Shown here: positions 1 through 64,000 of the stretch, piece after piece | Layout: every line of letters starts with the position of its first letter | How positions within the stretch are numbered: the first letter of the stretch is position 1 | Origin: Anaerolineae bacterium | GTDB taxonomy: Bacteria; Chloroflexota; Anaerolineae; Promineifilales; Promineifilaceae | Reading direction: 5' to 3' | DNA: 64,000 bases | NCBI GenBank assembly: GCA_007123775.1 | Contig: SLGK01000118.1 | Coordinates: 1-64,000 of the forward strand | Notes under the pieces: generated by a model | Database searches by the model: none | Told to the model about the DNA's origin: nothing | The model's input: only the letters and a program-made list of their open reading frames with translations | Position numbers and translations under genes: made by a program

Positions 1-11
1 CTTCGGAAATT

Positions 12-866
12 ATGGGAAAATTAGGCATTGCTTTCGGCGGAGGCGGCGCACGCGGCGCGGCCCACATTGGGGCCCTTATGGAATTGGACCGGTTGGGCAT
101 CAAACCCGATCTCGTTACCGGGACCAGTATCGGCGGGCTGGTGGGGGCCATGGTTGCTTCCGGCCTTTCTACCGACGATATGGCTGCCTTTTTTGAAGAG
201 GTCAGCCTGACCCATCTCTACTCACTACCGACCAGCATCCCGGCCCTCAGCCACAACAGCAAACTCAAGCGCATAATCAAGCAAACCCTGCAAAAGGAGA
301 CCTTTGCCGACCTCAAATTGCCGCTGGCCCTTGTGACCGTAGACCTGATCAGCCGTAAGGAGATCATTCTGGATGAGGGGGATTTGTTATCGGCCGTTTT
401 GGCTACCATGTCGATCCCCGTGCTGCTGCCACCCATCGAACGGGATGGGCTAATCTTGATTGACGGCGGTATTCTGAACAACGTGCCTTTCGACGTGGCC
501 CGCGCTCGTGGCTCAACCTACGTCATCGCCATTGACCTGACCAACACCGCTCCCTTCGGCACCAGCGACGACGAGGATGACAATTTTTACACACCTATCA
601 CCATGCTGGAGCGGGCACTGGCCATGACCCGGCGTCGCCGTACCTGGCAAATTCTCTCCACCACCACCGACATTATTTCCTCTCGCTCCCTGAGCGCCCG
701 CCTGGCCATCTCCCAACCGGAGTTGATAATCCGCCCCGAAATGGGCACTATGGGGCTGTTCGATTTCCATCGCTGGCAGGAGGGCATTGAGCGCGGCCGG
801 CAGGCAGTTTTGGATGTGGAGGATGATCTGGTGGCGCTGAAGAATAGCCGGAATTTTAATCAATGA
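12..866 (+). CDS. patatin-like phospholipase family protein
   Basis: GGGGARGAAHIG oxyanion motif, GTSIGG nucleophile elbow (GxSxG) and DGG motif in ORF. Confidence 0.9.
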   Translation: MGKLGIAFGGGGARGAAHIGALMELDRLGIKPDLVTGTSIGGLVGAMVASGLSTDDMAAFFEEVSLTHLYSLPTSIPALSHNSKLKRIIKQTLQKETFADLKLPLALVTVDLISRKEIILDEGDLLSAVLATMSIPVLLPPIERDGLILIDGGILNNVPFDVARARGSTYVIAIDLTNTAPFGTSDDEDDNFYTPITMLERALAMTRRRRTWQILSTTTDIISSRSLSARLAISQPELIIRPEMGTMGLFDFHRWQEGIERGRQAVLDVEDDLVALKNSRNFNQ

Positions 867-928
867 CCGAGGACAGAGGACGAAAGACGAATAGCTATTC
901 CGTCTTCGGTCTTCCGTCCTCGGTCTTA
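864..928. repeat. heptamer-type (GACCGAG/GACGGAG) tract with inverted right arm
   Basis: gaccgaggacagaggacgaaagacg ... ccgtcttcggtcttccgtcctcggtctt. Confidence 0.75.
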
Positions 929-947
929 ATGTGTGTAGGAGGCTACT

Positions 948-1703
948 GTGAATATCTTAGGTATAGACGTTGGCGGGTCGGGCATCAAAGGGGCGATGGT
1001 CGATCCGGAGACGGGTAAATTTACCTCCGAGCGTATACGTATCGACTCGCCGGAAGATTTTCGCCCGGATGATGTGGTGGCCGTTATTGGCCAGATTGTG
1101 TCTGAGTTTGATTATCAGGGGCCGCTGGGCCTGGGCTTCCCGGCTGTTGTCATGGATGGCGTGGTGATCACGCCGCCGACTTCGCTGGCTTTTCCCGGCT
1201 GGGAAAACTACCCGTTGGCGGAACGAGTAACGGCCGTAACCAACTGTCCCACCGTCGTTATTAACGATGCCGACGCGGCTGGCTATGCCGAAATGCGCTT
1301 TGGCCACGGCCGTAACGAACCGGGCGTGGTGCTGGTTTTCACTCTGGGCACGGGCATTGGCAGCGCGTTGTTCGTGGATGGCCAGCTAGTCCCCAACACC
1401 GAAATGGGGCGCGTTTACCTGCGGCAAAAGAAGCGCGTGGCCGAACATCAGGCGGCCGAACGCATCCGAGACGAGCTAGACCTCACCTGGAAAGAGTGGG
1501 GCAAGCGGCTAAACAAATATTTCAACCAGATCGAACTCCTCTTCTGGCCACGACTGATAATTATCGGTGGCGGCGTTAGCAAAAAGCACAAAAACTTCCT
1601 TAAGCATATCCGCGTCCGGGCCGAAGTACGCCCGGCTCGCCTGCGCAACAAGGCGGGTATCATTGGCGCCGCCATGGCCGCGCTAGAGAAGGAGGAAGGA
1701 TGA
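948..1703 (+). CDS. ppgK: polyphosphate glucokinase / ROK family sugar kinase
   Basis: MNILGIDVGGSGIKGAMVD phosphate-binding motif, TLGTGIGSALF; GTG start preceded by aggagg. Confidence 0.85.
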   Translation: MNILGIDVGGSGIKGAMVDPETGKFTSERIRIDSPEDFRPDDVVAVIGQIVSEFDYQGPLGLGFPAVVMDGVVITPPTSLAFPGWENYPLAERVTAVTNCPTVVINDADAAGYAEMRFGHGRNEPGVVLVFTLGTGIGSALFVDGQLVPNTEMGRVYLRQKKRVAEHQAAERIRDELDLTWKEWGKRLNKYFNQIELLFWPRLIIIGGGVSKKHKNFLKHIRVRAEVRPARLRNKAGIIGAAMAALEKEEG

Positions 1704-1765
1704 ATTACGAATTACGAAACGGGCCACCACTACGCAATACGTAATACGCACTACGCGCCACGCAA
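1700..1765. repeat. heptamer-type (ATTACGA / GTAATAC) tract
   Basis: gaattacgaattacgaaacgggccaccactacgcaatacgtaatacgcactacgcgccacgc. Confidence 0.7.
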
Positions 1766-1785
1766 AACCTGCTATACTATAGCCC

Positions 1786-3135
1786 ATGCTACAGAAAAAA
1801 CCGGGACAGCGCCTCGCCTTTTTAGCCCACGCCGATGTGCTGCTGCTGGCTGAGACCCTGGTGGCCATGGCCAACGGGGATGGCGGCCAGATTGTGCTGG
1901 GTCTGGATGAAGCAGGCCATTTAGCCGACAATATTTGGGAAGAAGAGGCCGAAGCCGCCCTGCGCGAAGCCGCCCGCACCTGTCGCCCCCCCATCCCCAC
2001 CGAGTGGCAGACCGTGTCTACCCGCCAGGGTGAACTGATCGGCATTAACGTGCCGCGCAGCCCTGAACTGCACAGCCTCGACGACGGCCGTGTTTTGATT
2101 CGCAGCGGCGTCAACAACCGCCCGCTGACCGGAGCCGAGATTCGACAGTTGGCCGCTAACAAAAACACGGCCGAATTTGAAACCGAAGTTGTACCCGGTG
2201 CCCAGCCTGATGACCTGGACCCGGCCATCATTGACGAATACCTGAATAAACGAGAAGCCCGCACCGGCCTTAGCACCAGTTCCCGCAGCCAACTGCTGTT
2301 TGAGATTGGGGCCACTGACCGCAGCGGTCAGCCCACGATGGCCGGCATTCTGCTTTTCGGCCGCAATCCGCAGGCCTTTTTGCCCCAGAGCGGTCTCGTT
2401 TTTGTTCGCTTCCCCGGCACGGAACCGCGTGATGCGGATGGGGGGATTGGTTACGGCCGTCGTGACGAAGTGAGCGGCCCTATTGCTCGTATTGTGGAGC
2501 GCGCCTGGAATATTCTGCTGGAAGAGATGCGCGTGGGGGCCAAAGTTAACGGCCTGGAGCGGGAAGAGCTGACCGAATACCCCCGTTTCGCCGTGCGCGA
2601 GGCATTGGTCAACGCCGTGGCCCATCGAGATTACAGGATAAACGGCCGTCGCATCGAAATCCGCATGTACAGCGACCGACTGGAAATTATCAGCCCCGGC
2701 GGCCTGCCCGGCTACATCACCGTGGACAACCTGGTCGAAGAACATTTCTCGCGCAACCCGCGCCTGGTCAATGGTTTGTACCAATGGGGTTACATCGAAG
2801 AGCTGGGCCTGGGCATTGACCTGATGATCGAAGAAATGGTCCAGGCCGGGCATGACCCACCTGTCTTCAAGGCGCTGCCCCACCAGTTCATCGTCACGCT
2901 GACCAACAAGCGGGAGCGACCCATGATTCCCAAATGGACGCGCAGTATGAACGAACGTCAGACGCGTGCCCTGACCTACATACAAGAAAATGGGAGCATT
3001 ACCAATCGGGAATATCGCACGCTGTGTGCCGACGTCTCCCCCGAAACCTTACGGCTGGACCTGGTCGATTTGGTTGACCGGGGCGTTTTATTAAAAATTG
3101 GGGCTAAAAAGGGAACGTACTATATATTGAAGTAG
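1786..3135 (+). CDS. AlbA_2 / RecG-like ATP-binding domain protein (putative transcriptional regulator)
   Basis: N-terminal AlbA_2-like ANGDGGQIVLGLDE and C-terminal ATPase-like REALVNAVAHRDY segments typical of the family. Confidence 0.75.
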   Translation: MLQKKPGQRLAFLAHADVLLLAETLVAMANGDGGQIVLGLDEAGHLADNIWEEEAEAALREAARTCRPPIPTEWQTVSTRQGELIGINVPRSPELHSLDDGRVLIRSGVNNRPLTGAEIRQLAANKNTAEFETEVVPGAQPDDLDPAIIDEYLNKREARTGLSTSSRSQLLFEIGATDRSGQPTMAGILLFGRNPQAFLPQSGLVFVRFPGTEPRDADGGIGYGRRDEVSGPIARIVERAWNILLEEMRVGAKVNGLEREELTEYPRFAVREALVNAVAHRDYRINGRRIEIRMYSDRLEIISPGGLPGYITVDNLVEEHFSRNPRLVNGLYQWGYIEELGLGIDLMIEEMVQAGHDPPVFKALPHQFIVTLTNKRERPMIPKWTRSMNERQTRALTYIQENGSITNREYRTLCADVSPETLRLDLVDLVDRGVLLKIGAKKGTYYILK

Positions 3136-3262
3136 GGCGTAGTGCGTAAGCCGCAGCCTAAATCCTAGGCAATACGTAATACGCAACACGCACCCCGTTT
3201 CCCAAACATATCCCAATTTATCCCAAATATATCCCAAATATATCCCAATTGGGATTTGGGAT
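3133..3262. repeat. heptamer tract (GTAGTGC/AATACGT) followed by 11-bp tandem units TATCCCAAATA with inverted end
   Basis: tatcccaaatatatcccaaatatatcccaattgggatttgggata. Confidence 0.7.
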
Positions 3263-3274
3263 AGACAAAGTATC

Positions 3275-5494
3275 ATGACGCTTGCCCAACATTTCCTCAT
3301 CGTTTCTATCTTTCCCCTGACGTTTTTAGGGTTGTTGGTTTTTGTCTGTTTCAACCAGAGCCAGCACCGGGTAGCCCGACGCTGGTGGCTGGCTACCCTC
3401 CTGGCGGCTACGTTGTGGTCGAGCGTCATCCTGCGTTTTCATGTAGACCAGGCATTTACGGCCGAATTGATTTACGGTTGGGGTGTCGCCGCTAATTACG
3501 GGCTAAGTTTGACAGCCCTGGGATTGTTGCTGGCCACCGGCGCCTATCTCGGCTTTGATCGGTCACGGCGGATAACGGCCGTTGCCATTACTGCTGTACT
3601 CATTGTAGCCGCCTTCATGCTAGACATTCATTTGTGGGGCTATTACCTGGGGCCATTGCTGATCGTGGGCCAGGTTGTCGACCAATTCGATCTGTGGATT
3701 GCCATGTGGATTGCCAGTTGGTGGCTGGCTGCCTTTTCCGCCCTGCTCGTTACCTTACAACAAAGGCAAGTCGCCCCCGCCGATTCAATCTATCGTAACC
3801 GAATCAACTACTGGCTTATCGTTATTATTCTATTCTTGCTTGGCAGCAGCGTGGCTTCCGTCCAGCAGCACAACCGGCCTATCTACCAGGAAATTGGCGT
3901 GCTGTTCATCTTGCCCGCAATGATTTTGGGCACTATTAGCATCATCCGCAGCCAGATACCCGATCTGCAACTGACGGTGCGCCGTCTGCTCAACCGGCTG
4001 TCGGGAACGCTGATTGTTTTCGGTATTACCTGGCTGGTTCTGTCTCTTTTGGCTGAGGGATTGGCCAATTTACCGCCGGGGTTGAGTCACAATCTGGTGC
4101 TGATGCTGGCGGCGGCCCTGTTTACGGGCCTGTTCATGCTGGTTTATCGGGTCGTTGATCAGCTCACCCGCCGCGTCTTCCTACCCACGTCCCAACGGCA
4201 TGACCTGGGGCTGGCCGACTATACGCGAGGGATTGGTAATCTGCCTGAGCCAGACCAATTGGGCCGGTTAATGCTGCATCGCATTGCGTTGCATTTGGGA
4301 ACGACGGATAGCCACTGTTATCTGGTTGAGGAAGGGCCAGGCGGGCGGCTGATGACACGGCCGTTAGTCAATACCAACGGCTCGGCCATGCCGCCACCCG
4401 CCTCTTTTGCCGCCGACAGCCCTTTCGTTACCTATCTACGCCAATCTCGTATGCCATTGGTCTATTATGATCTCACCAATCTGCCCCAGTTTGCCGATCT
4501 GCCAGAAACCGAACGGGCAACGTTACAGTTGTGGGACAAAATGCTCTACTTGCCGCTGAAAGCGGGAGATAATTTGATTGGAATCATCGCGCTAGGTGTC
4601 AAAGAGAGCGGCGAGGCTTATGACCTGGCCGAACTGGGCTGGCTGGTGGCCGTGGCTAACCAGGCTGGCCCCTTGTTGGCCCAGGCGTGCCATCTGGACA
4701 GCCTGCGCCACATTAACGATTTTGTGTTTGCCCAGAACCAGATATTGGCACACCGGCAGCAGCATAGCCATGCGTTGCGCTCGTTGCAGCATCAATTTGT
4801 CAATTTGGTCTCACCAGAGCTGAAACGGCCGTTGTCAGACCTGGAAAAGCAGCTCAACGATCTCCACAGCAACGAAAACGGGCAGCCAGACACAGCGATG
4901 AGCGAGGTGCGCACCAACGTGGCCCTGCTTCGCTCCAGATTGGATGGCCTCATCCGCACTGCTAACCACATCCAAAAACAAGACGTTTTTGACTTCAAAC
5001 AGGTTCACCTTGACGCCATCATCCGCAGCGTCATGCGCAAGCTCAACACCATGGCTGAGGCTCGGCGTATCCTGATAGAGTACAACATGGCCAAGCTGGT
5101 GCCCGACATTGAAGGGGACGAGGCGCGGTTGCACGAAGCCATTCATCACCTGCTGCACAATGCCATCAAATTCAACAAAATCGGGGGACAGGTCAAGATT
5201 GATTGTTATGTTGAAAGTGGCGACCTGTGTGTGCGCATCAACGATTCCGGCGTTGGCATACGACCAGACCGGCTACCCCATATCTGGTTCGGCCCTGGTA
5301 GGCAAGAGACTAACGGCAGCCAAATCCAAGATAGCGGCCTGGGGTTAATGCTGGCTCAGTTCATTATCACCGCGCATGGCGGCCACATCGACGTTGAAAC
5401 CAGCTATGGTCAGGGCAGCACCTTTACGGTCTATTTGCCGCTCGCGCTGGTAGAAGACGCGCCGGCGAACCGGTCTGACGCCGCCGAGCCATGA
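3275..5494 (+). CDS. membrane sensor histidine kinase-like protein (GAF + HATPase), degenerate H-box
   Basis: N-terminal multi-TM region, GAF-like middle, N-box HEAIHHLLHNAIKF, G-box SGLGLMLAQFII; H-box region reads VSPELKRPL. Confidence 0.8.
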   Translation: MTLAQHFLIVSIFPLTFLGLLVFVCFNQSQHRVARRWWLATLLAATLWSSVILRFHVDQAFTAELIYGWGVAANYGLSLTALGLLLATGAYLGFDRSRRITAVAITAVLIVAAFMLDIHLWGYYLGPLLIVGQVVDQFDLWIAMWIASWWLAAFSALLVTLQQRQVAPADSIYRNRINYWLIVIILFLLGSSVASVQQHNRPIYQEIGVLFILPAMILGTISIIRSQIPDLQLTVRRLLNRLSGTLIVFGITWLVLSLLAEGLANLPPGLSHNLVLMLAAALFTGLFMLVYRVVDQLTRRVFLPTSQRHDLGLADYTRGIGNLPEPDQLGRLMLHRIALHLGTTDSHCYLVEEGPGGRLMTRPLVNTNGSAMPPPASFAADSPFVTYLRQSRMPLVYYDLTNLPQFADLPETERATLQLWDKMLYLPLKAGDNLIGIIALGVKESGEAYDLAELGWLVAVANQAGPLLAQACHLDSLRHINDFVFAQNQILAHRQQHSHALRSLQHQFVNLVSPELKRPLSDLEKQLNDLHSNENGQPDTAMSEVRTNVALLRSRLDGLIRTANHIQKQDVFDFKQVHLDAIIRSVMRKLNTMAEARRILIEYNMAKLVPDIEGDEARLHEAIHHLLHNAIKFNKIGGQVKIDCYVESGDLCVRINDSGVGIRPDRLPHIWFGPGRQETNGSQIQDSGLGLMLAQFIITAHGGHIDVETSYGQGSTFTVYLPLALVEDAPANRSDAAEP

Positions 5495-8382
5495 TCAGCT
5501 TTACCACTCCCGCCGCGCTGTTGCTGCTGCTGTTGCTCCCCTACTTTGTTTGGGCCGGACGGCCGTATCACCATTACACCAATCGCGGCCGCTGGCGAGA
5601 TTGGGCCAGCCTGGGACTGCGCCTGCTGATTTTGCTGCTGCTCGTTTTTAGCCTGGCCGGGGCGCAAATGGTCCGCGCCTCAGACGAAGTAGCCGTTGTC
5701 TTCCTTATAGACGCCTCCGACTCCATGGGACCAGAGCAAGCCGCCGCCGCCGAAACGTTCGTGCGCGAGGCCATTGCCGACATGCCCCCCCAGGCTCAGG
5801 CCGCCGTTATTCTTTTTGGGGCCAACGCCCTGGTCGAGCGCCCCATGTCGGCCGTGCCTGAATTAGGCCCCATCCGCTCCGTACCCCAATCGCTGCAAAC
5901 CAACATCGCCGGGGCCATCCGGCTGGGCATGGCCCTCTTCCCGGCGGGCAGCGGGCGGCGGCTGGTGCTGCTCAGCGACGGCATTGCCACCAGTGGCGAT
6001 ACCATCGAAGCGGCCCGCTTAGCCGCTGCCGCCAAAGTCCAGATCGACTACGTACCCCTCATTCCGCCCGCACTGATTACCGAAGCGATGCTGACCGAGG
6101 TCCGCGCCCCCACCCGCGTGGTCCAGGGCGATCTGTTCAACATCACCGTGACCGCCCAGAGCAGCCATAACATGGCCGCCCAACTGCGCGTCCTCTCCGG
6201 CGGTACGATAGTCTATGACGAACCGGTTGAACTGCGGCGCGGCCAGACCAACCACACCATCCGGCTGCGGGCCACCCAGCAGGAGTTTGCCCGCTATCAG
6301 GTCCAGCTAGTGCCGGAGCGGGATACCTATTTCCAGAACAATCAACTGGCTGCCTTTACCGAGATTGTGGGACCGCCTCGTGTTTTGCTGGTGGCGGCGG
6401 CGGAGACGGAAACGGCCGTATACGAAGCCGGTCAACTATTTGAAGCCCTGATCGCGGCCGGCCTCGAAGTGGAGCAAACCCCGCCCGCCGAGTTACCCGC
6501 CGACCTGCCCGGCCTCAGCAACTACGCCAGTGTCGTGCTGGCCAACGTCAGCGCCCGCACCCTCACCTTGCGCCAGATGAAAGGGCTGCAAAGCTACGTG
6601 CGCGACCTGGGCGGCGGGCTGGTAGCCGTAGCCGGCCCCAACAGCTTTGGCGTCGGCGGCTATCTGGACACCCCCCTGGCCGAAGCTCTGCCCGTGGAGA
6701 TGGAAATCCAGGATCAGGAGCGATTTCCCTCGGTCAGCATTGTCATCGTCATTGACCGCTCCGGCAGCATGGGCATCCGCGAAGGCCAATTCTCCAAAAT
6801 TGAGCTGGCCGCCGAAGCCTCGGTGCGCGTGGTAGAGCTGCTCAACGACGGGGATGAGATCACCGTCATCCCCGTTGATACACGCCCCTACAACCCGGTT
6901 GGTCCACTGCCCGCCTCAGAGCGTGAGGAGGCCATCGCCCGCATTCGGGAGATGACGGCCGGGGGCGGCGGTATCTATATGCGGACCGGCCTGCTGGCCG
7001 CCGAGGAAGCGTTAGCCAATTCAGCCACCCAAATCCAGCACATCATCGTCCTGGCCGACGGCGACGACGCCGAGGAGAAGGAGGGCGTGCCCGAAATTTT
7101 GGCCCGCCTGACCGACGCGGGCGTGACGGCCACAATGGTCAGCATCGGCACCGGGCGGGATGTGGCCTGGCTGGAGCAGATGGCGGTGCTGGGCAACGGC
7201 CGTTTTCACCTGACCACCGACGCTGCCGAACTGCCCCAGATTTTCAGCGAAGAGACCACCAGCGTACAGCGCAGCTATATTATCGAGGAGCCATTCTTCC
7301 CCACGCTGACCGGCCGCAGCCCCATTTTGAGTGGTATTCAGCAAGTGCCGCCCCTGTACGGCTACGTGGGTACGTCGCCCAAAGCGGCGGCCCAGGTCGT
7401 TTTAGCCACCCACCAGGGGGACCCGCTGCTGGCGACCTGGCAGTATGGGCTGGGCCGCGCCGTGGCCTGGACCTCTGACGCCACCGGCCGCTGGGGGGTA
7501 GACTGGGTGCGCTGGGATGGCTTCGCTACCTTTTGGGCGCAGGCGGTGCGCTGGACCATCAGCCAGGATCGAGACAGTTTGGTGGAAATGGTGGTTGTCT
7601 ATCGGGATGAGCAGGCGCGGCTGCTGGTGGATGTGCGGGATGAAAACGGCCGTTATCGCAACGGTCTCACTATGACGGCCAACGTGGTGGCTCCCACCGG
7701 CCAGGTAGAGACGGTCACTTTGCGCCAGCAGGCCCCCGGTCGCTACGAGGCCAACTTCCGCCCCCAAATAGAAGGGGCCTACTTTATCCGCCTGGCCGGG
7801 GAAGATGAAACGGCCGCATCGGTGGTGGGCCAGACGGCCGGCTGGGTGCTGGGCTACTCGCCCGAATACCGCCAGCTTGAGCCAGACCTGGAGCTGCTGG
7901 CTCGCCTGGCTGACCTGACAGGTGGGCAAAATGTGGCGGCGAATGGTTCGGCCGTTTTTGAACGTGCGCCCCAGGCCCAGGCCAGCTCGCAGCCGGTCTG
8001 GCCCTGGCTGACGCTGCTGGCCCTGCTGCTTTTGCCGGTGGATGTGGGATTGCGCCGTCTGGTCGTCACGCGGCAGGATGTGGCCCGGCTGGGGGAGTGG
8101 TTGTTCGGCCGTTTTCGCCCGGCTCAGGTCCCGGCCCCAGCCCAACCGGAGCCGGTGGCTCGCCTTTTTGCTGCCAAGCAGCGGGCGTTGGCTCAGCGCG
8201 ATCAGACGCAGCTACCGACCGCATCTGATTCACCCCCGGTCTCAACAATCGGGGCAAAAGAGGTAGAAAAACGGCCGTCTACCCCCACAACCCCCAACAA
8301 TGAGGCCGACAATACAGACTCTCTGGCGGCTCGCCTGCTGCGACAAAAACAGACCAAACACCACGATTCTGACGCCGGCTAG
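5491..8382 (+). CDS. VWA domain-containing membrane protein (BatA/GATase-like)
   Basis: VFLIDASDSMG and IVIVIDRSGSMG MIDAS motifs; N- and C-terminal TM segments; start overlaps the preceding stop. Confidence 0.85.
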   Translation: MISFTTPAALLLLLLLPYFVWAGRPYHHYTNRGRWRDWASLGLRLLILLLLVFSLAGAQMVRASDEVAVVFLIDASDSMGPEQAAAAETFVREAIADMPPQAQAAVILFGANALVERPMSAVPELGPIRSVPQSLQTNIAGAIRLGMALFPAGSGRRLVLLSDGIATSGDTIEAARLAAAAKVQIDYVPLIPPALITEAMLTEVRAPTRVVQGDLFNITVTAQSSHNMAAQLRVLSGGTIVYDEPVELRRGQTNHTIRLRATQQEFARYQVQLVPERDTYFQNNQLAAFTEIVGPPRVLLVAAAETETAVYEAGQLFEALIAAGLEVEQTPPAELPADLPGLSNYASVVLANVSARTLTLRQMKGLQSYVRDLGGGLVAVAGPNSFGVGGYLDTPLAEALPVEMEIQDQERFPSVSIVIVIDRSGSMGIREGQFSKIELAAEASVRVVELLNDGDEITVIPVDTRPYNPVGPLPASEREEAIARIREMTAGGGGIYMRTGLLAAEEALANSATQIQHIIVLADGDDAEEKEGVPEILARLTDAGVTATMVSIGTGRDVAWLEQMAVLGNGRFHLTTDAAELPQIFSEETTSVQRSYIIEEPFFPTLTGRSPILSGIQQVPPLYGYVGTSPKAAAQVVLATHQGDPLLATWQYGLGRAVAWTSDATGRWGVDWVRWDGFATFWAQAVRWTISQDRDSLVEMVVVYRDEQARLLVDVRDENGRYRNGLTMTANVVAPTGQVETVTLRQQAPGRYEANFRPQIEGAYFIRLAGEDETAASVVGQTAGWVLGYSPEYRQLEPDLELLARLADLTGGQNVAANGSAVFERAPQAQASSQPVWPWLTLLALLLLPVDVGLRRLVVTRQDVARLGEWLFGRFRPAQVPAPAQPEPVARLFAAKQRALAQRDQTQLPTASDSPPVSTIGAKEVEKRPSTPTTPNNEADNTDSLAARLLRQKQTKHHDSDAG

Positions 8383-8605
8383 AACAATCCACACGCCAAC
8401 AAAGATGGCTGAATGTCAGGCTATCTGGCCACTGGTCGTATACCTTTTTCCTATTGTTGTATTTGACTACTTGGACCATTATATAGGTCGGAAGTCCGTA
8501 GCAGGGGCTAAATGCACCATGGTAGCCGCTGATTACTGAGAGGCCTGGTCCCGATCCAGCCAGACTCTTATTAGGTGGTAGTTACGTGGAAAAAGGAAGT
8601 GTCTC

Positions 8606-10267
8606 ATGAAACGATTATTGGCACTGCTAACAATCATGACAGTCCTGGCAACCTTGTTGGGGACCGCAACGCTGAGTCAGCAACCCGCTTCTATAAGCCA
8701 AACCCTGATTGTGCAAGCGAAAGATGTTCAGACGGCAGCAACGGCCGTTGCCGAACTCGGCGGCACTATCAATAGAGAACTGGCCATAATTAACGCCGTC
8801 ACGGCCGTATTAACAGCCGAACAGGTTGCTGCCCTGGAACAGGATAGTCGCATCATCGCGCTTTATGGCAATGGTCAGGCCGAAGTTGCCCAGGCCAAAC
8901 CCGGCCCTACCGGCGCCAATGCTAACTTTCCCCAGGTCGTTGGTGCCGATCAGGTTTGGGACGCGGGCATTGCCGGTGACGGCATTACTGTTGCCGTTGT
9001 TGATACCGGCATTGCTACCTTTGGTTGGAACGCCCAGCGCGTTATCGCTCGCTATGATGCTCTGGAAAACGGCTCCAACAAGCACGATCCGCACGGCCAC
9101 GGCAGCATGATGGCCAGTATTATTGCCAACACCACTCAAGACACCAATGGTCCAATTGGCCTCGCGCCCGCAGTTAATCTGGTTGATGTACGTACTCTGG
9201 ACGAAGACGGCAGGGGCACGTATGCTGAAATACTTGACGGTCTGAACTGGGTGCTGGCCCACAAAGACATATACAACATCCGCGTAGTCAACCTGTCACT
9301 GGTGGGTGGTGTGGATGGTCCTTACTGGTCCAACCCCCTGAATCAGGCTGTGGAGATGCTGTGGGATGCTGGTATCGTTGTCGTCGCGGCCGCGGGTAAT
9401 GCCGGACCTGATCCCCTGACCATAGCCAGCCCTGGCAACAATCCATTTGTGATTACCGTTGGCGCGTTTACCGATAACTACACCCCTGATGATGAAAGTG
9501 ACGATTACGTAACCCCCTTCAGCGGTGCTGGCCCCACGGAAACGGGGTTTGTCAAGCCCGACGTGATTGCCCCCGGTGCCCGCATGTTGGTTCAGGTACG
9601 CCCTGATACCACCTGGGCTAAGGCCAATAGAGACGCCCGCGTGCGCGGCATGTTCTACCAGATTGCCGGCACCTCGGCTTCAACCGCAGTCGCCAGCGGT
9701 GTAGCAGCCCTTATGATAGACGCTAACCCGGAGATGACGCCCAATCAGGTAAAATATGGGATGATGGATGCCGCCCGCCCGGCAGTGGACGCCGATGGCA
9801 GCCTGACCTGGAGCATCTTCCAGCAGGGAGCTGGTCGCCTCTGGGCACCTGATGCCGTATTGTACCCGGCGGCCGGCGAAGCCAACGCCGGTATGATTCC
9901 GGGTGAGCCTTACGTTGGCCCTACTGTCTTCCAGGATGGCCAGTTCGTTCTGGTCGATGAAAACGGTAACGCTATTATCGACCTGACCGGTTATATTTGG
10001 ACAGGTGGCTATATCTGGACAGGCGGTTACATCTGGACGGGTGGCTACATTTGGACGGGCGGCTACATTTGGACAGGTGGCTATATCTGGACAGGTACCA
10101 CCGACTGGCAACCACTGACCGAGGACGATCTCTGGCAGAGCGGTTACAGTTGGACAGAAGATGCCGGCTGGCCAGGTGGCTACATTTGGACGGGTGGCTA
10201 TATCTGGACAGGTGGTTATATCTGGACAGGTGGCTATATTTGGACAGGTTTGACTACCTCCGATTAA
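8606..10267 (+). CDS. S8 family serine peptidase (subtilase) with YIWTGG repeat tail
   Basis: VAVVDTGIA, HGHGSMMASI, GTSASTAVASG catalytic motifs; signal peptide; inhibitor-like propeptide. Confidence 0.93.
   Translation: MKRLLALLTIMTVLATLLGTATLSQQPASISQTLIVQAKDVQTAATAVAELGGTINRELAIINAVTAVLTAEQVAALEQDSRIIALYGNGQAEVAQAKPGPTGANANFPQVVGADQVWDAGIAGDGITVAVVDTGIATFGWNAQRVIARYDALENGSNKHDPHGHGSMMASIIANTTQDTNGPIGLAPAVNLVDVRTLDEDGRGTYAEILDGLNWVLAHKDIYNIRVVNLSLVGGVDGPYWSNPLNQAVEMLWDAGIVVVAAAGNAGPDPLTIASPGNNPFVITVGAFTDNYTPDDESDDYVTPFSGAGPTETGFVKPDVIAPGARMLVQVRPDTTWAKANRDARVRGMFYQIAGTSASTAVASGVAALMIDANPEMTPNQVKYGMMDAARPAVDADGSLTWSIFQQGAGRLWAPDAVLYPAAGEANAGMIPGEPYVGPTVFQDGQFVLVDENGNAIIDLTGYIWTGGYIWTGGYIWTGGYIWTGGYIWTGGYIWTGTTDWQPLTEDDLWQSGYSWTEDAGWPGGYIWTGGYIWTGGYIWTGGYIWTGLTTSD
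9992..10249 (+). repeat. 18-bp tandem repeats encoding YIWTGG (6 copies + divergent spacer + 4 copies)
   Basis: tatatttggacaggtggc units at 9992-10096 and 10181-10249. Confidence 0.95.
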
Positions 10268-10369
10268 ACAGGCTGTTCCGCGTGATTGGTACAGACGTAA
10301 CCCTTCAACACGCAGCCAGGTCTGTCCCCAATAACTTGAATATCTATCCTGAATAGGGATTGTGTTATT

Positions 10370-11863
10370 TTGAATCTAGTGAAAGAGACTACGGCACGTT
10401 CGTTACCCGCCTGGCTAGAACCTAGAAATATTTATCTTGGTTTTGTCAGTCTAATTGGGTTAATTTTAGTTTCATTTGGTATTTTTCATATACCACAAGA
10501 CCAACTACCGTTGGTCTCTTTGCTTATTCTCCTGGCAGTTGCCGTCCAATTCACGTCAACTTCGCTGGCTGGCGGTGAAGTACGTGTTGATGTCAGCACA
10601 GCAATCGCGTTGGCAACAGTGGCTCTCTATGGGCCGCTAGTTGCCTGTGTCGTAGCCAGTCTTGCGGCAATCACATCTGTTTTGCTTAGTCTCCAGACCA
10701 GTTGGCCAGGCTGGACCAGAGCCATCGAGCGAATTGCCTTTAATGTCGGTATGATGGCCCTGTCAATTTTTATCGCTGGGCTTGTTTTTGACGGCATCAT
10801 CAGTTGGTTAGGCCCTCATATCATGGCTGAAGTGTTGGCCTGGTTAATAGCGGCCGTCGTACATGATCAGGCCAACATATGGATACTGATTGGTCTGTTG
10901 CATTTCCAAATGGGGCTAAAACCCGTTGAAATATGGTCTGACCATAAGTGGGCTATCCCGATTAACGTCTTGGTTACCAGTGTTGGGGGCTTCGTTCTCG
11001 CTTTTGCTATTGAACAGTTCAATATATTGGGTGCTTTGATATTCTTTCTGCCTATTGTCGTGTCAGCTTACTCTTTCAGGCTGTACGTCAATCAGACCAA
11101 AAGGCAAAGGCAAGAGTTAGAGGAGTTGGTCGAGTTGCGTACGTCTGATCTGGCCAAAGCCAACATTGAACTGGCAGAAGCGAACAAGGATAAAGATGCC
11201 TTTCTGGCGGTTTTGACTCACGATATGCGAACGCCGCTTACCAGTATCAAAGGTTACGCCAGCTTGCTGAGAGATCGGCAGGTCACGCCCGAACAGCAAC
11301 AGCATATCGCCAGGGTCATTCTACGTAGCCAGGATTCGCTGCTGGAAATTGTGAACAATATCCTGGAAATAGAGCAATTGCAATCAGGCACGCCAGTGCT
11401 TTTGGAGTATTCAATGTTTGATCTGGCTCTCCTGACGACAGGTATTGCTGAAACGTTGGAAGCCCAGGCGGTTGATAAAAGCATCACGTTTGACTATGAG
11501 CGCGTACCCACCCCGGTGATGGTGGAAGCGGACATGAGCAAGATTGAGCGGGTAGTGACCAATTTGATTTCAAACGCCCTTAAATACACGCCGCGTGACG
11601 GGCAGGTAAAAGTCGTAACGGGGATAAACGGCCGTTACGCCTACGTTAGCGTCAATGATACCGGCTATGGTATCCCCCCCGACGAACTCCCCTACATTTT
11701 TGACCGTTACAGCCGCGTGCGTGGTCACCAACATCTGGCGGTAGGTACGGGCCTGGGTCTGGCCATCGTTAAAAGCCTGGTTGATGCCCACGACGGCGAA
11801 ATAGTCGTTGACAGCGAGGTCAATGCTGGCAGTACCTTCACCCTCAAACTTCCTCTCTCTTAG
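10370..11863 (+). CDS. sensor histidine kinase (MASE-like membrane domain + HisKA + HATPase_c)
   Basis: THDMRTPLTSIKGYASLL H-box, NLISNALKYTP N-box, GTGLGLAIVKSLVDAH G-box. Confidence 0.9.
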   Translation: MNLVKETTARSLPAWLEPRNIYLGFVSLIGLILVSFGIFHIPQDQLPLVSLLILLAVAVQFTSTSLAGGEVRVDVSTAIALATVALYGPLVACVVASLAAITSVLLSLQTSWPGWTRAIERIAFNVGMMALSIFIAGLVFDGIISWLGPHIMAEVLAWLIAAVVHDQANIWILIGLLHFQMGLKPVEIWSDHKWAIPINVLVTSVGGFVLAFAIEQFNILGALIFFLPIVVSAYSFRLYVNQTKRQRQELEELVELRTSDLAKANIELAEANKDKDAFLAVLTHDMRTPLTSIKGYASLLRDRQVTPEQQQHIARVILRSQDSLLEIVNNILEIEQLQSGTPVLLEYSMFDLALLTTGIAETLEAQAVDKSITFDYERVPTPVMVEADMSKIERVVTNLISNALKYTPRDGQVKVVTGINGRYAYVSVNDTGYGIPPDELPYIFDRYSRVRGHQHLAVGTGLGLAIVKSLVDAHDGEIVVDSEVNAGSTFTLKLPLS

Positions 11864-11973
11864 TCCAGGCACACGCCGGGACGCAGAGAAAACTGTCCCT
11901 GCGTCCCCGCGCCATACTTACACCTGACAACCGATTTGGCCGACTGCTATAGCCAGCAAGCGACCACCAGCAA

Positions 11974-13800
11974 TTACAGGTCTAAGGCCTTAGTCTTAAC
12001 CTGTTCCAGAGCCAAGGTCTTAAAGTCGACCAGCGACATCGCGCCTCTATCCTCTTCGTCCCGAGTACGCACGGCCACTGTCCCTTCTTCCGCTTCCCGA
12101 TCACCCACCACCAACATATAGGGCGTTTTTTGCAGTTGCGCATTGCGAATCTTCTTGTTCATGCGCTCGCTGCCGGCGTCAACCTCAACGCGCAGTCCGG
12201 CTGCCCGCAAGTCGGCTGCCCCCTGTTTGGCATAGGCCACGTGCCGATCAGCAATGGGAATAACCACCGCTTGCACCGGCGACAGCCACAGTGGGAAAGC
12301 CCCGTTAAAATGCTCAATCAAAATACCGACAAAACGCTCCATACTCCCAAACGGAGCGCGATGAATCATTACCGGCTGATGGGGCTGCCCATCTTCGCCA
12401 ATGTATTCCAGGCTAAACCGCTCTGGCAGCAAAAAGTCTACCTGTACCGTACCCAACTGCCATTCTCGCTTCAGCACATCACGGAAAATGAAGTCTAGCT
12501 TAGGCCCATAGAAAGCGGCCTCACCCTCTTCAATGGTATACTTCATGCCTACCTTGTCGGCCGCTTGCCGGATGGCGTTGATTCCCTTCTGCCAGATAGT
12601 TGGCTCACCGGCGTACTTGTCACTGTTGGGATCATTGGTGCCCAGCCGCGCCCGAAAATCGGCAAAGCCCATTGTCTCGAAAACGTGCTGAATCAGTTCT
12701 ACCACGCCAATAAATTCCTCTTCTAACTGATCGGGTGTGACAAAGAGGTGGGAATCATCTACCGTAAAACCGCGCACCCGCGTCAGGCCGTTTAGCTCGC
12801 CGCTCTGCTCATAGCGATAAACAGCCCCAAACTCGGCCAGGCGCAGCGGCAAATCACGATAGCTGCGGGCTTCGCTTTTGTAAATCTCGATATGGTGAGG
12901 ACAGTTCATCGGCTTTAGCAAGAACTTTTCGTCATCTACCTCGATAGGTGCGTATTGGCTGTCTTTGTAGTAAGGGTAGTGACCGCTGGTGACATACAAA
13001 TCCAGCTTGCCAATATGGGGTGTCATTACGGGCAGATAGCCCCGTTCTAGCTGGGCTGACCGCAAGAAGGATTCCAGGTTTTCGCGCAGGATGGCCCCTT
13101 TGGGCAGCCACAGAGGTAAACCAGACCCCACCAGCGGGGAAATGTGGAACAGGTTGAGTTGTTTACCTAGCCGCCGGTGGTCGCGGGCTTTGGCTTCCTC
13201 TAGCTTGTGCAGATATTCGTCCAGCTCTTCTTTGTTGTGCCAGGCAGTGCCGTAGATGCGTTGCAACTGCGGCCGTTTTTCGTCACCACGCCAATACGCG
13301 CCGCTGGTACGCAGCAGCTTAACAGCGTTATGGCGTACCTGTTTGGTAAAACCCACGTGAGGCCCGCGGCACAGATCGACAAATTCGCGGTGTTGATAGA
13401 TGCCTACTTCTGAAACCGGTTCGCTAATGGGGTTGCCATTCTCATCAACTTTGCCGGCCGCCAGTTCTTCAACCAGTTCTAGCTTATAGGGTTCGTCGGC
13501 AAAATAGGCTTTGGCTTCGGCAAGGCCCATGCTAGACTGCTCAAACCTGGCGTTTTGCTTGAGCAGCTTTTTCATGGTCGCTTCAATTTGCTCCAGGTCT
13601 TCCGGGGAGAAGGTTATCGGCTTACCCTGCTCGTTTTGGCCGAGGTCGAAGTCGTAGTAGAAGCCATCCTCAATGGGCGGGCCAATGGCCAGTCTGGCTT
13701 CCGGGAAATGTTGCAGGACCGCTTCAGCCATGACGTGCGCGGCTGAATGCCTGATTTTGTACAGTTCTGATTCCTGGTAGGGACTGCTGTGGTCTGACAT
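11974..13800 (-). CDS. thrS: threonine--tRNA ligase
   Basis: HxxxH editing motif (HSAAHVMAEAV), class II motifs (MNCPHH, FRYEQSGEL-like VYRYEQSGELNGLTRVRGFTVDDSH); T-box leader upstream. Confidence 0.97.
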   Translation of the reverse strand: MSDHSSPYQESELYKIRHSAAHVMAEAVLQHFPEARLAIGPPIEDGFYYDFDLGQNEQGKPITFSPEDLEQIEATMKKLLKQNARFEQSSMGLAEAKAYFADEPYKLELVEELAAGKVDENGNPISEPVSEVGIYQHREFVDLCRGPHVGFTKQVRHNAVKLLRTSGAYWRGDEKRPQLQRIYGTAWHNKEELDEYLHKLEEAKARDHRRLGKQLNLFHISPLVGSGLPLWLPKGAILRENLESFLRSAQLERGYLPVMTPHIGKLDLYVTSGHYPYYKDSQYAPIEVDDEKFLLKPMNCPHHIEIYKSEARSYRDLPLRLAEFGAVYRYEQSGELNGLTRVRGFTVDDSHLFVTPDQLEEEFIGVVELIQHVFETMGFADFRARLGTNDPNSDKYAGEPTIWQKGINAIRQAADKVGMKYTIEEGEAAFYGPKLDFIFRDVLKREWQLGTVQVDFLLPERFSLEYIGEDGQPHQPVMIHRAPFGSMERFVGILIEHFNGAFPLWLSPVQAVVIPIADRHVAYAKQGAADLRAAGLRVEVDAGSERMNKKIRNAQLQKTPYMLVVGDREAEEGTVAVRTRDEEDRGAMSLVDFKTLALEQVKTKALDL

Positions 13801-13823
13801 AATTACCTCCAACAAAAATTGTG

Positions 13824-13888
13824 ACCGAGGACGACGGACAGAAGACGGAAGAGACAAAATCCGTCCTCGGTCTTTCGTCCTCCGTCAG
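13824..13888. repeat. heptamer-type (GACCGAG/GACGGAC) inverted tract
   Basis: gaccgaggacgacggacagaagacggaagagacaaaatccgtcctcggtctttcgtcctccgtca. Confidence 0.75.
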
Positions 13889-13894
13889 GGCGGG

Positions 13895-14225
13895 GCAACA
13901 AAAAACGCCGCTGCCCCTATTGGGGCGACGGCGTCATAAGACAACTTCATCGCGGTTCCACCCAACTTCAAGCGCCTTTTGATCAAGACGCTCCTCATTG
14001 ACGGCCGTTAACGGAGCCAGCCGGATTTCCTTACTACCGTTAAAAGCGGGGCAGACCCGATAAGTCTGCCCCTGAGGGCAAACCATACCGTTTGCCCTTC
14101 TCCACTGTTCAGGAAATCACTCGCGGGGGGTTTTGGCAGGGCGGTTATGGTGTTGGCTCACAGCCGATGGCCTACACTCTCTGTAACGGCCGTTCCTGCT
14201 ACTCGTCCCGGTCATCGTTTTGTCT
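13895..14225 (-). promoter_or_regulatory. T-box leader (tRNA-Thr-responsive) of thrS
   Basis: Minus strand carries TGGGTGGAACCGCG (13946-13965), Stem I AGTA...AGAGAG motifs (~14175-14205), and a downstream terminator. Confidence 0.93.
13899..13935 (-). terminator. T-box intrinsic terminator
   Basis: GACGCCGTCGCCCC-AATA-GGGGCAGCGGCGTTTTTTG on minus strand. Confidence 0.9.
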
Positions 14226-14388
14226 ATTGATAATGTCTTTTCATTATAAAGCAGCCACGTTCAATGTCAAGCAATTCTGAATCAAATTGCGTTCCGGCGT
14301 GCCCATGCTATAATGCCTACGTGTTAGCCAAAATCTGGCAGTTAGAAAACAGGTCTTGAGGCAATACCAAAGGGATTCTGCGTAGCGC

Positions 14389-15822
14389 ATGTCTTCGGAG
14401 AAAATAGAGGAGCAAACTAACCCCGCTAACGGTCTAACCTGGGTGCAAATACTGGTTGGGCTGGGTCTTTTGCTGCTCCTGATCGGCAGCTCGCTCTGGC
14501 TCCACCGGTCTGTGCGCAATATGGTGGCTACCTTTGAGATGAGCGAACCGCAGTTTGGGTCAGTAACCAATCCACAGCCCGATCCAGTCACAGAAGATGA
14601 TGTCCTTCTGGCTGCGCCACAAATTGTGGAAACAGCCGCCCCTTTTGTCTCCGCCGACGCGCTCAAGCCCTGGCCTGGCAAAGAACCAATCACGCTGTTG
14701 CTGCTAGGTGTAGACCAACGCTGTGATGAAGTGGGTCCCGCCCATACCGATACGATTATGGTGGCTACTATTGACCCCCTGGCTGCTACAGTCAGCCTCG
14801 TCTCGTTACCGCGTGATTTGTGGGTAAGAATTCCTGGCTTTACGATAGATCGCATCAACCAGGCCCATTATTTTGGTGAGGCTTTTGAATATCCCGGTGG
14901 CGGACCGGCGCTGGCCATAGAAACGGTCGAAGCATTTTTTGGTCTGCCTATTGATTATTACGTTACCATTAATTTTGACGCTTTTATTCGGATTGTTGAT
15001 CAAATTGGCGGCATCGAACTGGATGTGCCCGAACGTATTAACGATCCCACTTATCCGGACAGATGCTATGGCTACGACCCCTTTGTCATTGAAGCCGGTC
15101 AGCAGCATCTTGATGGGGAGACTGCGCTTAAGTATGCTCGTACGCGTGCCACGTTTGGTGGTGATGTGGACCGGGCCGAACGCCAACAAGCCGTCATTAT
15201 GGCGGTGCGAGAGCGCATTCTAAGGCTGGACATGGTGCCGCAGCTTATAAGGCAGGCACCTGGCTTGTGGCAAACGCTACAAGCCAACGTACGCACCAAT
15301 CTATCGCTCGACAAAGCGATACAGTTGGGGTTGCTTGTGCAAGAAATTCCTCGTGAAAACATCCAAACGGCCGTTCTTGATTTTGATTATGTCTACGCAG
15401 AAACCACCTTCGATGAGCGGCAGGTGCTCGTCCCTGTCCGGGATAAAGTGCGACAGTTGCGCGACACTATGTTCGTGCCCGCGCTGGCACCGCCGCCAGT
15501 CATGGAGGATTTGGCAGAAAAAATGGCTGCCGAATCAGCCCGCGTAGCTTTGTACAATGGCACGGCCGTGTTTGGACTGGCCTCAGCAACACAAACCTAT
15601 CTCGATACCTATGAAATCAACGTGACCGAGATAGGCAACGCTGACGCCGCCACCTATCGCACCAGTCAGATCATTGACTACGGTGCTAACCCCCACACCG
15701 TGCGTTATCTCATTCAGCTCATGAATATCCCTCCCCTCAACGTCAGTAATGGTAGCCGGCCGGATGGTGACTTTGATGTTTTGGTCATCATTGGCGATGA
15801 TTGGCGCGTACCCGAGCAGTAA
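14389..15822 (+). CDS. LytR-CpsA-Psr (LCP) family protein
   Basis: TLLLLGVDQR, TDTIMVATIDP, SLPRDLWVRIPG, YARTRATFGGDVDRAERQQ motifs; C-terminal LytR_C-like domain. Confidence 0.92.
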   Translation: MSSEKIEEQTNPANGLTWVQILVGLGLLLLLIGSSLWLHRSVRNMVATFEMSEPQFGSVTNPQPDPVTEDDVLLAAPQIVETAAPFVSADALKPWPGKEPITLLLLGVDQRCDEVGPAHTDTIMVATIDPLAATVSLVSLPRDLWVRIPGFTIDRINQAHYFGEAFEYPGGGPALAIETVEAFFGLPIDYYVTINFDAFIRIVDQIGGIELDVPERINDPTYPDRCYGYDPFVIEAGQQHLDGETALKYARTRATFGGDVDRAERQQAVIMAVRERILRLDMVPQLIRQAPGLWQTLQANVRTNLSLDKAIQLGLLVQEIPRENIQTAVLDFDYVYAETTFDERQVLVPVRDKVRQLRDTMFVPALAPPPVMEDLAEKMAAESARVALYNGTAVFGLASATQTYLDTYEINVTEIGNADAATYRTSQIIDYGANPHTVRYLIQLMNIPPLNVSNGSRPDGDFDVLVIIGDDWRVPEQ

Positions 15823-16049
15823 GCGGTAATCAGGTCATCCTGTTACCAAAGTGCGTACCTCATCATAAACACCTGATACGAAGACGCTACCGGTTTGCTG
15901 TGTCGTTGACAGCACCAAACCGCAATCTTGTAACCCATTAGAGAGCCAACAGGCAGCTCTTCTGTCCGCAGAGAGTTTGCCCGTTGCCCTGTTGTATTCG
16001 CTTGCGTCCGGTTGCGGGCGATGCAGCAGCCCAACAATGGAAGGTGTTT

Positions 16050-18173
16050 ATGCGCTACAATCAATGGTCTTTCCTGCTGGCCGGCCTGCTGCTTACAGCA
16101 ACCGTTGCCTGCCGACCTGTTACCGAAGAAACGGCCGACTTTCCCGATACGGCTCTAACCACATCGGTACCGACCCCTCTGGCACAACAGGCAACCAGTA
16201 TGCCCGAAGCCACCGCCGTTCCGCCTCAGTCGCCTACGGCCGCCCCAACCATAGCCCACCACTCGGCCCAACAGTGGCAAATCGCCGGCGGGGCCGCGGC
16301 CGGTCTTCAGTTTACCGTGCCCTCTACCTGGGTTCATCTGACTGGTCAACTGGATACAGCCGCCGCCACCAGTCCGCTGGGGCTGATCACGCTACTGGTT
16401 GCTGATTCTGAACGGACGGGCCGCAGCCTGCTGGCCAACAAAGCGACCGACTCAGGCGCGTATGCCGCCGCGATAATAGCCGAGTTGAATATACCCGGCG
16501 GCAGCCCCAGCGCTAACCTTAACCGGCTGCTGCTGGAATTGGGCGACCTGACGCCACTACAGCCGATTGCGCCCATCACCAACGGAACGGCCGTTGGCCC
16601 GGTGGCCGGTGCTCGCGTAGACGTGCTGGGCGATCCGCTTAATCTATTTGCGACCAGCAACGAAAGTATTCAAACCCGTATTCTATTCTTCATGCCCCGC
16701 GTAACCGAAACGGCCGTATCGCGGCAGGCTCAAGCTATTTACCTGTTTGGCGCACCCCAGTCAGAATGGGACAACTTTGCCAGCATCTTTGACAGCATCG
16801 CCGAGACCCTCGTTATCTACGACATCTGGTCGAGCTATGTTGTGGGCGAAGGCACTGTCACCGTGCGCGGCACGCTACAAAGCCATAGCCCAATTGTGGG
16901 CAACTTAAGTCCCGGCGTCAGCGATGTCTGGACTTTTGATAGCGGCAGTGCCCGTTACGCCACCATACGCCTCAGCCCCGACAACAACAATCTGGATTTG
17001 GCTTTCACCGTTATTTCTCCGTCCGGACAAACGGTGGCTTATGTGGATCAAGGCTATGCCGGTGCAACCGAATTGGCTGTGGATCTGCCGCTAACTGAAA
17101 GTGGTGGCTATATCATCGAAGTCAGCGAATTTTTTCGCGAAGGCGGACGCTACCGCCTCAGCCTGATTCTGACCACCGATCCTCTCTATGAAGATGGGGG
17201 ACGCATTGACTTTGGCCAAAACATTCGCAGTGAACTGCCCCGCAACCGGCAGCACGTCTGGACCTTTGCCGGCGAGGCGGGCCAACTGGTTAGCATCGTT
17301 GTAATACCTGTAGCAGAAACGCTTGACCTGATTCTGGACCTGTACGGCCCCGACGGTACACGCCTGATTGCGTTAGACGAAGGCTTTAGTGGTGATCCGG
17401 AAGTAATTTCCGGCTTTCAATTGCCCGTTACCGGTGACTACGCAATTTTGGTACGCAGTTTTGCCAATGAAAGTGGCGCCTATACGCTCTCTTTAGACGA
17501 GGGACAGGATACCGTGGCTAATTTCTACGACGCGGGTGACATTGCCTATGGCGATACGCGCGAGGAGTCATTGCAGGCTAACGAGGTCCACGCCTGGTTT
17601 TTCACGGGCAGCGCCAATGATGAGGTAATTATCGAAGTCGTGCCCCTGGACGATTCGCTTGATCTGGAGCTATGGCTACTGACTGATGCCGTCGAGCGTC
17701 TGGCGGTGCGCGATAAGTATGGCCCAGGTGAAGCGGAATCCATTGAACTGTCTCTGCCAACCACGGGCGATTATCTGATTTTGGTCCAGGATTTTTATGG
17801 TGAACCCGGTCGCTATGCACTCAGACTGCGGGCGAAATCAGCGCAGCCGCCAGATTATGCCGGTATGGTGAGCTATGGTCGACCGGTTCAGGGCAGTTTG
17901 GAGCCAGCGCAAGTGGTTGCCTGGTCGTTTAGGGCACAGGCCGGCGATATTGTCGATATTACCCTGTTGCCCACAGACGGCCGTAGCGATCTGGCCTTTA
18001 TGTTACAAAACCCGGCTGGGCAGACGGTATTAGAGGTAGATGAGGCATTGGGCGGTGGCAGCGAACAGTTGCGTCAGTTTGCCATTGATACAACTGGCCA
18101 GTGGCGGATTGTTGTACGCGAATTCTTTGATGAACCGGCCACCTATGAACTGGTGGTAAGGCAGCGCAATTGA
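16050..18173 (+). CDS. lipoprotein with repeated PPC (pre-peptidase C-terminal)-like domains
   Basis: LLTATVAC lipobox; several repeats of W.F.g..g..v.i.v.p....lDl.l.l..p.G; ORF extends to 15984. Confidence 0.75.
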   Translation: MRYNQWSFLLAGLLLTATVACRPVTEETADFPDTALTTSVPTPLAQQATSMPEATAVPPQSPTAAPTIAHHSAQQWQIAGGAAAGLQFTVPSTWVHLTGQLDTAAATSPLGLITLLVADSERTGRSLLANKATDSGAYAAAIIAELNIPGGSPSANLNRLLLELGDLTPLQPIAPITNGTAVGPVAGARVDVLGDPLNLFATSNESIQTRILFFMPRVTETAVSRQAQAIYLFGAPQSEWDNFASIFDSIAETLVIYDIWSSYVVGEGTVTVRGTLQSHSPIVGNLSPGVSDVWTFDSGSARYATIRLSPDNNNLDLAFTVISPSGQTVAYVDQGYAGATELAVDLPLTESGGYIIEVSEFFREGGRYRLSLILTTDPLYEDGGRIDFGQNIRSELPRNRQHVWTFAGEAGQLVSIVVIPVAETLDLILDLYGPDGTRLIALDEGFSGDPEVISGFQLPVTGDYAILVRSFANESGAYTLSLDEGQDTVANFYDAGDIAYGDTREESLQANEVHAWFFTGSANDEVIIEVVPLDDSLDLELWLLTDAVERLAVRDKYGPGEAESIELSLPTTGDYLILVQDFYGEPGRYALRLRAKSAQPPDYAGMVSYGRPVQGSLEPAQVVAWSFRAQAGDIVDITLLPTDGRSDLAFMLQNPAGQTVLEVDEALGGGSEQLRQFAIDTTGQWRIVVREFFDEPATYELVVRQRN

Positions 18174-18309
18174 TGAAACGGCCGTCGCACACGCGCTTGT
18201 GGCTCTATAAGCAGCCAGACAGGAGTGTCAGAGTGGGGTAGCAGTTTAATTAAAATAGGCTGGTCGTATTCTGACAATCAACGGTAATCGGATATAATCC
18301 GATGGCGTT

Positions 18310-19209
18310 ATGGCTATCGATCATCCACAGACACCCCCGCCGGACATTTACGTCTTTGACTCTGAAGCAGGGACGATGACTCCCTGGCAGCGGCTGCACA
18401 ATCTATACAAATTCCGCTACCTGCTTTATAACCTGGTACTGCGTGATTTGAAGGCGCGTTACAAAAACTCGCTGCTGGGTGTCTTGTGGAGCATGCTTAA
18501 TCCGCTGGGCCTTATGCTGGTATTCACGGCCCTGTTTACAGTTCTGAGTAGTGGCGATAACGCCCAGAATAATTTTCCGATCTTTGTGCTAGTCGGTTTA
18601 ATGCCCTGGAACTTCTTCAGCGGGACAGTTGTGGGGGGGGCAAATTCTATCACCGGTAACGTCTCGTTAGTGAAGAAGGTGTACTTTCCACGTGAATTGC
18701 TGCCTTTGGCGGCCCTGCTTTCCAACTTCGTCAATTTCATGATCGCGGCTATGCTCTTCATTGCCATGATGTACCTGTTTGGGCTGCGGCTTACCATTCA
18801 TGCCCTTTGGGTGCCGGCCATTCTCTTGACGCAGATGATTTTTATGTTGGGTCTTGCCTTTTTGTTTGGCGCGCTTAACGTTTTTTACCGGGATGTCATC
18901 ATGGTGCTGGAGGTTGTGCTGCTGGCCTGGTTTTTCCTGACACCAATTTTTTACCCTTTTTCTCTGTTCGACAATTATGCCCAACTGTTTGGCGTTGAAT
19001 TTAGTCCGGCTCGGCTGATGCGCTGGCTGAATCCAATGGCTTCCATCATCGACAGTTATCGCACGGTTTTGTGGGGTGCCAATGGGCTGGGAGGGGTGTC
19101 CATGAACCCTGCCTTCCTGCTACGCACGTTTGTTACTTCACTAATGGTCTTGATCATGGGCTATCTTGTCTTTATTCGCACCGAGCATCTGTTCGGTGAA
19201 AAGCTATAG
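18310..19209 (+). CDS. ABC-2 type polysaccharide/teichoic acid export permease
   Basis: LVLRDLKARYKNSLLGVLWSMLNPL signature; six TM pattern. Confidence 0.88.
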   Translation: MAIDHPQTPPPDIYVFDSEAGTMTPWQRLHNLYKFRYLLYNLVLRDLKARYKNSLLGVLWSMLNPLGLMLVFTALFTVLSSGDNAQNNFPIFVLVGLMPWNFFSGTVVGGANSITGNVSLVKKVYFPRELLPLAALLSNFVNFMIAAMLFIAMMYLFGLRLTIHALWVPAILLTQMIFMLGLAFLFGALNVFYRDVIMVLEVVLLAWFFLTPIFYPFSLFDNYAQLFGVEFSPARLMRWLNPMASIIDSYRTVLWGANGLGGVSMNPAFLLRTFVTSLMVLIMGYLVFIRTEHLFGEKL

Positions 19210-19212
19210 GTT

Positions 19213-20859
19213 ATGCGTTTGTTACACCTGTCTTACCCTATCCGTTTTTTCTTTTGGCTGTTGCTGACAACGGCCGTTTTCTGGTTACTGGTTGCTTGTG
19301 GGCCGGCTGTGTCGGAATTGCCCACCCCGTTGGCCACGGTCGATGACGTCTCTGACCCCGTAGCCCAACACAACTCACTCACGCCAACGGCCGTTACCCA
19401 AACCCCCACCACATCACCAACATCCGGGCCAGAAAGTGATGACGAAGAAGCAGCAGACGGCGTCGCCATGACCACGGCCACAGTCGCCACCATGACCCCA
19501 TCGGCCACGCCGCTCCCAACCAATACCGCTACGCCTACCGCTACGCCCACCAGCCGGCCGCAGGTACATCCCACGGCCGCACTGGCACAGGCGGGCACGC
19601 TAAGCGAGGGCGTACCTACCCCACCCACGCCCATACCGACGCCCGTGGCTACCTTTGCCGTACCCAACGACGTGACCAATATCCTGCTCATTGGCGTTGA
19701 TCGACCTTTGGCAGAAGGTCCTAGCCGCTCTGACACGATGATTATTGTGTCGGTCAACTACAGTGCGCCGACCGCTTCCATTATTTCGCTGCCGCGTGAC
19801 CTGTTTGTCTATATTCCGGGCGGTACGATGAGTCGGTTGAACACGGCCGTTTCCCGTGGCGACACAACCAACTACCCCGGCGGTGGCCCGGCCCTGCTCA
19901 AACAAACGATTCTCTACAACTTTGGCATACCCATCCACTACTACGCCAAAGTCGATTTCGACGGCTTCAAAGAAGTAGTAGACGCCATCGGCGGCGTTGA
20001 CATAGCCGTTAGCTGCCGGTTAGTGGATTGGCGGCTGATCGAACCCGACATGGACATCCACGACCCGGACAGCTACGAGCGCTTTACCCTGGAGCCGGGC
20101 ATGCACAATATGGACGGCGATTTTGCCCTCTGGTACGCCCGCTCCCGCATGACCACCAGTGACTTTGATCGCGGCCGGCGGCAGCAGCAGCTCTTGCGCG
20201 GTATGCTCAACAAGGGGGTAGACCTGGGCCTTGTACCACAGGTGCCCACCCTTTACAGCGCCCTGCGTGACAGTGTAGAGACCGATATGGACATTGGCCG
20301 GATGCTGCGTCTGGCCTCTCTCGCTCCCCAAATTCGACAAAATGGGGTGCAGCATTTGTACCTGGCCGGCAAGACCCAATCCTGGCAAGTCCCCCCCGCT
20401 ACCGAAGACGGCGTGGCCGACCAGGTACATTTGCCCATTTGGGAAGGCAGCGGCATGATGGAAGAAACCTTTTTGCGCCTCTTCCGGCCGCCCGCACTGA
20501 ACCGGGGGACGCAGCAGCCCATTCTGGTAGAAGTGATCAACGCCAGCGGCAACCCCGACATGGCGTTGCTGGCGGCCGATAATCTGGCCTATCATGGCCT
20601 GGTTCCCGTGATCAGCAGCGAAACACCCCCCACCCAGGCCCAGACCAAGCTGCGTTACTTTCGGCCTAACTTTAAGACGGCCTACGAGTGGCTGGTTAGC
20701 TGGGTTTTCAACAAGCGCGTGGGTCAAATTGAGATGGCGGCTTTACAAGATGAGGAACTGGTCAATTATGCCTATGATTACCAGGTAATTCTGGGCGAGG
20801 ATTATAACCCTTGCCGACCGCAGCTATTCGCGCCCCGTGAATTTTTAACTGACGATTAA
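19213..20859 (+). CDS. LCP family protein with Thr/Pro-rich stalk
   Basis: ILLIGVDRP, SDTMIIVSVNY, SLPRDLFVYIPG, YARSRMTTSDFDRGRRQQQ; TPTATPTATPTS linker. Confidence 0.92.
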   Translation: MRLLHLSYPIRFFFWLLLTTAVFWLLVACGPAVSELPTPLATVDDVSDPVAQHNSLTPTAVTQTPTTSPTSGPESDDEEAADGVAMTTATVATMTPSATPLPTNTATPTATPTSRPQVHPTAALAQAGTLSEGVPTPPTPIPTPVATFAVPNDVTNILLIGVDRPLAEGPSRSDTMIIVSVNYSAPTASIISLPRDLFVYIPGGTMSRLNTAVSRGDTTNYPGGGPALLKQTILYNFGIPIHYYAKVDFDGFKEVVDAIGGVDIAVSCRLVDWRLIEPDMDIHDPDSYERFTLEPGMHNMDGDFALWYARSRMTTSDFDRGRRQQQLLRGMLNKGVDLGLVPQVPTLYSALRDSVETDMDIGRMLRLASLAPQIRQNGVQHLYLAGKTQSWQVPPATEDGVADQVHLPIWEGSGMMEETFLRLFRPPALNRGTQQPILVEVINASGNPDMALLAADNLAYHGLVPVISSETPPTQAQTKLRYFRPNFKTAYEWLVSWVFNKRVGQIEMAALQDEELVNYAYDYQVILGEDYNPCRPQLFAPREFLTDD

Positions 20860-20932
20860 TGTCTTGCAAATCATCTTCTGCCAGGAATGACACAAGTTTG
20901 CACGAATCTTTCGTGTTAATCAGCGTTACCAA

Positions 20933-21364
20933 TCAATCCAACCAATCCCGGCCCCGGTCCCGCTTGATCTGGCCACGCCGCTTTTTGGCCTTAATCCGTT
21001 TCTCTTGAGCGGCCCGGCTGGGGTGCGTTTTGCGCCGCGTTTTGCGCGGCACCAGGGCCGCCGCCAGCAGGGATTGGAAGCGGGCCACGGCCGTTTCTCG
21101 ATTCTTATGTTGGCTGCGTGACTCTTGAGCGGATATTTGCAGCACCCCGGCACTATCTAGCCGCGATTCAAGCCGTTGCTGAATGCGGGTACGCTGCGCT
21201 TCTGTCAGGCTCGGCGACCCGGCCACATCAAACAGTAGCGTCACCCGCGTTTCGCTTTTGTTGGCGTGCTGGCCGCCGGGGCCACTGCTCGTGGAAAAGC
21301 GAAATGTTATTTCCGCTGCGGGTATGGTCAACCCGCGATTGATAACAATGTCAGGATTACTCAT
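20933..21364 (-). CDS. arfB: alternative ribosome-rescue peptidyl-tRNA hydrolase ArfB
   Basis: FSTSSGPGGQHANKSETRV (GGQ motif) and basic C-terminal tail. Confidence 0.93.
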   Translation of the reverse strand: MSNPDIVINRGLTIPAAEITFRFSTSSGPGGQHANKSETRVTLLFDVAGSPSLTEAQRTRIQQRLESRLDSAGVLQISAQESRSQHKNRETAVARFQSLLAAALVPRKTRRKTHPSRAAQEKRIKAKKRRGQIKRDRGRDWLD

Positions 21365-21454
21365 GATTGGTCAGTTGGTGGTTTTTTGTTATCAGCAATC
21401 GTTTGCCAATTACCAGACAGCTTTTCCGTCAACAGTAAAGGAAAAAGGGCTATA

Positions 21455-22435
21455 ATGCAACCCATTCTCAGCAGACCGCCAAACCGCTACGTCCATCTTT
21501 TCTTTATGGATGGGGTCGGTCTGGGTACGGCTGACGCAACCATTAACCCCTTTGTCACGGCCGAAATGCCCTGCTTGACAGGCTTGCTGGGTGAAGGTTG
21601 GTATACGTGGCAACACGGCCGTTACTCAACCGAACGAGCCAGTCTGGTAGCTACTGATGCCCGGCTCGGTGTAGACGGCCGTCCCCAAAGCGCGACGGGC
21701 CAGGCAGCTATTCTCACTGGGCGCAACATTCCCCGGCAAATTGGCGAACATTACGGCCCCAAGCCCAACCCGGCCATAATTGCCGCCATCGAGGAAGGTA
21801 CGCTGTTTAGTCAGGTTGTAGCCGCTGGTGGTCGGGCCAGCCTGCTAACGCCTTACCCTGACGATTACTTTGAAGCCATTGAGAGTGGGCGTCGTCTCTA
21901 CTCGGCTGTGCCCCTGGCCGTCACGTCGGCCGGCCTACCTCTGATGACGGCTGACGATTTGCGCAACGGCCGTGCCGTCAGCCCTGACTTTACCGGAGCC
22001 GGTTGGCTGAATCATCTCGGCTATGAAGACATTCCCCAACTGACGCTGGCCGAAAGTGGCCAGCAGGTGGCCCAACTGGCCGCTACCTACCACTTCAGCT
22101 TCTTTGAACATTGGCCCAGTGACCGTGCCGGCCATCGCGGTTCGCTTGAAGCGGCCGCCCGGCACCTCGCCCAGGTTGACGCTGCCCTGGGCGGCCTGCT
22201 CGACGCCTGGGACGATGAACGAGGGTTACTCATCATCACCAGCGACCACGGCAACATCGAAGAAAAAGATCACCGCAACCACACCCTAAACCCCGTACCC
22301 ACTATTCTGGTCGGTCATAATCACGACGTTTTGGCTGGCCAGGTGCATGATCTAACCGACATTGCTAAAATAGTGCGCCTGGTGCTTGGATTCGGGCAGC
22401 TCGCGGAAAAAAACGGGGGCGCAGGCTCACGATAA
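21455..22435 (+). CDS. alkaline phosphatase/phosphoglycerate mutase-superfamily metalloenzyme
   Basis: LFFMDGVGLG, SATGQAAILTG, SDHGNIEE motifs. Confidence 0.8.
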   Translation: MQPILSRPPNRYVHLFFMDGVGLGTADATINPFVTAEMPCLTGLLGEGWYTWQHGRYSTERASLVATDARLGVDGRPQSATGQAAILTGRNIPRQIGEHYGPKPNPAIIAAIEEGTLFSQVVAAGGRASLLTPYPDDYFEAIESGRRLYSAVPLAVTSAGLPLMTADDLRNGRAVSPDFTGAGWLNHLGYEDIPQLTLAESGQQVAQLAATYHFSFFEHWPSDRAGHRGSLEAAARHLAQVDAALGGLLDAWDDERGLLIITSDHGNIEEKDHRNHTLNPVPTILVGHNHDVLAGQVHDLTDIAKIVRLVLGFGQLAEKNGGAGSR

Positions 22436-22464
22436 GAATCCGCTAATCATAAGGATACGATTAT

Positions 22465-22953
22465 ATGACCGCCTCATCTGAAGAGTTTCGAGACGCTTTA
22501 CGCCATTTTCCGTCTGGCGTTACCATTGTAACCATTCAGTCACCCGGCAGCGACCGGCCCCATGGGTTAACTGTGTCAGCGTTTGCTTCCATTTCACCTG
22601 AGCCTCCGCTCATTATGGTGGCCATCGACCACCGCCACTCTGCCTATCCACTTCTGGAACACGAAGGGGCAACCTTTGCCGTCAACATTCTGGCTTTTGA
22701 TCAGATGGAATTGTCGAATCGGTTTGCCTGGCTTAAAGATGAGGATCGGTTTGCGGAAGGGGATTGGCACACGGCCGTTACCGGTGCGCCGGTATTGCGA
22801 GATGCGCTGGCCTGGCTGGATTGCACCATCCACGCACGCTACCTGGCCGGCACCCACACCGTTTACATTGGTGAAGTGCAGGCCATCCGGACACCCCGCC
22901 CGGACGCAGCACCGCTGGTCTACTGGAACCGGGGCTACCGGCGGTTGCAGTAA
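22465..22953 (+). CDS. flavin reductase family protein
   Basis: FRDALRHFPSGVTIVTI...HGLTVSAFASISPEPPLIMVAID. Confidence 0.92.
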   Translation: MTASSEEFRDALRHFPSGVTIVTIQSPGSDRPHGLTVSAFASISPEPPLIMVAIDHRHSAYPLLEHEGATFAVNILAFDQMELSNRFAWLKDEDRFAEGDWHTAVTGAPVLRDALAWLDCTIHARYLAGTHTVYIGEVQAIRTPRPDAAPLVYWNRGYRRLQ

Positions 22954-22986
22954 ATAGCAGATGGGGGTTGGCAATCGGGTGATTGA

Positions 22987-23286
22987 CTACCCATCGCCGT
23001 TACCGTAATCGGCTTCAGATACTAGCTGGCCACCAGATATTTCGCTATTGGTTACGTTATAGTTCCGATCCAGGTTGAGTACAACCTGCATGCGGCGAAA
23101 GCAGCGGCTGTCCACAACCGTTTTGTGCCACACGTAGCCACCTGCAGCGTTGTTCAGGTCGTGCTGTTTGTCGGCCCGTACTTTTACAACTGTGCCGCAG
23201 TTGGCACATTTGAAATAAAAATATAGCCCCGTTTTATCGACGTATTCCTGCGGACCGCCGCCAAATAATCGTTTTAAGAATCCCAT
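22987..23286 (-). CDS. conserved hypothetical protein, zinc-ribbon-like
   Basis: FKCANCGTVVKVRADKQHDL; single CxxC. Confidence 0.55.
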   Translation of the reverse strand: MGFLKRLFGGGPQEYVDKTGLYFYFKCANCGTVVKVRADKQHDLNNAAGGYVWHKTVVDSRCFRRMQVVLNLDRNYNVTNSEISGGQLVSEADYGNGDG

Positions 23287-23534
23287 GTTGTTTCCCTCAT
23301 ACCGTAATGATAACTTTGCTAGAGTGCGGCGTCAAATACGGCCGCTCCATGTGGTCCGCCCAATCGCAATGGTCAACGCGACCTTTTTGCCGATACCTCA
23401 CGCCACCTTAGCTCTAACCCGCCGTCGCGTACTCCTGGCGGAGGCACCTTTGTGGCTGAATTAGCGACAATCTTCGCCTTCTTTGCTATGATAAAGAGGG
23501 GTTTGACTCAGATTAGTAGAAAAAGGAGAGATCC

Positions 23535-23843
23535 GTGACAAACAGAACAATTGCACACTTGCAGGGTAGACGGATGATTAAAGGCAACACGTCCCGCGCC
23601 GGTCAAAAAGGTAATATGGAGAAAGAACGAGCCGAACATGCGGCCGCCCTCAAGCGCATTCGTGAGGGAGGGGTAGCGACCAAAGTCCGCATTTTAGCCA
23701 ACCATGATTGCTGCCCCGTTTGCAATGCTGCGGAAGGGGCCTATGAATTCGACGAAGCGCCCGAACTGCCGCTGGAAGGCTGCTCCCACCCCCAGGGCTG
23801 CCGCTGCCATTACGCGCCAGTACTGGACCGCTTTGGGCCATAA
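23535..23843 (+). CDS. small Cys-rich hypothetical protein
   Basis: CCPVCNAAEGAYEFDEAPELPLEGCSHPQGCRCHY; GTG start with ggagag upstream. Confidence 0.6.
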   Translation: MTNRTIAHLQGRRMIKGNTSRAGQKGNMEKERAEHAAALKRIREGGVATKVRILANHDCCPVCNAAEGAYEFDEAPELPLEGCSHPQGCRCHYAPVLDRFGP

Positions 23844-23854
23844 AAGGGCGAATT

Positions 23855-24298
23855 ATGAAGGGTGAAGTAGCAATTACGAATTACGGATTACGAATTACGA
23901 GTTTTCACTTCCGTTACTTATTGGTCAAGATTGTTCTATTGATGCTTGGTATCGTGTTTTTGGTGGCTTGCGGCACAACCGAGGCGGTACCAACACCAGC
24001 TAGAGACTTAACCGAGCAAGAGTTGATGGGGCAGCAGGTCTTTACTCGTGAATGTGCTGCCTGTCATAGCCTTAGTACTGAAACTACCATTGTCGGTCCT
24101 CCACTGGCCGGCATTGCCACTACCGCTGCCACCCGTGTCCTCGATATGGATGCCAAAACCTATATTCTGACCTCAATTATGCGCCCCGGTGACTACATTG
24201 TTGAGGGCTACGGCAACACCATGCCCGACAATTTCGGCCGGCGTCTGACGGGTGAGCAGATTGATGCGGTGGTGGCTTATTTGCTGACGCTTGAGTAA
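23855..24298 (+). CDS. c-type cytochrome lipoprotein
   Basis: CAACH haem motif, LVAC lipobox; real start may be TTG at 23921 because the first codons are heptamer repeat. Confidence 0.85.
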   Translation: MKGEVAITNYGLRITSFHFRYLLVKIVLLMLGIVFLVACGTTEAVPTPARDLTEQELMGQQVFTRECAACHSLSTETTIVGPPLAGIATTAATRVLDMDAKTYILTSIMRPGDYIVEGYGNTMPDNFGRRLTGEQIDAVVAYLLTLE

Positions 24299-24366
24299 CG
24301 GACGGAGGACGGAGGACGAAGGACGGACGAATGGCTCCGTCTTCCGTCCTCCGTCTTCCGTCATCC
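24299..24366. repeat. heptamer GACGGAG tract with inverted right arm
   Basis: gacggaggacggaggacgaaggacgg ... ccgtcttccgtcctccgtcttccgtc. Confidence 0.85.
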
Positions 24367-24380
24367 AGAGGAGGAGAGAG

Positions 24381-26627
24381 ATGCCCACTATTTTGAGATG
24401 GTTGTTGTACATTGTTGGCGGATTTTTTGGTTTGTTGCTGCTGCTTTTTATTGTGGCTGGTTTGATTCCACCGGAAACGGATCCACCGGTGGATATGGCC
24501 AATCATGGGGCCGGGTCAAGTAGTGTGCTGCCCTCGTACACCGGTTTGTTGCGGGCTTTCCCCGACCTGAACGAGCCGGCCGATAACCCCACCACGCCAC
24601 AAAAAGCGGAATTGGGTCGGCTGCTCTTTTATGACCCCATCTTGTCAGAGAATAATGATATGAGTTGTGCTACCTGCCACCACCCGGATCGGGGCTTTGC
24701 TGACGGCCTGGCTACGGCGCTTGGCCCGGACGGTCAGGTGTTAGAGCGCAACACGCTGACGCTGTGGAATGTCGGTTATGCCCAACATCTGTTTTGGGAC
24801 GGCCGTATCTCCTCCCTCGAAGAGCAAACCCACTTCCCCCTGACCCACCCCGACGAAATGGGCGTGACCGACACTGAGGCTTTGATGTCCGACCTCCGGG
24901 CCATCCCGGAATATGTAGAACTATTTGACAGAGCCTTTGGTGGGGGGAAAACGGCCGTTACCCTCGACAACCTCACCTATGCCCTGGCCGCCTTCCAGCG
25001 CACCCTGATCAGCAACGACAGCCCCTTCGACCGCTATGCGGCCGGGGATTTCAACGCCCTGACCCAGCAGCAGCGGCGCGGCCTGGCCCTCTTCCGCTCC
25101 GGGGCGACCCGCTGCTTTGAGTGCCACACCGCCCCCACCTTCGCCAGCGACACCTTCCGCATCATTGGCGTACCCAGCGACGATCCTGGCCGAGCGGCCG
25201 TTACCGACGAAGGTAACTTTGGCGCATTCAAAGTACCCACGCTGCGTAACATCGTTCTCAGCGCCCCCTACATGCACGACGGCTCCATGGCCACCCTGGC
25301 CGAGGTCATAGACTTTTACGCCGAAGGTGGCGGCCGCGCCCACGGCATGGAGCGGGTCGATGTGTTTGTCAACGGCTTTGAGATGAGCGACCAGGACCGG
25401 GTGGATTTGATCGCCTTCCTCTACGCCCTGACCGATGAGAGCCAGATGCCGGCCGTGCCAACGGCCGTTCCTTCTGGCCTGCCGGTGGTCGAACGGTATG
25501 ACAACCCGGAACGTGAGCGAGTTGCCGCCATCAACGTAGGCCACGATGGGGCTGTGGCCGAAAGCCGCCCACCCACCACCCTCACCGTTGAACCAGGCAT
25601 GACCATTCAAGAAACGGCCGATCTCGCCCAGCCCGGCGACACCATCGAAATCCCCTACGGCATTTACCACGAGCGCGTTGTCATTGACCTCAGCGACATC
25701 ACCCTGCGCGGTATTCCTAACGCCGACGGCGACTACCCCATCCTCGATGGCGAGGGCGTCCTTTCCGAAGGGGTGCTGGCCTCAGGCAACAACTTTACCG
25801 TCAGCCACCTGCATGTGCGTAACTACACCAGCAACGGCATCCTCGTCGAAGGCGTCACCGGCGTTCACTTCCACGACATTTTTGCCGAAAACACCGGCAT
25901 TTACGGCCTATACCCCGTGCAAAGCACCGACGTCCTCATCGAGCGCACCGAAGTGACCGGGGCGCAGGATGCCGGTATCTACGCCGGGCAGTGTGAAAAC
26001 GTCATCGTGCGTGACAGCGTGGTTTACGGCAATGTGCTGGGTATTGAGTTGGAAAACACGCTAAATGGTGAGGTCTACAACAACCACGCCTACGACAACA
26101 CCGTCGGTATTTTCATTGTCCTACTGCCCCAGTTAACCTCCAAGATTTCGGCTCACACGCTGGTCTACGACAACCTCATCGAGGACAACAACCACGTCAA
26201 CTTTGCTCCCGAAGATATGATTGCCAGCGTGGCTCCGTCTGGTGTGGGCATCCTCCTGCTGGCCACCGACCATGCCGAAGTGTACAACAACGAGATTCGG
26301 GGCAACAAGTCGACCGGCGTGGCTGTCTTTAGCCTGACCCGCAGCGGTGCCTTTGACGTCAACGAAATTGACGTTGGTCCGCTGCCGGAGCATAATTGGG
26401 TCCACAGCAACCGCTACGAAAACAACGGCTATGATCCCGATCCCTTTGTCAAAGACCTGGGTATTCCCGTCGGCGACGTGCTGTGGGATGGCTCTGGCGT
26501 GGGTAATCGCTTCAATGAAGAGGGGATCAGTAGCTTCCCGCCCCTGTTACCGGGCAACGGCTGGCCGGGCTTTGTGCAGCGGGCCTATGGCAATATTCTC
26601 AACTTCTTGATTGGGCTGATTGGCTGA
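24381..26627 (+). CDS. di-haem cytochrome c peroxidase fused to parallel beta-helix (NosD-like) domain
   Basis: CATCHH and CFECH haem motifs; GRLLFYDPILS, FKVPTLRN; then repeated N.V....V.gn..GI.l.n beta-helix rungs; ATG at 24381 with RBS. Confidence 0.88.
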   Translation: MPTILRWLLYIVGGFFGLLLLLFIVAGLIPPETDPPVDMANHGAGSSSVLPSYTGLLRAFPDLNEPADNPTTPQKAELGRLLFYDPILSENNDMSCATCHHPDRGFADGLATALGPDGQVLERNTLTLWNVGYAQHLFWDGRISSLEEQTHFPLTHPDEMGVTDTEALMSDLRAIPEYVELFDRAFGGGKTAVTLDNLTYALAAFQRTLISNDSPFDRYAAGDFNALTQQQRRGLALFRSGATRCFECHTAPTFASDTFRIIGVPSDDPGRAAVTDEGNFGAFKVPTLRNIVLSAPYMHDGSMATLAEVIDFYAEGGGRAHGMERVDVFVNGFEMSDQDRVDLIAFLYALTDESQMPAVPTAVPSGLPVVERYDNPERERVAAINVGHDGAVAESRPPTTLTVEPGMTIQETADLAQPGDTIEIPYGIYHERVVIDLSDITLRGIPNADGDYPILDGEGVLSEGVLASGNNFTVSHLHVRNYTSNGILVEGVTGVHFHDIFAENTGIYGLYPVQSTDVLIERTEVTGAQDAGIYAGQCENVIVRDSVVYGNVLGIELENTLNGEVYNNHAYDNTVGIFIVLLPQLTSKISAHTLVYDNLIEDNNHVNFAPEDMIASVAPSGVGILLLATDHAEVYNNEIRGNKSTGVAVFSLTRSGAFDVNEIDVGPLPEHNWVHSNRYENNGYDPDPFVKDLGIPVGDVLWDGSGVGNRFNEEGISSFPPLLPGNGWPGFVQRAYGNILNFLIGLIG

Positions 26628-26631
26628 TCGC

Positions 26632-27945
26632 TTAATTTTGAACCTGCCGGTTACTGATCAGACCCATTGCGCCGTCAGTCTGGGCTGAGAGGATGTGGGT
26701 GGGGGTGATCCGGTTAAACAGATCGGATGGGCCGTGCGCCTGGATGCGAATGTAATTGTCGGTGTACCCCACCCAGCGCAGTCCGTCGGGGTCGGCACCG
26801 GTGTTTGTCTCCCACAGCACGTTGAGCGTCTGACCCACAAATCGCTCGTGGAAGGCGAGGCTCATCTGTTCACCCAGGGCAATCATGCGGCCGGCGCGTT
26901 CTTTTTTTACGTCGCCCCGCACCTGGCCTGAGAATTTAGCAGCGGCCGTTTCCGGGCGCGGACTGTAGCTAAAAACGTGCAGCCGGGCAAAAGCCATCTC
27001 TTCCACATAAGCCAGACTCTCGGCAAAGTCAGCTTCCGTTTCACCCGGAAAGCCAACAATCAAATCGGTACTCAGATTGAGGTCAGGGATGTGGGCACGG
27101 GCCGCCTGCACCAGTTGGCGAAAGTCGGCCTGACTGGTACGGCGAGCCATCCGCTTCAAAATCTTGTCGCTGCCCGACTGCAGGGGCATATGCAGGTGGG
27201 GCAGCAGGCGCGGATTTTCCCAAAGCGTGAAAAAATTGGGAGCCAGGTCCCATGGTTCCAGGGAGGAGAGGCGCAGGCGGGGGATGTCGGTATGGGTCAA
27301 GATCGCCTGGACCAGATCACGCAGGCCGGCCGCATTGCCCAAATCATGCCCGTAGCTGCCCAAATGTACCCCGGTCAGAACAGCCTCCTGGTAGCCGGCC
27401 GCCACCAACCCCTGAATCTCGGCTACCACATCTCCCAGATGCCGGCTTTGGCCTGCCCCCCGCGCCACGGTGGTCACGCAAAAGGTGCAGCGATTGTCGC
27501 AGCCATCTTGCACCTTGATAAAGGCGCGGGTGTGGCCCACATTGCCGGCCAAAAATTGCCGCAGCACCGGTTCCCGTTCGTAAATGGGCTGGTTGGGGTC
27601 AATAGTGGGGTCGATTAGCTGAACCAGTTGGGATTTTTGCTCGTTGACGATGACACGGCCGGTGCCCTGTACTTTTGCCAGTTCATGGGGCGCAATGGTG
27701 GCATAGCAGCCGGTGAGCCAGATGTCGGCAGCGGGATTTTGGCGGTGAATGCGGCGCGTCTGGCTGCGGGCATCACGCGCTGCCTGGCTGGTTACGGCGC
27801 AGGTGTTGATAACCACCTTTTCTGCCAGGGCGGGATCGTCAACGATCTCATGGCCCGCCGCTAACAACTGGCGGGCCATTGTTTCTATTTCACTGTGGTT
27901 CAAGCGACAGCCGATACTGTTTAGATAGACTTTCATACGCTCCAT
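26632..27945 (-). CDS. mtaB: tRNA t6A37 methylthiotransferase
   Basis: SIGCRLNHSEIE, KVQDGCDNRCTFC radical SAM motif, UPF0004 N-terminal domain. Confidence 0.93.
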   Translation of the reverse strand: MERMKVYLNSIGCRLNHSEIETMARQLLAAGHEIVDDPALAEKVVINTCAVTSQAARDARSQTRRIHRQNPAADIWLTGCYATIAPHELAKVQGTGRVIVNEQKSQLVQLIDPTIDPNQPIYEREPVLRQFLAGNVGHTRAFIKVQDGCDNRCTFCVTTVARGAGQSRHLGDVVAEIQGLVAAGYQEAVLTGVHLGSYGHDLGNAAGLRDLVQAILTHTDIPRLRLSSLEPWDLAPNFFTLWENPRLLPHLHMPLQSGSDKILKRMARRTSQADFRQLVQAARAHIPDLNLSTDLIVGFPGETEADFAESLAYVEEMAFARLHVFSYSPRPETAAAKFSGQVRGDVKKERAGRMIALGEQMSLAFHERFVGQTLNVLWETNTGADPDGLRWVGYTDNYIRIQAHGPSDLFNRITPTHILSAQTDGAMGLISNRQVQN

Positions 27946-28041
27946 TGTAGCGTAACGGCCGTTGCTTGTGTAGCGTGGTTCGGTCGCTGCCTGTGAACGT
28001 CCTATTGATGTTAGCCCCCGTCTGATGTAAACTCCTGATCA

Positions 28042-28782
28042 ATGTGTAATCGTCTGTGTTGGCAACTATTGGTGATAGTAACATTGCTCTTGCTGCTGGC
28101 AGGCTGCGGTCGTGCTGCTGAGCCGGAGGATCCGGCGCCGTCTGCCGCCGAGATTGTGGCGGAAACGGCCGTTCGCCTCGGTGAGCTGTCCGGTTTTCAT
28201 TTCATTATGGAGACAAGTGGGCCGCCAGCCTACCTGGACGCCACCAATACGCTGGCCCTGCGCCGTTTGGAAGGGGATTTTGTGGCCCCGGACCGGGTGC
28301 GGGCTGTGGTCCGAGTGGCCGTGCCGGGGCTAGTTACCGAAGTACGGGTCATCGGCATTGGCGACCAGCAGTGGCAGACTAACGTCCTGACGGGAGCCTG
28401 GGAACCACTGCCCCCGTCTGACGGTCTAAACCCGGCCAACTTGTTTAACGAGGCCAGCGGCCTGCCGGCCGTCCTGGCCCAAGATTTGTCGGAGATAGCA
28501 CTGGTTGAGTCAGAAACGGTAGATGGGGTAGCGTTGGAAGTGATAACGGCCGTTGTCGCCCCTCAACGTTTAGCCAGCATGAGCAGCAACCTGATCGCCG
28601 CCCAGCCCACCGACGACCCCATCACCGTCCGCCTCTGGATAGAGCCGGAAACGTATAACCTGTACCGCCTGCTGCTTACCGAACCGCTGCCTGATGCGGA
28701 CGAACCTCGCGTCTGGCAGGTTGATTTCTCCCAATTTGATCAGACTGTTGCCATTGAGCCACCACTTCCCCCTGAATCATGA
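28042..28782 (+). CDS. LppX/LprAFG-like lipoprotein
   Basis: LLLLLAGCGRAAEP lipobox; SGFHFIMETSGPPAYLD pattern. Confidence 0.75.
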   Translation: MCNRLCWQLLVIVTLLLLLAGCGRAAEPEDPAPSAAEIVAETAVRLGELSGFHFIMETSGPPAYLDATNTLALRRLEGDFVAPDRVRAVVRVAVPGLVTEVRVIGIGDQQWQTNVLTGAWEPLPPSDGLNPANLFNEASGLPAVLAQDLSEIALVESETVDGVALEVITAVVAPQRLASMSSNLIAAQPTDDPITVRLWIEPETYNLYRLLLTEPLPDADEPRVWQVDFSQFDQTVAIEPPLPPES

Positions 28783-28947
28783 TGATGGTATGAGTAGGGC
28801 TTTACCATTCATACCCGGCTACCTAAAATCAAATAGCAGTAGTTAATGGCAAGCCTTTTGGATTTTGAGCGGTTTTATCGAGTGGCGAGTGGCCAGTAGC
28901 CAAAACGCACACGCGCTACTCGCCACCCGCAACCTGGAGAAACCGAC

Positions 28948-29901
28948 ATGTTTAACGATATAGCCGATGTTCGTCAGCGTTTAGGAGAGCAGCAGTATAT
29001 TGCTTCCGACGAAATTAGCACCGTTGTTTATCTGGCCCAGGCGCTAGGTAAACCGATTCTAGCCGAAGGACCGGCCGGCGTCGGCAAGACAGAGCTGGCC
29101 AAAGCGTGGTCCACTACCACGAATGCGCCGCTGGTACGGCTGCAATGCTATGAGGGCCTCGATGAAGGCAAAGCCCTGTACGAGTGGGAATATGCCAAGC
29201 AGATGCTCTACACTCAATTGCTGCGCGACACGCTGCGCAACATTCTGGGTGACGTGGCCAGCTTGCGCCAGGCAGCCGAACGGCTGGCCGCAGAAGAAGA
29301 CATCTTCTTCTCCGAAAACTTCCTGCTGCCCCGTCCCCTGCTGACCGCCATGACCGCCGATGAGCCAGTCGTGCTCCTCATTGACGAAATTGATCGGGCT
29401 GACGTTGAATTTGAAGCCTTTCTGTTGGAAGTGCTGAGCGACTTCCAGGTTACAGTGCCGGAACTGGGCACCATTACCGCCAAACATCAGCCGGCCGTTG
29501 TGCTGACCAGCAACAACACCCGCGAACTCAGCGAAGCCCTCAAGCGTCGTTGCCTCTACCTCTACGTCGATTATCCCAGCCATCAGGATGAAATGGACAT
29601 TGTCCGCCTCAAAGTACCCGATCTAGGCCCGGAACTGGCGCGGCAGGCAGTGGCCGTGGTGCAACAGCTACGCAACATGGACCTGCGTAAAGTGCCCAGC
29701 GTCAGCGAAACGCTGGATTGGGCTCGCGCCCTGGTTGCCCTCAACGCCAAAACCATTGATGAAGAGACGTTAAACAACACCCTGACAGTGCTGCTCAAAT
29801 ATGAGGCGGATGTGCAAAAAGCGCGGCGCATGATGGGCAATGGCGGCCGCAGCGACCGGGGCTACGGGGATTACGGGGAGCGCGGAGGTCGCTATGGATG
29901 A
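28948..29901 (+). CDS. MoxR family AAA+ ATPase
   Basis: GPAGVGKTELAKA Walker A, VVLLIDEIDRAD Walker B, TSNNTRELSEALKRRCLY. Confidence 0.93.
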   Translation: MFNDIADVRQRLGEQQYIASDEISTVVYLAQALGKPILAEGPAGVGKTELAKAWSTTTNAPLVRLQCYEGLDEGKALYEWEYAKQMLYTQLLRDTLRNILGDVASLRQAAERLAAEEDIFFSENFLLPRPLLTAMTADEPVVLLIDEIDRADVEFEAFLLEVLSDFQVTVPELGTITAKHQPAVVLTSNNTRELSEALKRRCLYLYVDYPSHQDEMDIVRLKVPDLGPELARQAVAVVQQLRNMDLRKVPSVSETLDWARALVALNAKTIDEETLNNTLTVLLKYEADVQKARRMMGNGGRSDRGYGDYGERGGRYG

Positions 29902-31279
29902 TCGTGTGGTTGAATTTGTGCGTGGTCTGCGAGCGGCCGGCGTGCGCGTCTCGCTGGCCGAATCGGTTGACGCCCTTCACGCCGTCCAACTACTGGGCAT
30001 TGAGGACAAAAACCTGTTCCGCGAGTCGCTGCGGGCCACGCTGATCAAGGAAGCGGATGACTTTGCCGCTTTCAATGAGCTTTTCCCCCTTTATTTTGGC
30101 AGCGGCGGACCGCCCCTACAGAGCGCGATGGATGATCTGTCGCCCGATGAGCAACAGATGCTCAAGGCAGCTCTGGAAGCCCTGAGCGGCCGCATGCAGG
30201 CCCTGATGGATTGGCTAACCAGCGGCGAAGGCCCCTCCAAAGAGGAGCTAGAGCGGCTGGCGCAGCAGGCGGGCGTTAACTGGGTTGATGATCCCCGACA
30301 GGCCCATTGGGTAACGCGCCGTATGTTGCAGCAGATGGGTTTTGCCCACCTGGAAGAGCAAATGCAGCAGCTTATGCAAAAGCTGCAAGAGATGGGCATG
30401 AGCCGGGACGCGATGCAAAAGCTGCTGGGCATCATTGAGGCTAATCGGGAGGCGCTGCAAGAGCAGGCGGCCCAGCAGGTGGGGCTGCAAATTGCCCAGC
30501 AGCGGGCCAACCGGCCAGACGAGCTACATGGCTCTGACCTGATGCACAAGCCGTTCCAAGCTCTATCGGAGTCGGAAATCGATCTGCTGCGGAAAGAGGT
30601 GCAGCGGCTGGTGACGCAGCTACGCAGTCGGGCCGCGCTGCGACGCAAGCGGGGTAGTAAAGGCAAGTTTGATGCCAAAGGCACGGTGCGGGCCAGCCAG
30701 CGGTACGGGGGTGTGCCTATGGATTTGCGCTTCAAGAAGAAGAAGCTGAAGCCCAGCCTGGTGCTGATTTGTGACATGTCGCGCTCGATGTATCACGTGA
30801 CGGAGTTTGTGCTGAACCTGGTGTATGAACTGCAGGATCAGGTGAGTAAGACGCGCAGCTTTGCCTTTTACAGCGACATGCAGGAGGTCAGCCATATTCT
30901 GGCCTTTAAGCGGGGGGCTGAGGCGGCCGAGGCGGTCTTTGAGGCGTTTTATGCCGGGCATCCGGGCCATTATGCCACCGACCTGGGGCATAGTTTGAAC
31001 AGTTTTTTTGACAATTGGCTGAGCGCGGTTTCGTCACGGACGACGGTGGTGATTTTGGGAGACGGCCGTAACAATTACAACTCTCCCCGTATTGACCTGA
31101 TGAAACAGTTGCAGCGCCGGGCCAAACGGTTGGTATGGTTTAACCCGGAACATCCGCAGCAGTGGGGTACGGGTGATAGCGATATGCTGGAATATGTGCC
31201 GGTTTGTGATGCGGTCTATATGGTGCGAAATCTGGCGCAGTTGTCAACGGCCGTTGATCAACTGATGGCTGGTGGATAA
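29894..31279 (+). CDS. CoxE-like VWA domain protein
   Basis: LVLICDMSRSMYHVTEF, VVILGDGRNNY; overlaps MoxR by 8 bp. Confidence 0.9.
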   Translation: MDDRVVEFVRGLRAAGVRVSLAESVDALHAVQLLGIEDKNLFRESLRATLIKEADDFAAFNELFPLYFGSGGPPLQSAMDDLSPDEQQMLKAALEALSGRMQALMDWLTSGEGPSKEELERLAQQAGVNWVDDPRQAHWVTRRMLQQMGFAHLEEQMQQLMQKLQEMGMSRDAMQKLLGIIEANREALQEQAAQQVGLQIAQQRANRPDELHGSDLMHKPFQALSESEIDLLRKEVQRLVTQLRSRAALRRKRGSKGKFDAKGTVRASQRYGGVPMDLRFKKKKLKPSLVLICDMSRSMYHVTEFVLNLVYELQDQVSKTRSFAFYSDMQEVSHILAFKRGAEAAEAVFEAFYAGHPGHYATDLGHSLNSFFDNWLSAVSSRTTVVILGDGRNNYNSPRIDLMKQLQRRAKRLVWFNPEHPQQWGTGDSDMLEYVPVCDAVYMVRNLAQLSTAVDQLMAGG

Positions 31280-31287
31280 CATTGCCA

Positions 31288-31335
31288 CCGATTGAAATCG
31301 GCGTCTAACAAGAGGAAACGTGTTGGAACACGTTT
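31288..31335. other. two adjacent inverted repeats (CCGATT-GA-AATCGG; AAACGTGTT-GG-AACACGTTT)
   Basis: Perfect arms at 31288-31301 and 31316-31335. Confidence 0.8.
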
Positions 31336-31379
31336 GGGCTGGCCGGTTATAACCTTTTTCAACAGGCTTCCTGATAATA

Positions 31380-31401
31380 GCTGCTGAATTCATTCAGCAG
31401 C
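31380..31401. other. inverted repeat GCTGCTGAAT-TC-ATTCAGCAGC
   Basis: Perfect 10-bp arms. Confidence 0.85.
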
Positions 31402-31410
31402 ATAATCTGT

Positions 31411-31457
31411 GGCAATAGTGCTGTTAGGCAGTAGTACTGTTGGGCAATAGTTTGGTA
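31411..31457 (+). repeat. 16-bp tandem repeat, three degenerate copies
   Basis: ggcaatagtgctgtta / ggcagtagtactgttg / ggcaatagtttggta. Confidence 0.7.
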
Positions 31458-31492
31458 CAATCATGGAATACATGACTTACGCATGTCTAGAG

Positions 31493-31525
31493 AGACTACA
31501 AAAGTCTGCGAGACTTTTGTAGTCT
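31493..31525. other. 33-bp near-perfect palindrome AGACTACAAAAGTCT-GCG-AGACTTTTGTAGTCT
   Basis: 15-bp perfect arms. Confidence 0.95.
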
Positions 31526-31577
31526 GACCTGTGTAACCTGAAAGTAGCAAGAAAGCACGACACACCGCAGGAGCATT

Positions 31578-32858
31578 ATGACCCACAACATTTTGGAAGA
31601 ATTACGCTGGCGCGGTCTGATTTACGATCAAACAGACGGTGTTGAACAATTACTCAAGCAGCAAAAAGTTACCCTCTACAACGGCTTTGATCCCACCGGC
31701 GATTCCCTCCACATCGGCCATCTCGTGCCGATGATGGGGCTGGCCCGCTTTCAGCGCCTGGGTCACACGCCCATCGCCATTGCCGGCGGCGGCACCGGTA
31801 TGATTGGTGATCCCAGCGGCCGTTCCAGCGAGCGCAATCTATTGACCCTGGAACAAGTAGAAGCCAACGTGGCTAAAATTAAGGTCCAACTAGCCAGCCT
31901 GCTTGATTTTGAAGTCAAGCGTAATCCGGCCCGCATTATGAACAACGCCGACTGGCTGCTCAAGCTGGATATGATGGCCTTCATGCGCGACATTGGCAAA
32001 CATTTCACCATCAACTACATGATGGCTAAAGATTCGGTCAAATCGCGCCTGGAGCGAGATGAGGGGATTTCTTACACTGAGTTTAGCTACATGCTGCTGC
32101 AGGCCTATGACTTTGATCACCTATACACCCAGCACGGCTGCCTGTTGCAGACGGGCGGCAGTGATCAATGGGGCAACATTCTGGCCGGGGTGGAGCTGAT
32201 TAGACGGATGCGGGGTGAAAAGGCGCATGGACTGGTTTACCCGCTCATTACGCAGGCGGACGGCAGCAAATTTGGCAAAACGGTCGAAGGCACTAGCGTC
32301 TGGCTGGACCCCGAACGCACATCACCTTATCGCTTTTACCAATTCTGGCTGAATACGGATGATGGGGACGTGATCAATTATCTGAAATATTTCACCTGGC
32401 TGGACAAACCGACCATCGACGGGCTGCAGCATGACTTGTTTGAGCGGCCTCATGAGCGGGCGGCGCAGCGACGGCTGGCGCAGGAAATGACGGGGATGAT
32501 TCATGGGGAAACGGCCGTGGCTAAAGCCGAACGAGCCGCTCAGGTATTGTTTGGGGGCGATCTGGATGGTCTGGAAGCCAACGACATCGCCGACATTTTT
32601 GCCGATGTGCCTTCTAGCGAGATGGCCGGACACCTTTTTGCCGGTGAGGGCCTGGGTATTGTCGATCTGCTGGCCGACACAGGCGTCGCCAGCAGCAAAG
32701 GCGATGCTCGCCGTTCAATACAAGGTGGCGGTATTTACCTCAATAATCAGCGGGTAGAGAGTGCCGATGTGCCGGTAACAATGGCTGATAGTATAGACGG
32801 CCGTTTCCTCATCCTGCGTAAAGGGCGCAAACGCTACCATCTGGTTCGTATCCTCTAA
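31578..32858 (+). CDS. tyrS: tyrosine--tRNA ligase
   Basis: [22 protein letters not shown] motif; KFGKT KMSKS-equivalent; S4 domain at C-terminus. Confidence 0.97.
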
Positions 32859-33724
32859 CTGTCCGGCTGGGCAATCACCAAATCAGAATGCTGTCCCATA
32901 AAACGCACGATAGTGGCCCACACCTGCTTGTGAGCCGGGTCAAACGGCCGCATCATCTCGTGGCCAGCATCAGGTAGTGATTGTAACGTTTTCTCTTGGC
33001 CGGGCAGCAACTCATAAATGTTGGGAATCGATCCGGCGGGCACTGCGCGATCCTTACCTCCTTCAAAGAGCAGGGCGGGTAAATTCAACCGAGGCCAGAG
33101 GGTACGCCCCCAAAAAACCATAGCAACCATCTCCGCCAGCGCGCCGGTGGGAATGCGCGTGGCCTGCGGCAGCCAGGCCTGCACCTCCGGGTCATCAAAG
33201 TCAATGGTGGGGTCAAAATCATGCACCCGCTCCTTAACCAGGGGGCGCATCTTTTTCATCTTGTAGGGGTAAAACCAGGGCATCACGTAGCGCAACCAGC
33301 GCATTAGCTTTAGCCGTTTATCGGGCAGTTCGTAGACCGGTACCAGCATAATCATACCCTGAAAACCGCCGACGCTGTTCACCAGGTGGGCACCCAGCAC
33401 GTTGCCCATCGAGTGACCCATCAGAAACAACTGGTCACACATGGGCCGAATATGGGCCAGGGCCTCCTCTGCCTCGGCAATCCAGGCCCGGCGAGAGATT
33501 TTGTACATGCGGCGCGGGAACTCGCCGTGGCCGGGCAGCAGGGGGCAGTGGACGGTGACGCCGTTCTGGGCCAGGAATTGGGCCATGGGGCGCGAACTGG
33601 TAGGGCTACCCATGAAGCCGTGCAGCATCAGGCAGCCGACGCGCACGCCGTTGGGTTGGGGGTCGGCCGTAAAAGTGTAGGGGGTTCGTTCGGGCGGAAC
33701 GGGGTAATCGGGTTGAAAAGGCAT
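32855..33724 (-). CDS. alpha/beta hydrolase (carboxylesterase-like)
   Basis: [22 protein letters not shown] (GxSxG), DAGHEMM. Confidence 0.88.
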
Positions 33725-33920
33725 AGCTTCAGAAGTCTCCGGAAGAACTAAACGGTTGCTAATTGACTGTGATACTGGCATCTGGCAAAAACTGCGCCAG
33801 TGTCCAGTTATTCAGTTTGACGTAGGCGGCCATTTTATGCCACAATAGCCATATTATCCAGCCATAAAACAGAAGGCAACACGCGCTGGTGTGGCAACAG
33901 TAAACGAATGAAACTCTGAA

Positions 33921-34115
33921 GCGCAAACATCCCTGTTTGCGCGGTCAAGCAGAGATGCTTGACCTACATTCATAATGGAACCCTGTAGCGCAAACATCCC
34001 TGTTTGCGCGGTCAAGCAGGGATGCTTGACCTACATTCACAATGGAACACTGTAGTGCAAACATCCCTGTTTGCGCGGTCAAGCAGAGATGCTTGACCTA
34101 CATTCACAATGGAGG
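33921..34115 (+). repeat. three tandem 67-bp units, each with two 9-bp-stem hairpins
   Basis: Units begin at 33921, 33988, 34055; GCGCAAACA-TCCC-TGTTTGCGC then GGTCAAGCA-GAGA/GGGA-TGCTTGACC. Confidence 0.96.
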
Positions 34116-34121
34116 CTCAAA

Positions 34122-34388
34122 ATGGATACCCTTATTTTACGTAACAACGCCCGCGAAAGCGGCGGCGGCCATCAGTACACAATTGAAGTGCTGGGCGGCG
34201 ACAGTAAGAGCAAAGATGCCCTGCAAGAAGCGGTTCGCGGTCTGACCCATCACCCAGCCCGCGCCCCACGCCGCTCGATCATCGACATGTTGACCCTTAT
34301 CCAAAGTCAACGGCTGCAAATTAAGCATGTGGAGCGCACCACCGGCGAGGATAATACGGAAACCTGGCTGTTCGTTTTACAAGCATAG
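34122..34388 (+). CDS. small uncharacterised protein (88 aa)
   Basis: ATG at 34122 preceded by ggagg; MDTLILRNNARESGGGHQYTIEVLGGDSKSK... Confidence 0.7.
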   Translation: MDTLILRNNARESGGGHQYTIEVLGGDSKSKDALQEAVRGLTHHPARAPRRSIIDMLTLIQSQRLQIKHVERTTGEDNTETWLFVLQA

Positions 34389-34417
34389 CCACTGAAGCGG
34401 GAAGCGTGATCGCCTGT

Positions 34418-34482
34418 TTCCAAGTCATCACGCTTCACGTTTCACGTTTTTACGTTTTACGCTTTTACGTTTTACGTACCCC
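34418..34482 (+). repeat. heptamer-type (TTTACGT/TTCACGT) tract
   Basis: cacgcttcacgtttcacgtttttacgttttacgcttttacgttttacgtacc. Confidence 0.65.
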
Positions 34483-34511
34483 TTCCCCCCAGACCATGCT
34501 ACAATAACCCC

Positions 34512-36335
34512 ATGCGTATTCAAGTCTTATCTTCCCAACTGGCTTCCCAAATTGCGGCGGGCGAGGTGGTAGAACGGCCGTCTTCGGTTGTCAAAGAGCT
34601 GGTCGAAAACGCCATCGACGCTGGGGCCACCAGCATCAACATCGAGGTGCGCCAGGGCGGGCGCAAGCTGATCCAGGTAGCCGACGACGGCCAGGGCATC
34701 GCTGCCGCCGACATCGAGACCGCCTTCATGCGCCACGCCACCTCTAAGCTGGCCGACATTGAAGACCTGAACGCCATTGAGACGCTCGGCTTTCGCGGCG
34801 AGGCGTTAGCGGCTATTAGTGCCGTCAGTCAGGTAACGGCCGTTAGTCGCACCATTGATGAGAAAAGCGGCACCCGCCTGACCCTGGCTGGCGCCGAAAT
34901 CACCAGCCGCGAGACGGTCGGTGCGCCCCCGGGCACGGTTATCGCGGTAGAAAATCTCTTCTACAACGTGCCGGCCCGGCTCAAATTCCTCAAAACGGTC
35001 AATACCGAGCGGCGGCTCATTGACGAATTCGTGACCCGCTACGCCCTGGCTTACCCGCAGATTCGCTTTCGCCTGAGCCACGACAACCGGGTAACGTTCC
35101 AAACGACCGGCAGCGGCAGCCTGGCCGACGTGTTGCTGGCTATCTACGGCAGCGACACGGCGCGGCAGTTGTTGGCGGTGGGTGACGTGGACCTGTCAGG
35201 TTTTGAGCAATCCGCGATTGCCAACCTGACAGGTCTAGGTGACAACAACGACCTCCACGCCTTTGGCTATGTCGGCCCGCCCAGCCTACACTGGTCGAAC
35301 CGCAACCATATCACCCTCTTTGTCAACGGCCGTTGGATCAAAGATAGCAGCCTGACCTACGCCGTTGTCCAGGCCTACCACACGCTGCTGCCCACCGGCC
35401 GTTACCCCTTAGCCATTATCTTTATCAAAATGCCCGCCAGCGAGGTAGACGTCAACGTCCATCCGGCCAAGACGGAGGTGCGGTTTCGCGGGCGCACTCC
35501 GTTTGGCACGGTGCAGCGAGCCGTGCGCCAGACGTTGGTAGAAAGCAGCCCGGTACGGCCGTTAAGCAGTTGGTCGTTGGGCTATCAGGGGATTCAACCG
35601 GGCTGGGCCGGCCGTCCCGACCGCGAGGGTTTTCAGATTGAGGTAGATGAGGAAGCGGCCCAGTTGGGGCTGACCTGGGGGCCGCAGCCAACCCAGCCCG
35701 ATTATGGGGAAGTAGCAATGGAGGGGGCAGAAACGGCCGTTCTTCCCGACGATCCCAAAATACCGATCATGCGCGTGGTGGGGCAGGTTGGCGCGGCCTA
35801 TATCATCACCGAAGGGCCGGATGGCCTCTTTCTGATCGACCAACACGCCGCCCACGAGCGCATCCTGTACGAAAAGTTTCTGGCCGAACGGGAGAAAGAG
35901 GCGGTATTGTCGCAGGGGTTGATGGCGGGAACGGCCGTTCATCTCACCCCACCCCAGGCCACGCTGCTGGAAGAATACAGCGATCTACTGCACCAACTCG
36001 GCTTCGAGATCGAGCCATTCGGCCCCAACGCCTTTATGCTGCGGGCCATGCCCGCGCTGCTGGCCAAACAGGACCCGACCCAGGCCCTTATGGCCGTGCT
36101 AGAGGAGTTGGAGCGGGGCGACCGGCCGATGCAAGAGGAGTTGGAAGCGCAGGTCATCAAGCGGGTCTGCAAAACGGCCGCCGTCAAAGCGGGCCAGACC
36201 CTCTCTCGCCCGGAAATGGAGGCGATGATCCGCCAGTTGGAGGCGTGCGCCAACCCCCACACCTGCCCCCACGGCCGGCCGACGCTAATTCATCTCTCCG
36301 TGGGTCAACTGGCGCGTGAATTCGGCCGTATATGA
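34512..36335 (+). CDS. mutL: DNA mismatch repair endonuclease MutL
   Basis: IAAGEVVERPSSVVKELVENAIDAG, GFRGEALAAISAVS; DQHAAHERILYE endonuclease motif and CPHGRP. Confidence 0.97.
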   Translation: MRIQVLSSQLASQIAAGEVVERPSSVVKELVENAIDAGATSINIEVRQGGRKLIQVADDGQGIAAADIETAFMRHATSKLADIEDLNAIETLGFRGEALAAISAVSQVTAVSRTIDEKSGTRLTLAGAEITSRETVGAPPGTVIAVENLFYNVPARLKFLKTVNTERRLIDEFVTRYALAYPQIRFRLSHDNRVTFQTTGSGSLADVLLAIYGSDTARQLLAVGDVDLSGFEQSAIANLTGLGDNNDLHAFGYVGPPSLHWSNRNHITLFVNGRWIKDSSLTYAVVQAYHTLLPTGRYPLAIIFIKMPASEVDVNVHPAKTEVRFRGRTPFGTVQRAVRQTLVESSPVRPLSSWSLGYQGIQPGWAGRPDREGFQIEVDEEAAQLGLTWGPQPTQPDYGEVAMEGAETAVLPDDPKIPIMRVVGQVGAAYIITEGPDGLFLIDQHAAHERILYEKFLAEREKEAVLSQGLMAGTAVHLTPPQATLLEEYSDLLHQLGFEIEPFGPNAFMLRAMPALLAKQDPTQALMAVLEELERGDRPMQEELEAQVIKRVCKTAAVKAGQTLSRPEMEAMIRQLEACANPHTCPHGRPTLIHLSVGQLAREFGRI

Positions 36336-36361
36336 TGAACGGGTTTTTTGGGAATTCTGAG

Positions 36362-36414
36362 CGTATTGCGTAGTGCGTAGTGCGTAGAGGCTCTTTTACG
36401 CACTACGCACTACA
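36362..36414. repeat. heptamer (GTAGTGC) inverted tract
   Basis: gcgtagtgcgtagtgcgtagaggctcttttacgcactacgcactac. Confidence 0.85.
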
Positions 36415-38025
36415 TCATCCCTCTGCGTCTCTGCGTCTCTGCGTTAATCTTTTGCTGATTTGCCGCCAGATGAGGTCCAGTTCGGCCACGCGCAGCAGGG
36501 CGCAGGCCAGCAGGTAGGTCAGCCCCCCGGCCAGGCCACCCACCACCGCTTGCAGCCAGACGGAGGTGGCCGCCAGTTGCCACAGCAGCAGTTCCGTCAC
36601 CCCGGCCATGAGCAGGCCGGCCGTCCCCATGCGTAACAGGCCGTCGACGAGATAACGGCCGTTTATCCCCCCCAGCCGCCGCCACAACAGCCAGAGTAGC
36701 AGCCCCACCTCCATGAAATTGGACAGGCTAAAGGCCAGCGCCAGCCCGCCCAGCGGTTGCCAGCCCAGCGCCGGAAAAACCAGCCAGCCAAAGAGCAGGC
36801 TGAGCAAAGCCATCAGCACCACCTGCACCCCGCCCGCCAGCACCGGCGTCAGCGTATCGCTCAGGGCATAAAAGGCACGGGCCACCACCTCCAGCATCGT
36901 CAGGGCTACCAGGCCGATGCCGTAAAAGAGGATGGCCCAGGTAACGAGCGCGGTATCTTCGGCCGTAAACTCGCCCCGCTCAAACAGAATGACGATCAGC
37001 GGCTGGCGCAGCGTCATCAGCACCACCGAGGCCGGAATGCCCAAAAAGAGCATCATCCGCAGCGAATCGACCACAATCTGGCGCATCTCCTCCCACTTTT
37101 GATGGGCCGCCAGTTCGGCCAGCGTGGGGAAGGCGGCAATACCCATCGCCTGCCCCAAAATCCCCTGGGGCATAATCATCAGCCGCAGCGCCAGCCGCAG
37201 CGCGGGAATACTGCCCACCGGCATCAGCCCGCTCAGAAACAGTGTCACCCATTTGTTGATTTCGCTAAAGGAGAGGCCCAATACACGGGGAGCCATCAGG
37301 CGCAATACCTGCTGCACGCCCCGGTCGCGCAGCGTCAGCACCGGCCGGTAGCTGGCCCCTTTTTGCCGCAGTCCCGGCAGTTGGATGGCCAGATGGCCAA
37401 CCGCACCCACCACCGTACCCCAGGCCAGCCCCACCTCTTTGGCTTCGGTGGGCCACAAGACGCCCCCGGCAATAATGCCCAGGTTGTAGATGCTGGGGGC
37501 CAGAGCGGGCAGCAGAAAATGCTGGCGGGCATTGAGCGCGGCCATAATCACGCCGCTGGCCCCAAAAATGATGGGCGAAAGCAGCATGATCCGCATCAAC
37601 TGCACGGTCAGGGGTAGGAAGTCGGGTTTGGTCGTTACCAGTTCGGGGAAGAACCAGGTGACAAATTGGGGGGCCTGCCAGATGAAAAAACCGCACACCA
37701 GCACCATCACCAGCGTGACCATGTTGACAATGGCCGAAAAGAGCCGCCAGCCGCCGGCCGCGTCATCCTGGGCAAAGTAGGCGGCAAAGGTGGGGATAAA
37801 GGCGGAACCAATAGCCCCCCCGGCGATAATCAGGAAGATCGTTTCGGGGAACTGGATGGCGGCATCAAAGGCGGAGGCTTCCAGGGTGACGACGGCCAGG
37901 TAATACTTGGTCACCATGTCCCGCCCCAACCCGACAAGGCGGCTGAGCAAAACGGCTGCACCAACCAGCCCGGCCGCCCGCATCACCAGACTGCGGCTGT
38001 TAGAAGCTGTTTCGTGGTCTGACAT
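36415..38025 (-). CDS. murJ: lipid II flippase MurJ family
   Basis: LLSRLVGLGRDM, multi-TM MVIN pattern (MPQGILGQAMGIAAFPTLAELAA). Confidence 0.92.
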   Translation of the reverse strand: MSDHETASNSRSLVMRAAGLVGAAVLLSRLVGLGRDMVTKYYLAVVTLEASAFDAAIQFPETIFLIIAGGAIGSAFIPTFAAYFAQDDAAGGWRLFSAIVNMVTLVMVLVCGFFIWQAPQFVTWFFPELVTTKPDFLPLTVQLMRIMLLSPIIFGASGVIMAALNARQHFLLPALAPSIYNLGIIAGGVLWPTEAKEVGLAWGTVVGAVGHLAIQLPGLRQKGASYRPVLTLRDRGVQQVLRLMAPRVLGLSFSEINKWVTLFLSGLMPVGSIPALRLALRLMIMPQGILGQAMGIAAFPTLAELAAHQKWEEMRQIVVDSLRMMLFLGIPASVVLMTLRQPLIVILFERGEFTAEDTALVTWAILFYGIGLVALTMLEVVARAFYALSDTLTPVLAGGVQVVLMALLSLLFGWLVFPALGWQPLGGLALAFSLSNFMEVGLLLWLLWRRLGGINGRYLVDGLLRMGTAGLLMAGVTELLLWQLAATSVWLQAVVGGLAGGLTYLLACALLRVAELDLIWRQISKRLTQRRRDAEG

Positions 38026-38225
38026 GGGCCGGATTATAAACGCCGAACCCGTTGCCAGCAATGGTCAATGCCGGCATCGGCCAACATTGTTGGCCTTGAA
38101 CCCAGCTAGGCCCGGCCAGCGACCAAAAGTTGAAGCAGCGCCATTAAGTAGTAGCCATCTCCGGCGGCGCGGTAAATCAGGAGTTATAGGATTTGCTTGT
38201 TAGAAGAGGTTTGGCTTATGCGTGA

Positions 38226-38555
38226 TCACAAATCAAGTTGTACTTTAACAGCGGCTTCAATGTGCTTTAAGGTTTCACGAGATACCTGTCCGGCCTTGGT
38301 TAGCAAGCGTAGTTTGCTAACCGTGGTTAACTGGTCAGCCATAGCTTTGCTTTCCTGACCTTGAAAGAATACCAACGCTTCGCTTGGGTATATTCGCTCT
38401 ACATTGGATGTAAGCGGTACAACCTGAACGCGATTGAGATGCTTATTGGAAGCGTCATTGCTGACAATGACAGCGGGACGGCGTTTGCGAATTTCACCGC
38501 CTACAGACGGATCAAAATTAACCCACCAAACCTCACCACGCTTCACCGGCCACAT
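38226..38555 (-). CDS. PemK/MazF family toxin
   Basis: [31 protein letters not shown]. Confidence 0.9.
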
Positions 38556-38805
38556 CTCCTATAGTCGCTTCCACCCATGCTAAGGCTTCGGCTTCCCGTG
38601 TTTCGTCTTGGGCCATTTCAGCATACGCTAATTCTAAATTTTGCTGCATGACGTAAGACCGCACCAGTTCTTCAACAAATTTGCTGATTCGCTGCAGGTC
38701 AGCCTCATGCTCTGACTGAAGCTGTGGCCCATTCTTAGGATCAACCATTGTTTGTAATCCCTGGTACACCTCGGCATCAATTGTAATCGTCAACTCTTTT
38801 TGCAT
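38533..38805 (-). CDS. antitoxin partner of the PemK/MazF toxin
   Basis: 90-aa ORF overlapping the toxin start; [21 protein letters not shown] (RHH-like beta strand). Confidence 0.75.
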
Positions 38806-38958
38806 GATCTAACTACCTCCTGCCAGCAATCTGTATGATACATAGATAATATAGAGATACGGCCGTATCGACAAATTATCTTTCCCTATTGAGTAAGCGG
38901 AAATCCAGGATCATGAGGCAATTACAGGCTGTGGGCCAATGCCGCTATAATCGGGGCG

Positions 38959-39915
38959 ATGAAAAAAGGTAGAGGGCAGAAGGCAGAAGGCAGAAGGCAG
39001 ACAACGGCCGTTTGGTATCTGGTGGGCGGGTTGTTTTTGCTGCTGGGCGGCTGGCTAATGGGGTTGGGGGAGATACGGCCGTTACTCGCCCAAGAACCGG
39101 AATTTGTAACAGCGACCCCGGATGCCGAGGGCACAATCTACTACGAGGTGCAGCCCAACGACAACCTGTCGATCATCGCTGTCCGTCATGGCTTGACTTT
39201 GCAAGAACTGCTGGACTTCAACAACATGAGCCGGGACGCTTTGCTCCGGCCAGGCGACCGGCTGATTGTGGGTTTTGGCGAGCCGCCAGCCACGCCCACC
39301 GTGCCTGTGCCGCCCACACCCACGCTGGCCCCGCCGACGCCCACCTTTACCCCGGCCCCGCCGCCGACGGCCATCTGTCTGCTGGCCTTTGTGGACCTGA
39401 ACGCCAACGGCCGTTTCGATCCCGGCGACCCCTTGCAAGAGGCGGTCGCTTTTACCATTTTTGACCAAACGGCCGTTGTGGCCAACTATATCACCGACGG
39501 CTTTTCCGAACCCCATTGTATTGAGGGTCTGCCCCCCGGTGACTACAACGTCACCCGCTCGCTGAGCAGCGGCTTCCAGGCCACGACGCCGGGCGATATG
39601 GCCATCACCCTGGGCTGGGGAGATCGGGTGGACCTGGCTTTTGGCGCGGTCAGCCAGGAGAGTGTGGCGGCTACCGAAGCGGCCATGATGCCCGAACTGG
39701 CAGAAACGCCCACACCAGCGGCGGCGGAATTGGTTGAGGCTGAAACAGAAACGGCCGTTTCCCCACAAACCAATCGCTGGTGGGAAAACGGCCGTGTGCC
39801 CTGGGTCTGGTGGCTGGCGGCCTGCGGCTTCATGCTGCTGGCCGGTCTGCTGCCGGTTGGCCTGATAGCCTACTTGTATGTGACCCGGCGCAGTAATACC
39901 CCCTTAAGTGAATAG
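38959..39915 (+). CDS. LysM + SdrD_B-like domain surface protein, C-terminal TM anchor
   Basis: YEVQPNDNLSIIAVRHGLTLQELLDFNNM LysM; DLNANGRFDPGDPLQ; terminal TM + RRS. Confidence 0.82.
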   Translation: MKKGRGQKAEGRRQTTAVWYLVGGLFLLLGGWLMGLGEIRPLLAQEPEFVTATPDAEGTIYYEVQPNDNLSIIAVRHGLTLQELLDFNNMSRDALLRPGDRLIVGFGEPPATPTVPVPPTPTLAPPTPTFTPAPPPTAICLLAFVDLNANGRFDPGDPLQEAVAFTIFDQTAVVANYITDGFSEPHCIEGLPPGDYNVTRSLSSGFQATTPGDMAITLGWGDRVDLAFGAVSQESVAATEAAMMPELAETPTPAAAELVEAETETAVSPQTNRWWENGRVPWVWWLAACGFMLLAGLLPVGLIAYLYVTRRSNTPLSE

Positions 39916-39918
39916 CCA

Positions 39919-39985
39919 TGTTGCGTAGTGCGTAGTACGTAGTGCGTAAAACCTTCTGGCTACGCACTACGCACCACGCACTACG
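39919..39985. repeat. heptamer (GTAGTGC) inverted tract
   Basis: gcgtagtgcgtagtacgtagtgcgtaaaaccttctggctacgcactacgcaccacgcactacg. Confidence 0.85.
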
Positions 39986-39990
39986 TTTTT

Positions 39991-42900
39991 CTACTCCCCA
40001 ATAACCATCGGCAAGAAGAGCAGGTTGGTGCTGCTGGAGAGCGTCACTTCCTCCCAGACCATATCGTCCAGGGATGAGGTGAAGCGGATGGTGACGGCGT
40101 CGAAACGGCCGTTGCCCACCAGCACGTAGATTTCCACCGAACCCATCTCGCCCGGCCCCAGCGGGCCAACTTCGGCCGCGCTGCTGCTGGTAGCCCAGTC
40201 AGCGTCGCCGATGGTCAGGGTAAAGGTGTCGGTAAAGTTACCCGTGTTTGTCACCTGGACGGTGTAGGTCAGCACCCGGCTGGCCGTGCCCGTCTGGGCT
40301 GCGTCGCCGGAGGTCGTCAGGCCCGGTTCGAGGCCATAGCTGGTGGTGCCAACGGCCGTTAGCGTCAGGTCCGGCTCATTGACCGACTGGGCCATCAGCG
40401 TAAAGCTGTCACTCATCCCGCTCTGGCCATAGGCAGGCAGGTCCACACGTACCGTAATGGTGGTGGTCTGACCGGACGCCATAGCCAGCGGCGAATCGGT
40501 AAGCAGCGTGGTGGGCCAATCATGATCGCTCAGCGACAGATCGTAGCTGTCAGCCAGCCCCAGATTTTCCAGCGTAAAGACATGGTAGACGCTTTCTTCA
40601 GGCATGGCTACCTGGTCGCTGGTCGGCGTCAAATAGGCGTTGTAGGTCGCCGCACAGGACTGCACCCGCACGTCGTCGATGTACCAGCCCTCACGCCCTA
40701 TGATATCATCCGTGCCCAGACGGAAGCGGAAGCGGACCGTCTCCCCAGCGTAGTCGTCGATAGCGACCACCGAGCGCAGCCAGGGCTGCGGGTCGCCGCA
40801 CCAGCCGTCAAAACCGGCGAGCGGATTGTTGTAGCCGGACTGAATCAGGCCGTCATAGGGATCGGTGAGCAGTTTGTCGCCCTCGACGTAATTCCAGGTT
40901 GTGCCGTCATCGGCGGAGATTTCCAGGATAGCCCCATCCCAGCAGCCGCCGGTGGTGCGGCTTTCCATGTGCTGGTAGTTCCAGAACTGGAGCGTCAGGG
41001 GGGATTGGTCGGTGGGCAGCTCAACCGGCGGTGATATCAGCCGCTGGTCGCTGACCGTAGCGAGATTAACGGCGTGGTAAGACCAGTCGCCGCTGTAGGA
41101 CCGCGCCTGAGACAGCGCCCAGGTATTGCCCGAACCGCCGGAGGTCCAGCCGGGCGCACCTGATTCAAAGTCCTCAAAGAAGTGGGTTATAGGGGCCGTG
41201 CCCAGGCCGCAGTCGCCGGGCAGCGACAGGGTGGTGAAGTGGAAAACGGCCGAATTCAGCCCCTCGCCACACGCATTCTCGGCCCGCACCCGCCAGTAGT
41301 AGCGGGTGTTGGTTTGCAGGTCGGTGGGCATCTCGTAGCTGGTGGCGGTCAGGCCGCTGGCCGTATGGACGATGTCGCTAAAGGCGGCATCGCGGGCGAT
41401 TTCTAAGGTATAGCTGCCGCCCTGCACGGCCGTTTCCCAGGTAAAGGTGGGTCGCTGCGGCTGGTTGGTGGCGGCATGGGGCGGCGTGAGCAGATCGGCC
41501 TGGCCCGGCGACTCGGTAAAGAGGTGCAGGCCGATTGGCAGCGTATGGGTGCTGGTGGGGGCTTCACCCGTCACCGTCAGCGTATAGCTGCCCGCCTCGG
41601 CCGCGCCGGTATTGCCGATGGTCAACTGGCTGCTGCCCGGCGGCGTCACCGGATTCTGGCTGAAAACGGCCGTTGTGCCCGCCGGCTCGCCCGTTACGCT
41701 CAAGGTGACGTCATCAGCAAAGCCCAGCATAGAGCCGACCAGAATCTCATAAATGGCGTCATCGGGGACGCACATGGCCAGGCTGGTTGGTTCGGCCGTT
41801 AAGCTAAAGTCGGGGAAGAGGGCGCAGTTATAACAAACCAGGGCGAAATCCTGGTCCACATCGTGGCCGTTGCCGGGGATAGCCTCGGAGTTCAGGTTGG
41901 CGGCCACCACGCGAATGGTGGCGCTGCCGGAGGCAGTGGGGCCGATAAAGACGCCTTCGGTGTTGTTGCGATCATCGGCCGTGCCGCCCGGCACCGACCA
42001 GCCGCCGCTGCCAAACTGGTTGCCCAGATAGGTCTGGCCACCCATTTCAACGACCAGGTCCAGGTCATTGTTCCAGGCGGGCGTACTGCCGCCCAGTCCG
42101 TGACCGGGGGCATCGGTCCAGACCAGCATGATGCGTAACGGCTGCGTGGGATCAACAACGGAAACTTGCTGCACCCATTCCTCACCTGTTTCCAGGAAGA
42201 GGAAGGGATCGTCAAAGTATTGTACTTCCACCTGGGGATCGACGACCGCTTCCAGGTCCATGCGCCCCCAGCCCTGTTTGCTGTCGAAGGGATGGCCCAG
42301 AATGCCGTTGTCGGCATCGCGGAAACCGGCCAGATCGTGGGCCACAGGCAGGAAGGCGGCCTTAATCATGGCCGGGGTGGGGTCTATGCCATACAGGTCG
42401 CGGTAATATTCGACAAAGAGGGCCACCGCGCCGCTAACGTGGGGGGAGGCCATGCTGGTGCCGCAGGAGAGGCCATAACCACTGCCGGTAACGGCCGAAT
42501 CAACGCGGCAGCCGGGGGCGACCATGTGGGGGATTTTACGGCCGTCTAGCGCGGGGCCGTGCGCCGTGTTGGCCGACAGGTCGTTGATGTCCAGGATTTG
42601 CGTCCCGTTAGCGTTTTGCATCTTGGTAGAACCGATGGTGAAGATATTTTTGGCCTCGTCGGGCGAACCTTGAGACGACGTGCCGCCGTTGCCATTCATG
42701 ATGGAAAGGACGTAAGTAAAGGCCTGATTGCCCGGCTCATCCGGGTCGGCATCGCGCACACCGATGTCCACTTGCAGCGTATCGCCGTCGTAGCCCCGCG
42801 GCGTACTGCCCGGTCCCCAACTGTTGCCGGAGAGGATAGCTCCGTTGCGATAAGATTCGGTCATGAGCAGCAGCATTCCGCCAGGCTGGTTGAAGAAGGG

Positions 42901-44061
42901 GCTGTAGACCTGCTCGACCAGGTTGGCACCGGGGGCTACCCCCTGACCGCGTAAGAAGCCGAAGCTGTCGGTCACGCCGGAGGCGCCGTCACCGGCCATG
43001 ATGGCGGCGGTGTGCGTGCCGTGGCTGCTGGCTGTGCCGCTGCACGTGATGCCGGTGCAGGGCAGCATCCGGTTAACCAGGTCGGGATGGCTGGCCTGGA
43101 CGCCGCCATCGACGTTGGCCATAATGACGCCGCTGCCGTCTAGCCCCACGCTGTTCAGCCAGGTGGCGTAGCCGGGGAAGGCCAGGTTGTTGGCGTCGTG
43201 GTTGTTGACGTTGATCTGGTTGCTCATTTCGCCACGCGGCCCGCCGTCTGTGGGCCGGGGCTGGATGGTGTAGACGCCGGGGATGGTCGCGGCCGTTTGC
43301 AGTCGGTCACCGGCAAGCTGCACGCCGACGATTTCCCAGGTGGCGTTGAGGACGGTACGGCCGTATACGCGCCCCATCTGTTCTAGTTGAGCCACGGCCG
43401 TTTCCACATCAGCCCCCCGATACAGCAGCACATCAACCGGTTGTACCTCGGCCGGCAGGTTTTGCCAGCGAGGCAGCACTTTGTAGGCGGGGGCAAAAGG
43501 TCCGGTCCAGCGTACAAACGGCCGGTTCTGCACCTGCGGCCCTACGGCCTCACCCCAGACCACGTAGGTGTAGGGGTGGATGTATTGCACAATTTCCAGG
43601 CCGTGGGCGGTCAGGCTGTCCAGCCAGTCGCCGCGGGTGGGGCCTTGCATCTGGACCAGGTGGAAATCGGGACCGCTGCCGGTCACGGCGTCCCAACCGG
43701 CCGGCAACTGGGGTGGCTCGGCCAGGGGGTCAAAGGTTTGCTCGCCCAGCGTCAGGTGGAAGGGGTTGGCCTGTACTTGATAGTTGGTGGTGGCGTGTTG
43801 GTTGAGAACGGCCGTTGCCAACTCTACCCAGACGAAGGTGCCGTAATCAATCAGATTGACCGGCTGCACCGAACGGCTGAGATTGGCCCATTCATCCGGG
43901 GCAATGCGGATGATGGTGGTATCGGCCGTGCTGTCGGTGGCAACGGCCGTTGGGTTGTGGTTGAAGGAAAATAAAGCTAATGTGAGTACAAGTAAAGCGA
44001 GGATTAAAACTGAGCGACGTGGGCCGTGTGGTCCACGTGGGCCGCGTTGGGGGAACAACAT
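39991..44061 (-). CDS. large S8 family serine peptidase with fibronectin/MAM-like C-terminal modules
   Basis: IMANVDGGVQ, SSHGTHTAAIMAGDG, GTSMASPHVSGAVALF catalytic motifs. Confidence 0.92.
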   Translation of the reverse strand: MLFPQRGPRGPHGPRRSVLILALLVLTLALFSFNHNPTAVATDSTADTTIIRIAPDEWANLSRSVQPVNLIDYGTFVWVELATAVLNQHATTNYQVQANPFHLTLGEQTFDPLAEPPQLPAGWDAVTGSGPDFHLVQMQGPTRGDWLDSLTAHGLEIVQYIHPYTYVVWGEAVGPQVQNRPFVRWTGPFAPAYKVLPRWQNLPAEVQPVDVLLYRGADVETAVAQLEQMGRVYGRTVLNATWEIVGVQLAGDRLQTAATIPGVYTIQPRPTDGGPRGEMSNQINVNNHDANNLAFPGYATWLNSVGLDGSGVIMANVDGGVQASHPDLVNRMLPCTGITCSGTASSHGTHTAAIMAGDGASGVTDSFGFLRGQGVAPGANLVEQVYSPFFNQPGGMLLLMTESYRNGAILSGNSWGPGSTPRGYDGDTLQVDIGVRDADPDEPGNQAFTYVLSIMNGNGGTSSQGSPDEAKNIFTIGSTKMQNANGTQILDINDLSANTAHGPALDGRKIPHMVAPGCRVDSAVTGSGYGLSCGTSMASPHVSGAVALFVEYYRDLYGIDPTPAMIKAAFLPVAHDLAGFRDADNGILGHPFDSKQGWGRMDLEAVVDPQVEVQYFDDPFLFLETGEEWVQQVSVVDPTQPLRIMLVWTDAPGHGLGGSTPAWNNDLDLVVEMGGQTYLGNQFGSGGWSVPGGTADDRNNTEGVFIGPTASGSATIRVVAANLNSEAIPGNGHDVDQDFALVCYNCALFPDFSLTAEPTSLAMCVPDDAIYEILVGSMLGFADDVTLSVTGEPAGTTAVFSQNPVTPPGSSQLTIGNTGAAEAGSYTLTVTGEAPTSTHTLPIGLHLFTESPGQADLLTPPHAATNQPQRPTFTWETAVQGGSYTLEIARDAAFSDIVHTASGLTATSYEMPTDLQTNTRYYWRVRAENACGEGLNSAVFHFTTLSLPGDCGLGTAPITHFFEDFESGAPGWTSGGSGNTWALSQARSYSGDWSYHAVNLATVSDQRLISPPVELPTDQSPLTLQFWNYQHMESRTTGGCWDGAILEISADDGTTWNYVEGDKLLTDPYDGLIQSGYNNPLAGFDGWCGDPQPWLRSVVAIDDYAGETVRFRFRLGTDDIIGREGWYIDDVRVQSCAATYNAYLTPTSDQVAMPEESVYHVFTLENLGLADSYDLSLSDHDWPTTLLTDSPLAMASGQTTTITVRVDLPAYGQSGMSDSFTLMAQSVNEPDLTLTAVGTTSYGLEPGLTTSGDAAQTGTASRVLTYTVQVTNTGNFTDTFTLTIGDADWATSSSAAEVGPLGPGEMGSVEIYVLVGNGRFDAVTIRFTSSLDDMVWEEVTLSSSTNLLFLPMVIGE

Positions 44062-44108
44062 GAAGGGTCTCCTTTCATTCTTTGGGGTAACATAATGTAA
44101 AAACAATA

Positions 44109-45212
44109 TCAGGTCAACGCCTGTTGGTAATCAGGTATAGGCAGGCCAGCAAAGGCCTCCCGAACCGTTTTGTACGGCCTTGTAAACAAACCAGGCCTGT
44201 CACTATGGGTTGGCGTGGGAAAGGCAGGTTTGGCGGCAATATCCTGTCTGGTGCCCAGGAATATCAGCCGTTTCCTTTTTTGTGCATTGCCATAATGGGC
44301 AGAATTTAGAATGGCGTGATCCACCTTATACCCAATGGTTTTGGCTTCCGTAAGAATGTCTGCCAGCAGCTTGCCTTTGGCAATGCCTTTTAGATTTCTT
44401 ACATTCTCCATGACAAAATAAGCCGGGCGAATTTCCTGTACGAAGCGCAAGAACTCGAAAATTAGAGCGCCTCTGGGATCTCTGACGCCTTTTTGCTTAC
44501 CGGCCTGGCTGAAAGATTGGCAGGGTGGCCCGCCATATACTAAGGATATATCTTGGGCTTCGACACCACACGCCGATAAAACTTCAACTGCGTTTAACTG
44601 CGATATATCGTGATTAAAGATTTTGACTTGATGACCAAAATAGCCAGCTAAGGTATCACACCTGTCTTGTTCAACCTCAACACAGCCAATTGTGACAAAA
44701 CGGCCGTTTTCAGATGATCCAGCGCGGTCTAAAGCAATGTCAAAACCACCAGCCCCGCTAAACAAACTCAGGGCCAAAAACTGCTTTTGGGTTGGTTGAT
44801 GCTCTCTAGCAGCTTCCAAGACAGAACGAAAAATAGCCTCCCCCATTTCCACTGGTACAGCATCACCTATTTGTCTTTGTACACTGCTCAGCGTTCCCCT
44901 AAACTCAAGGTCATCAGGAAAGCCTTGTAATCGGGCTGCTTCTCGTGGGGTAATAAAGCGGTCTTCAAAAGGATGGACAAATTTATTAAAAATGTAGCCG
45001 GTAACAGTTAGAGAAGGCTTGTCAGGCTCCAGGCGAATCATCCGTAAGTTTGGCCCCCCTTTTCGATTGGGGTCTTCTTTTACGTAATAACGAAAGCTCT
45101 CATGCCATAATTCTTCTGGCAGGTCCTGCATTTTTTCACCGATACCCAGGGCATTGATTCGTCGTTGCACCGTTTTGCCAACTTGTCTGGGTTGATGGTT
45201 ATATACTTGCAT
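44109..45212 (-). CDS. circularly permuted C5-cytosine DNA methyltransferase
   Basis: Motif order IX (PREAARLQGFPDD) - X (QRQIGDAVPVEMG) - I (LSLFSGAGGFD) - IV (GGPPCQSFSQAG) - VI (FVMENV) - VIII (QKRKRLIFLGTR). Confidence 0.93.
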   Translation of the reverse strand: MQVYNHQPRQVGKTVQRRINALGIGEKMQDLPEELWHESFRYYVKEDPNRKGGPNLRMIRLEPDKPSLTVTGYIFNKFVHPFEDRFITPREAARLQGFPDDLEFRGTLSSVQRQIGDAVPVEMGEAIFRSVLEAAREHQPTQKQFLALSLFSGAGGFDIALDRAGSSENGRFVTIGCVEVEQDRCDTLAGYFGHQVKIFNHDISQLNAVEVLSACGVEAQDISLVYGGPPCQSFSQAGKQKGVRDPRGALIFEFLRFVQEIRPAYFVMENVRNLKGIAKGKLLADILTEAKTIGYKVDHAILNSAHYGNAQKRKRLIFLGTRQDIAAKPAFPTPTHSDRPGLFTRPYKTVREAFAGLPIPDYQQALT

Positions 45213-45226
45213 GAAGTACGTTCCTC

Positions 45227-46474
45227 TTAAAAGTCAAATACCTTATTGATCCACTCGTCCCGTGAAAATGTTTGTGTAATGGCAATTATGCCATCAAACA
45301 GATTGTACAATACTGTGTCAGGTGCCAGATCGGAGGCGATTCTTACTTGTGCTGAAGTGGAGCGCGTCCAGATTATATCTTTCAAAGAGGCCAGGTAATC
45401 CTCGAAGTGTCTAACAGCGTGAATGTTAGACACAACCCCTACCAAAAACTTCAGGTCTTCCACTGGTTTGCCGTCAGAACCTAACTTGATAACCTGGTAG
45501 ATAGCCTTCTTGATGTCATCGGTTCGGTCCATACCCACGCTCGTTTTGCCGTCTGACACAGTTTCGTAACCAGACCCCGTGCGACGAGCAGGCCAACTAT
45601 CCGGACGGGGGCTGGGATGACCACAGGCATTTGTGAGCCAATAGACTGATTCCTGGCTTCTCTGGCCATAGGCTTGTAACGAAGCAGCCCAGAATTCAGC
45701 ATAAGCCGTGAAAAAAGTTGGGTCTTCTATCAATAGTTTTGTCAATCCCCGATAAGCCCACTCTGTATCATGGACATCCTGCCTGATGCCGATGGGGAAG
45801 GTTTTGTCGTGCCAGCTACCGCTTTGGGCATTGTAGGTTGGCACAAAGAGATTCATTTGTGTACCAAAAAGGTATGAAAAATCGGTGACTCTGTGAGATG
45901 CGGCTTGCGTTTCGTTGTCAGTATCAATGATCAGGCTTTGGGAAGCAACGTGTAAGGGTAGGGTGAGCAGCGGTGCTGCTTTAATTTCAGCAAACATAAC
46001 TGTCACTGGCGTCGTCGCTTGATCAACAAAGATTATGTCTATTGGTTCTGACCCTTTTAAGACGGCAACATTCAAGCCCTTCGAGGTGAACAGTTCGCTC
46101 AAAAAATGCGCCAGTAAACGTGAAGTACGACGGCCAATAATACCAGACCCCGGTTTGTTGGCAGCATGAAAATGAAACTGGTTGTCCAGGCCGCATCGTG
46201 GGCAGATATTGGTGTAGGGGTAGTAGAGTGCAGGCGCAGGCTCCGGGCAATAAACCCAGCCGATATGTCCGACAGAACGATAGTATTCAGCAGCAACAAT
46301 CAAGTCAAAAGCAGCGGCCAACAGCGCCCGTTTGGAAACGGCCGTTGTGCCGCCAACCGAATCTACAATGGTCAATAGTTCTCTTATCAATGCTCTTTCG
46401 GCAAGCGTCACCTGAAACGGCTGGGCTGTTTCTACTATCTGAAGAATTGTTTCCCGATTATTTGCTGCGCTCAT
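45227..46474 (-). CDS. candidate type II restriction endonuclease (PD-(D/E)XK-like)
   Basis: EPIDIIFVDQATTPVTVMFAEIKAAP nuclease-like motif; CPRCG Zn-like knuckle; adjacent to C5-MTase. Confidence 0.7.
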   Translation of the reverse strand: MSAANNRETILQIVETAQPFQVTLAERALIRELLTIVDSVGGTTAVSKRALLAAAFDLIVAAEYYRSVGHIGWVYCPEPAPALYYPYTNICPRCGLDNQFHFHAANKPGSGIIGRRTSRLLAHFLSELFTSKGLNVAVLKGSEPIDIIFVDQATTPVTVMFAEIKAAPLLTLPLHVASQSLIIDTDNETQAASHRVTDFSYLFGTQMNLFVPTYNAQSGSWHDKTFPIGIRQDVHDTEWAYRGLTKLLIEDPTFFTAYAEFWAASLQAYGQRSQESVYWLTNACGHPSPRPDSWPARRTGSGYETVSDGKTSVGMDRTDDIKKAIYQVIKLGSDGKPVEDLKFLVGVVSNIHAVRHFEDYLASLKDIIWTRSTSAQVRIASDLAPDTVLYNLFDGIIAITQTFSRDEWINKVFDF

Positions 46475-46478
46475 AGGT

Positions 46479-46943
46479 TTATGACGGGCCGTACTTTTTC
46501 ATTACCTTCTCGCTAACCTCGCCTACATCTTCACCGACGGCGTACAGGTAGCGGCGCGAGGAATCCTCGCTCATATATTTGAACTGCTTGGCGATGGCTT
46601 TGGCCGTTTTGTCTACGCCGTCATCGGCCACGCTGCCTTGCAGCCAGTCGCCGAACGAGCCATGTTCGTCGGCAAGTTCTAGCATGGTGCGGGCATTGTC
46701 TACCACCGCCTTGATCTTGGCCGCGTAGCGAATGATGCGCTCATCCTCGCTGAGGGCCTCGATCTTCTCCTCATTGTAGTCGGCCACGCGGCCGACGTCG
46801 AACTCGTCAAAGGCGGCCAGAAAGCCGTCCCATTTGCCTTCGACGACCTGCCGATTGAGGCCGCCCATAAAAATCACTTTGGTCATCATTTCCAGATAGC
46901 CCGCGTCGTTGTCGGGGCGCTGTCCGGGGGTTACGTGTTTCAT
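46479..46943 (-). CDS. Tag-like (3-methyladenine DNA glycosylase I superfamily) protein
   Basis: YLEMMTKVIFMGGLNRQVVEGKWDGFLAAFDEFDVGRVADYNEEKIEALSEDERIIRYAAKIKAVVDNARTMLEL resembles Tag core; Zn ligands of classical Tag not seen. Confidence 0.65.
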   Translation of the reverse strand: MKHVTPGQRPDNDAGYLEMMTKVIFMGGLNRQVVEGKWDGFLAAFDEFDVGRVADYNEEKIEALSEDERIIRYAAKIKAVVDNARTMLELADEHGSFGDWLQGSVADDGVDKTAKAIAKQFKYMSEDSSRRYLYAVGEDVGEVSEKVMKKYGPS

Positions 46944-46962
46944 TGATTTTTCTCCTTAATTA

Positions 46963-47037
46963 TGTGACGGAGGACCGAGGATGGAAGACGGAGAAGCTGT
47001 TTGTTCTCGGTCCTTCGTCCTTCGTCTTCGGTCCATT
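46963..47037. repeat. heptamer (GACGGAG) inverted tract
   Basis: gacggaggaccgaggatggaagacggag ... ctcggtccttcgtccttcgtcttcggtcc. Confidence 0.8.
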
Positions 47038-47067
47038 TATTATTGTTTTATCACAACTTGCCCATCC

Positions 47068-48195
47068 TTACACCTGCCATTCGTATAGCTGGTAGGTTTG
47101 GTGGGCGGTGGCTCCGGCGGATTGGAGGAGGACAACGGCCGTTTCCCCCTTTCGTAATGGCCCAACTGTCAAAGATTGCCAACCCTGCTGTTGGGCGCTG
47201 TGGAGGGCCTGCTGCCGCAGTTGACGGCCGAATCCCTGCCCGCGGGCTTCGGGTAAAACGGCGGCGAAAGGAATACGGCCGTTTACCACCCTTCGCCCCC
47301 TATTCAACCACCACCAGAGCCGCCAGCCCCAGCTTTTGGCCCCGCCCGCCCGCCGCAGCCGCGCTCCTTCGTCGGGTTGGAGTAAGATAAAGCCAACCGG
47401 TCGGCCTTGAGCCTCAACCAGCCAGCCCGACAAATTTCGCCCCAGCCAGCGCAGCAAAAAGGCGGCCTCAGCCGCGTCCGGCGGGGGCAAGCCAAGACCC
47501 CGGTCACAGGCGGCCGCCAGCAGCGGCCGTAAATCGCCCGCCAGCCGCGCCGGGTCAAACGGCGTCAGATTGGGCGCGGCCACCGGTTCAGCCGGGACGG
47601 GCAGGTGATAGAGCCGCATCTTTTGCCACGGCCGAAACAGATTGGCGGCCAGTTCGGGCAGATAGGGCGGGCTGTAGGGAGTATGCCGCGGCGGTTCGAG
47701 GTGCCAGTGGTCCAGCAGCCAGCCGGACCCCAGGTGGGGGGAGAGGCCGGTGGGCAGCAGCAGACGGTGGCAGCCCCGCTCCCATAGCTGCTCGGTTAGT
47801 TGTTCCAGGAATACGGCCGTTGCCTCTTCATCATTAACCAGGTGCAAATGGGCCAGGTAGCCGGTCCCATCGCGGCGGCGCGGGTCTTGCAGCAGCAGCG
47901 CGGCCACGAGCGGCAGCTCAAACAGCGACGACTGCCCCAACGATTGGGCCAGACCGACCGGTCCGGAGGCGTTTCGCTGAGCCTGAGGTCGCCGGATTCC
48001 CTCCAAGTAAAACCAGCCGGGATTGAGCCGGGCCAGGTGGGGATTGCGTGCTGGCTCCAGCGCCCAGCGCCAGGTGGGGTAATAAGGAGGCGTCCAGCGG
48101 TGGTCGGCCCGATAAAGCTGCCACCATTGCTGGGTAAAGCTGCGCCGGTCCCAGTAGCCGTGGGCCTGGTAGAGGTGATAGTTGAAATAGGGCAT
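47068..48195 (-). CDS. GNAT family N-acetyltransferase
   Basis: AAVLPEARGQGFGRQLRQQALHSAQQQG acetyl-CoA-binding motif. Confidence 0.8.
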   Translation of the reverse strand: MPYFNYHLYQAHGYWDRRSFTQQWWQLYRADHRWTPPYYPTWRWALEPARNPHLARLNPGWFYLEGIRRPQAQRNASGPVGLAQSLGQSSLFELPLVAALLLQDPRRRDGTGYLAHLHLVNDEEATAVFLEQLTEQLWERGCHRLLLPTGLSPHLGSGWLLDHWHLEPPRHTPYSPPYLPELAANLFRPWQKMRLYHLPVPAEPVAAPNLTPFDPARLAGDLRPLLAAACDRGLGLPPPDAAEAAFLLRWLGRNLSGWLVEAQGRPVGFILLQPDEGARLRRAGGAKSWGWRLWWWLNRGRRVVNGRIPFAAVLPEARGQGFGRQLRQQALHSAQQQGWQSLTVGPLRKGETAVVLLQSAGATAHQTYQLYEWQV

Positions 48196-48248
48196 AATGG
48201 CGATGGGTCTGGTATGTAGCGTGTTGACGGTGACGGGATTGCCGCACG

Positions 48249-49055
48249 CTACGCTGCCAGCGTAATCCCGGACTCGGCCAGCCGCTCCTGGACCAGGGCT
48301 AAGAGGCGGGGGCGCATGTCGGCTGCCTGGCCATATTTGGCTTTGGCCAGCAGCGTCAGCTCCGTCTGCTGCCCCATTGTGCCCGTTTCGCTAATGACGT
48401 GCCAGGGTTCGATCAGCGTGGGCAACCGCACCACCGCCTCTTCGGCCAGCTCTTCCAGAATGGCAATAGCCCGGTTGAGGTCGCTGGTGGCCAGTTTGAG
48501 GGTGACACTGGCGTTAGAGAAGTGGCCCCGGCTGAAGTTACGCACCACGCGCACCTCACCGTTGGGTACAATGTACAGTTCGCCGCTGGGGGCACGCAGC
48601 CACATGGTGCGCAGGTTGACCTGCTCGACCACGCCGATTACGCTGAGAATTTCCACCTTGTCGCCCACGTCAAACTGGTCTTCAAGCAGAAAACTGACGC
48701 CGGTGAGGAAATCGCTGATCAACGGCCGTGCCCCTAACCCAAAAGCAGCGCTGAACAAACCGACCATCCAGACCAGGGTGGCCCCGTCGATAAAGAGACT
48801 GAGGGAGAGCAAAACGGCCGTTGTAAACACCACAAAGGTGATGATGCTGGCAAACAGGCTGCGAATGGTTTGCTGCCGTTCGGCTCGCAGCTCCCGGCCC
48901 CGTCTGGTGAGGCTGTTGAGGCGTACCAGGCGGCCGGCAATACGCCAGCGCAGCCTGTGGAGCAGGTAGGCGGCCAGAAAAAAGAGGCTGATGCGCAGCA
49001 GGTAGCTCCACCAGGCATCGGCCGCTAGTAGCGGGAGGATGGTATCGTTGAGCAT
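48249..49055 (-). CDS. MscS-type mechanosensitive channel
   Basis: FGLGARPLISDFLTGVSFLLEDQFDVGDKVEI signature. Confidence 0.92.
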   Translation of the reverse strand: MLNDTILPLLAADAWWSYLLRISLFFLAAYLLHRLRWRIAGRLVRLNSLTRRGRELRAERQQTIRSLFASIITFVVFTTAVLLSLSLFIDGATLVWMVGLFSAAFGLGARPLISDFLTGVSFLLEDQFDVGDKVEILSVIGVVEQVNLRTMWLRAPSGELYIVPNGEVRVVRNFSRGHFSNASVTLKLATSDLNRAIAILEELAEEAVVRLPTLIEPWHVISETGTMGQQTELTLLAKAKYGQAADMRPRLLALVQERLAESGITLAA

Positions 49056-49062
49056 GTAGGTG

Positions 49063-49512
49063 TTACTCTTCCTCCTCTTTGACAACGGCCGTTTTGCCCT
49101 CATACAATCCCACCACCGACGGCCGTACCAGCACAATGATGGTAAACACGCCCAGAACGGTGCCGATAGGGAAAAAGACACAGTTAACGGCGGCCGTGCC
49201 AATGGAAAAGAGTCGCCGTCGCCGATTCTGGATAAAGTAACCGGAAACGGCCGTGGCCAGGGCCAACCCCCAAAAGGATATGATTAGCAACAGCGGCAGC
49301 AGCGTAAACATCAGGCCAAAAATGGTCATCATGACGGCCTCGGCGGCCCCTTCGGCCGCGACGCCGCTCAGAAAGCCGCCAAAGAGCAGCGAAAGGCCGA
49401 CGCCCAGGTGGAAAATGGGCACGCAGCCAAACAGGGCTGTCAAGCCAGCCACAACGTAGTGAAAGATGGTGATCAACTGCAAATATTGACGATCTTGCTC
49501 CGCAACAGACAT
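49063..49512 (-). CDS. hypothetical membrane protein
   Basis: Multiple TM segments; start at MSVAEQDRQYLQL, upstream ORF part is repeat-derived. Confidence 0.65.
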   Translation of the reverse strand: MSVAEQDRQYLQLITIFHYVVAGLTALFGCVPIFHLGVGLSLLFGGFLSGVAAEGAAEAVMMTIFGLMFTLLPLLLIISFWGLALATAVSGYFIQNRRRRLFSIGTAAVNCVFFPIGTVLGVFTIIVLVRPSVVGLYEGKTAVVKEEEE

Positions 49513-49550
49513 AGTTTTCCTCTTAGCCCAACGGTTTTGTGAAAAGTGGC

Positions 49551-49618
49551 TGGTAAACAATTGACAGTTGCTAATTGACAGTTGACAATTAGCAAGTGCC
49601 AATTAGCAATTGGCGCTT
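49551..49618. repeat. heptamer (TTGACAG/TTAGCAA) tract
   Basis: acaattgacagttgctaattgacagttgacaattagcaagtgccaattagcaattggc. Confidence 0.75.
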
Positions 49619-49648
49619 ATTTTCCCATTCACAACCAAGGAGATTGTT

Positions 49649-50107
49649 ATGTTAACTGTAGGCGATACTGCCCCAGACTTTGAATTATTATCTGACGAAG
49701 GGAAACCTGTCAAGCTATCTGATTACCGCGGGCAGCGGGTAGTCGTTTTCTTCTACCCTAGAGCCGACACGCCTGGCTGTACTACCCAGGCTTGCGGCTT
49801 CCGCGACAACTATCCCACCTTCCAGGAAGCCAACGCGGTGGTGCTGGCCATCAGCCCCGATGCACCCGAAGATTTGGCTAAATGGAAGGCGAAACAAAGC
49901 TTCCCTTACCCGCTGCTGGCCGACCCCGACCATGCCGTCTCTGAGGCATATGGCGTCTGGGGTGAGAAGAAGATGTACGGCAAGAGCTATATGGGCATCA
50001 ATCGCAGCCATTTTGTCATTGATCAAGCGGGCAAGCTGGCCGACGTGCAGTATAAGGTCAGCCCGCAGAAAAGTGTGGAAACGGCCGTTGCTTTTGTAGC
50101 GGAGTAG
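49649..50107 (+). CDS. bcp: peroxiredoxin (BCP type)
   Basis: GDTAPDFELLSDEG, FYPRADTPGCTTQACGFRD. Confidence 0.95.
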   Translation: MLTVGDTAPDFELLSDEGKPVKLSDYRGQRVVVFFYPRADTPGCTTQACGFRDNYPTFQEANAVVLAISPDAPEDLAKWKAKQSFPYPLLADPDHAVSEAYGVWGEKKMYGKSYMGINRSHFVIDQAGKLADVQYKVSPQKSVETAVAFVAE

Positions 50108-50161
50108 CGCAGGGGCGGGGTGGTGAAGTGGCGGGGTGGACCCGTCACTTCGCGCTCGCGC

Positions 50162-53100
50162 TTACTGGTCGAGAAGTACGGTCGCATTGGGGAATGGCCT
50201 GCCGGTGGCGTCGTAAGCAGGCAAGCGTGCAAATGTCCCGTTGTCCACCCAATAAAAACCCACCCCAATCTCGTAGGTTTCATCCGCCGCCGGCAGCGGC
50301 AGCCAGACCGGATCGGCAATCAATTCACCTGCCTGCCATTGGCCGGTGGGGTACGTGCCCCGCTGCGGCATGGCGTCATCCTGGCTCAGCGGCGGGCCGG
50401 CTTCCGGCCCCAGCAGATGGGCAAAGCGGGTATAATCCTGCGCCCCGCCCCGCAGCGCCTCCCAGTAAAACGTCAGCGCCAGACCATCCCCTTCGATCTC
50501 AAGCCGATAGCCACGCAGCGCCAGCAGCGGCCCGGATTCGTCGTGGTACACGGCCGTTGTCTCTACCAAATCCGGCGGCAAGTCGGCCAACTGGGGTTGT
50601 GTGGGTACAAACTGCCAGCCCGCCGCGCCGGTGGCCAACTGCCCCAGGCGGCGTATGGCCACCGTCTGCCCGCCGGTCACTTCATAGAGCCAGGCCATCA
50701 GGAAAAATGAGCCGTCATCACCCGCCGGCTCCGGTAGGGGGATGGCTACCTGATCGTCAACCCACTGCTGCGGCGGCCACAGGCTGCTGGGCCGAAAGCC
50801 GTGTCCCGGCTGGAGGTCGTACTGCTGCCGCAGTTGGCCCTGTTCATCCAGCAGGCGCAGCGACAGGTTGTAGTTGGGACCAATCGGCCGGGGCGTGGCG
50901 TACCGCAGGTGGAGCGTCAGCGCGTCGGGGCCAATCTGGGCAGCTTCGGCCAGGACGTCCAGCCGGGGCGGGGCGGGATCGGGTACAGTAGGGTTGAGGC
51001 GCAACGGCCGTAAATAGAGACCGCCGCGCCGCTGGGCTGAGCCGGGTGTGAGGGCGACGCCGTCACCTACCTGCACATAGGGCACGTAGAGGCCGGTCGG
51101 GGATGTGATGGGCAGGTCGAACTGAAAATCGGACCAGGCTGTGCCGGGCTGGTCCCATCTGATCTGTTGGGAAAGCAGCAGCGGCACCGTGACGCCGCCG
51201 GGCTGGGGGCGCGGGTGGGCCGGCGTAGCCAGGCCAACCGTAATGGGCGTACCGGCTGCGGCCTTCAGGTTCAGACGAATGGTTAGCCGTTGCCCGACAG
51301 TCAACGCATCCTGGCTGTAGTCGTAGCCGTGCAGGATGGCCCCGTTGCTAAAGGCAATGCCCGCCGGGCTGTGGTGCAGGTAGCCCAGTTGGGCAAAATC
51401 CCAGCTTTGCGTGCCGGAGGCCAGCGGTTGGGGCGAACGGCCGTGTAGCCCGGCGCTGACCAGCAGTAACACCAGCGTAGCGGCCAGTAACGGCCGTCGC
51501 TGGCGGCGCAGCCACGCCCAGGGATGCAGCCACCAGAGCCAGAGCAGCAGCGACAGCAACGAAACCAATTCGGCCACCCGGCGTACTGTCGTCCGCTCTA
51601 GTTGCAGCGTCAGATCGTGGCTGCCTGCTGGCAGATCAAGCATAATGAGGCCGGTTCCGGGAGACGGCCGTATCTCAATTGGTTCCCCATTTAGCCGCGC
51701 CGTCCAGCCGGGCCAGTGGAGTGTGGGCAGCACCAGCGTGGCCGGACTGTCTGCCACGAACTGCCACTGCTGCCGCGTCGTTTGCCCGGCGGCCAGTTTC
51801 GCCTGGGGGACGTCGCCGGTCAAAATCTGGGGGCGATGGCGTTCGCCCGTCTCCAGCCAACCGCTAGTAAAGGGGCGGGGCTGGACGGTGTGGGGCAGAT
51901 ATTCGGCGCTGACGGTGGTGCCAATGTTGCCGGTAAACCATTCATATTGGGCCAGCGATTCGGCCGTGACGTCGGCATCGGTCAGGGCAAGATGGTCGGT
52001 TTGCAGTCCGCCCAGGCCGCTGATAGCCATCAGCAGGCAAAGGGCGGGAACCAGCCAGCGCCGCCAGGGGAGCAGCGCCAGCGCCCCCGTTGCCAGGGCC
52101 GTGAAGATCGCCTGCACCGACAAAAAGCGCCAGGGAAATTGGGTGAAGGAGAGCAGCGGTAAATGGTCCCAAAGCAGCCGGGAGAGCGGCGTCAGCATGA
52201 AGGTGGCTACGAATAGACCGATAACCAGGAAGACGATACGTGCGCCTAGACCTGACAGGTCTTCAAGACCTGTCAGGTCTGGTCTCCATTCTACGAAGCC
52301 CAACGCCGCCAATCCCAACAGGGCCAATACCGCCTGAACCAGCCCCATGCGAAAGGCGTTGCCGCCGTCAACCGTATAATCAAACAACAAGCTGCTCTGG
52401 ACCAGATCGCCGCTCAAAAAATGGTTGCTGTAGTGGAAATAGCCCTCCGTCACCGGACCCAGTTGGGCCAGCGATTGCTCCGCCAACGCGGGCACAAAAA
52501 ACCAGGCGGCCAGCCCCAACGCCAGCAGTAAAGAAATCGTGATGCGTGATGCGTAATGCGTAATACGTAATGCGTAATGCGTGATGCGTAATGCGTGATG
52601 CGTCATGCCGAACAGCAAAATGGCTAACAGCAGGAAAGGCGAAAAAATAAGTGCGGAGATGTTGTGGCTCAAAATGAGCGCCGCATATAGCAGCGCTAAT
52701 TGACCATTGACCATTGACCGTTGACCATTGACCATTCTCAGGATGGCCAGGATTAGCCAGGGGTATAAGGCCATGGCCCAGAATTCGGCCAGGGAGTCGC
52801 CGCGCACGTAGACGTTGACCATGTGGAAGGGGGCGAAGGTGTAGGCAACGGCCGTTAACAGGCCGGCCCATTCGTGGCGTAGTGGGTAGTGGGTAGTGCG
52901 TAAGGTGTTGTTTTCAGGTAGAGACCAGAAGGTGCGGCCGAGTTGGTAAGCGCCCCAGGCGGCAACGAGGAAGCCGCTGAGCTGGGCCAGGTGGATGGCG
53001 CGGATGAAGCCGAAGCCGAGGAAATAGAAAACGGCCGTGATGTACAGCGACAGCGGCGCGTAATAGTTGTAAAAGGGGTAGCCATAGCCGTAGTTGGCAT

Positions 53101-53323
53101 CTGGCATCCAGCGGACGGGGAAGTGGCCGTCGCTCAGGGCGGTGGCAAGCTGGTGCAGCCGTTGCAGCAAAAAGGGGCTGTCACCGCCGCCGCGCGTGTT
53201 TAACAGCCCCGGTTCGGCCAGCACCGGCCAGGCGGCCACAACAGCTACCATAATAACGGCCAGTTGAAACCAGTAACCGTGAGGCGTAATGCCTGATGCG
53301 TGACGTCTAATTGAGGCCATCAA
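50162..53323 (-). CDS. large multi-TM membrane protein (glycosyltransferase/YfhO-like)
   Basis: Many TM segments, YNYYAPLSLYITAVFYFLG; contains heptamer-derived peptide repeats. Confidence 0.75.
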   Translation of the reverse strand: MMASIRRHASGITPHGYWFQLAVIMVAVVAAWPVLAEPGLLNTRGGGDSPFLLQRLHQLATALSDGHFPVRWMPDANYGYGYPFYNYYAPLSLYITAVFYFLGFGFIRAIHLAQLSGFLVAAWGAYQLGRTFWSLPENNTLRTTHYPLRHEWAGLLTAVAYTFAPFHMVNVYVRGDSLAEFWAMALYPWLILAILRMVNGQRSMVNGQLALLYAALILSHNISALIFSPFLLLAILLFGMTHHALRITHYALRITHYASRITISLLLALGLAAWFFVPALAEQSLAQLGPVTEGYFHYSNHFLSGDLVQSSLLFDYTVDGGNAFRMGLVQAVLALLGLAALGFVEWRPDLTGLEDLSGLGARIVFLVIGLFVATFMLTPLSRLLWDHLPLLSFTQFPWRFLSVQAIFTALATGALALLPWRRWLVPALCLLMAISGLGGLQTDHLALTDADVTAESLAQYEWFTGNIGTTVSAEYLPHTVQPRPFTSGWLETGERHRPQILTGDVPQAKLAAGQTTRQQWQFVADSPATLVLPTLHWPGWTARLNGEPIEIRPSPGTGLIMLDLPAGSHDLTLQLERTTVRRVAELVSLLSLLLWLWWLHPWAWLRRQRRPLLAATLVLLLVSAGLHGRSPQPLASGTQSWDFAQLGYLHHSPAGIAFSNGAILHGYDYSQDALTVGQRLTIRLNLKAAAGTPITVGLATPAHPRPQPGGVTVPLLLSQQIRWDQPGTAWSDFQFDLPITSPTGLYVPYVQVGDGVALTPGSAQRRGGLYLRPLRLNPTVPDPAPPRLDVLAEAAQIGPDALTLHLRYATPRPIGPNYNLSLRLLDEQGQLRQQYDLQPGHGFRPSSLWPPQQWVDDQVAIPLPEPAGDDGSFFLMAWLYEVTGGQTVAIRRLGQLATGAAGWQFVPTQPQLADLPPDLVETTAVYHDESGPLLALRGYRLEIEGDGLALTFYWEALRGGAQDYTRFAHLLGPEAGPPLSQDDAMPQRGTYPTGQWQAGELIADPVWLPLPAADETYEIGVGFYWVDNGTFARLPAYDATGRPFPNATVLLDQ
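52248..52280. other. 33-bp palindrome AGACCTGACAGGTCTT-C-AAGACCTGTCAGGTCT inside CDS
   Basis: 16-bp perfect arms, 1-nt centre. Confidence 0.96.
52541..52607. repeat. heptamer (ATGCGTA) tract inside CDS, encodes ITHYALR repeats
   Basis: atgcgtgatgcgtaatgcgtaatacgtaatgcgtaatgcgtgatgcgtaatgcgtgatgcgtcatg. Confidence 0.9.
52700..52738. repeat. heptamer (ATTGACC) tract inside CDS
   Basis: ttgaccattgaccattgaccgttgaccattgaccattc. Confidence 0.9.
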
Positions 53324-53348
53324 CCGCCGTTTCTGCCTTCATTTTTTG

Positions 53349-54644
53349 CTACGTCGTCTGACGGCGCAGGAAGACAAAGAGCAGCACGCCCAACAAAATA
53401 ACACCTAAGAAGAGGGCAATTAGACCGCTCACTGCGGCCAGGCTGCGGGGAGCGGTATCCGGTTCGGCTGTTGCCACGGGCAGTTCCGGCTCAAGCGTCG
53501 GGGGCAGGTCGGCGTCGGCAATGGTGTCAGCACCCGGCGGATCGACGACCGGTGTGGCCTCAGGGCGCAGCCGGCTGCCGAATTCCACGCCCAGCGTTTG
53601 CCCCACGTCAATCTGGATAACGGCCGTATCAGCCGTGGTCAGTTCCAGACGGGGCGGAATCTGCTGCGAAACCTCATAGGCACCGGGTTCTAGTCCTTCA
53701 AAACAAACCGGCTCCGGCCGGCCGGTGGAAATAGCGGTATCAACCACCTGGCCGTCCCGGCTGACGGTAAAGGTGATGCCCGCCAGGTAATCTTCGCCGG
53801 GATCATGGATGCCGTTGGCGTTTTCGTCGTTAAAAGCGTTGAGGCAGATGGTCCCTCCCGGAGGTGTGGTGGGTGTGGGCGTGGGCGTGTTGGTAGGAAC
53901 GGCCGTGGGCGTATCTGTGACCTCAGGCGTGGGCGTGTTCACCGGCGTATTGGTGGCAGGTGGTGGCGGTGGCGGCGTGTTGGTAGCTGTCGGTAACACC
54001 TGCACCACCACTAATTCAGCCGCATCATACCAGGTATCCAGATATTGCAGACATTGATTGGCGCCGGCCCGGGCCAGGTTGGCCGAGGTAAACACGGTGA
54101 TTTGATTCCCCACAGCCGTGGCCTCCACCGAAAACTGCTGCCATTGGTCATGGGGAGAACCGGCAGCTCCCCAGACTACTCCCGGCGCGTACCAGATCGC
54201 GCCGCCGGTCGGATCGATACCGGCCCGAATATTCATCTGGACGTAGGTGTCCGAGCCATCGACGCCGGGTTCATTGCTGGTGCGCCCTTTGGCGAAGACG
54301 GTAAAGCGATAGGTTGTGCCGGGTGTAGCCGCTACTGTCTGGTAGACGCCGGCCGACCAGGTATCCCAATTGTTGCCGATGTATTGTGAGGAACCACCCT
54401 GGTATATGTGCTGGGCGGTCGCCAGTTCCGCATTCCAGCGCGGCCGAAAATAATACGGGTCGGCACAGTCATCCGTTTTTTCCGTTTCCCGATGCCAGGC
54501 AGTCCAGCCGTTGGCCACACCGTTGCTAAACGGCTCGGCAAAGCCAGGGTTGTTTAACAGATTGGCCTGGGCCTGAATCGGCACGGCCAGATTTAGCCCA
54601 GAAAAGAAGTTGCCGAAAAAGAGTAGAGCCAAGAAGTAAACCAT
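53349..54644 (-). CDS. secreted/anchored protein with SdrD_B-like domain and C-terminal TM
   Basis: Signal peptide FLALLFFGNFFSGLNLAVPIQAQA; DENANGIHDPGEDYLAGITF; terminal TM + LRRQTT. Confidence 0.75.
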   Translation of the reverse strand: MVYFLALLFFGNFFSGLNLAVPIQAQANLLNNPGFAEPFSNGVANGWTAWHRETEKTDDCADPYYFRPRWNAELATAQHIYQGGSSQYIGNNWDTWSAGVYQTVAATPGTTYRFTVFAKGRTSNEPGVDGSDTYVQMNIRAGIDPTGGAIWYAPGVVWGAAGSPHDQWQQFSVEATAVGNQITVFTSANLARAGANQCLQYLDTWYDAAELVVVQVLPTATNTPPPPPPATNTPVNTPTPEVTDTPTAVPTNTPTPTPTTPPGGTICLNAFNDENANGIHDPGEDYLAGITFTVSRDGQVVDTAISTGRPEPVCFEGLEPGAYEVSQQIPPRLELTTADTAVIQIDVGQTLGVEFGSRLRPEATPVVDPPGADTIADADLPPTLEPELPVATAEPDTAPRSLAAVSGLIALFLGVILLGVLLFVFLRRQTT

Positions 54645-54763
54645 GTCAATATCCCTCAGGGATTGGACCAGTTGTTTGTTCGCGAACCAGTACAATCCAG
54701 CCTCGTAGATACACCAGTGTAAGACTAATCGGCCCTATTGTACCATATCCGGTCAGTAACCGT

Positions 54764-55477
54764 TTAACTACGGCCGTATACGGGAACGGCCGCACCCTGA
54801 ACGGATTTGGCCGCCGGCGATGCCAGGAAGAGGACGACGCTGGCCAGGTCGGCTGGCGGAACCCACTTCTCAAAATCGGCGTTGGGCATTGATTCCCGGT
54901 TGGGTGGGGTGTCAATTGTGCCCGGCAAAATACAGTTGACGTTGATGCCCTTGTGCTTCAATTCGGCCGCCAGGCTTTCGGTCAGGCGAATGACGGCGCT
55001 TTTAGAGATGATATAGGGGGCCATGTTGGCGCTCCCCGCCAGCGCGGCCCGCGCCCCTACGTTGACAATTTTGCCTGCGCCAGCGGCCAACATTTGGGGA
55101 ACCACAGCGCGGCAGGTCAGGAAGGCGGTGCGGGCGTTGAGATTGAGCATAAAGTCCCACGTCTTCTCATCTGTCTCGTGAACGGGTGGCCCCATGGTAA
55201 AACCACCGGCAATATTGGCCAACACGTCGATACGGCCGTATTGGTCCATGGCGTTACCCACCATCCCGTTGACCTCATCGGCGTCGGTCAGATCAACGGC
55301 AACGTATAGATAGCGATTCGGGTCCAGCGAGTCGCCGTAGACTTTTTCCAGCCGTTCCTCTTCCAAATCAACCAGGACCAGGTTGGCCCCCGCTTCATAA
55401 AAGGCACGCGCTGTAGCCTCGCCCAGCGTCCCCGCCGCGCCAGTCACGATTACTACTTTCTTTTCGAAATTGAACAT
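54764..55477 (-). CDS. SDR family oxidoreductase
   Basis: VIVTGAAGTLGEATARAF, NIAGG; S..Y-K site region (APYIISKSAV). Confidence 0.92.
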   Translation of the reverse strand: MFNFEKKVVIVTGAAGTLGEATARAFYEAGANLVLVDLEEERLEKVYGDSLDPNRYLYVAVDLTDADEVNGMVGNAMDQYGRIDVLANIAGGFTMGPPVHETDEKTWDFMLNLNARTAFLTCRAVVPQMLAAGAGKIVNVGARAALAGSANMAPYIISKSAVIRLTESLAAELKHKGINVNCILPGTIDTPPNRESMPNADFEKWVPPADLASVVLFLASPAAKSVQGAAVPVYGRS

Positions 55478-55654
55478 GGTTTTCTCCTAGGGCTGACGTG
55501 TAGAGGTTTCTATCTCTACACGCTATCTCAAGAAATCATTGCGTTCATATTAGCATAAGCTGAACCAGAATCCAATGGGGAGCGGCACTATGTTGCCCCA
55601 ATAGCCCACAGGCAGTAACATTCTGCCAACTTTTTGAAACATTGGGAGAATACT

Positions 55655-57736
55655 ATGCCTATAAGGTCATTAGCGGCAGAGCAGGTTCGTCTGGTCTGTG
55701 ACCAGAAGCTGTTCAATTTTACGACGACGGCTGAACTACCCCCGTCAGAAACGGTGGTGGGGCAGCCGCGTGGCTTACGCTCTCTGTCGTTCGGGCTAGG
55801 GGTATCAGGAGAAGGTTATAACATCTTTGTGCTGGGACCAACCGGGGCCGGCCGCACCACCGCCCTGACCCATTTGCTGGCTGAGCAGGCTGCCAACCGG
55901 CCCCGGCCAGCCGATTGGGTCTACGTCTACAATTTTGAGGTGCCGGAACAGCCCCGCGCCCTCTCTTTGCCCGCCGGGCAAGGTCGTCACCTGCGACAGC
56001 AAATGGCCGCGCTGGTGCAAACGCTGCGCTACCAGCGATCCGTGCGGCTTGACGGTCTGGCGGCCGGTGAAATGGGCGGTGCTGATCTGGTGGAAACGGC
56101 CGTTTCCACCCACCTGGACCAACTGCGCCAAACCTATCAGGCGCAGCCCGACCTGCTGCTTTATCTGGAACAGGTGGCTCACGAAATTAGCAACACCCCG
56201 CTGACCACCCTCGATCCCAGCCGGTATATGGTACGCTTGCTGGCTGACAACAGTCAGACTTTGGGCGCACCCGTTGTCTTCGACCATTATCCCACCCGAC
56301 ACAGCTTGTTGGGTCGAGTAGAATACGCCTGGCAGCAGGGCGACCTTATCCCCCACCTGACCACCGTACAGCCAGGCAGTCTGCACGCGGCCAACGGCGG
56401 CTATCTGGTCTTGCAGGCAGCCGATTTGTTAGAGCGGTTCGAAAATTGCTGGGTGCCGCTGCGCCAGGCGCTTCAGGCGGGCCAGATTCCCATCGTCTCG
56501 GAGGCAACGGCTGGTGGCGGCGTGCCTATTCACGGCTTAAATCCGGAATCCGTACCACTCTCGCTCAAACTAATTTTGCTGGGCAGTGCCGACGATTATT
56601 ACACCCTGTACGAACTGGATGAAGTGTTCCCTCGTCTATTCAAGGTACGGGCCGAGTTTGATTGGGAGATGCCGCTAGACGAAGCGCACGTGGCCCAATA
56701 TGCGGCCTACATTGCCACCATTTGTCACAGAGAGGGGTTGTGTCACTTTGACAAAACGGCCGTGGCCAAAGTGGTTGAACAGGGTGCCCGGCTGGTGGAG
56801 CATCAGAAGCGACTTAACGCCCGTCTGGGCCTGATAGCCGACTTGCTGCGCGAGGCCAGCTATTGGACGCGCATGCGAGGGGGTGAGGTGGTAACGGCCG
56901 CTGACGTGCAGCAAGCCCTGGTTGAACAGGCCTACCGGGCCAGCCTGGTCGAAGAGCGCATTCGTGAAGAAATCCTGGAAGACCTGGTATTTATTGCTAC
57001 CGAAGGCAGCGTGGTAGGTCAGGTCAATGGCCTCTCCATTCTGGATACGGGCGACTACATGTTTGGTCAGCCGGGGCGTATTACGGCCCGCACCTATATG
57101 GGTGAAGATGGCATCATCCACATTGAGCGGGAAACTGACATGTCTGGCCCCATTCACCACAAGGGGGTGTTAACCCTCATGGGCTACTTTGGTGGCCAGT
57201 ACGCCCAGCGGCAGCCGCTTTCATTTTCGGCCAGCCTGACTTTTGAGCAGAATTATTTCGGCGTTGAGGGGGATAGCGCGTCTTCGTCTGAACTGTATGC
57301 TTTGCTGTCTAGCCTGAGTAATTTACCCGTTAAGCAAGGAATTGGCGTCACCGGTTCGGTCAACCAGCGGGGCGAAATTCAGCCCATTAGCGGCGTTAAT
57401 GAGAAGATAGAAGGTTTTTACCGGGTATGCGCCGCACGGGGCTTAACGGGTGAACAAGGGGTTATTATTCCTGTGGCCAATATTGAAAACTTGATGCTGC
57501 ACGAAGATGTGGTAACGGCCGTAGCCGAGGGTCAATTCCACATCTGGCCCGTTGGCAACATCGACGAGGGCATCGAGATTCTGACCGATGTGGCCGCGGG
57601 CGTGGCCGATGAACAGGGCAACTTTCCTGAAGGCACCGTCCACCACGCTGTGCAGCAGCGGCTTCTGCAATTAGCCCGCGATCTCAAATCCTTTGGCGAC
57701 AGCGGCGATAATGAAGAGGAAGAAGATGAAGGGTAA
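55655..57736 (+). CDS. Lon-like ATP-dependent protease (AAA_32/LonB type, S16)
   Basis: GPTGAGRTTAL Walker A; proteolytic region GDSASSSELYALLSSLSNLPVKQGIGVTGSVNQRGEIQPISGVNEKIEGF. Confidence 0.93.
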   Translation: MPIRSLAAEQVRLVCDQKLFNFTTTAELPPSETVVGQPRGLRSLSFGLGVSGEGYNIFVLGPTGAGRTTALTHLLAEQAANRPRPADWVYVYNFEVPEQPRALSLPAGQGRHLRQQMAALVQTLRYQRSVRLDGLAAGEMGGADLVETAVSTHLDQLRQTYQAQPDLLLYLEQVAHEISNTPLTTLDPSRYMVRLLADNSQTLGAPVVFDHYPTRHSLLGRVEYAWQQGDLIPHLTTVQPGSLHAANGGYLVLQAADLLERFENCWVPLRQALQAGQIPIVSEATAGGGVPIHGLNPESVPLSLKLILLGSADDYYTLYELDEVFPRLFKVRAEFDWEMPLDEAHVAQYAAYIATICHREGLCHFDKTAVAKVVEQGARLVEHQKRLNARLGLIADLLREASYWTRMRGGEVVTAADVQQALVEQAYRASLVEERIREEILEDLVFIATEGSVVGQVNGLSILDTGDYMFGQPGRITARTYMGEDGIIHIERETDMSGPIHHKGVLTLMGYFGGQYAQRQPLSFSASLTFEQNYFGVEGDSASSSELYALLSSLSNLPVKQGIGVTGSVNQRGEIQPISGVNEKIEGFYRVCAARGLTGEQGVIIPVANIENLMLHEDVVTAVAEGQFHIWPVGNIDEGIEILTDVAAGVADEQGNFPEGTVHHAVQQRLLQLARDLKSFGDSGDNEEEEDEG

Positions 57737-57770
57737 AGACCTGCGAGATTTTGAGAAACCTCGCAGGTCT
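57737..57770 (+). terminator. hairpin AGACCTGCGAG ... CTCGCAGGTCT after the Lon-like gene
   Basis: 11-bp perfect arms, immediately after the stop; no strong U tract. Confidence 0.6.
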
Positions 57771-57784
57771 GACGGTCGTTATAT

Positions 57785-58489
57785 TTACTGTCGGGGCGGA
57801 ATGCGAAGCTGCTGACCGACATCAATGCGGGTCGGATCGGTGAGATTGTTATAGCTGGCCAGTTCATCAACGGTCAGGCCGTAACGCAGGGCAATGCGGA
57901 ATAAATTGTCACCGCGTTGCACAATGTATATCTCCTCTTCGCCGGGGTCCGGATCCGGGTCTGCGGGCGGAGGTTCATCCCCCTCGCCAGGAATATTTAA
58001 GACTTGCCCCACGCTGAGTACATTGACGTTGCTAATGTTGTTCGCCTGTGCCAGTTCTTGTATGGATAAGCCGAAGCGCTGGGCAATCAGCCCCAGCGTA
58101 TCACCGGCCTGGACCGTATAGGTAGCCGGCCGCTCGGTCGGCGTTGTGGGATCCGGCGCATCCGGTTCAGCCTCTGGTTGTTCGGCATCCCCCGGTTGCT
58201 CAGACTCATCTACTGGCGGCTCCGTTTCGGCCAGCGGGTCATCATCTTCTGGCCGAGGCGAGTCGCCATCTTCTGGCATTGGCTCAACGGGCGGAGCCGG
58301 ATCAACCGGATCCGTCTCTGGCTGTTCAACCTGGATTGTATCCTCAGGTTCTTCAACATCGGGCCGAGGCACGGTGCGCTCGCAGGCCGCCAGCACGAGC
58401 GAAAAGACCAGCAGTATCAGCAAAAAGGCACTGAAAGGGGTCGTCGCCGTGCGAACTGTTTGGGACGTTTGATTTGTTATTTCTTTCAC
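57785..58489 (-). CDS. lipoprotein with two LysM domains and acidic linker
   Basis: LVLAACERT lipobox; YTVQAGDTLGLIAQRFGLSIQELAQANNI and YIVQRGDNLFRIALRYGLTVDELASYNNL. Confidence 0.9.
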   Translation of the reverse strand: MKEITNQTSQTVRTATTPFSAFLLILLVFSLVLAACERTVPRPDVEEPEDTIQVEQPETDPVDPAPPVEPMPEDGDSPRPEDDDPLAETEPPVDESEQPGDAEQPEAEPDAPDPTTPTERPATYTVQAGDTLGLIAQRFGLSIQELAQANNISNVNVLSVGQVLNIPGEGDEPPPADPDPDPGEEEIYIVQRGDNLFRIALRYGLTVDELASYNNLTDPTRIDVGQQLRIPPRQ

Positions 58490-58784
58490 GTAACCCTCCT
58501 CAAGAGATAGGATTTGATCGAAATGGTCGGGAGCGACCAAAACGTAACCGGTTGCCTCCTGACACCATTTCTTAACGACATTTGCTATGATTTTAGAGCT
58601 TACGTGTTAATTAGTCAACATAATGCAAAGCTGGCAGGTTTGAGAACCGCTCAGGTTTACCTCCAAGCCGTGTCAGGGGACCATTTTTGCCCAGAGGGTT
58701 TGTGCCCATGAGGTCTGTGCCCACAAAGTCTGTGGCCACGACTAATCTTTCGTCTGACGCAACATAGGCTATAATTCCAGGTCT

Positions 58785-59942
58785 ATGTCACAAGATAAGC
58801 AGGCTGCGGTGGCCCAATTTCGCATCGGAATCAACGCTCATCTGCTGGCAGGCGGCGACAATTACCGGCGTGCGGGCATCCATCAGTACATCTGGCAGGT
58901 GTTGCGCCATTTGCCTACGGCCGAGTTGGGGTTGCAGCCGATTGTGTACACCCGGCAGATAGCTTCTCTGGCTGACCGGCCGGGGCTGCTGTTGCGCCGA
59001 AGCCGCTGGCCGACGGAACGGCGGTTGGTGCGTATTGCCTGGGAGCAGTTGGCCTGGCCCTGGCTGGCGTGGCAGGATGACCTGGATTTGTGGCACAGCA
59101 TGGCTTTTGTTTTGCCGTTGCTTCGGCCGGTCCCGGCCATCGTCACCATTTATGATCTTAGCTTTATCTACACACCAGAAGCGTTTCCTGGCTGGCAACG
59201 GCTTTACCTGAGGTGGCAAACGGCCCACGCCTGCCGCCGGGCCGAGCGGATTATCACCATTTCTGAATCTGGCCGGCAGGATGTGGCCCGGCGCTTTGAG
59301 TTAGCCCCGGAGCGGATTGCGGTGGTCTATCCCGGTGTTGACCCCGCTTACCGGCCGCTGCCGCCAGATGCGGTGGACCGTTTTCGCCAGGAGCATGATC
59401 TGCCGCAGCGGTTCGTGTTGCACGTGGGCACGTTGCAGCCGCGCAAGAATATCCCGCTGCTGCTGGAAGCGTTCGCCCAATTGTTAGTGCCAGATGTGGA
59501 GTTGGTGCTGGTGGGCGGCAAAGGATGGTTGTTTGCGGAGATTTTTGCTAAGGTGGCGGCTTTGGGTTTACAAAACCGGGTGCGCTTTGCCGGTTACGTG
59601 CCGGATGAGATGTTGCCCTGGTGGTATAATGCGGCGTCGCTGCTGGTCTTCCCGTCGCTTTATGAGGGGTTTGGCCTGCCGGTGGTAGAGGCTATGGCCT
59701 GTGGCACGCCGGTAGTGGCGGCTAAAAGTTCTTCGATCCCGGAGGCGGGCGGTGAAGCCGCGCTCTATTTTGAGCCGAATGACGTGACCGGTCTCGGCGA
59801 GCAAATGGCTTTGGTGTTGAACAGCACGGCCGTTTCTGACCAGCTTCGTCACCAGGGGCCAATCCAGGCCCGACAATTTTCCTGGCAGAAGGCGGGGCGA
59901 GAAACGGCCGTTGCGTACCAAGCACTACTTAATCAACTATGA
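58785..59942 (+). CDS. glycosyltransferase family 4 (GT-B)
   Basis: FVLHVGTLQPRKNIPLLLEAF, PSLYEGFGLPVVEAMACGTPVV. Confidence 0.94.
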   Translation: MSQDKQAAVAQFRIGINAHLLAGGDNYRRAGIHQYIWQVLRHLPTAELGLQPIVYTRQIASLADRPGLLLRRSRWPTERRLVRIAWEQLAWPWLAWQDDLDLWHSMAFVLPLLRPVPAIVTIYDLSFIYTPEAFPGWQRLYLRWQTAHACRRAERIITISESGRQDVARRFELAPERIAVVYPGVDPAYRPLPPDAVDRFRQEHDLPQRFVLHVGTLQPRKNIPLLLEAFAQLLVPDVELVLVGGKGWLFAEIFAKVAALGLQNRVRFAGYVPDEMLPWWYNAASLLVFPSLYEGFGLPVVEAMACGTPVVAAKSSSIPEAGGEAALYFEPNDVTGLGEQMALVLNSTAVSDQLRHQGPIQARQFSWQKAGRETAVAYQALLNQL

Positions 59943-61354
59943 ACAGACGAACCGTTCGCTACGTTACGGTCGTTACCGACCTCATTCTCATTAACCTGGC
60001 GTTTGCCTTTTCTTACGTGGTACGCTATGAGTTTCAGTGGCTGCTGGAAACCGCATCCTTCGATCCCTACGAAAGTTATGTTGGGCAGCAGATATTGCTG
60101 ACGCTGCTGCTGGCAGGCGCATTCGCCCAAAACAAAGCGTGGACGCGACGGCGTGGCGAAGCCTGGATCGATGAAATGTCGCGCATTTCCTACGCCACGG
60201 CCGCGGGCATTGCCTTAATGATGGCCTTTACGTTCTTCTTTCGGCCGCTGGCGTTCTCCCGTTTACTCTTGGTTTGGGCACTCATCTTCATCATCCTCTT
60301 TATTGGCCTGGCTCGCTTACTGCGCCGCTGGCTGCTACAGCTTTTGTATCGCCGAGGCCGTTTTGTAGACCGGGCCTTGGTTGTTGGCTCTGGTGAAGCA
60401 GGGCGGGGCGTTATCCGCACGCTGCTGGCCCGGCCCGATTTAGGTTTTCAACCCATCGGCTATCTGGATGACGGTAGTCAGGAGAATAATATCGGTTCTG
60501 GTCGCGTACCCCATTTGGGCAGTTTCAACGAAATAGACTGCGTTCTCCAGGCAAATCAACAATTGCACACTGTGTTTATCGCCCTGCCCGGCGAAATGCA
60601 CGAACAGATAATGACCCTGCTGCAACAGTGCCAGAAGCGGGGTGTGCGGGCACAGGTAGTACCCGACCTGCTGCAGCTTAGCCTGAATCGAGTCGAGTTT
60701 AACAACATGGCGGGCATTCCCATGCTGAGCGGCCGTAATGTATCGTTGAGCCAGACCTCCCTGCTGCTAAAACGGGCTTTGGACCTGGTTATTGTTGTTT
60801 TGGGCGGTATACCCGCGCTTGTTGTGATGGGTCTGATTGCCCTGGCCATCAAGCTGGATTCGCCAGGGCCAGTTATCTACTCTGGTATGCGGGTGGGACC
60901 AAACGGCAAGTTGTTTCGGATGTACAAATTTCGTTCGATGGTAGAAGGAGCGGATTCGCAGAAGGAATTGTTGGCCCATCTCAACGAGGCCGATGGTCCT
61001 ATCTTCAAGATGAAGGATGATCCCCGCCTGACGCGCGTCGGCCGTTTCATCCGGCGCACCAGTCTGGATGAGCTGCCGCAGTTGTATAATGTGCTGCTGG
61101 GCAATATGAGCCTGGTAGGGCCGCGGCCGCCGCTACTGGAAGAGGTAGAGGATTATAAGCCGTGGCATCGGCAGCGGTTGGCCGTAATTGGGGGTATAAC
61201 GGGGTTGTGGCAGGTAAGCGGTCGTTCTGACCTGACGTTTGATGAGCTATGTCTGCTGGATATTTATTACATTGAGAACTGGTCGCTGATGCTGGACATT
61301 CGCATTTTGCTGCAAACCATTCCCCATTCGCTGTTTGGCCGAGGCGCGTATTGA
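59939..61354 (+). CDS. exopolysaccharide biosynthesis polyprenyl glycosylphosphotransferase
   Basis: YKFRSMVEGAD, FIRRTSLDELPQLYNVLLGNMSLVGPRPP. Confidence 0.95.
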   Translation: MNRRTVRYVTVVTDLILINLAFAFSYVVRYEFQWLLETASFDPYESYVGQQILLTLLLAGAFAQNKAWTRRRGEAWIDEMSRISYATAAGIALMMAFTFFFRPLAFSRLLLVWALIFIILFIGLARLLRRWLLQLLYRRGRFVDRALVVGSGEAGRGVIRTLLARPDLGFQPIGYLDDGSQENNIGSGRVPHLGSFNEIDCVLQANQQLHTVFIALPGEMHEQIMTLLQQCQKRGVRAQVVPDLLQLSLNRVEFNNMAGIPMLSGRNVSLSQTSLLLKRALDLVIVVLGGIPALVVMGLIALAIKLDSPGPVIYSGMRVGPNGKLFRMYKFRSMVEGADSQKELLAHLNEADGPIFKMKDDPRLTRVGRFIRRTSLDELPQLYNVLLGNMSLVGPRPPLLEEVEDYKPWHRQRLAVIGGITGLWQVSGRSDLTFDELCLLDIYYIENWSLMLDIRILLQTIPHSLFGRGAY

Positions 61355-61600
61355 GAAGTATGAAGTATGAATTATGAAGTATGCATTACGGGCAGGGTTC
61401 ACTGCTCTCTGGCAGCCAACTTTACAAATTTTGACGGAGGACCGAAGACGAAGAGCTTGCACTGAGCTTGTCGAAGTGACGGAATTTCTATCGGCCTATC
61501 GGCCCATCGCTTTTTCTGGCCATCGCTTTTCCTGGCCATCGCTTTTCCTGGCCATCGCTTTTCCTGGCCATTGGTCTTTCGTCCTCCGTCCTCGGTCAGT
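61351..61600. repeat. composite intergenic repeat: GAAGTAT heptamers, GACGGAG arms, CACTGAGCTTGTCGAAGTG element, 16-bp GGCCATCGCTTTTCCT tandem copies
   Basis: Direct reading of the sequence. Confidence 0.8.
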
Positions 61601-61631
61601 GTATTGTCAAGCTGACTTGAACCATACTTGC

Positions 61632-62042
61632 TTACTCTATTTCCGGGCTGGCGGGCTGGTCGATTTTGATGACCTCGCCGTGAATGTCAATGATGATACG
61701 CAGGCCAAACATGCCCAGCATATTGCGGGCCTGAAGGGGAATGCCCTGGGCAATTATCTGGTCCATGTCGATGTTACGTAACTGGGCGTCGATGGCCGCT
61801 TTGGTGAAGAGGTCGTCTTTGCCAATCATGTTGAGCATTTGCTCCACAGCGATCTCTTTGTTGGCTTCCAACTGCTGCAAAAAAAAGGAAAGGACCTGGC
61901 GGTCAACTATTTCGGCGTCGATATGGCGGCGAAAGCCGTCGTCGTCAACCACATATTGGGCGTCGCTGCCGATAACGGCCGTTTTGACCGCCCGTCCCAT
62001 TTCATCATAAACCAGTTCCGCAAACAACGCTTGCCGTGCCAT
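61632..62042 (-). CDS. conserved hypothetical protein
   Basis: MARQALFAELVYDEMGRAVKTAVIGSDAQYVVDDDGFRRHI; no recognised domain. Confidence 0.65.
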   Translation of the reverse strand: MARQALFAELVYDEMGRAVKTAVIGSDAQYVVDDDGFRRHIDAEIVDRQVLSFFLQQLEANKEIAVEQMLNMIGKDDLFTKAAIDAQLRNIDMDQIIAQGIPLQARNMLGMFGLRIIIDIHGEVIKIDQPASPEIE

Positions 62043-62329
62043 AGCTTTATTCCTCAACTCACAACTCACAATTCGTAGTTCGTAATTCGTAATACGTAAT
62101 TCAAGTATACTCAGGTTACGTATGGCAGGCTAAAACGGCCGTTTGACTCATCCATCACTCACAAAAACGGGGAAAACAGTGGCATTTGGGGTATTTTTGA
62201 GGTCATAATGGCGGCAATTGTGCAGCCATCAAGCCATTTGGTATAATTTAGCGATTTTAGCTTGAACGAGCAGCGGGTACGGCAAGACGAAGCTGGCAAA
62301 CCACTGCAAAGCAAATAAGGGACAATCTG

Positions 62330-63391
62330 TTGTTTAGACCATTAGACTGGCTGTTGGGCCTGTTTTCTTTGGACATAGGTATCGACCTGGGTACGGCCAA
62401 TACCCTGGTCTATATTCGTGATCGGGGCATCGTCATTAACGAGCCATCCTGGGTCGCTATCAACAAACGTTCGCGCCGGCCGCTGGCGATTGGGGCCGAA
62501 GCACGCGAAATGGTTGGCCGCACACCGAGCGATATTGTGGCCATACGGCCGTTGCGCGATGGCGTCATCTCCGAATTTGAAATCACCGAAGCCATGCTCG
62601 ACTACTTCATCAAAAAAGCCCACGAGCAAATGCTGGTTCCCTTTCCCCGCCCCCGCGTGGTTGTCGGCGTACCCAGCGGCGTCACCGAAGTCGAAAAACG
62701 AGCCGTCTACGACGCTACCATTTCCGCCGGGGCGCGTGAAGCTTATCTGATTGAAGAACCCATGGCCGCTGCTATCGGCTCCGGCCTGCCCATCATCGAA
62801 TCACGGGGCAGTATGATTGTCGATATTGGCGGCGGCACCACCGAAGTCGCCGTCTTTGCCATGGGCGGCATTGTGGTCAGCCGCTCTATCCGCGTAGCCG
62901 GCGACGAAATGGACGAAGACATCATCCAATACGCCCGCAGCAAATATAACCTGCTCATCGGCGAGCGTATGGCCGAGCGCATCAAAATCGGCATTGGCTC
63001 AGCCTTCCCCCTGCCCGAAGAACGCACCATGATTGTACGCGGCCGTAACCTGATCAACGGGTTGCCCCAGGCCGTCGAAATCAGCAGCATCGAGCTGCGC
63101 GAAGCTATGGCCCCTTCCGTTAACATCATCGTCGATACCGTGCGCGACGCCCTCGATGAAACCCCGCCCGAACTGGTGGCCGACCTGATGGAGGTTGGCA
63201 TTTGCCTGGCTGGCGGCGGTGCCCAAATTCAGGGTTTGGCTGAACGGATTGAAGATATGGTTAAAATGCGCGTGTGGGTAGCCGAAGATTCCATGACCTG
63301 TGTAGCGCGTGGCGCTGGCCGCGTCCTGGAAGACCTGGACAACTACGAGCGCGTTCTGGTTGGTCTCCATCGGGGGAGTACCCACCACTAA
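62330..63391 (+). CDS. mreB: rod shape-determining protein MreB
   Basis: SLDIGIDLGTANTLVYIRDRGIVINEPSWVAIN, EEPMAAAIGSGLPI, VDIGGGTTEVAVF. Confidence 0.97.
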   Translation: MFRPLDWLLGLFSLDIGIDLGTANTLVYIRDRGIVINEPSWVAINKRSRRPLAIGAEAREMVGRTPSDIVAIRPLRDGVISEFEITEAMLDYFIKKAHEQMLVPFPRPRVVVGVPSGVTEVEKRAVYDATISAGAREAYLIEEPMAAAIGSGLPIIESRGSMIVDIGGGTTEVAVFAMGGIVVSRSIRVAGDEMDEDIIQYARSKYNLLIGERMAERIKIGIGSAFPLPEERTMIVRGRNLINGLPQAVEISSIELREAMAPSVNIIVDTVRDALDETPPELVADLMEVGICLAGGGAQIQGLAERIEDMVKMRVWVAEDSMTCVARGAGRVLEDLDNYERVLVGLHRGSTHH

Positions 63392-63398
63392 ACCAGTG

Positions 63399-63456
63399 AA
63401 TCGTATTCAGTATTCGGTATTCGGTTTTACGCACTACGGAATACGCACAACGTGTA
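63399..63456. repeat. heptamer (GTATTCG/ACTACGG) tract between mreB and mreC
   Basis: gtattcagtattcggtattcggttttacgcactacggaatacgcac. Confidence 0.7.
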
Positions 63457-63459
63457 ACC

Positions 63460-64000
63460 ATGCGTGACGCACCAAGACGAATTAGCTGGGCTGCCTTTCT
63501 CATCTTCATGGGGGTTGCCCTGCTGCTGAGTATTCTCGACAGTACTGGCAATTTGGGCAGGACGCTGGATTTTATCCGCAACCCTATCACCGTTGTCATG
63601 GATTGGACCGCCGGCCGGGCCGATACCCTGGCCGGTGCGCTGGAAGGGCCGCGTGATGTGCAAGAGGCCCGTGCCGAAATTGCCCGCCTGCAAGCCGAAC
63701 TGGATGCCGCCACTCTCCAAATTGAACAGTACCAAAACATGGAAAGCGACTATCGGCTCATGTTAGAGCTGTTCAACCACGCCCGCCAGACCCCCGACTT
63801 CCAACGAGTTACAGCCAACGTTATCGGCCGTGACACCAACGCCTCTTTACGCAGCATTATTATTGACCGGGGTCTGGAAGACGGTATCCGCGTGGGCATG
63901 GCGGTAGAAGGATCGCGTGGCCTGGTGGGGCGTGTCTACCGCGCTTCTAACCGGTCGGCTCAGGTTATCCTGATTACCGACACCAGCAACAGCATTCCAG
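63460..64000 (+). CDS. mreC: rod shape-determining protein MreC (truncated by window end)
   Basis: Single N-terminal TM, coiled coil EARAEIARLQAELDA, VIGRDTNASLRSIIIDRGLEDGIRVGMAVEGSRGLVGRV. Confidence 0.93.
   Translation, partial: MRDAPRRISWAAFLIFMGVALLLSILDSTGNLGRTLDFIRNPITVVMDWTAGRADTLAGALEGPRDVQEARAEIARLQAELDAATLQIEQYQNMESDYRLMLELFNHARQTPDFQRVTANVIGRDTNASLRSIIIDRGLEDGIRVGMAVEGSRGLVGRVYRASNRSAQVILITDTSNSIP

Follow-up and report, generated by a model that had tools for sequence, protein, structure and literature searches.

The array and its leader

A tandem array of paired hairpins lies in the leader of a small gene on contig SLGK01000118.1 of an Anaerolineae bacterium and runs directly into the ribosome binding site, which raises the question of what this array is and how it came to occupy that position. 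The window (the whole 64,000-nucleotide stretch that was analysed) was scanned with Tandem Repeats Finder, which returned positions 33907-34113 with a period of 67, 3.1 copies, 94% matches and a score of 365. The three exact 67-bp units originally predicted, starting at 33921, 33988 and 34055 and spanning 33921-34098, were confirmed in the sequence, and the letters likewise gave two hairpins per unit, hairpin A (GCGCAAACA-TCCC-TGTTTGCGC) and hairpin B (GGTCAAGCA-GRGA-TGCTTGACC), with stems of 9 bp. The GAGA/GGGA loop variation and the GTGC wobble of copy 3 are both present.

All features of the leader were read on the forward strand. A promoter-like site, TTGACG-N18-CACAAT, was found at 33817..33846 by consensus scan (9/12, with TG before the -10; a weak match by itself, as shuffles expect 0.9); it lies upstream of the insertion and is probably the native promoter of the downstream gene. 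It is followed by AGAAGG at 33871..33876, the presumed ancestral Shine-Dalgarno (SD) motif as judged by alignment with the leader of a relative (locus L042), which the cassette now parts from the gene, and by a degenerate copy of a module here called M at 33877..33917 (consensus RCAACATGCGCC-NNN-GGCGCACCARCAAACGAATGAAAATCT, from an alignment with M modules at four further places in the genome). The sequence taken in the original prediction for a partial upstream tail of the array exists, and is the 3' end of this longer degenerate 5' module, which starts at about 33877. The REP pairs, identified below, occupy 33918..33967 (unit 1; hairpin A 33921-33942, hairpin B 33943-33964, with the head GAAG, a degenerate GTAG), 33985..34034 (unit 2; 33988-34009 and 34010-34031) and 34052..34101 (unit 3; 34055-34076, which holds the wobble, and 34077-34098). 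The joints ATTCAYAATGGAACMCT at 33968-33984 and 34035-34051 enclose unit 2 (33968..34051 in all), and at the place where TGGAGG stands in the last unit each retains TGGAA as a remnant. The cassette right end, ATTCACAAT at 34102..34110 (mostly ATTTTCAC in other copies), leads into GGAGG at 34111..34115, the new SD motif under the rule found across clusters (see below), so that the last unit does run into the ribosome binding site ahead of the ATG at 34122. The 88-aa ORF (34122..34388) gave no match to Pfam or NCBIfam profiles; its relatives occur in four further genomes of this family.

The joints (ATTCAYAATGGA) are similar to one another and to the final right end, and other copies in the genome differ there (mostly ATTTTCACAGGAG). 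Because this private joint is common to the units, the most likely origin of the array is that one inserted unit, the terminal one, was duplicated locally in tandem, with an SD remnant left in each joint.

Identity, copies and structure of the REP pair

On the opposite strand hairpin B reads TGTAG-GTCAAGCA-TCYC-TGCTTGACC, so that A and B are the same palindrome type, inverted; both have the core CATCYCTG and a GTAG head, and the heads face outward. On its sequence the unit is therefore classed as two GTAG-type REP palindromes placed head to head (REPIN/BIME). The genome, a 5.59-Mb assembly of 344 contigs (96% complete, 5% estimated contamination), was searched at the DNA level, and copies of the unit were found at 45 places; the pattern GTAG-N3-8-CATCYCTG had 91 matches as against 5 for the reversed control. 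About 38 REP-pair clusters, located in leaders, were defined. The original prediction had allowed for a duplication with no other copies, and these counts dispose of that outcome; its suggestion of a REP/BIME-like element was borne out by the GTAG-headed inverted pairs in tens of copies and by a RAYT gene in the same genome. Tandem arrangement is confined to a few loci; most clusters are a single A-B pair.

Many related pairs with different stems were found in a genome of another genus of the same family (G032). The exact A-hairpin pattern had 0 matches over 85,462 species genomes, a set from which the own genome was possibly left out. As a separate observation, a 31-bp direct array of single GTAG REPs occurs at L062 1-183 (contig C69; about 4 units) and at L078 2728-3019 (C216; about 8 units); both stretches lie at contig ends and are probably one locus split by the assembler.

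The predicted RNA fold of 33841-34140 has a free energy of -113 kcal/mol (shuffles -74.5 +/- 4.7; z = -8.1), and the single-stranded DNA fold also lies beyond shuffles (z = -9.3). Covariation, proposed earlier as a check, was assessed on a set of 20 different sequences, drawn from this genome, from G032 and from the RAYT locus. Standard pairs made up 97.5% of pair cells, and both helices covary over the two genera: 8 of 18 pairs have two-sided changes, most of which represent a single split between this genome and G032, the covariation score was reached by no shuffle, and slid controls collapse. Such a conserved hairpin fits processing of single-stranded DNA as much as a function in RNA.

Position relative to Shine-Dalgarno motifs and genes

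Clusters were oriented from A to B, and an SD-like motif was sought 5-12 nt beyond the cluster end. It was present beyond the right end in 34/38 clusters and beyond the left end in 1/39 (Fisher p = 3e-16), with shuffles giving about 5/38; its distance from the REP pair is mostly exactly 8 nt, and it is absent from 4/38 clusters. A gene start follows the right end in 27/38 cases as against 8/39 at the left end. The merger with a ribosome binding site, noted at first for one locus, thus recurs as a genome-wide rule (34/38) and points to the target site of the element.

The genes concerned have little in common. Ten proteins encoded downstream of REP-pair copies belong to unrelated Pfam families, and copies of a second cassette type described below precede genes whose products were read as HisS, ArgF and further proteins with no relation to one another. 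Since the downstream proteins are unrelated, the cassettes, judged in this way, are not a regulon leader. The regulatory array and the sRNA put forward in the original prediction find no support, given functionally unrelated downstream genes and orthologue leaders that lack the element. The Rfam search gave 0 matches above gathering score over the whole window, and no terminator-like site was found at the locus in a scan.

Cassette organisation

Many REP-pair copies sit in a larger cassette of the form [A]GGAG-(82 or ~104 bp)-AGGAG-gene, in which the cargo varies behind a common 5' module. This module, M, is AGGAG-RCAACATGCGCC-NN(N)-GGCGCACCARCAAACGAATGAAAA, its left part being common to many copies; in most M copies a stretch rich in A/T and a motif resembling AGGAG come after it, and M cassettes mostly measure 102-105 bp between the flanking motifs. 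At least three cargos occur behind M here, namely the GTAG pair, a GGAG-headed pair (GGAGCGC...GCCAGCAGGGATGCTGGCGCTCC) and a GTAACGCAGG...GGTTAC hairpin pair, the last of which is a non-REP cargo sharing the module. M precedes other hairpin pairs in G032 as well, so that interchangeable cargos are found in two genera, and the exact module pattern found in G032 also matches two records named 'Anaerolinea sp. isolate CH6'. Some copies are without module M or without a clear left AGGAG, and one cassette has TGGAG on its left side as against AGGAG on the right. Neither inverted repeats at the cassette ends nor, in the fetched loci, an autonomous cassette with an internal transposase were seen. 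A short uORF within the cassette (AGGAG-N5-ATG...TGA) was considered and rejected, as frame and ATG are not kept and many copies have ACG.

A second cassette type, TTCCCCATGGGCGCAGCGCACCACGATAAATGAAAAT...CTATTTTCGA (type 2), has no REP pair and is present in 18 copies, 16 of them identical across a 28-nt core. GGAG forms the left border and AGGAG the right border in 18/18 copies, 17/18 have one length, and a gene start lies 3-10 nt past the right motif in 15/18. The near-identity of the copies suggests that they spread in a recent burst. Cassettes stack in chains, the junctions lying at AGGAG. Among the type-2 loci inspected for chain order (L149, L151, L153, L154, L155, L157, L158, L160, L162 and L164), type 2 was always gene-proximal in chains that also hold a REP-bearing cassette, and no chain in the retrieved loci had the two the other way round. 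At L172 of G032 (about 1590-1710), the right end of a REP cassette is interrupted, at a point after the REP pair and before AGGAG, by a MITE-like insert whose ends are GGGTTCG...CGAACCC; the protein of the gene behind this split cassette reads like PdxS.

Comparison with element-free sites

Leaders of orthologous genes were compared using assemblies that are themselves fragmented. The argF leaders of relatives have the promoter-like TGTGGTATACTT in common. Seventeen element-free argF leaders, taken from other genera, were available, of which 13 carry GGAG just before the start (one with a second GGAG far upstream) and 4 have no exact GGAG. The argF leader of G032 holds GGAG at position 52, then a cassette, then GGAG before the start, and GGAG lies at 45-60 in four relatives with short argF leaders. 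A different cassette, again between two GGAGs, occupies this leader in G017, which is of the same genus as G032, and the genome of the window has an M cassette and a type-2 cassette there. The left [A]GGAG of the cassettes corresponds to the SD position in element-free relatives.

At the 88-aa gene, the alignment between the window and the L042 leader, likewise from another genus, extends to 33876 and stops at AAGG, the point at which the cassette begins in the window; in L042 the start codon comes directly after. This alignment is modest taken alone, 11/2000 shuffles scoring as high. The leader at L043 gave no significant alignment with the window. Joining of cassette flanks as a query for an empty site in the genome yielded one match (54 bp, 85%, no gaps), which lends little weight because it falls within a GA-rich periodic repeat.

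RAYT and other Y1 proteins

Linkage to a RAYT transposase had been suggested as a check. One RAYT gene was found in the genome (L010, contig C171), with GTAG REPs on both sides that overlap its start and have the same loop as the array and a different stem. Its protein scores 77.6 bits to NCBIfam REP_Tyr_transpos (cut-off 80) and 23.8 to Pfam Y1_Tnp (cut-off 23), and the RAYT of G032, 56% identical to it, is above the NCBIfam cut-off. A canonical IS200 TnpA was not found in this incomplete assembly. The only other Y1 match, at 35 bits (cut-off 55), is a domain of the 386-aa protein encoded at L009:694-1854, whose C-terminal region is Y1 transposase-like and whose N-terminus resembles a response-regulator receiver domain; it is possibly a domesticated HUH domain and no obvious transposase.

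The RAYT is the leading candidate for the enzyme that moves the cassettes, an assignment made tentatively and at somewhat below even odds. As type 2 lacks a REP pair, the RAYT alone may not explain type-2 cassettes, which points to a further recognition feature, or a different enzyme, in their movement. No pairing guide for AGGAG was identified.

Relation to known elements

IS200/IS605 elements (Y1/HUH) have no terminal inverted repeats, hairpins near their ends and a short fixed target motif. The cassettes resemble these elements and their non-autonomous derivatives in having hairpins near the ends, no terminal inverted repeats as far as seen and a fixed orientation beside a short motif that is the putative fixed target; they differ in that no TnpA occurs in any cassette seen and in that the target, AGGAG, is not among the known targets. 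Membership of this family is putative. Classical MITEs carry terminal inverted repeats and target duplications, whereas repeats of this kind are not seen in the cassettes, which are edged by SD motifs. Small bacterial MITEs and the pneumococcal BOX/RUP repeats (PMC3049150) are likewise short, non-coding, dispersed, intergenic and probably mobilised in trans.

GTAG REPs, REPINs and BIMEs with RAYTs, already reported from Chloroflexi, likewise form GTAG-headed head-to-head pairs in tens of dispersed copies with some tandem clusters and a REP-flanked RAYT (PMC3733652, PMC3116915, PMC6006769). Published GTAG REPs are found mainly near the 3' ends of genes (PMC3733652), which makes the SD-adjacent placement of the present elements, just before the SD motif and in one orientation, unusual. 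The pairs here also differ in sitting inside a larger cassette with a common 5' module and an SD motif at each edge, and their number (about 38 clusters) is below the hundreds known for REPs in some species. The SD target preference was not found described for such elements, and no description of elements inserting at Shine-Dalgarno sites was found in the open-licence literature.

Origin of the array and alternative explanations

Sequence comparison shows that the cassettes are dispersed, keep one orientation and a nearly fixed length and have AGGAG at their edges, and that element-free sites exist. With a probability of roughly 0.7, the array is carried as cargo by a small mobile cassette that is non-autonomous, inserts after an SD motif and supplies a new one at its right end. 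The cassette lies in sense orientation with [A]GGAG to its left and AGGAG to its right, and the right AGGAG is consequently the SD motif of the gene in most copies. Insertion would take place directly 3' of AGGAG, with the cassette carrying its own AGGAG at the right end; the gene would retain an SD motif at normal spacing, making the insertion nearly harmless, and the rebuilt AGGAG could receive the next cassette, giving head-to-tail chains. Transposition may be of the single-strand HUH/Y1 'peel-and-paste' type, a chemistry suggested by an orientation and a short target that are both fixed, by hairpins close to the ends and by the missing terminal inverted repeats. At the present locus one cassette would have entered after the SD motif at 33871-33876, and its REP pair would then have been duplicated in tandem, the three 67-bp units probably being the product of this later step.

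Ordinary REPINs moved by a RAYT without a special target, landing between genes with selection keeping those that spare the SD motif, would also produce REP pairs with GTAG heads and a REP-flanked RAYT, and copies without module M or a clear left AGGAG sit well with them. Such elements would not be expected to keep a near-constant SD distance (mostly exactly 8 nt), to have a left GGAG in 18/18 type-2 copies or to share a module with non-REP cargo, and the 3'-end preference of published GTAG REPs (PMC3733652) also speaks against them; this explanation is considered unlikely. Less probable again is a conserved RNA switch, attenuator or sRNA source that controls the downstream genes. Strong hairpins, covariation over two genera, SD adjacency and transcription inferred from the upstream promoter-like site would all suit such a leader, and against it stand the unrelated functions of the downstream genes, orthologous leaders without the element, wholly different cargos behind one module, and the lack of an Rfam match or terminator-like site in the searches above. 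Local effects on expression are possible, and regulation at single loci would be secondary. The private joint makes local duplication the probable source of the three units, yet a chance tandem repeat of no wider meaning is refuted by dispersal of the unit in about 38 clusters and by related pairs in another genus, and is given almost no credence.

Insertion after an SD motif that is then rebuilt may, with somewhat less assurance than for the array itself, define an 'SD-homing' cassette class in Anaerolineae, with a conserved left end and exchangeable cargo. To survive in a compact bacterial genome, a mobile element needs somewhere safe to land, and a ribosome binding site that is both targeted and restored would be a clean solution. 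An element of this kind would colonise translation start regions without breaking genes and would stack in chains, and many unrelated mRNAs would acquire a near-identical 5' leader that could later be recruited for regulation. SD targeting would account together for the one-way orientation, the chains and the placement in leaders, and it makes a testable prediction as to which sequence a REP-type enzyme, or an HUH enzyme related to it, would target; the spread of REPs is still poorly understood.

Other repeats and genes in the window

Tandem repeats of period 7 were recorded at 23872-23900, 34437-34477, 38966-39001, 52538-52608, 52699-52736, 61355-61388 and 62070-62102, with differing heptamer units (AATTACG, ACGTTTT, AAGGCAG, CGTAATG, ATTGACC, GAAGTAT and AATTCGT). 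They are mostly intergenic by appearance and seemingly over-represented in the window. An 18-bp/36-bp repeat at 9988-10249 reads as repeated GYIWTG motifs and probably belongs to a repetitive protein, and a near-perfect 16-bp tandem repeat, CCATCGCTTTTCCTGG, occupies 61504-61571 (4.2 copies, 98% matches). On the minus strand, 38226-38805 holds a PemK/MazF-like toxin gene and an overlapping upstream 90-aa ORF, likely a toxin-antitoxin pair.

What the first reader, a model, noticed from the sequence alone, without database searches (positions are those of the whole stretch)
44109..46943. Three-gene operon: Tag-like glycosylase + candidate PD-(D/E)XK nuclease + circularly permuted C5 methyltransferase
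Three minus-strand genes are separated by only 4 bp and 14 bp. The methyltransferase next to an EPID...FAEIK nuclease-like protein suggests a type II R-M system of unknown specificity. A Tag-superfamily base glycosylase placed first in the operon is not a standard R-M component. It could repair methyltransferase-induced lesions or act as a third restriction/repair factor. The pairing is inference from gene order and motifs.
Basis: partly seen in the sequence, partly recalled or inferred. Interest (0 to 1): 0.82.

Follow-up and report, generated by a model that had tools for sequence, protein, structure and literature searches.

The report
Ordinary restriction-modification pair, bystander glycosylase
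Two of the three genes are a horizontally acquired DNA-cutting and DNA-protecting pair of a widespread family, probably related to the enzyme BssHII; the third, a glycosylase-like gene, is a native neighbour and not part of the system.

Summary
The three ORFs and the 4-bp and 14-bp gaps are real. Two of them form a Type II restriction-modification (R-M) pair. The 415-aa protein R matches a PADLOC Type II restriction-enzyme profile end to end (E=1e-109). It carries D146/E163-x-K165, invariant in 69 relatives, and its AlphaFold model (pLDDT 95) has the PD-(D/E)XK strand order. The downstream protein M is a circularly permuted C5-cytosine methyltransferase of the M.BssHII topology. In 80 of 84 R loci the only recurrent neighbour is a methyltransferase; the other four are cut by contig ends. 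The Tag-like gene T stands beside R only in this window; its homologues lie elsewhere without R or M. T is GC-rich (GC3 74%) like its neighbours, R and M are not (48, 43%). T also lacks Tag's E38, W46 and zinc ligands. The three-gene system is refuted, the R-M pair confirmed. One unforeseen observation: the R family pairs with either the permuted C5 enzyme or an unrelated TSPPY-type (N4-cytosine-like) enzyme, with at least three switches on the R tree, one in the window R's closest relative. Recognition of GCGCGC is likely by homology but was not shown here.

The parts
45227..46474 (-). R: 415-aa Type II restriction endonuclease with PD-(D/E)XK-type motif D146...E163-x-K165, putative zinc site C76/C91/C94/C284, and conserved DRTDDIKK block 316-323
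   Evidence: PADLOC REase_II PDLC03440 E=1.2e-109 full length; invariant catalytic residues in 69 relatives; AlphaFold pLDDT 95.2 with helix 110-131, strands 136-140, 147-151, 158-164
44109..45212 (-). M: 367-aa circularly permuted C5-cytosine DNA methyltransferase (target-recognition region and motifs IX-X precede I-VIII)
   Evidence: Pfam DNA_methylase 2.1e-64; PADLOC MTase_II 2.5e-84; motif X before motif I; partner of R in 62 loci
45213..45226 (-). 14-bp R-M gap; purine-rich AAGAGGAA just upstream of M (overlapping the R stop) looks like a ribosome-binding site
   Evidence: sequence
46479..46943 (-). T: Tag-fold (Adenine_glyco) protein, a native neighbour judged not to belong to the R-M system
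   Evidence: Pfam PF03352 1.6e-19; model matches TAG structures with TM 0.76; not linked to R-M anywhere else; GC3 74% against 43-48%

Best explanation
Window 44109-46474 is a horizontally acquired two-gene Type II R-M cassette that lies directly behind an unrelated native Tag-like gene. R is a PD-(D/E)XK restriction endonuclease that cuts a short, probably palindromic, unmodified site. M, a circularly permuted C5 methyltransferase, puts a methyl group on a cytosine of the same site in host DNA, so R cuts only incoming unmethylated DNA. The most likely site is GCGCGC or a close relative, as for BssHII and AscI. Shown by computation: homology, intact catalytic motifs, gene pairing, foreign composition, non-linkage of T. 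Inferred: enzymatic activity, specificity, and defence function.
For: PADLOC REase_II full-length hit. D146/E163/K165 invariant in 69 homologues. High-confidence model with the PD-(D/E)XK strand order, whose top, though weak, PDB matches are HindIII and EcoRV. A methyltransferase lies beside R in all 80 loci with enough sequence: permuted C5 in 62, TSPPY type in 18. T is absent from all other R loci, and R and M are absent beside 29 T homologues. R/M GC is 48/47% and GC3 48/43%, against T at 57/74% and other neighbours at 61-65/74-77%. R is patchy: 4 of 198 genomes (own and relatives). Permuted topology as in M.BssHII (PMC5944983). BssHII and AscI are homologous REases (PMC4081073). A C5 methyltransferase gene next to a REase gene in Methylococcus gives Gm5CGCGC in E. 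coli (PMC13390346); three Methylococcales loci (L074, L075, L084) are members of the present family.
Against: No sequence of BssHII, AscI, MCA1616 or MCA1617 could be placed in the family directly, because none was found in the collections held. GCGCGC is not specifically avoided in the host genome. Foldseek found no significant solved-structure match for R. The 4-bp gap to T leaves co-transcription, and perhaps translational coupling of R to T, possible in this genome.
Confidence: 0.88

Rival explanations
1. A three-component system in which T repairs methyltransferase-made lesions or removes a modified base as an extra restriction factor.
For: 4-bp gap and same strand; T has a Tag fold.
Against: T adjacent in 0 of 83 other R loci; T homologues elsewhere lack R and M; G015 holds an R-M pair and a T homologue on different contigs; composition mismatch; Tag E38->V23, W46->R31, and no cysteines for a zinc site.
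Confidence: 0.04
2. R-M pair of the same family whose site differs from GCGCGC (for example another C+G palindrome such as GGCGCC or CCGCGG, or an 8-bp AscI-like site).
For: GC-rich palindromes other than GCGCGC are about as depleted in R-bearing Chloroflexota loci; no specific GCGCGC depletion in G000.
Against: Known relatives as reported in PMC4081073 and the methylome-based Gm5CGCGC in Methylococcus centre on GCGCGC; R relatives at about 50% identity usually share specificity (general knowledge).
Confidence: 0.3
3. R is no longer a nuclease and M is a solitary methyltransferase with a regulatory role.
For: In several cyanobacterial loci R is split by stops while M is intact (L026, L032, L048).
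Against: In the window R is full length with every invariant residue present.
Confidence: 0.07

Closest known systems
BssHII R-M system (GCGCGC; circularly permuted M.BssHII)
   Same: C5 methyltransferase permuted in the variable region before the TRD (Type H of PMC5944983); separate REase and MTase genes; R matches a 417-aa PADLOC REase_II model end to end
   Different: Direct sequence comparison with BssHII could not be made; specificity not measured; host is a Chloroflexota bacterium known from an assembly of 344 contigs
AscI (GGCGCGCC) and the R branch with TSPPY methyltransferases (L063, L070, L072, L073, L076, L080)
   Same: R homologous at 26-29% identity; AscI is stated to be homologous to BssHII (PMC4081073)
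   Different: That branch pairs with an unrelated TSPPY methyltransferase, not a permuted C5 enzyme; that it is the AscI branch is a guess from the second PADLOC model PDLC03413
DNA-3-methyladenine glycosylase I (Tag)
   Same: T shares the helical Tag fold (TM 0.76 to 2ofk) and Pfam PF03352
   Different: T is shorter, has no cysteine (no zinc site) and lacks E38 and W46; not part of an R-M system
HaeIII / CbeI (both GGCC)
   Same: Precedent for one site being protected by m5C in one system and m4C in another (PMC3425538)
   Different: In the present family the two methyltransferase types alternate among homologous REases, including close relatives

Membership tests
Type II restriction-modification system | Adjacent genes for a separate endonuclease and a DNA methyltransferase | tested here: met
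   R and M adjacent, 14-bp gap; pairing in 80 of 84 loci, the other 4 cut by contig ends
Type II restriction-modification system | Endonuclease and methyltransferase act on the same site | not testable with these tools
   Needs digestion and methylome data
PD-(D/E)XK nuclease | D ... (D/E)-x-K residues at the ends of adjacent core strands | tested here: met
   D146, E163, K165 in 69/69 sequences; strands 147-151 and 158-164 after helix 110-131
PD-(D/E)XK nuclease | Significant fold similarity to a solved member | tested here: inconclusive
   Best PDB matches HindIII and EcoRV but E about 0.6 and TM at most 0.21
BssHII-type R-M | Circularly permuted C5 methyltransferase with motifs IX-X before I-VIII | tested here: met
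   Motif X precedes I in the window and in adjacent complete C5 partners; topology as described in PMC5944983
BssHII-type R-M | REase homologous to BssHII | tested here: inconclusive
   Matches two unlabelled PADLOC REase_II models, PDLC03440 and PDLC03413; BssHII sequence not available here
BssHII-type R-M | Recognition of GCGCGC | tested here: inconclusive
   GCGCGC is the most depleted palindromic hexamer in pooled R loci but not specifically in the host genome
Tag 3-methyladenine DNA glycosylase | Adenine_glyco domain / Tag fold | tested here: met
   PF03352 1.6e-19; TM 0.76 to 2ofk
Tag 3-methyladenine DNA glycosylase | Base-binding E38 and W46 and Cys/His zinc site | tested here: not met
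   E38->V23 and W46->R31 in the alignment; T contains no cysteine
Three-gene T-R-M operon as a conserved unit | Co-occurrence of all three in relatives | tested here: not met
   0 of 83 other R loci have T; 0 of 29 T-homologue loci have R or M

The most novel reading that the evidence does not exclude
The restriction enzyme has repeatedly changed its protecting methyltransferase for one of a different chemistry (permuted m5C enzyme to or from a TSPPY, presumably m4C, enzyme) while keeping its own identity. This includes a swap in the window R's sister lineage (L005), whose methyltransferase came from a distant branch of the R-M family.
Probability: 0.75. Interest if true: 0.5.

Novelty: new member of a known kind. 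Interest (0 to 1): 0.33.

Why it matters
It removes a tempting but wrong 'glycosylase-assisted restriction' system and replaces it with a well-supported R-M pair. The family-wide survey also shows one nuclease family guarded by two unrelated methyltransferases. That makes it testable whether m5C and m4C at the same site protect equally and how a cell survives the exchange of its protecting enzyme.

Tried and rejected
Pfam, NCBIfam and PDB sequence searches gave nothing for R. GCGCGC avoidance as a test of specificity did not discriminate: the host ratio GCGCGC/CGCGCG (712/451) lies in the middle of genomes without R, and in the 583-kb host sample many other palindromes are equally or more depleted. 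Searches for M. capsulatus MCA1617 in Methylococcales genomes found only other members. The PADLOC model PDLC03440 hit none of 14 control genomes. Plasmid and phage collections gave one distant R relative each. The Xu et al. 1997 BssHII paper is not in the library. T as a functional partner was rejected for lack of linkage, mismatched composition and lost active-site residues.

Full report
Observation. The three minus-strand ORFs are as stated: T 46479-46943, R 45227-46474 and M 44109-45212, with gaps of 4 and 14 bp. M is a C5 methyltransferase (Pfam E=2e-64) whose motif X comes before motif I, i.e. circularly permuted. T is a Tag-family protein by Pfam. R has no Pfam, NCBIfam or PDB sequence match, but matches the PADLOC Type II restriction-enzyme model PDLC03440 over residues 6-415 at E=1.2e-109, and PDLC03413 at 1e-19.

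R as a nuclease. A scan of 85,462 species genomes gave 80 R loci across Chloroflexota, Cyanobacteriota, Bacteroidota, Bacillota, Pseudomonadota, Armatimonadota and archaea. In an alignment of 69 of these R proteins (window R included) D146, E163 and K165 are invariant, and C76, C91, C94 and C284 nearly so, a probable zinc site. The DRTDDIKK block is also invariant, but one of the scan patterns contained it, so that invariance is partly by selection. AlphaFold gives pLDDT 95.2, with a helix (110-131) followed by strands 136-140, 147-151 (D146 just before it) and 158-164 (E163, K165 at its end), the PD-(D/E)XK order. The global fold has no significant solved match; the best matches among 350,542 PDB chains are HindIII and EcoRV, at E about 0.6.

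Pairing. Of 84 R loci (the window's copy included; [quoted passage not shown] The remaining four are cut by contig ends: three (L004, L061, L081) run off within R, and L060 shows only the start of a C5 methyltransferase. No other gene recurs widely beside R except what is expected between close relatives, or out-of-frame shadows of the methyltransferases; one mixed cluster of 11 loci was not examined further.

T is a bystander. T homologues are common in the class (68 of 118 genomes), but no T is next to R in any of 83 other R loci, and no R or M lies beside 29 T homologues within the 1.5-kb flanks fetched. In the same-family genome G015, the R-M pair and the T homologue lie on different contigs. 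GC3 is 74% in T and 74-77% in the surrounding genes, but 48% in R and 43% in M: the R-M pair is the foreign insert, and T belongs to the host. T keeps the Tag fold (TM 0.76 to 2ofk). In the alignment to E. coli Tag, E38 becomes V23 and W46 becomes R31, and T has no cysteine for the zinc site. That these residues matter for 3-methyladenine recognition is established knowledge of Tag; E38Q and Y16F mutants of the S. aureus enzyme are among the solved structures.

Specificity. Natural permuted C5 methyltransferases include M.BssHII and enzymes of the Alw26I/BsaI/Esp3I group (PMC5944983). BssHII (GCGCGC) and AscI (GGCGCGCC) are homologous REases (PMC4081073). Methylococcus MCA1616, a C5 methyltransferase gene beside the putative REase gene MCA1617, yields Gm5CGCGC when expressed in E. 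coli (PMC13390346), and N. meningitidis has a GCGCGC m5C R-M system (PMC7973814). Three Methylococcales loci belong to the present family (L074, L075, L084), but MCA1616/1617 themselves could not be retrieved. GCGCGC is the most depleted palindromic hexamer in the pooled R loci (148 seen, 310 expected), but other GC-rich palindromes are nearly as depleted. In the host genome it is not singled out (712 GCGCGC against 451 CGCGCG; 96 against 307 expected in a 583-kb sample, rank 20 of 64). I therefore put GCGCGC at about 65%, by homology only.

Methyltransferase exchange. On the R tree the two partner types need at least three changes (bootstrap range 3-4; window R and L005 are sisters with support 99/93). 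L005's R is 55% identical to the window R and 28% to those of L076 and L080. Its TSPPY methyltransferase is 58% identical to L080's and 47% to L076's, but only 29-34% to those of its nearer R relatives L012-L018, L037 and L042; the methyltransferase tree puts it with L076 and L080 (100/100). R and M in L005 thus have different histories. m4C protection by these TSPPY proteins is inferred from the motif. HaeIII (m5C) and CbeI (m4C), both GGCC, are a precedent for two chemistries guarding one site (PMC3425538).

Verdict. The window holds a new member of a known kind: a Type II R-M pair of the probable BssHII type, next to an unrelated Tag-like gene. The three-component idea is not supported.

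Noticed in passing
whole window and host genome G000 (e.g. inside R near 46345 and inside M near 44705): A highly iterated palindrome ACGGCCGT (often AACGGCCGTT): 95 copies in the window and 7,598 in the 5.59-Mb genome, against 214 for the reversed control. Thousands of copies occur in most genera of the same family and only background in the other families tested. G010 instead has 3,665 copies of TGCCGGCA and 14 of ACGGCCGT. HIP1-like but with a different sequence; no paper found.
   Followed up: partly
46479-46943 and loci L086-L114: A Chloroflexota-wide subfamily of short Tag-fold proteins has A or V in place of the Tag residue E38; the subgroup holding T also lost W46. Function unknown.
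   Followed up: partly
L005:5788-9126: Mosaic R-M pair: R close to the window R, methyltransferase of the TSPPY type close to distant L080/L076.
   Followed up: yes
L026, L032, L047, L048; G499:C359: R is split by stops or frameshifts; in the cyanobacterial loci L026, L032 and L048 the methyltransferase stays intact, suggesting decay of R first (L047 has both broken; M not examined in G499).
   Followed up: no
46960-47040: Imperfect inverted repeat (GGACGAAGGACCGAG ... CTCGGTCCTCCGTC) between the GNAT gene and T, possibly a terminator or a dispersed repeat (by eye).
   Followed up: no
50162-53323 (protein segment MTHHALRITHYALRITHYASRIT): Short near-tandem repeat units inside the large membrane-protein-like ORF (by eye).
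   Followed up: no
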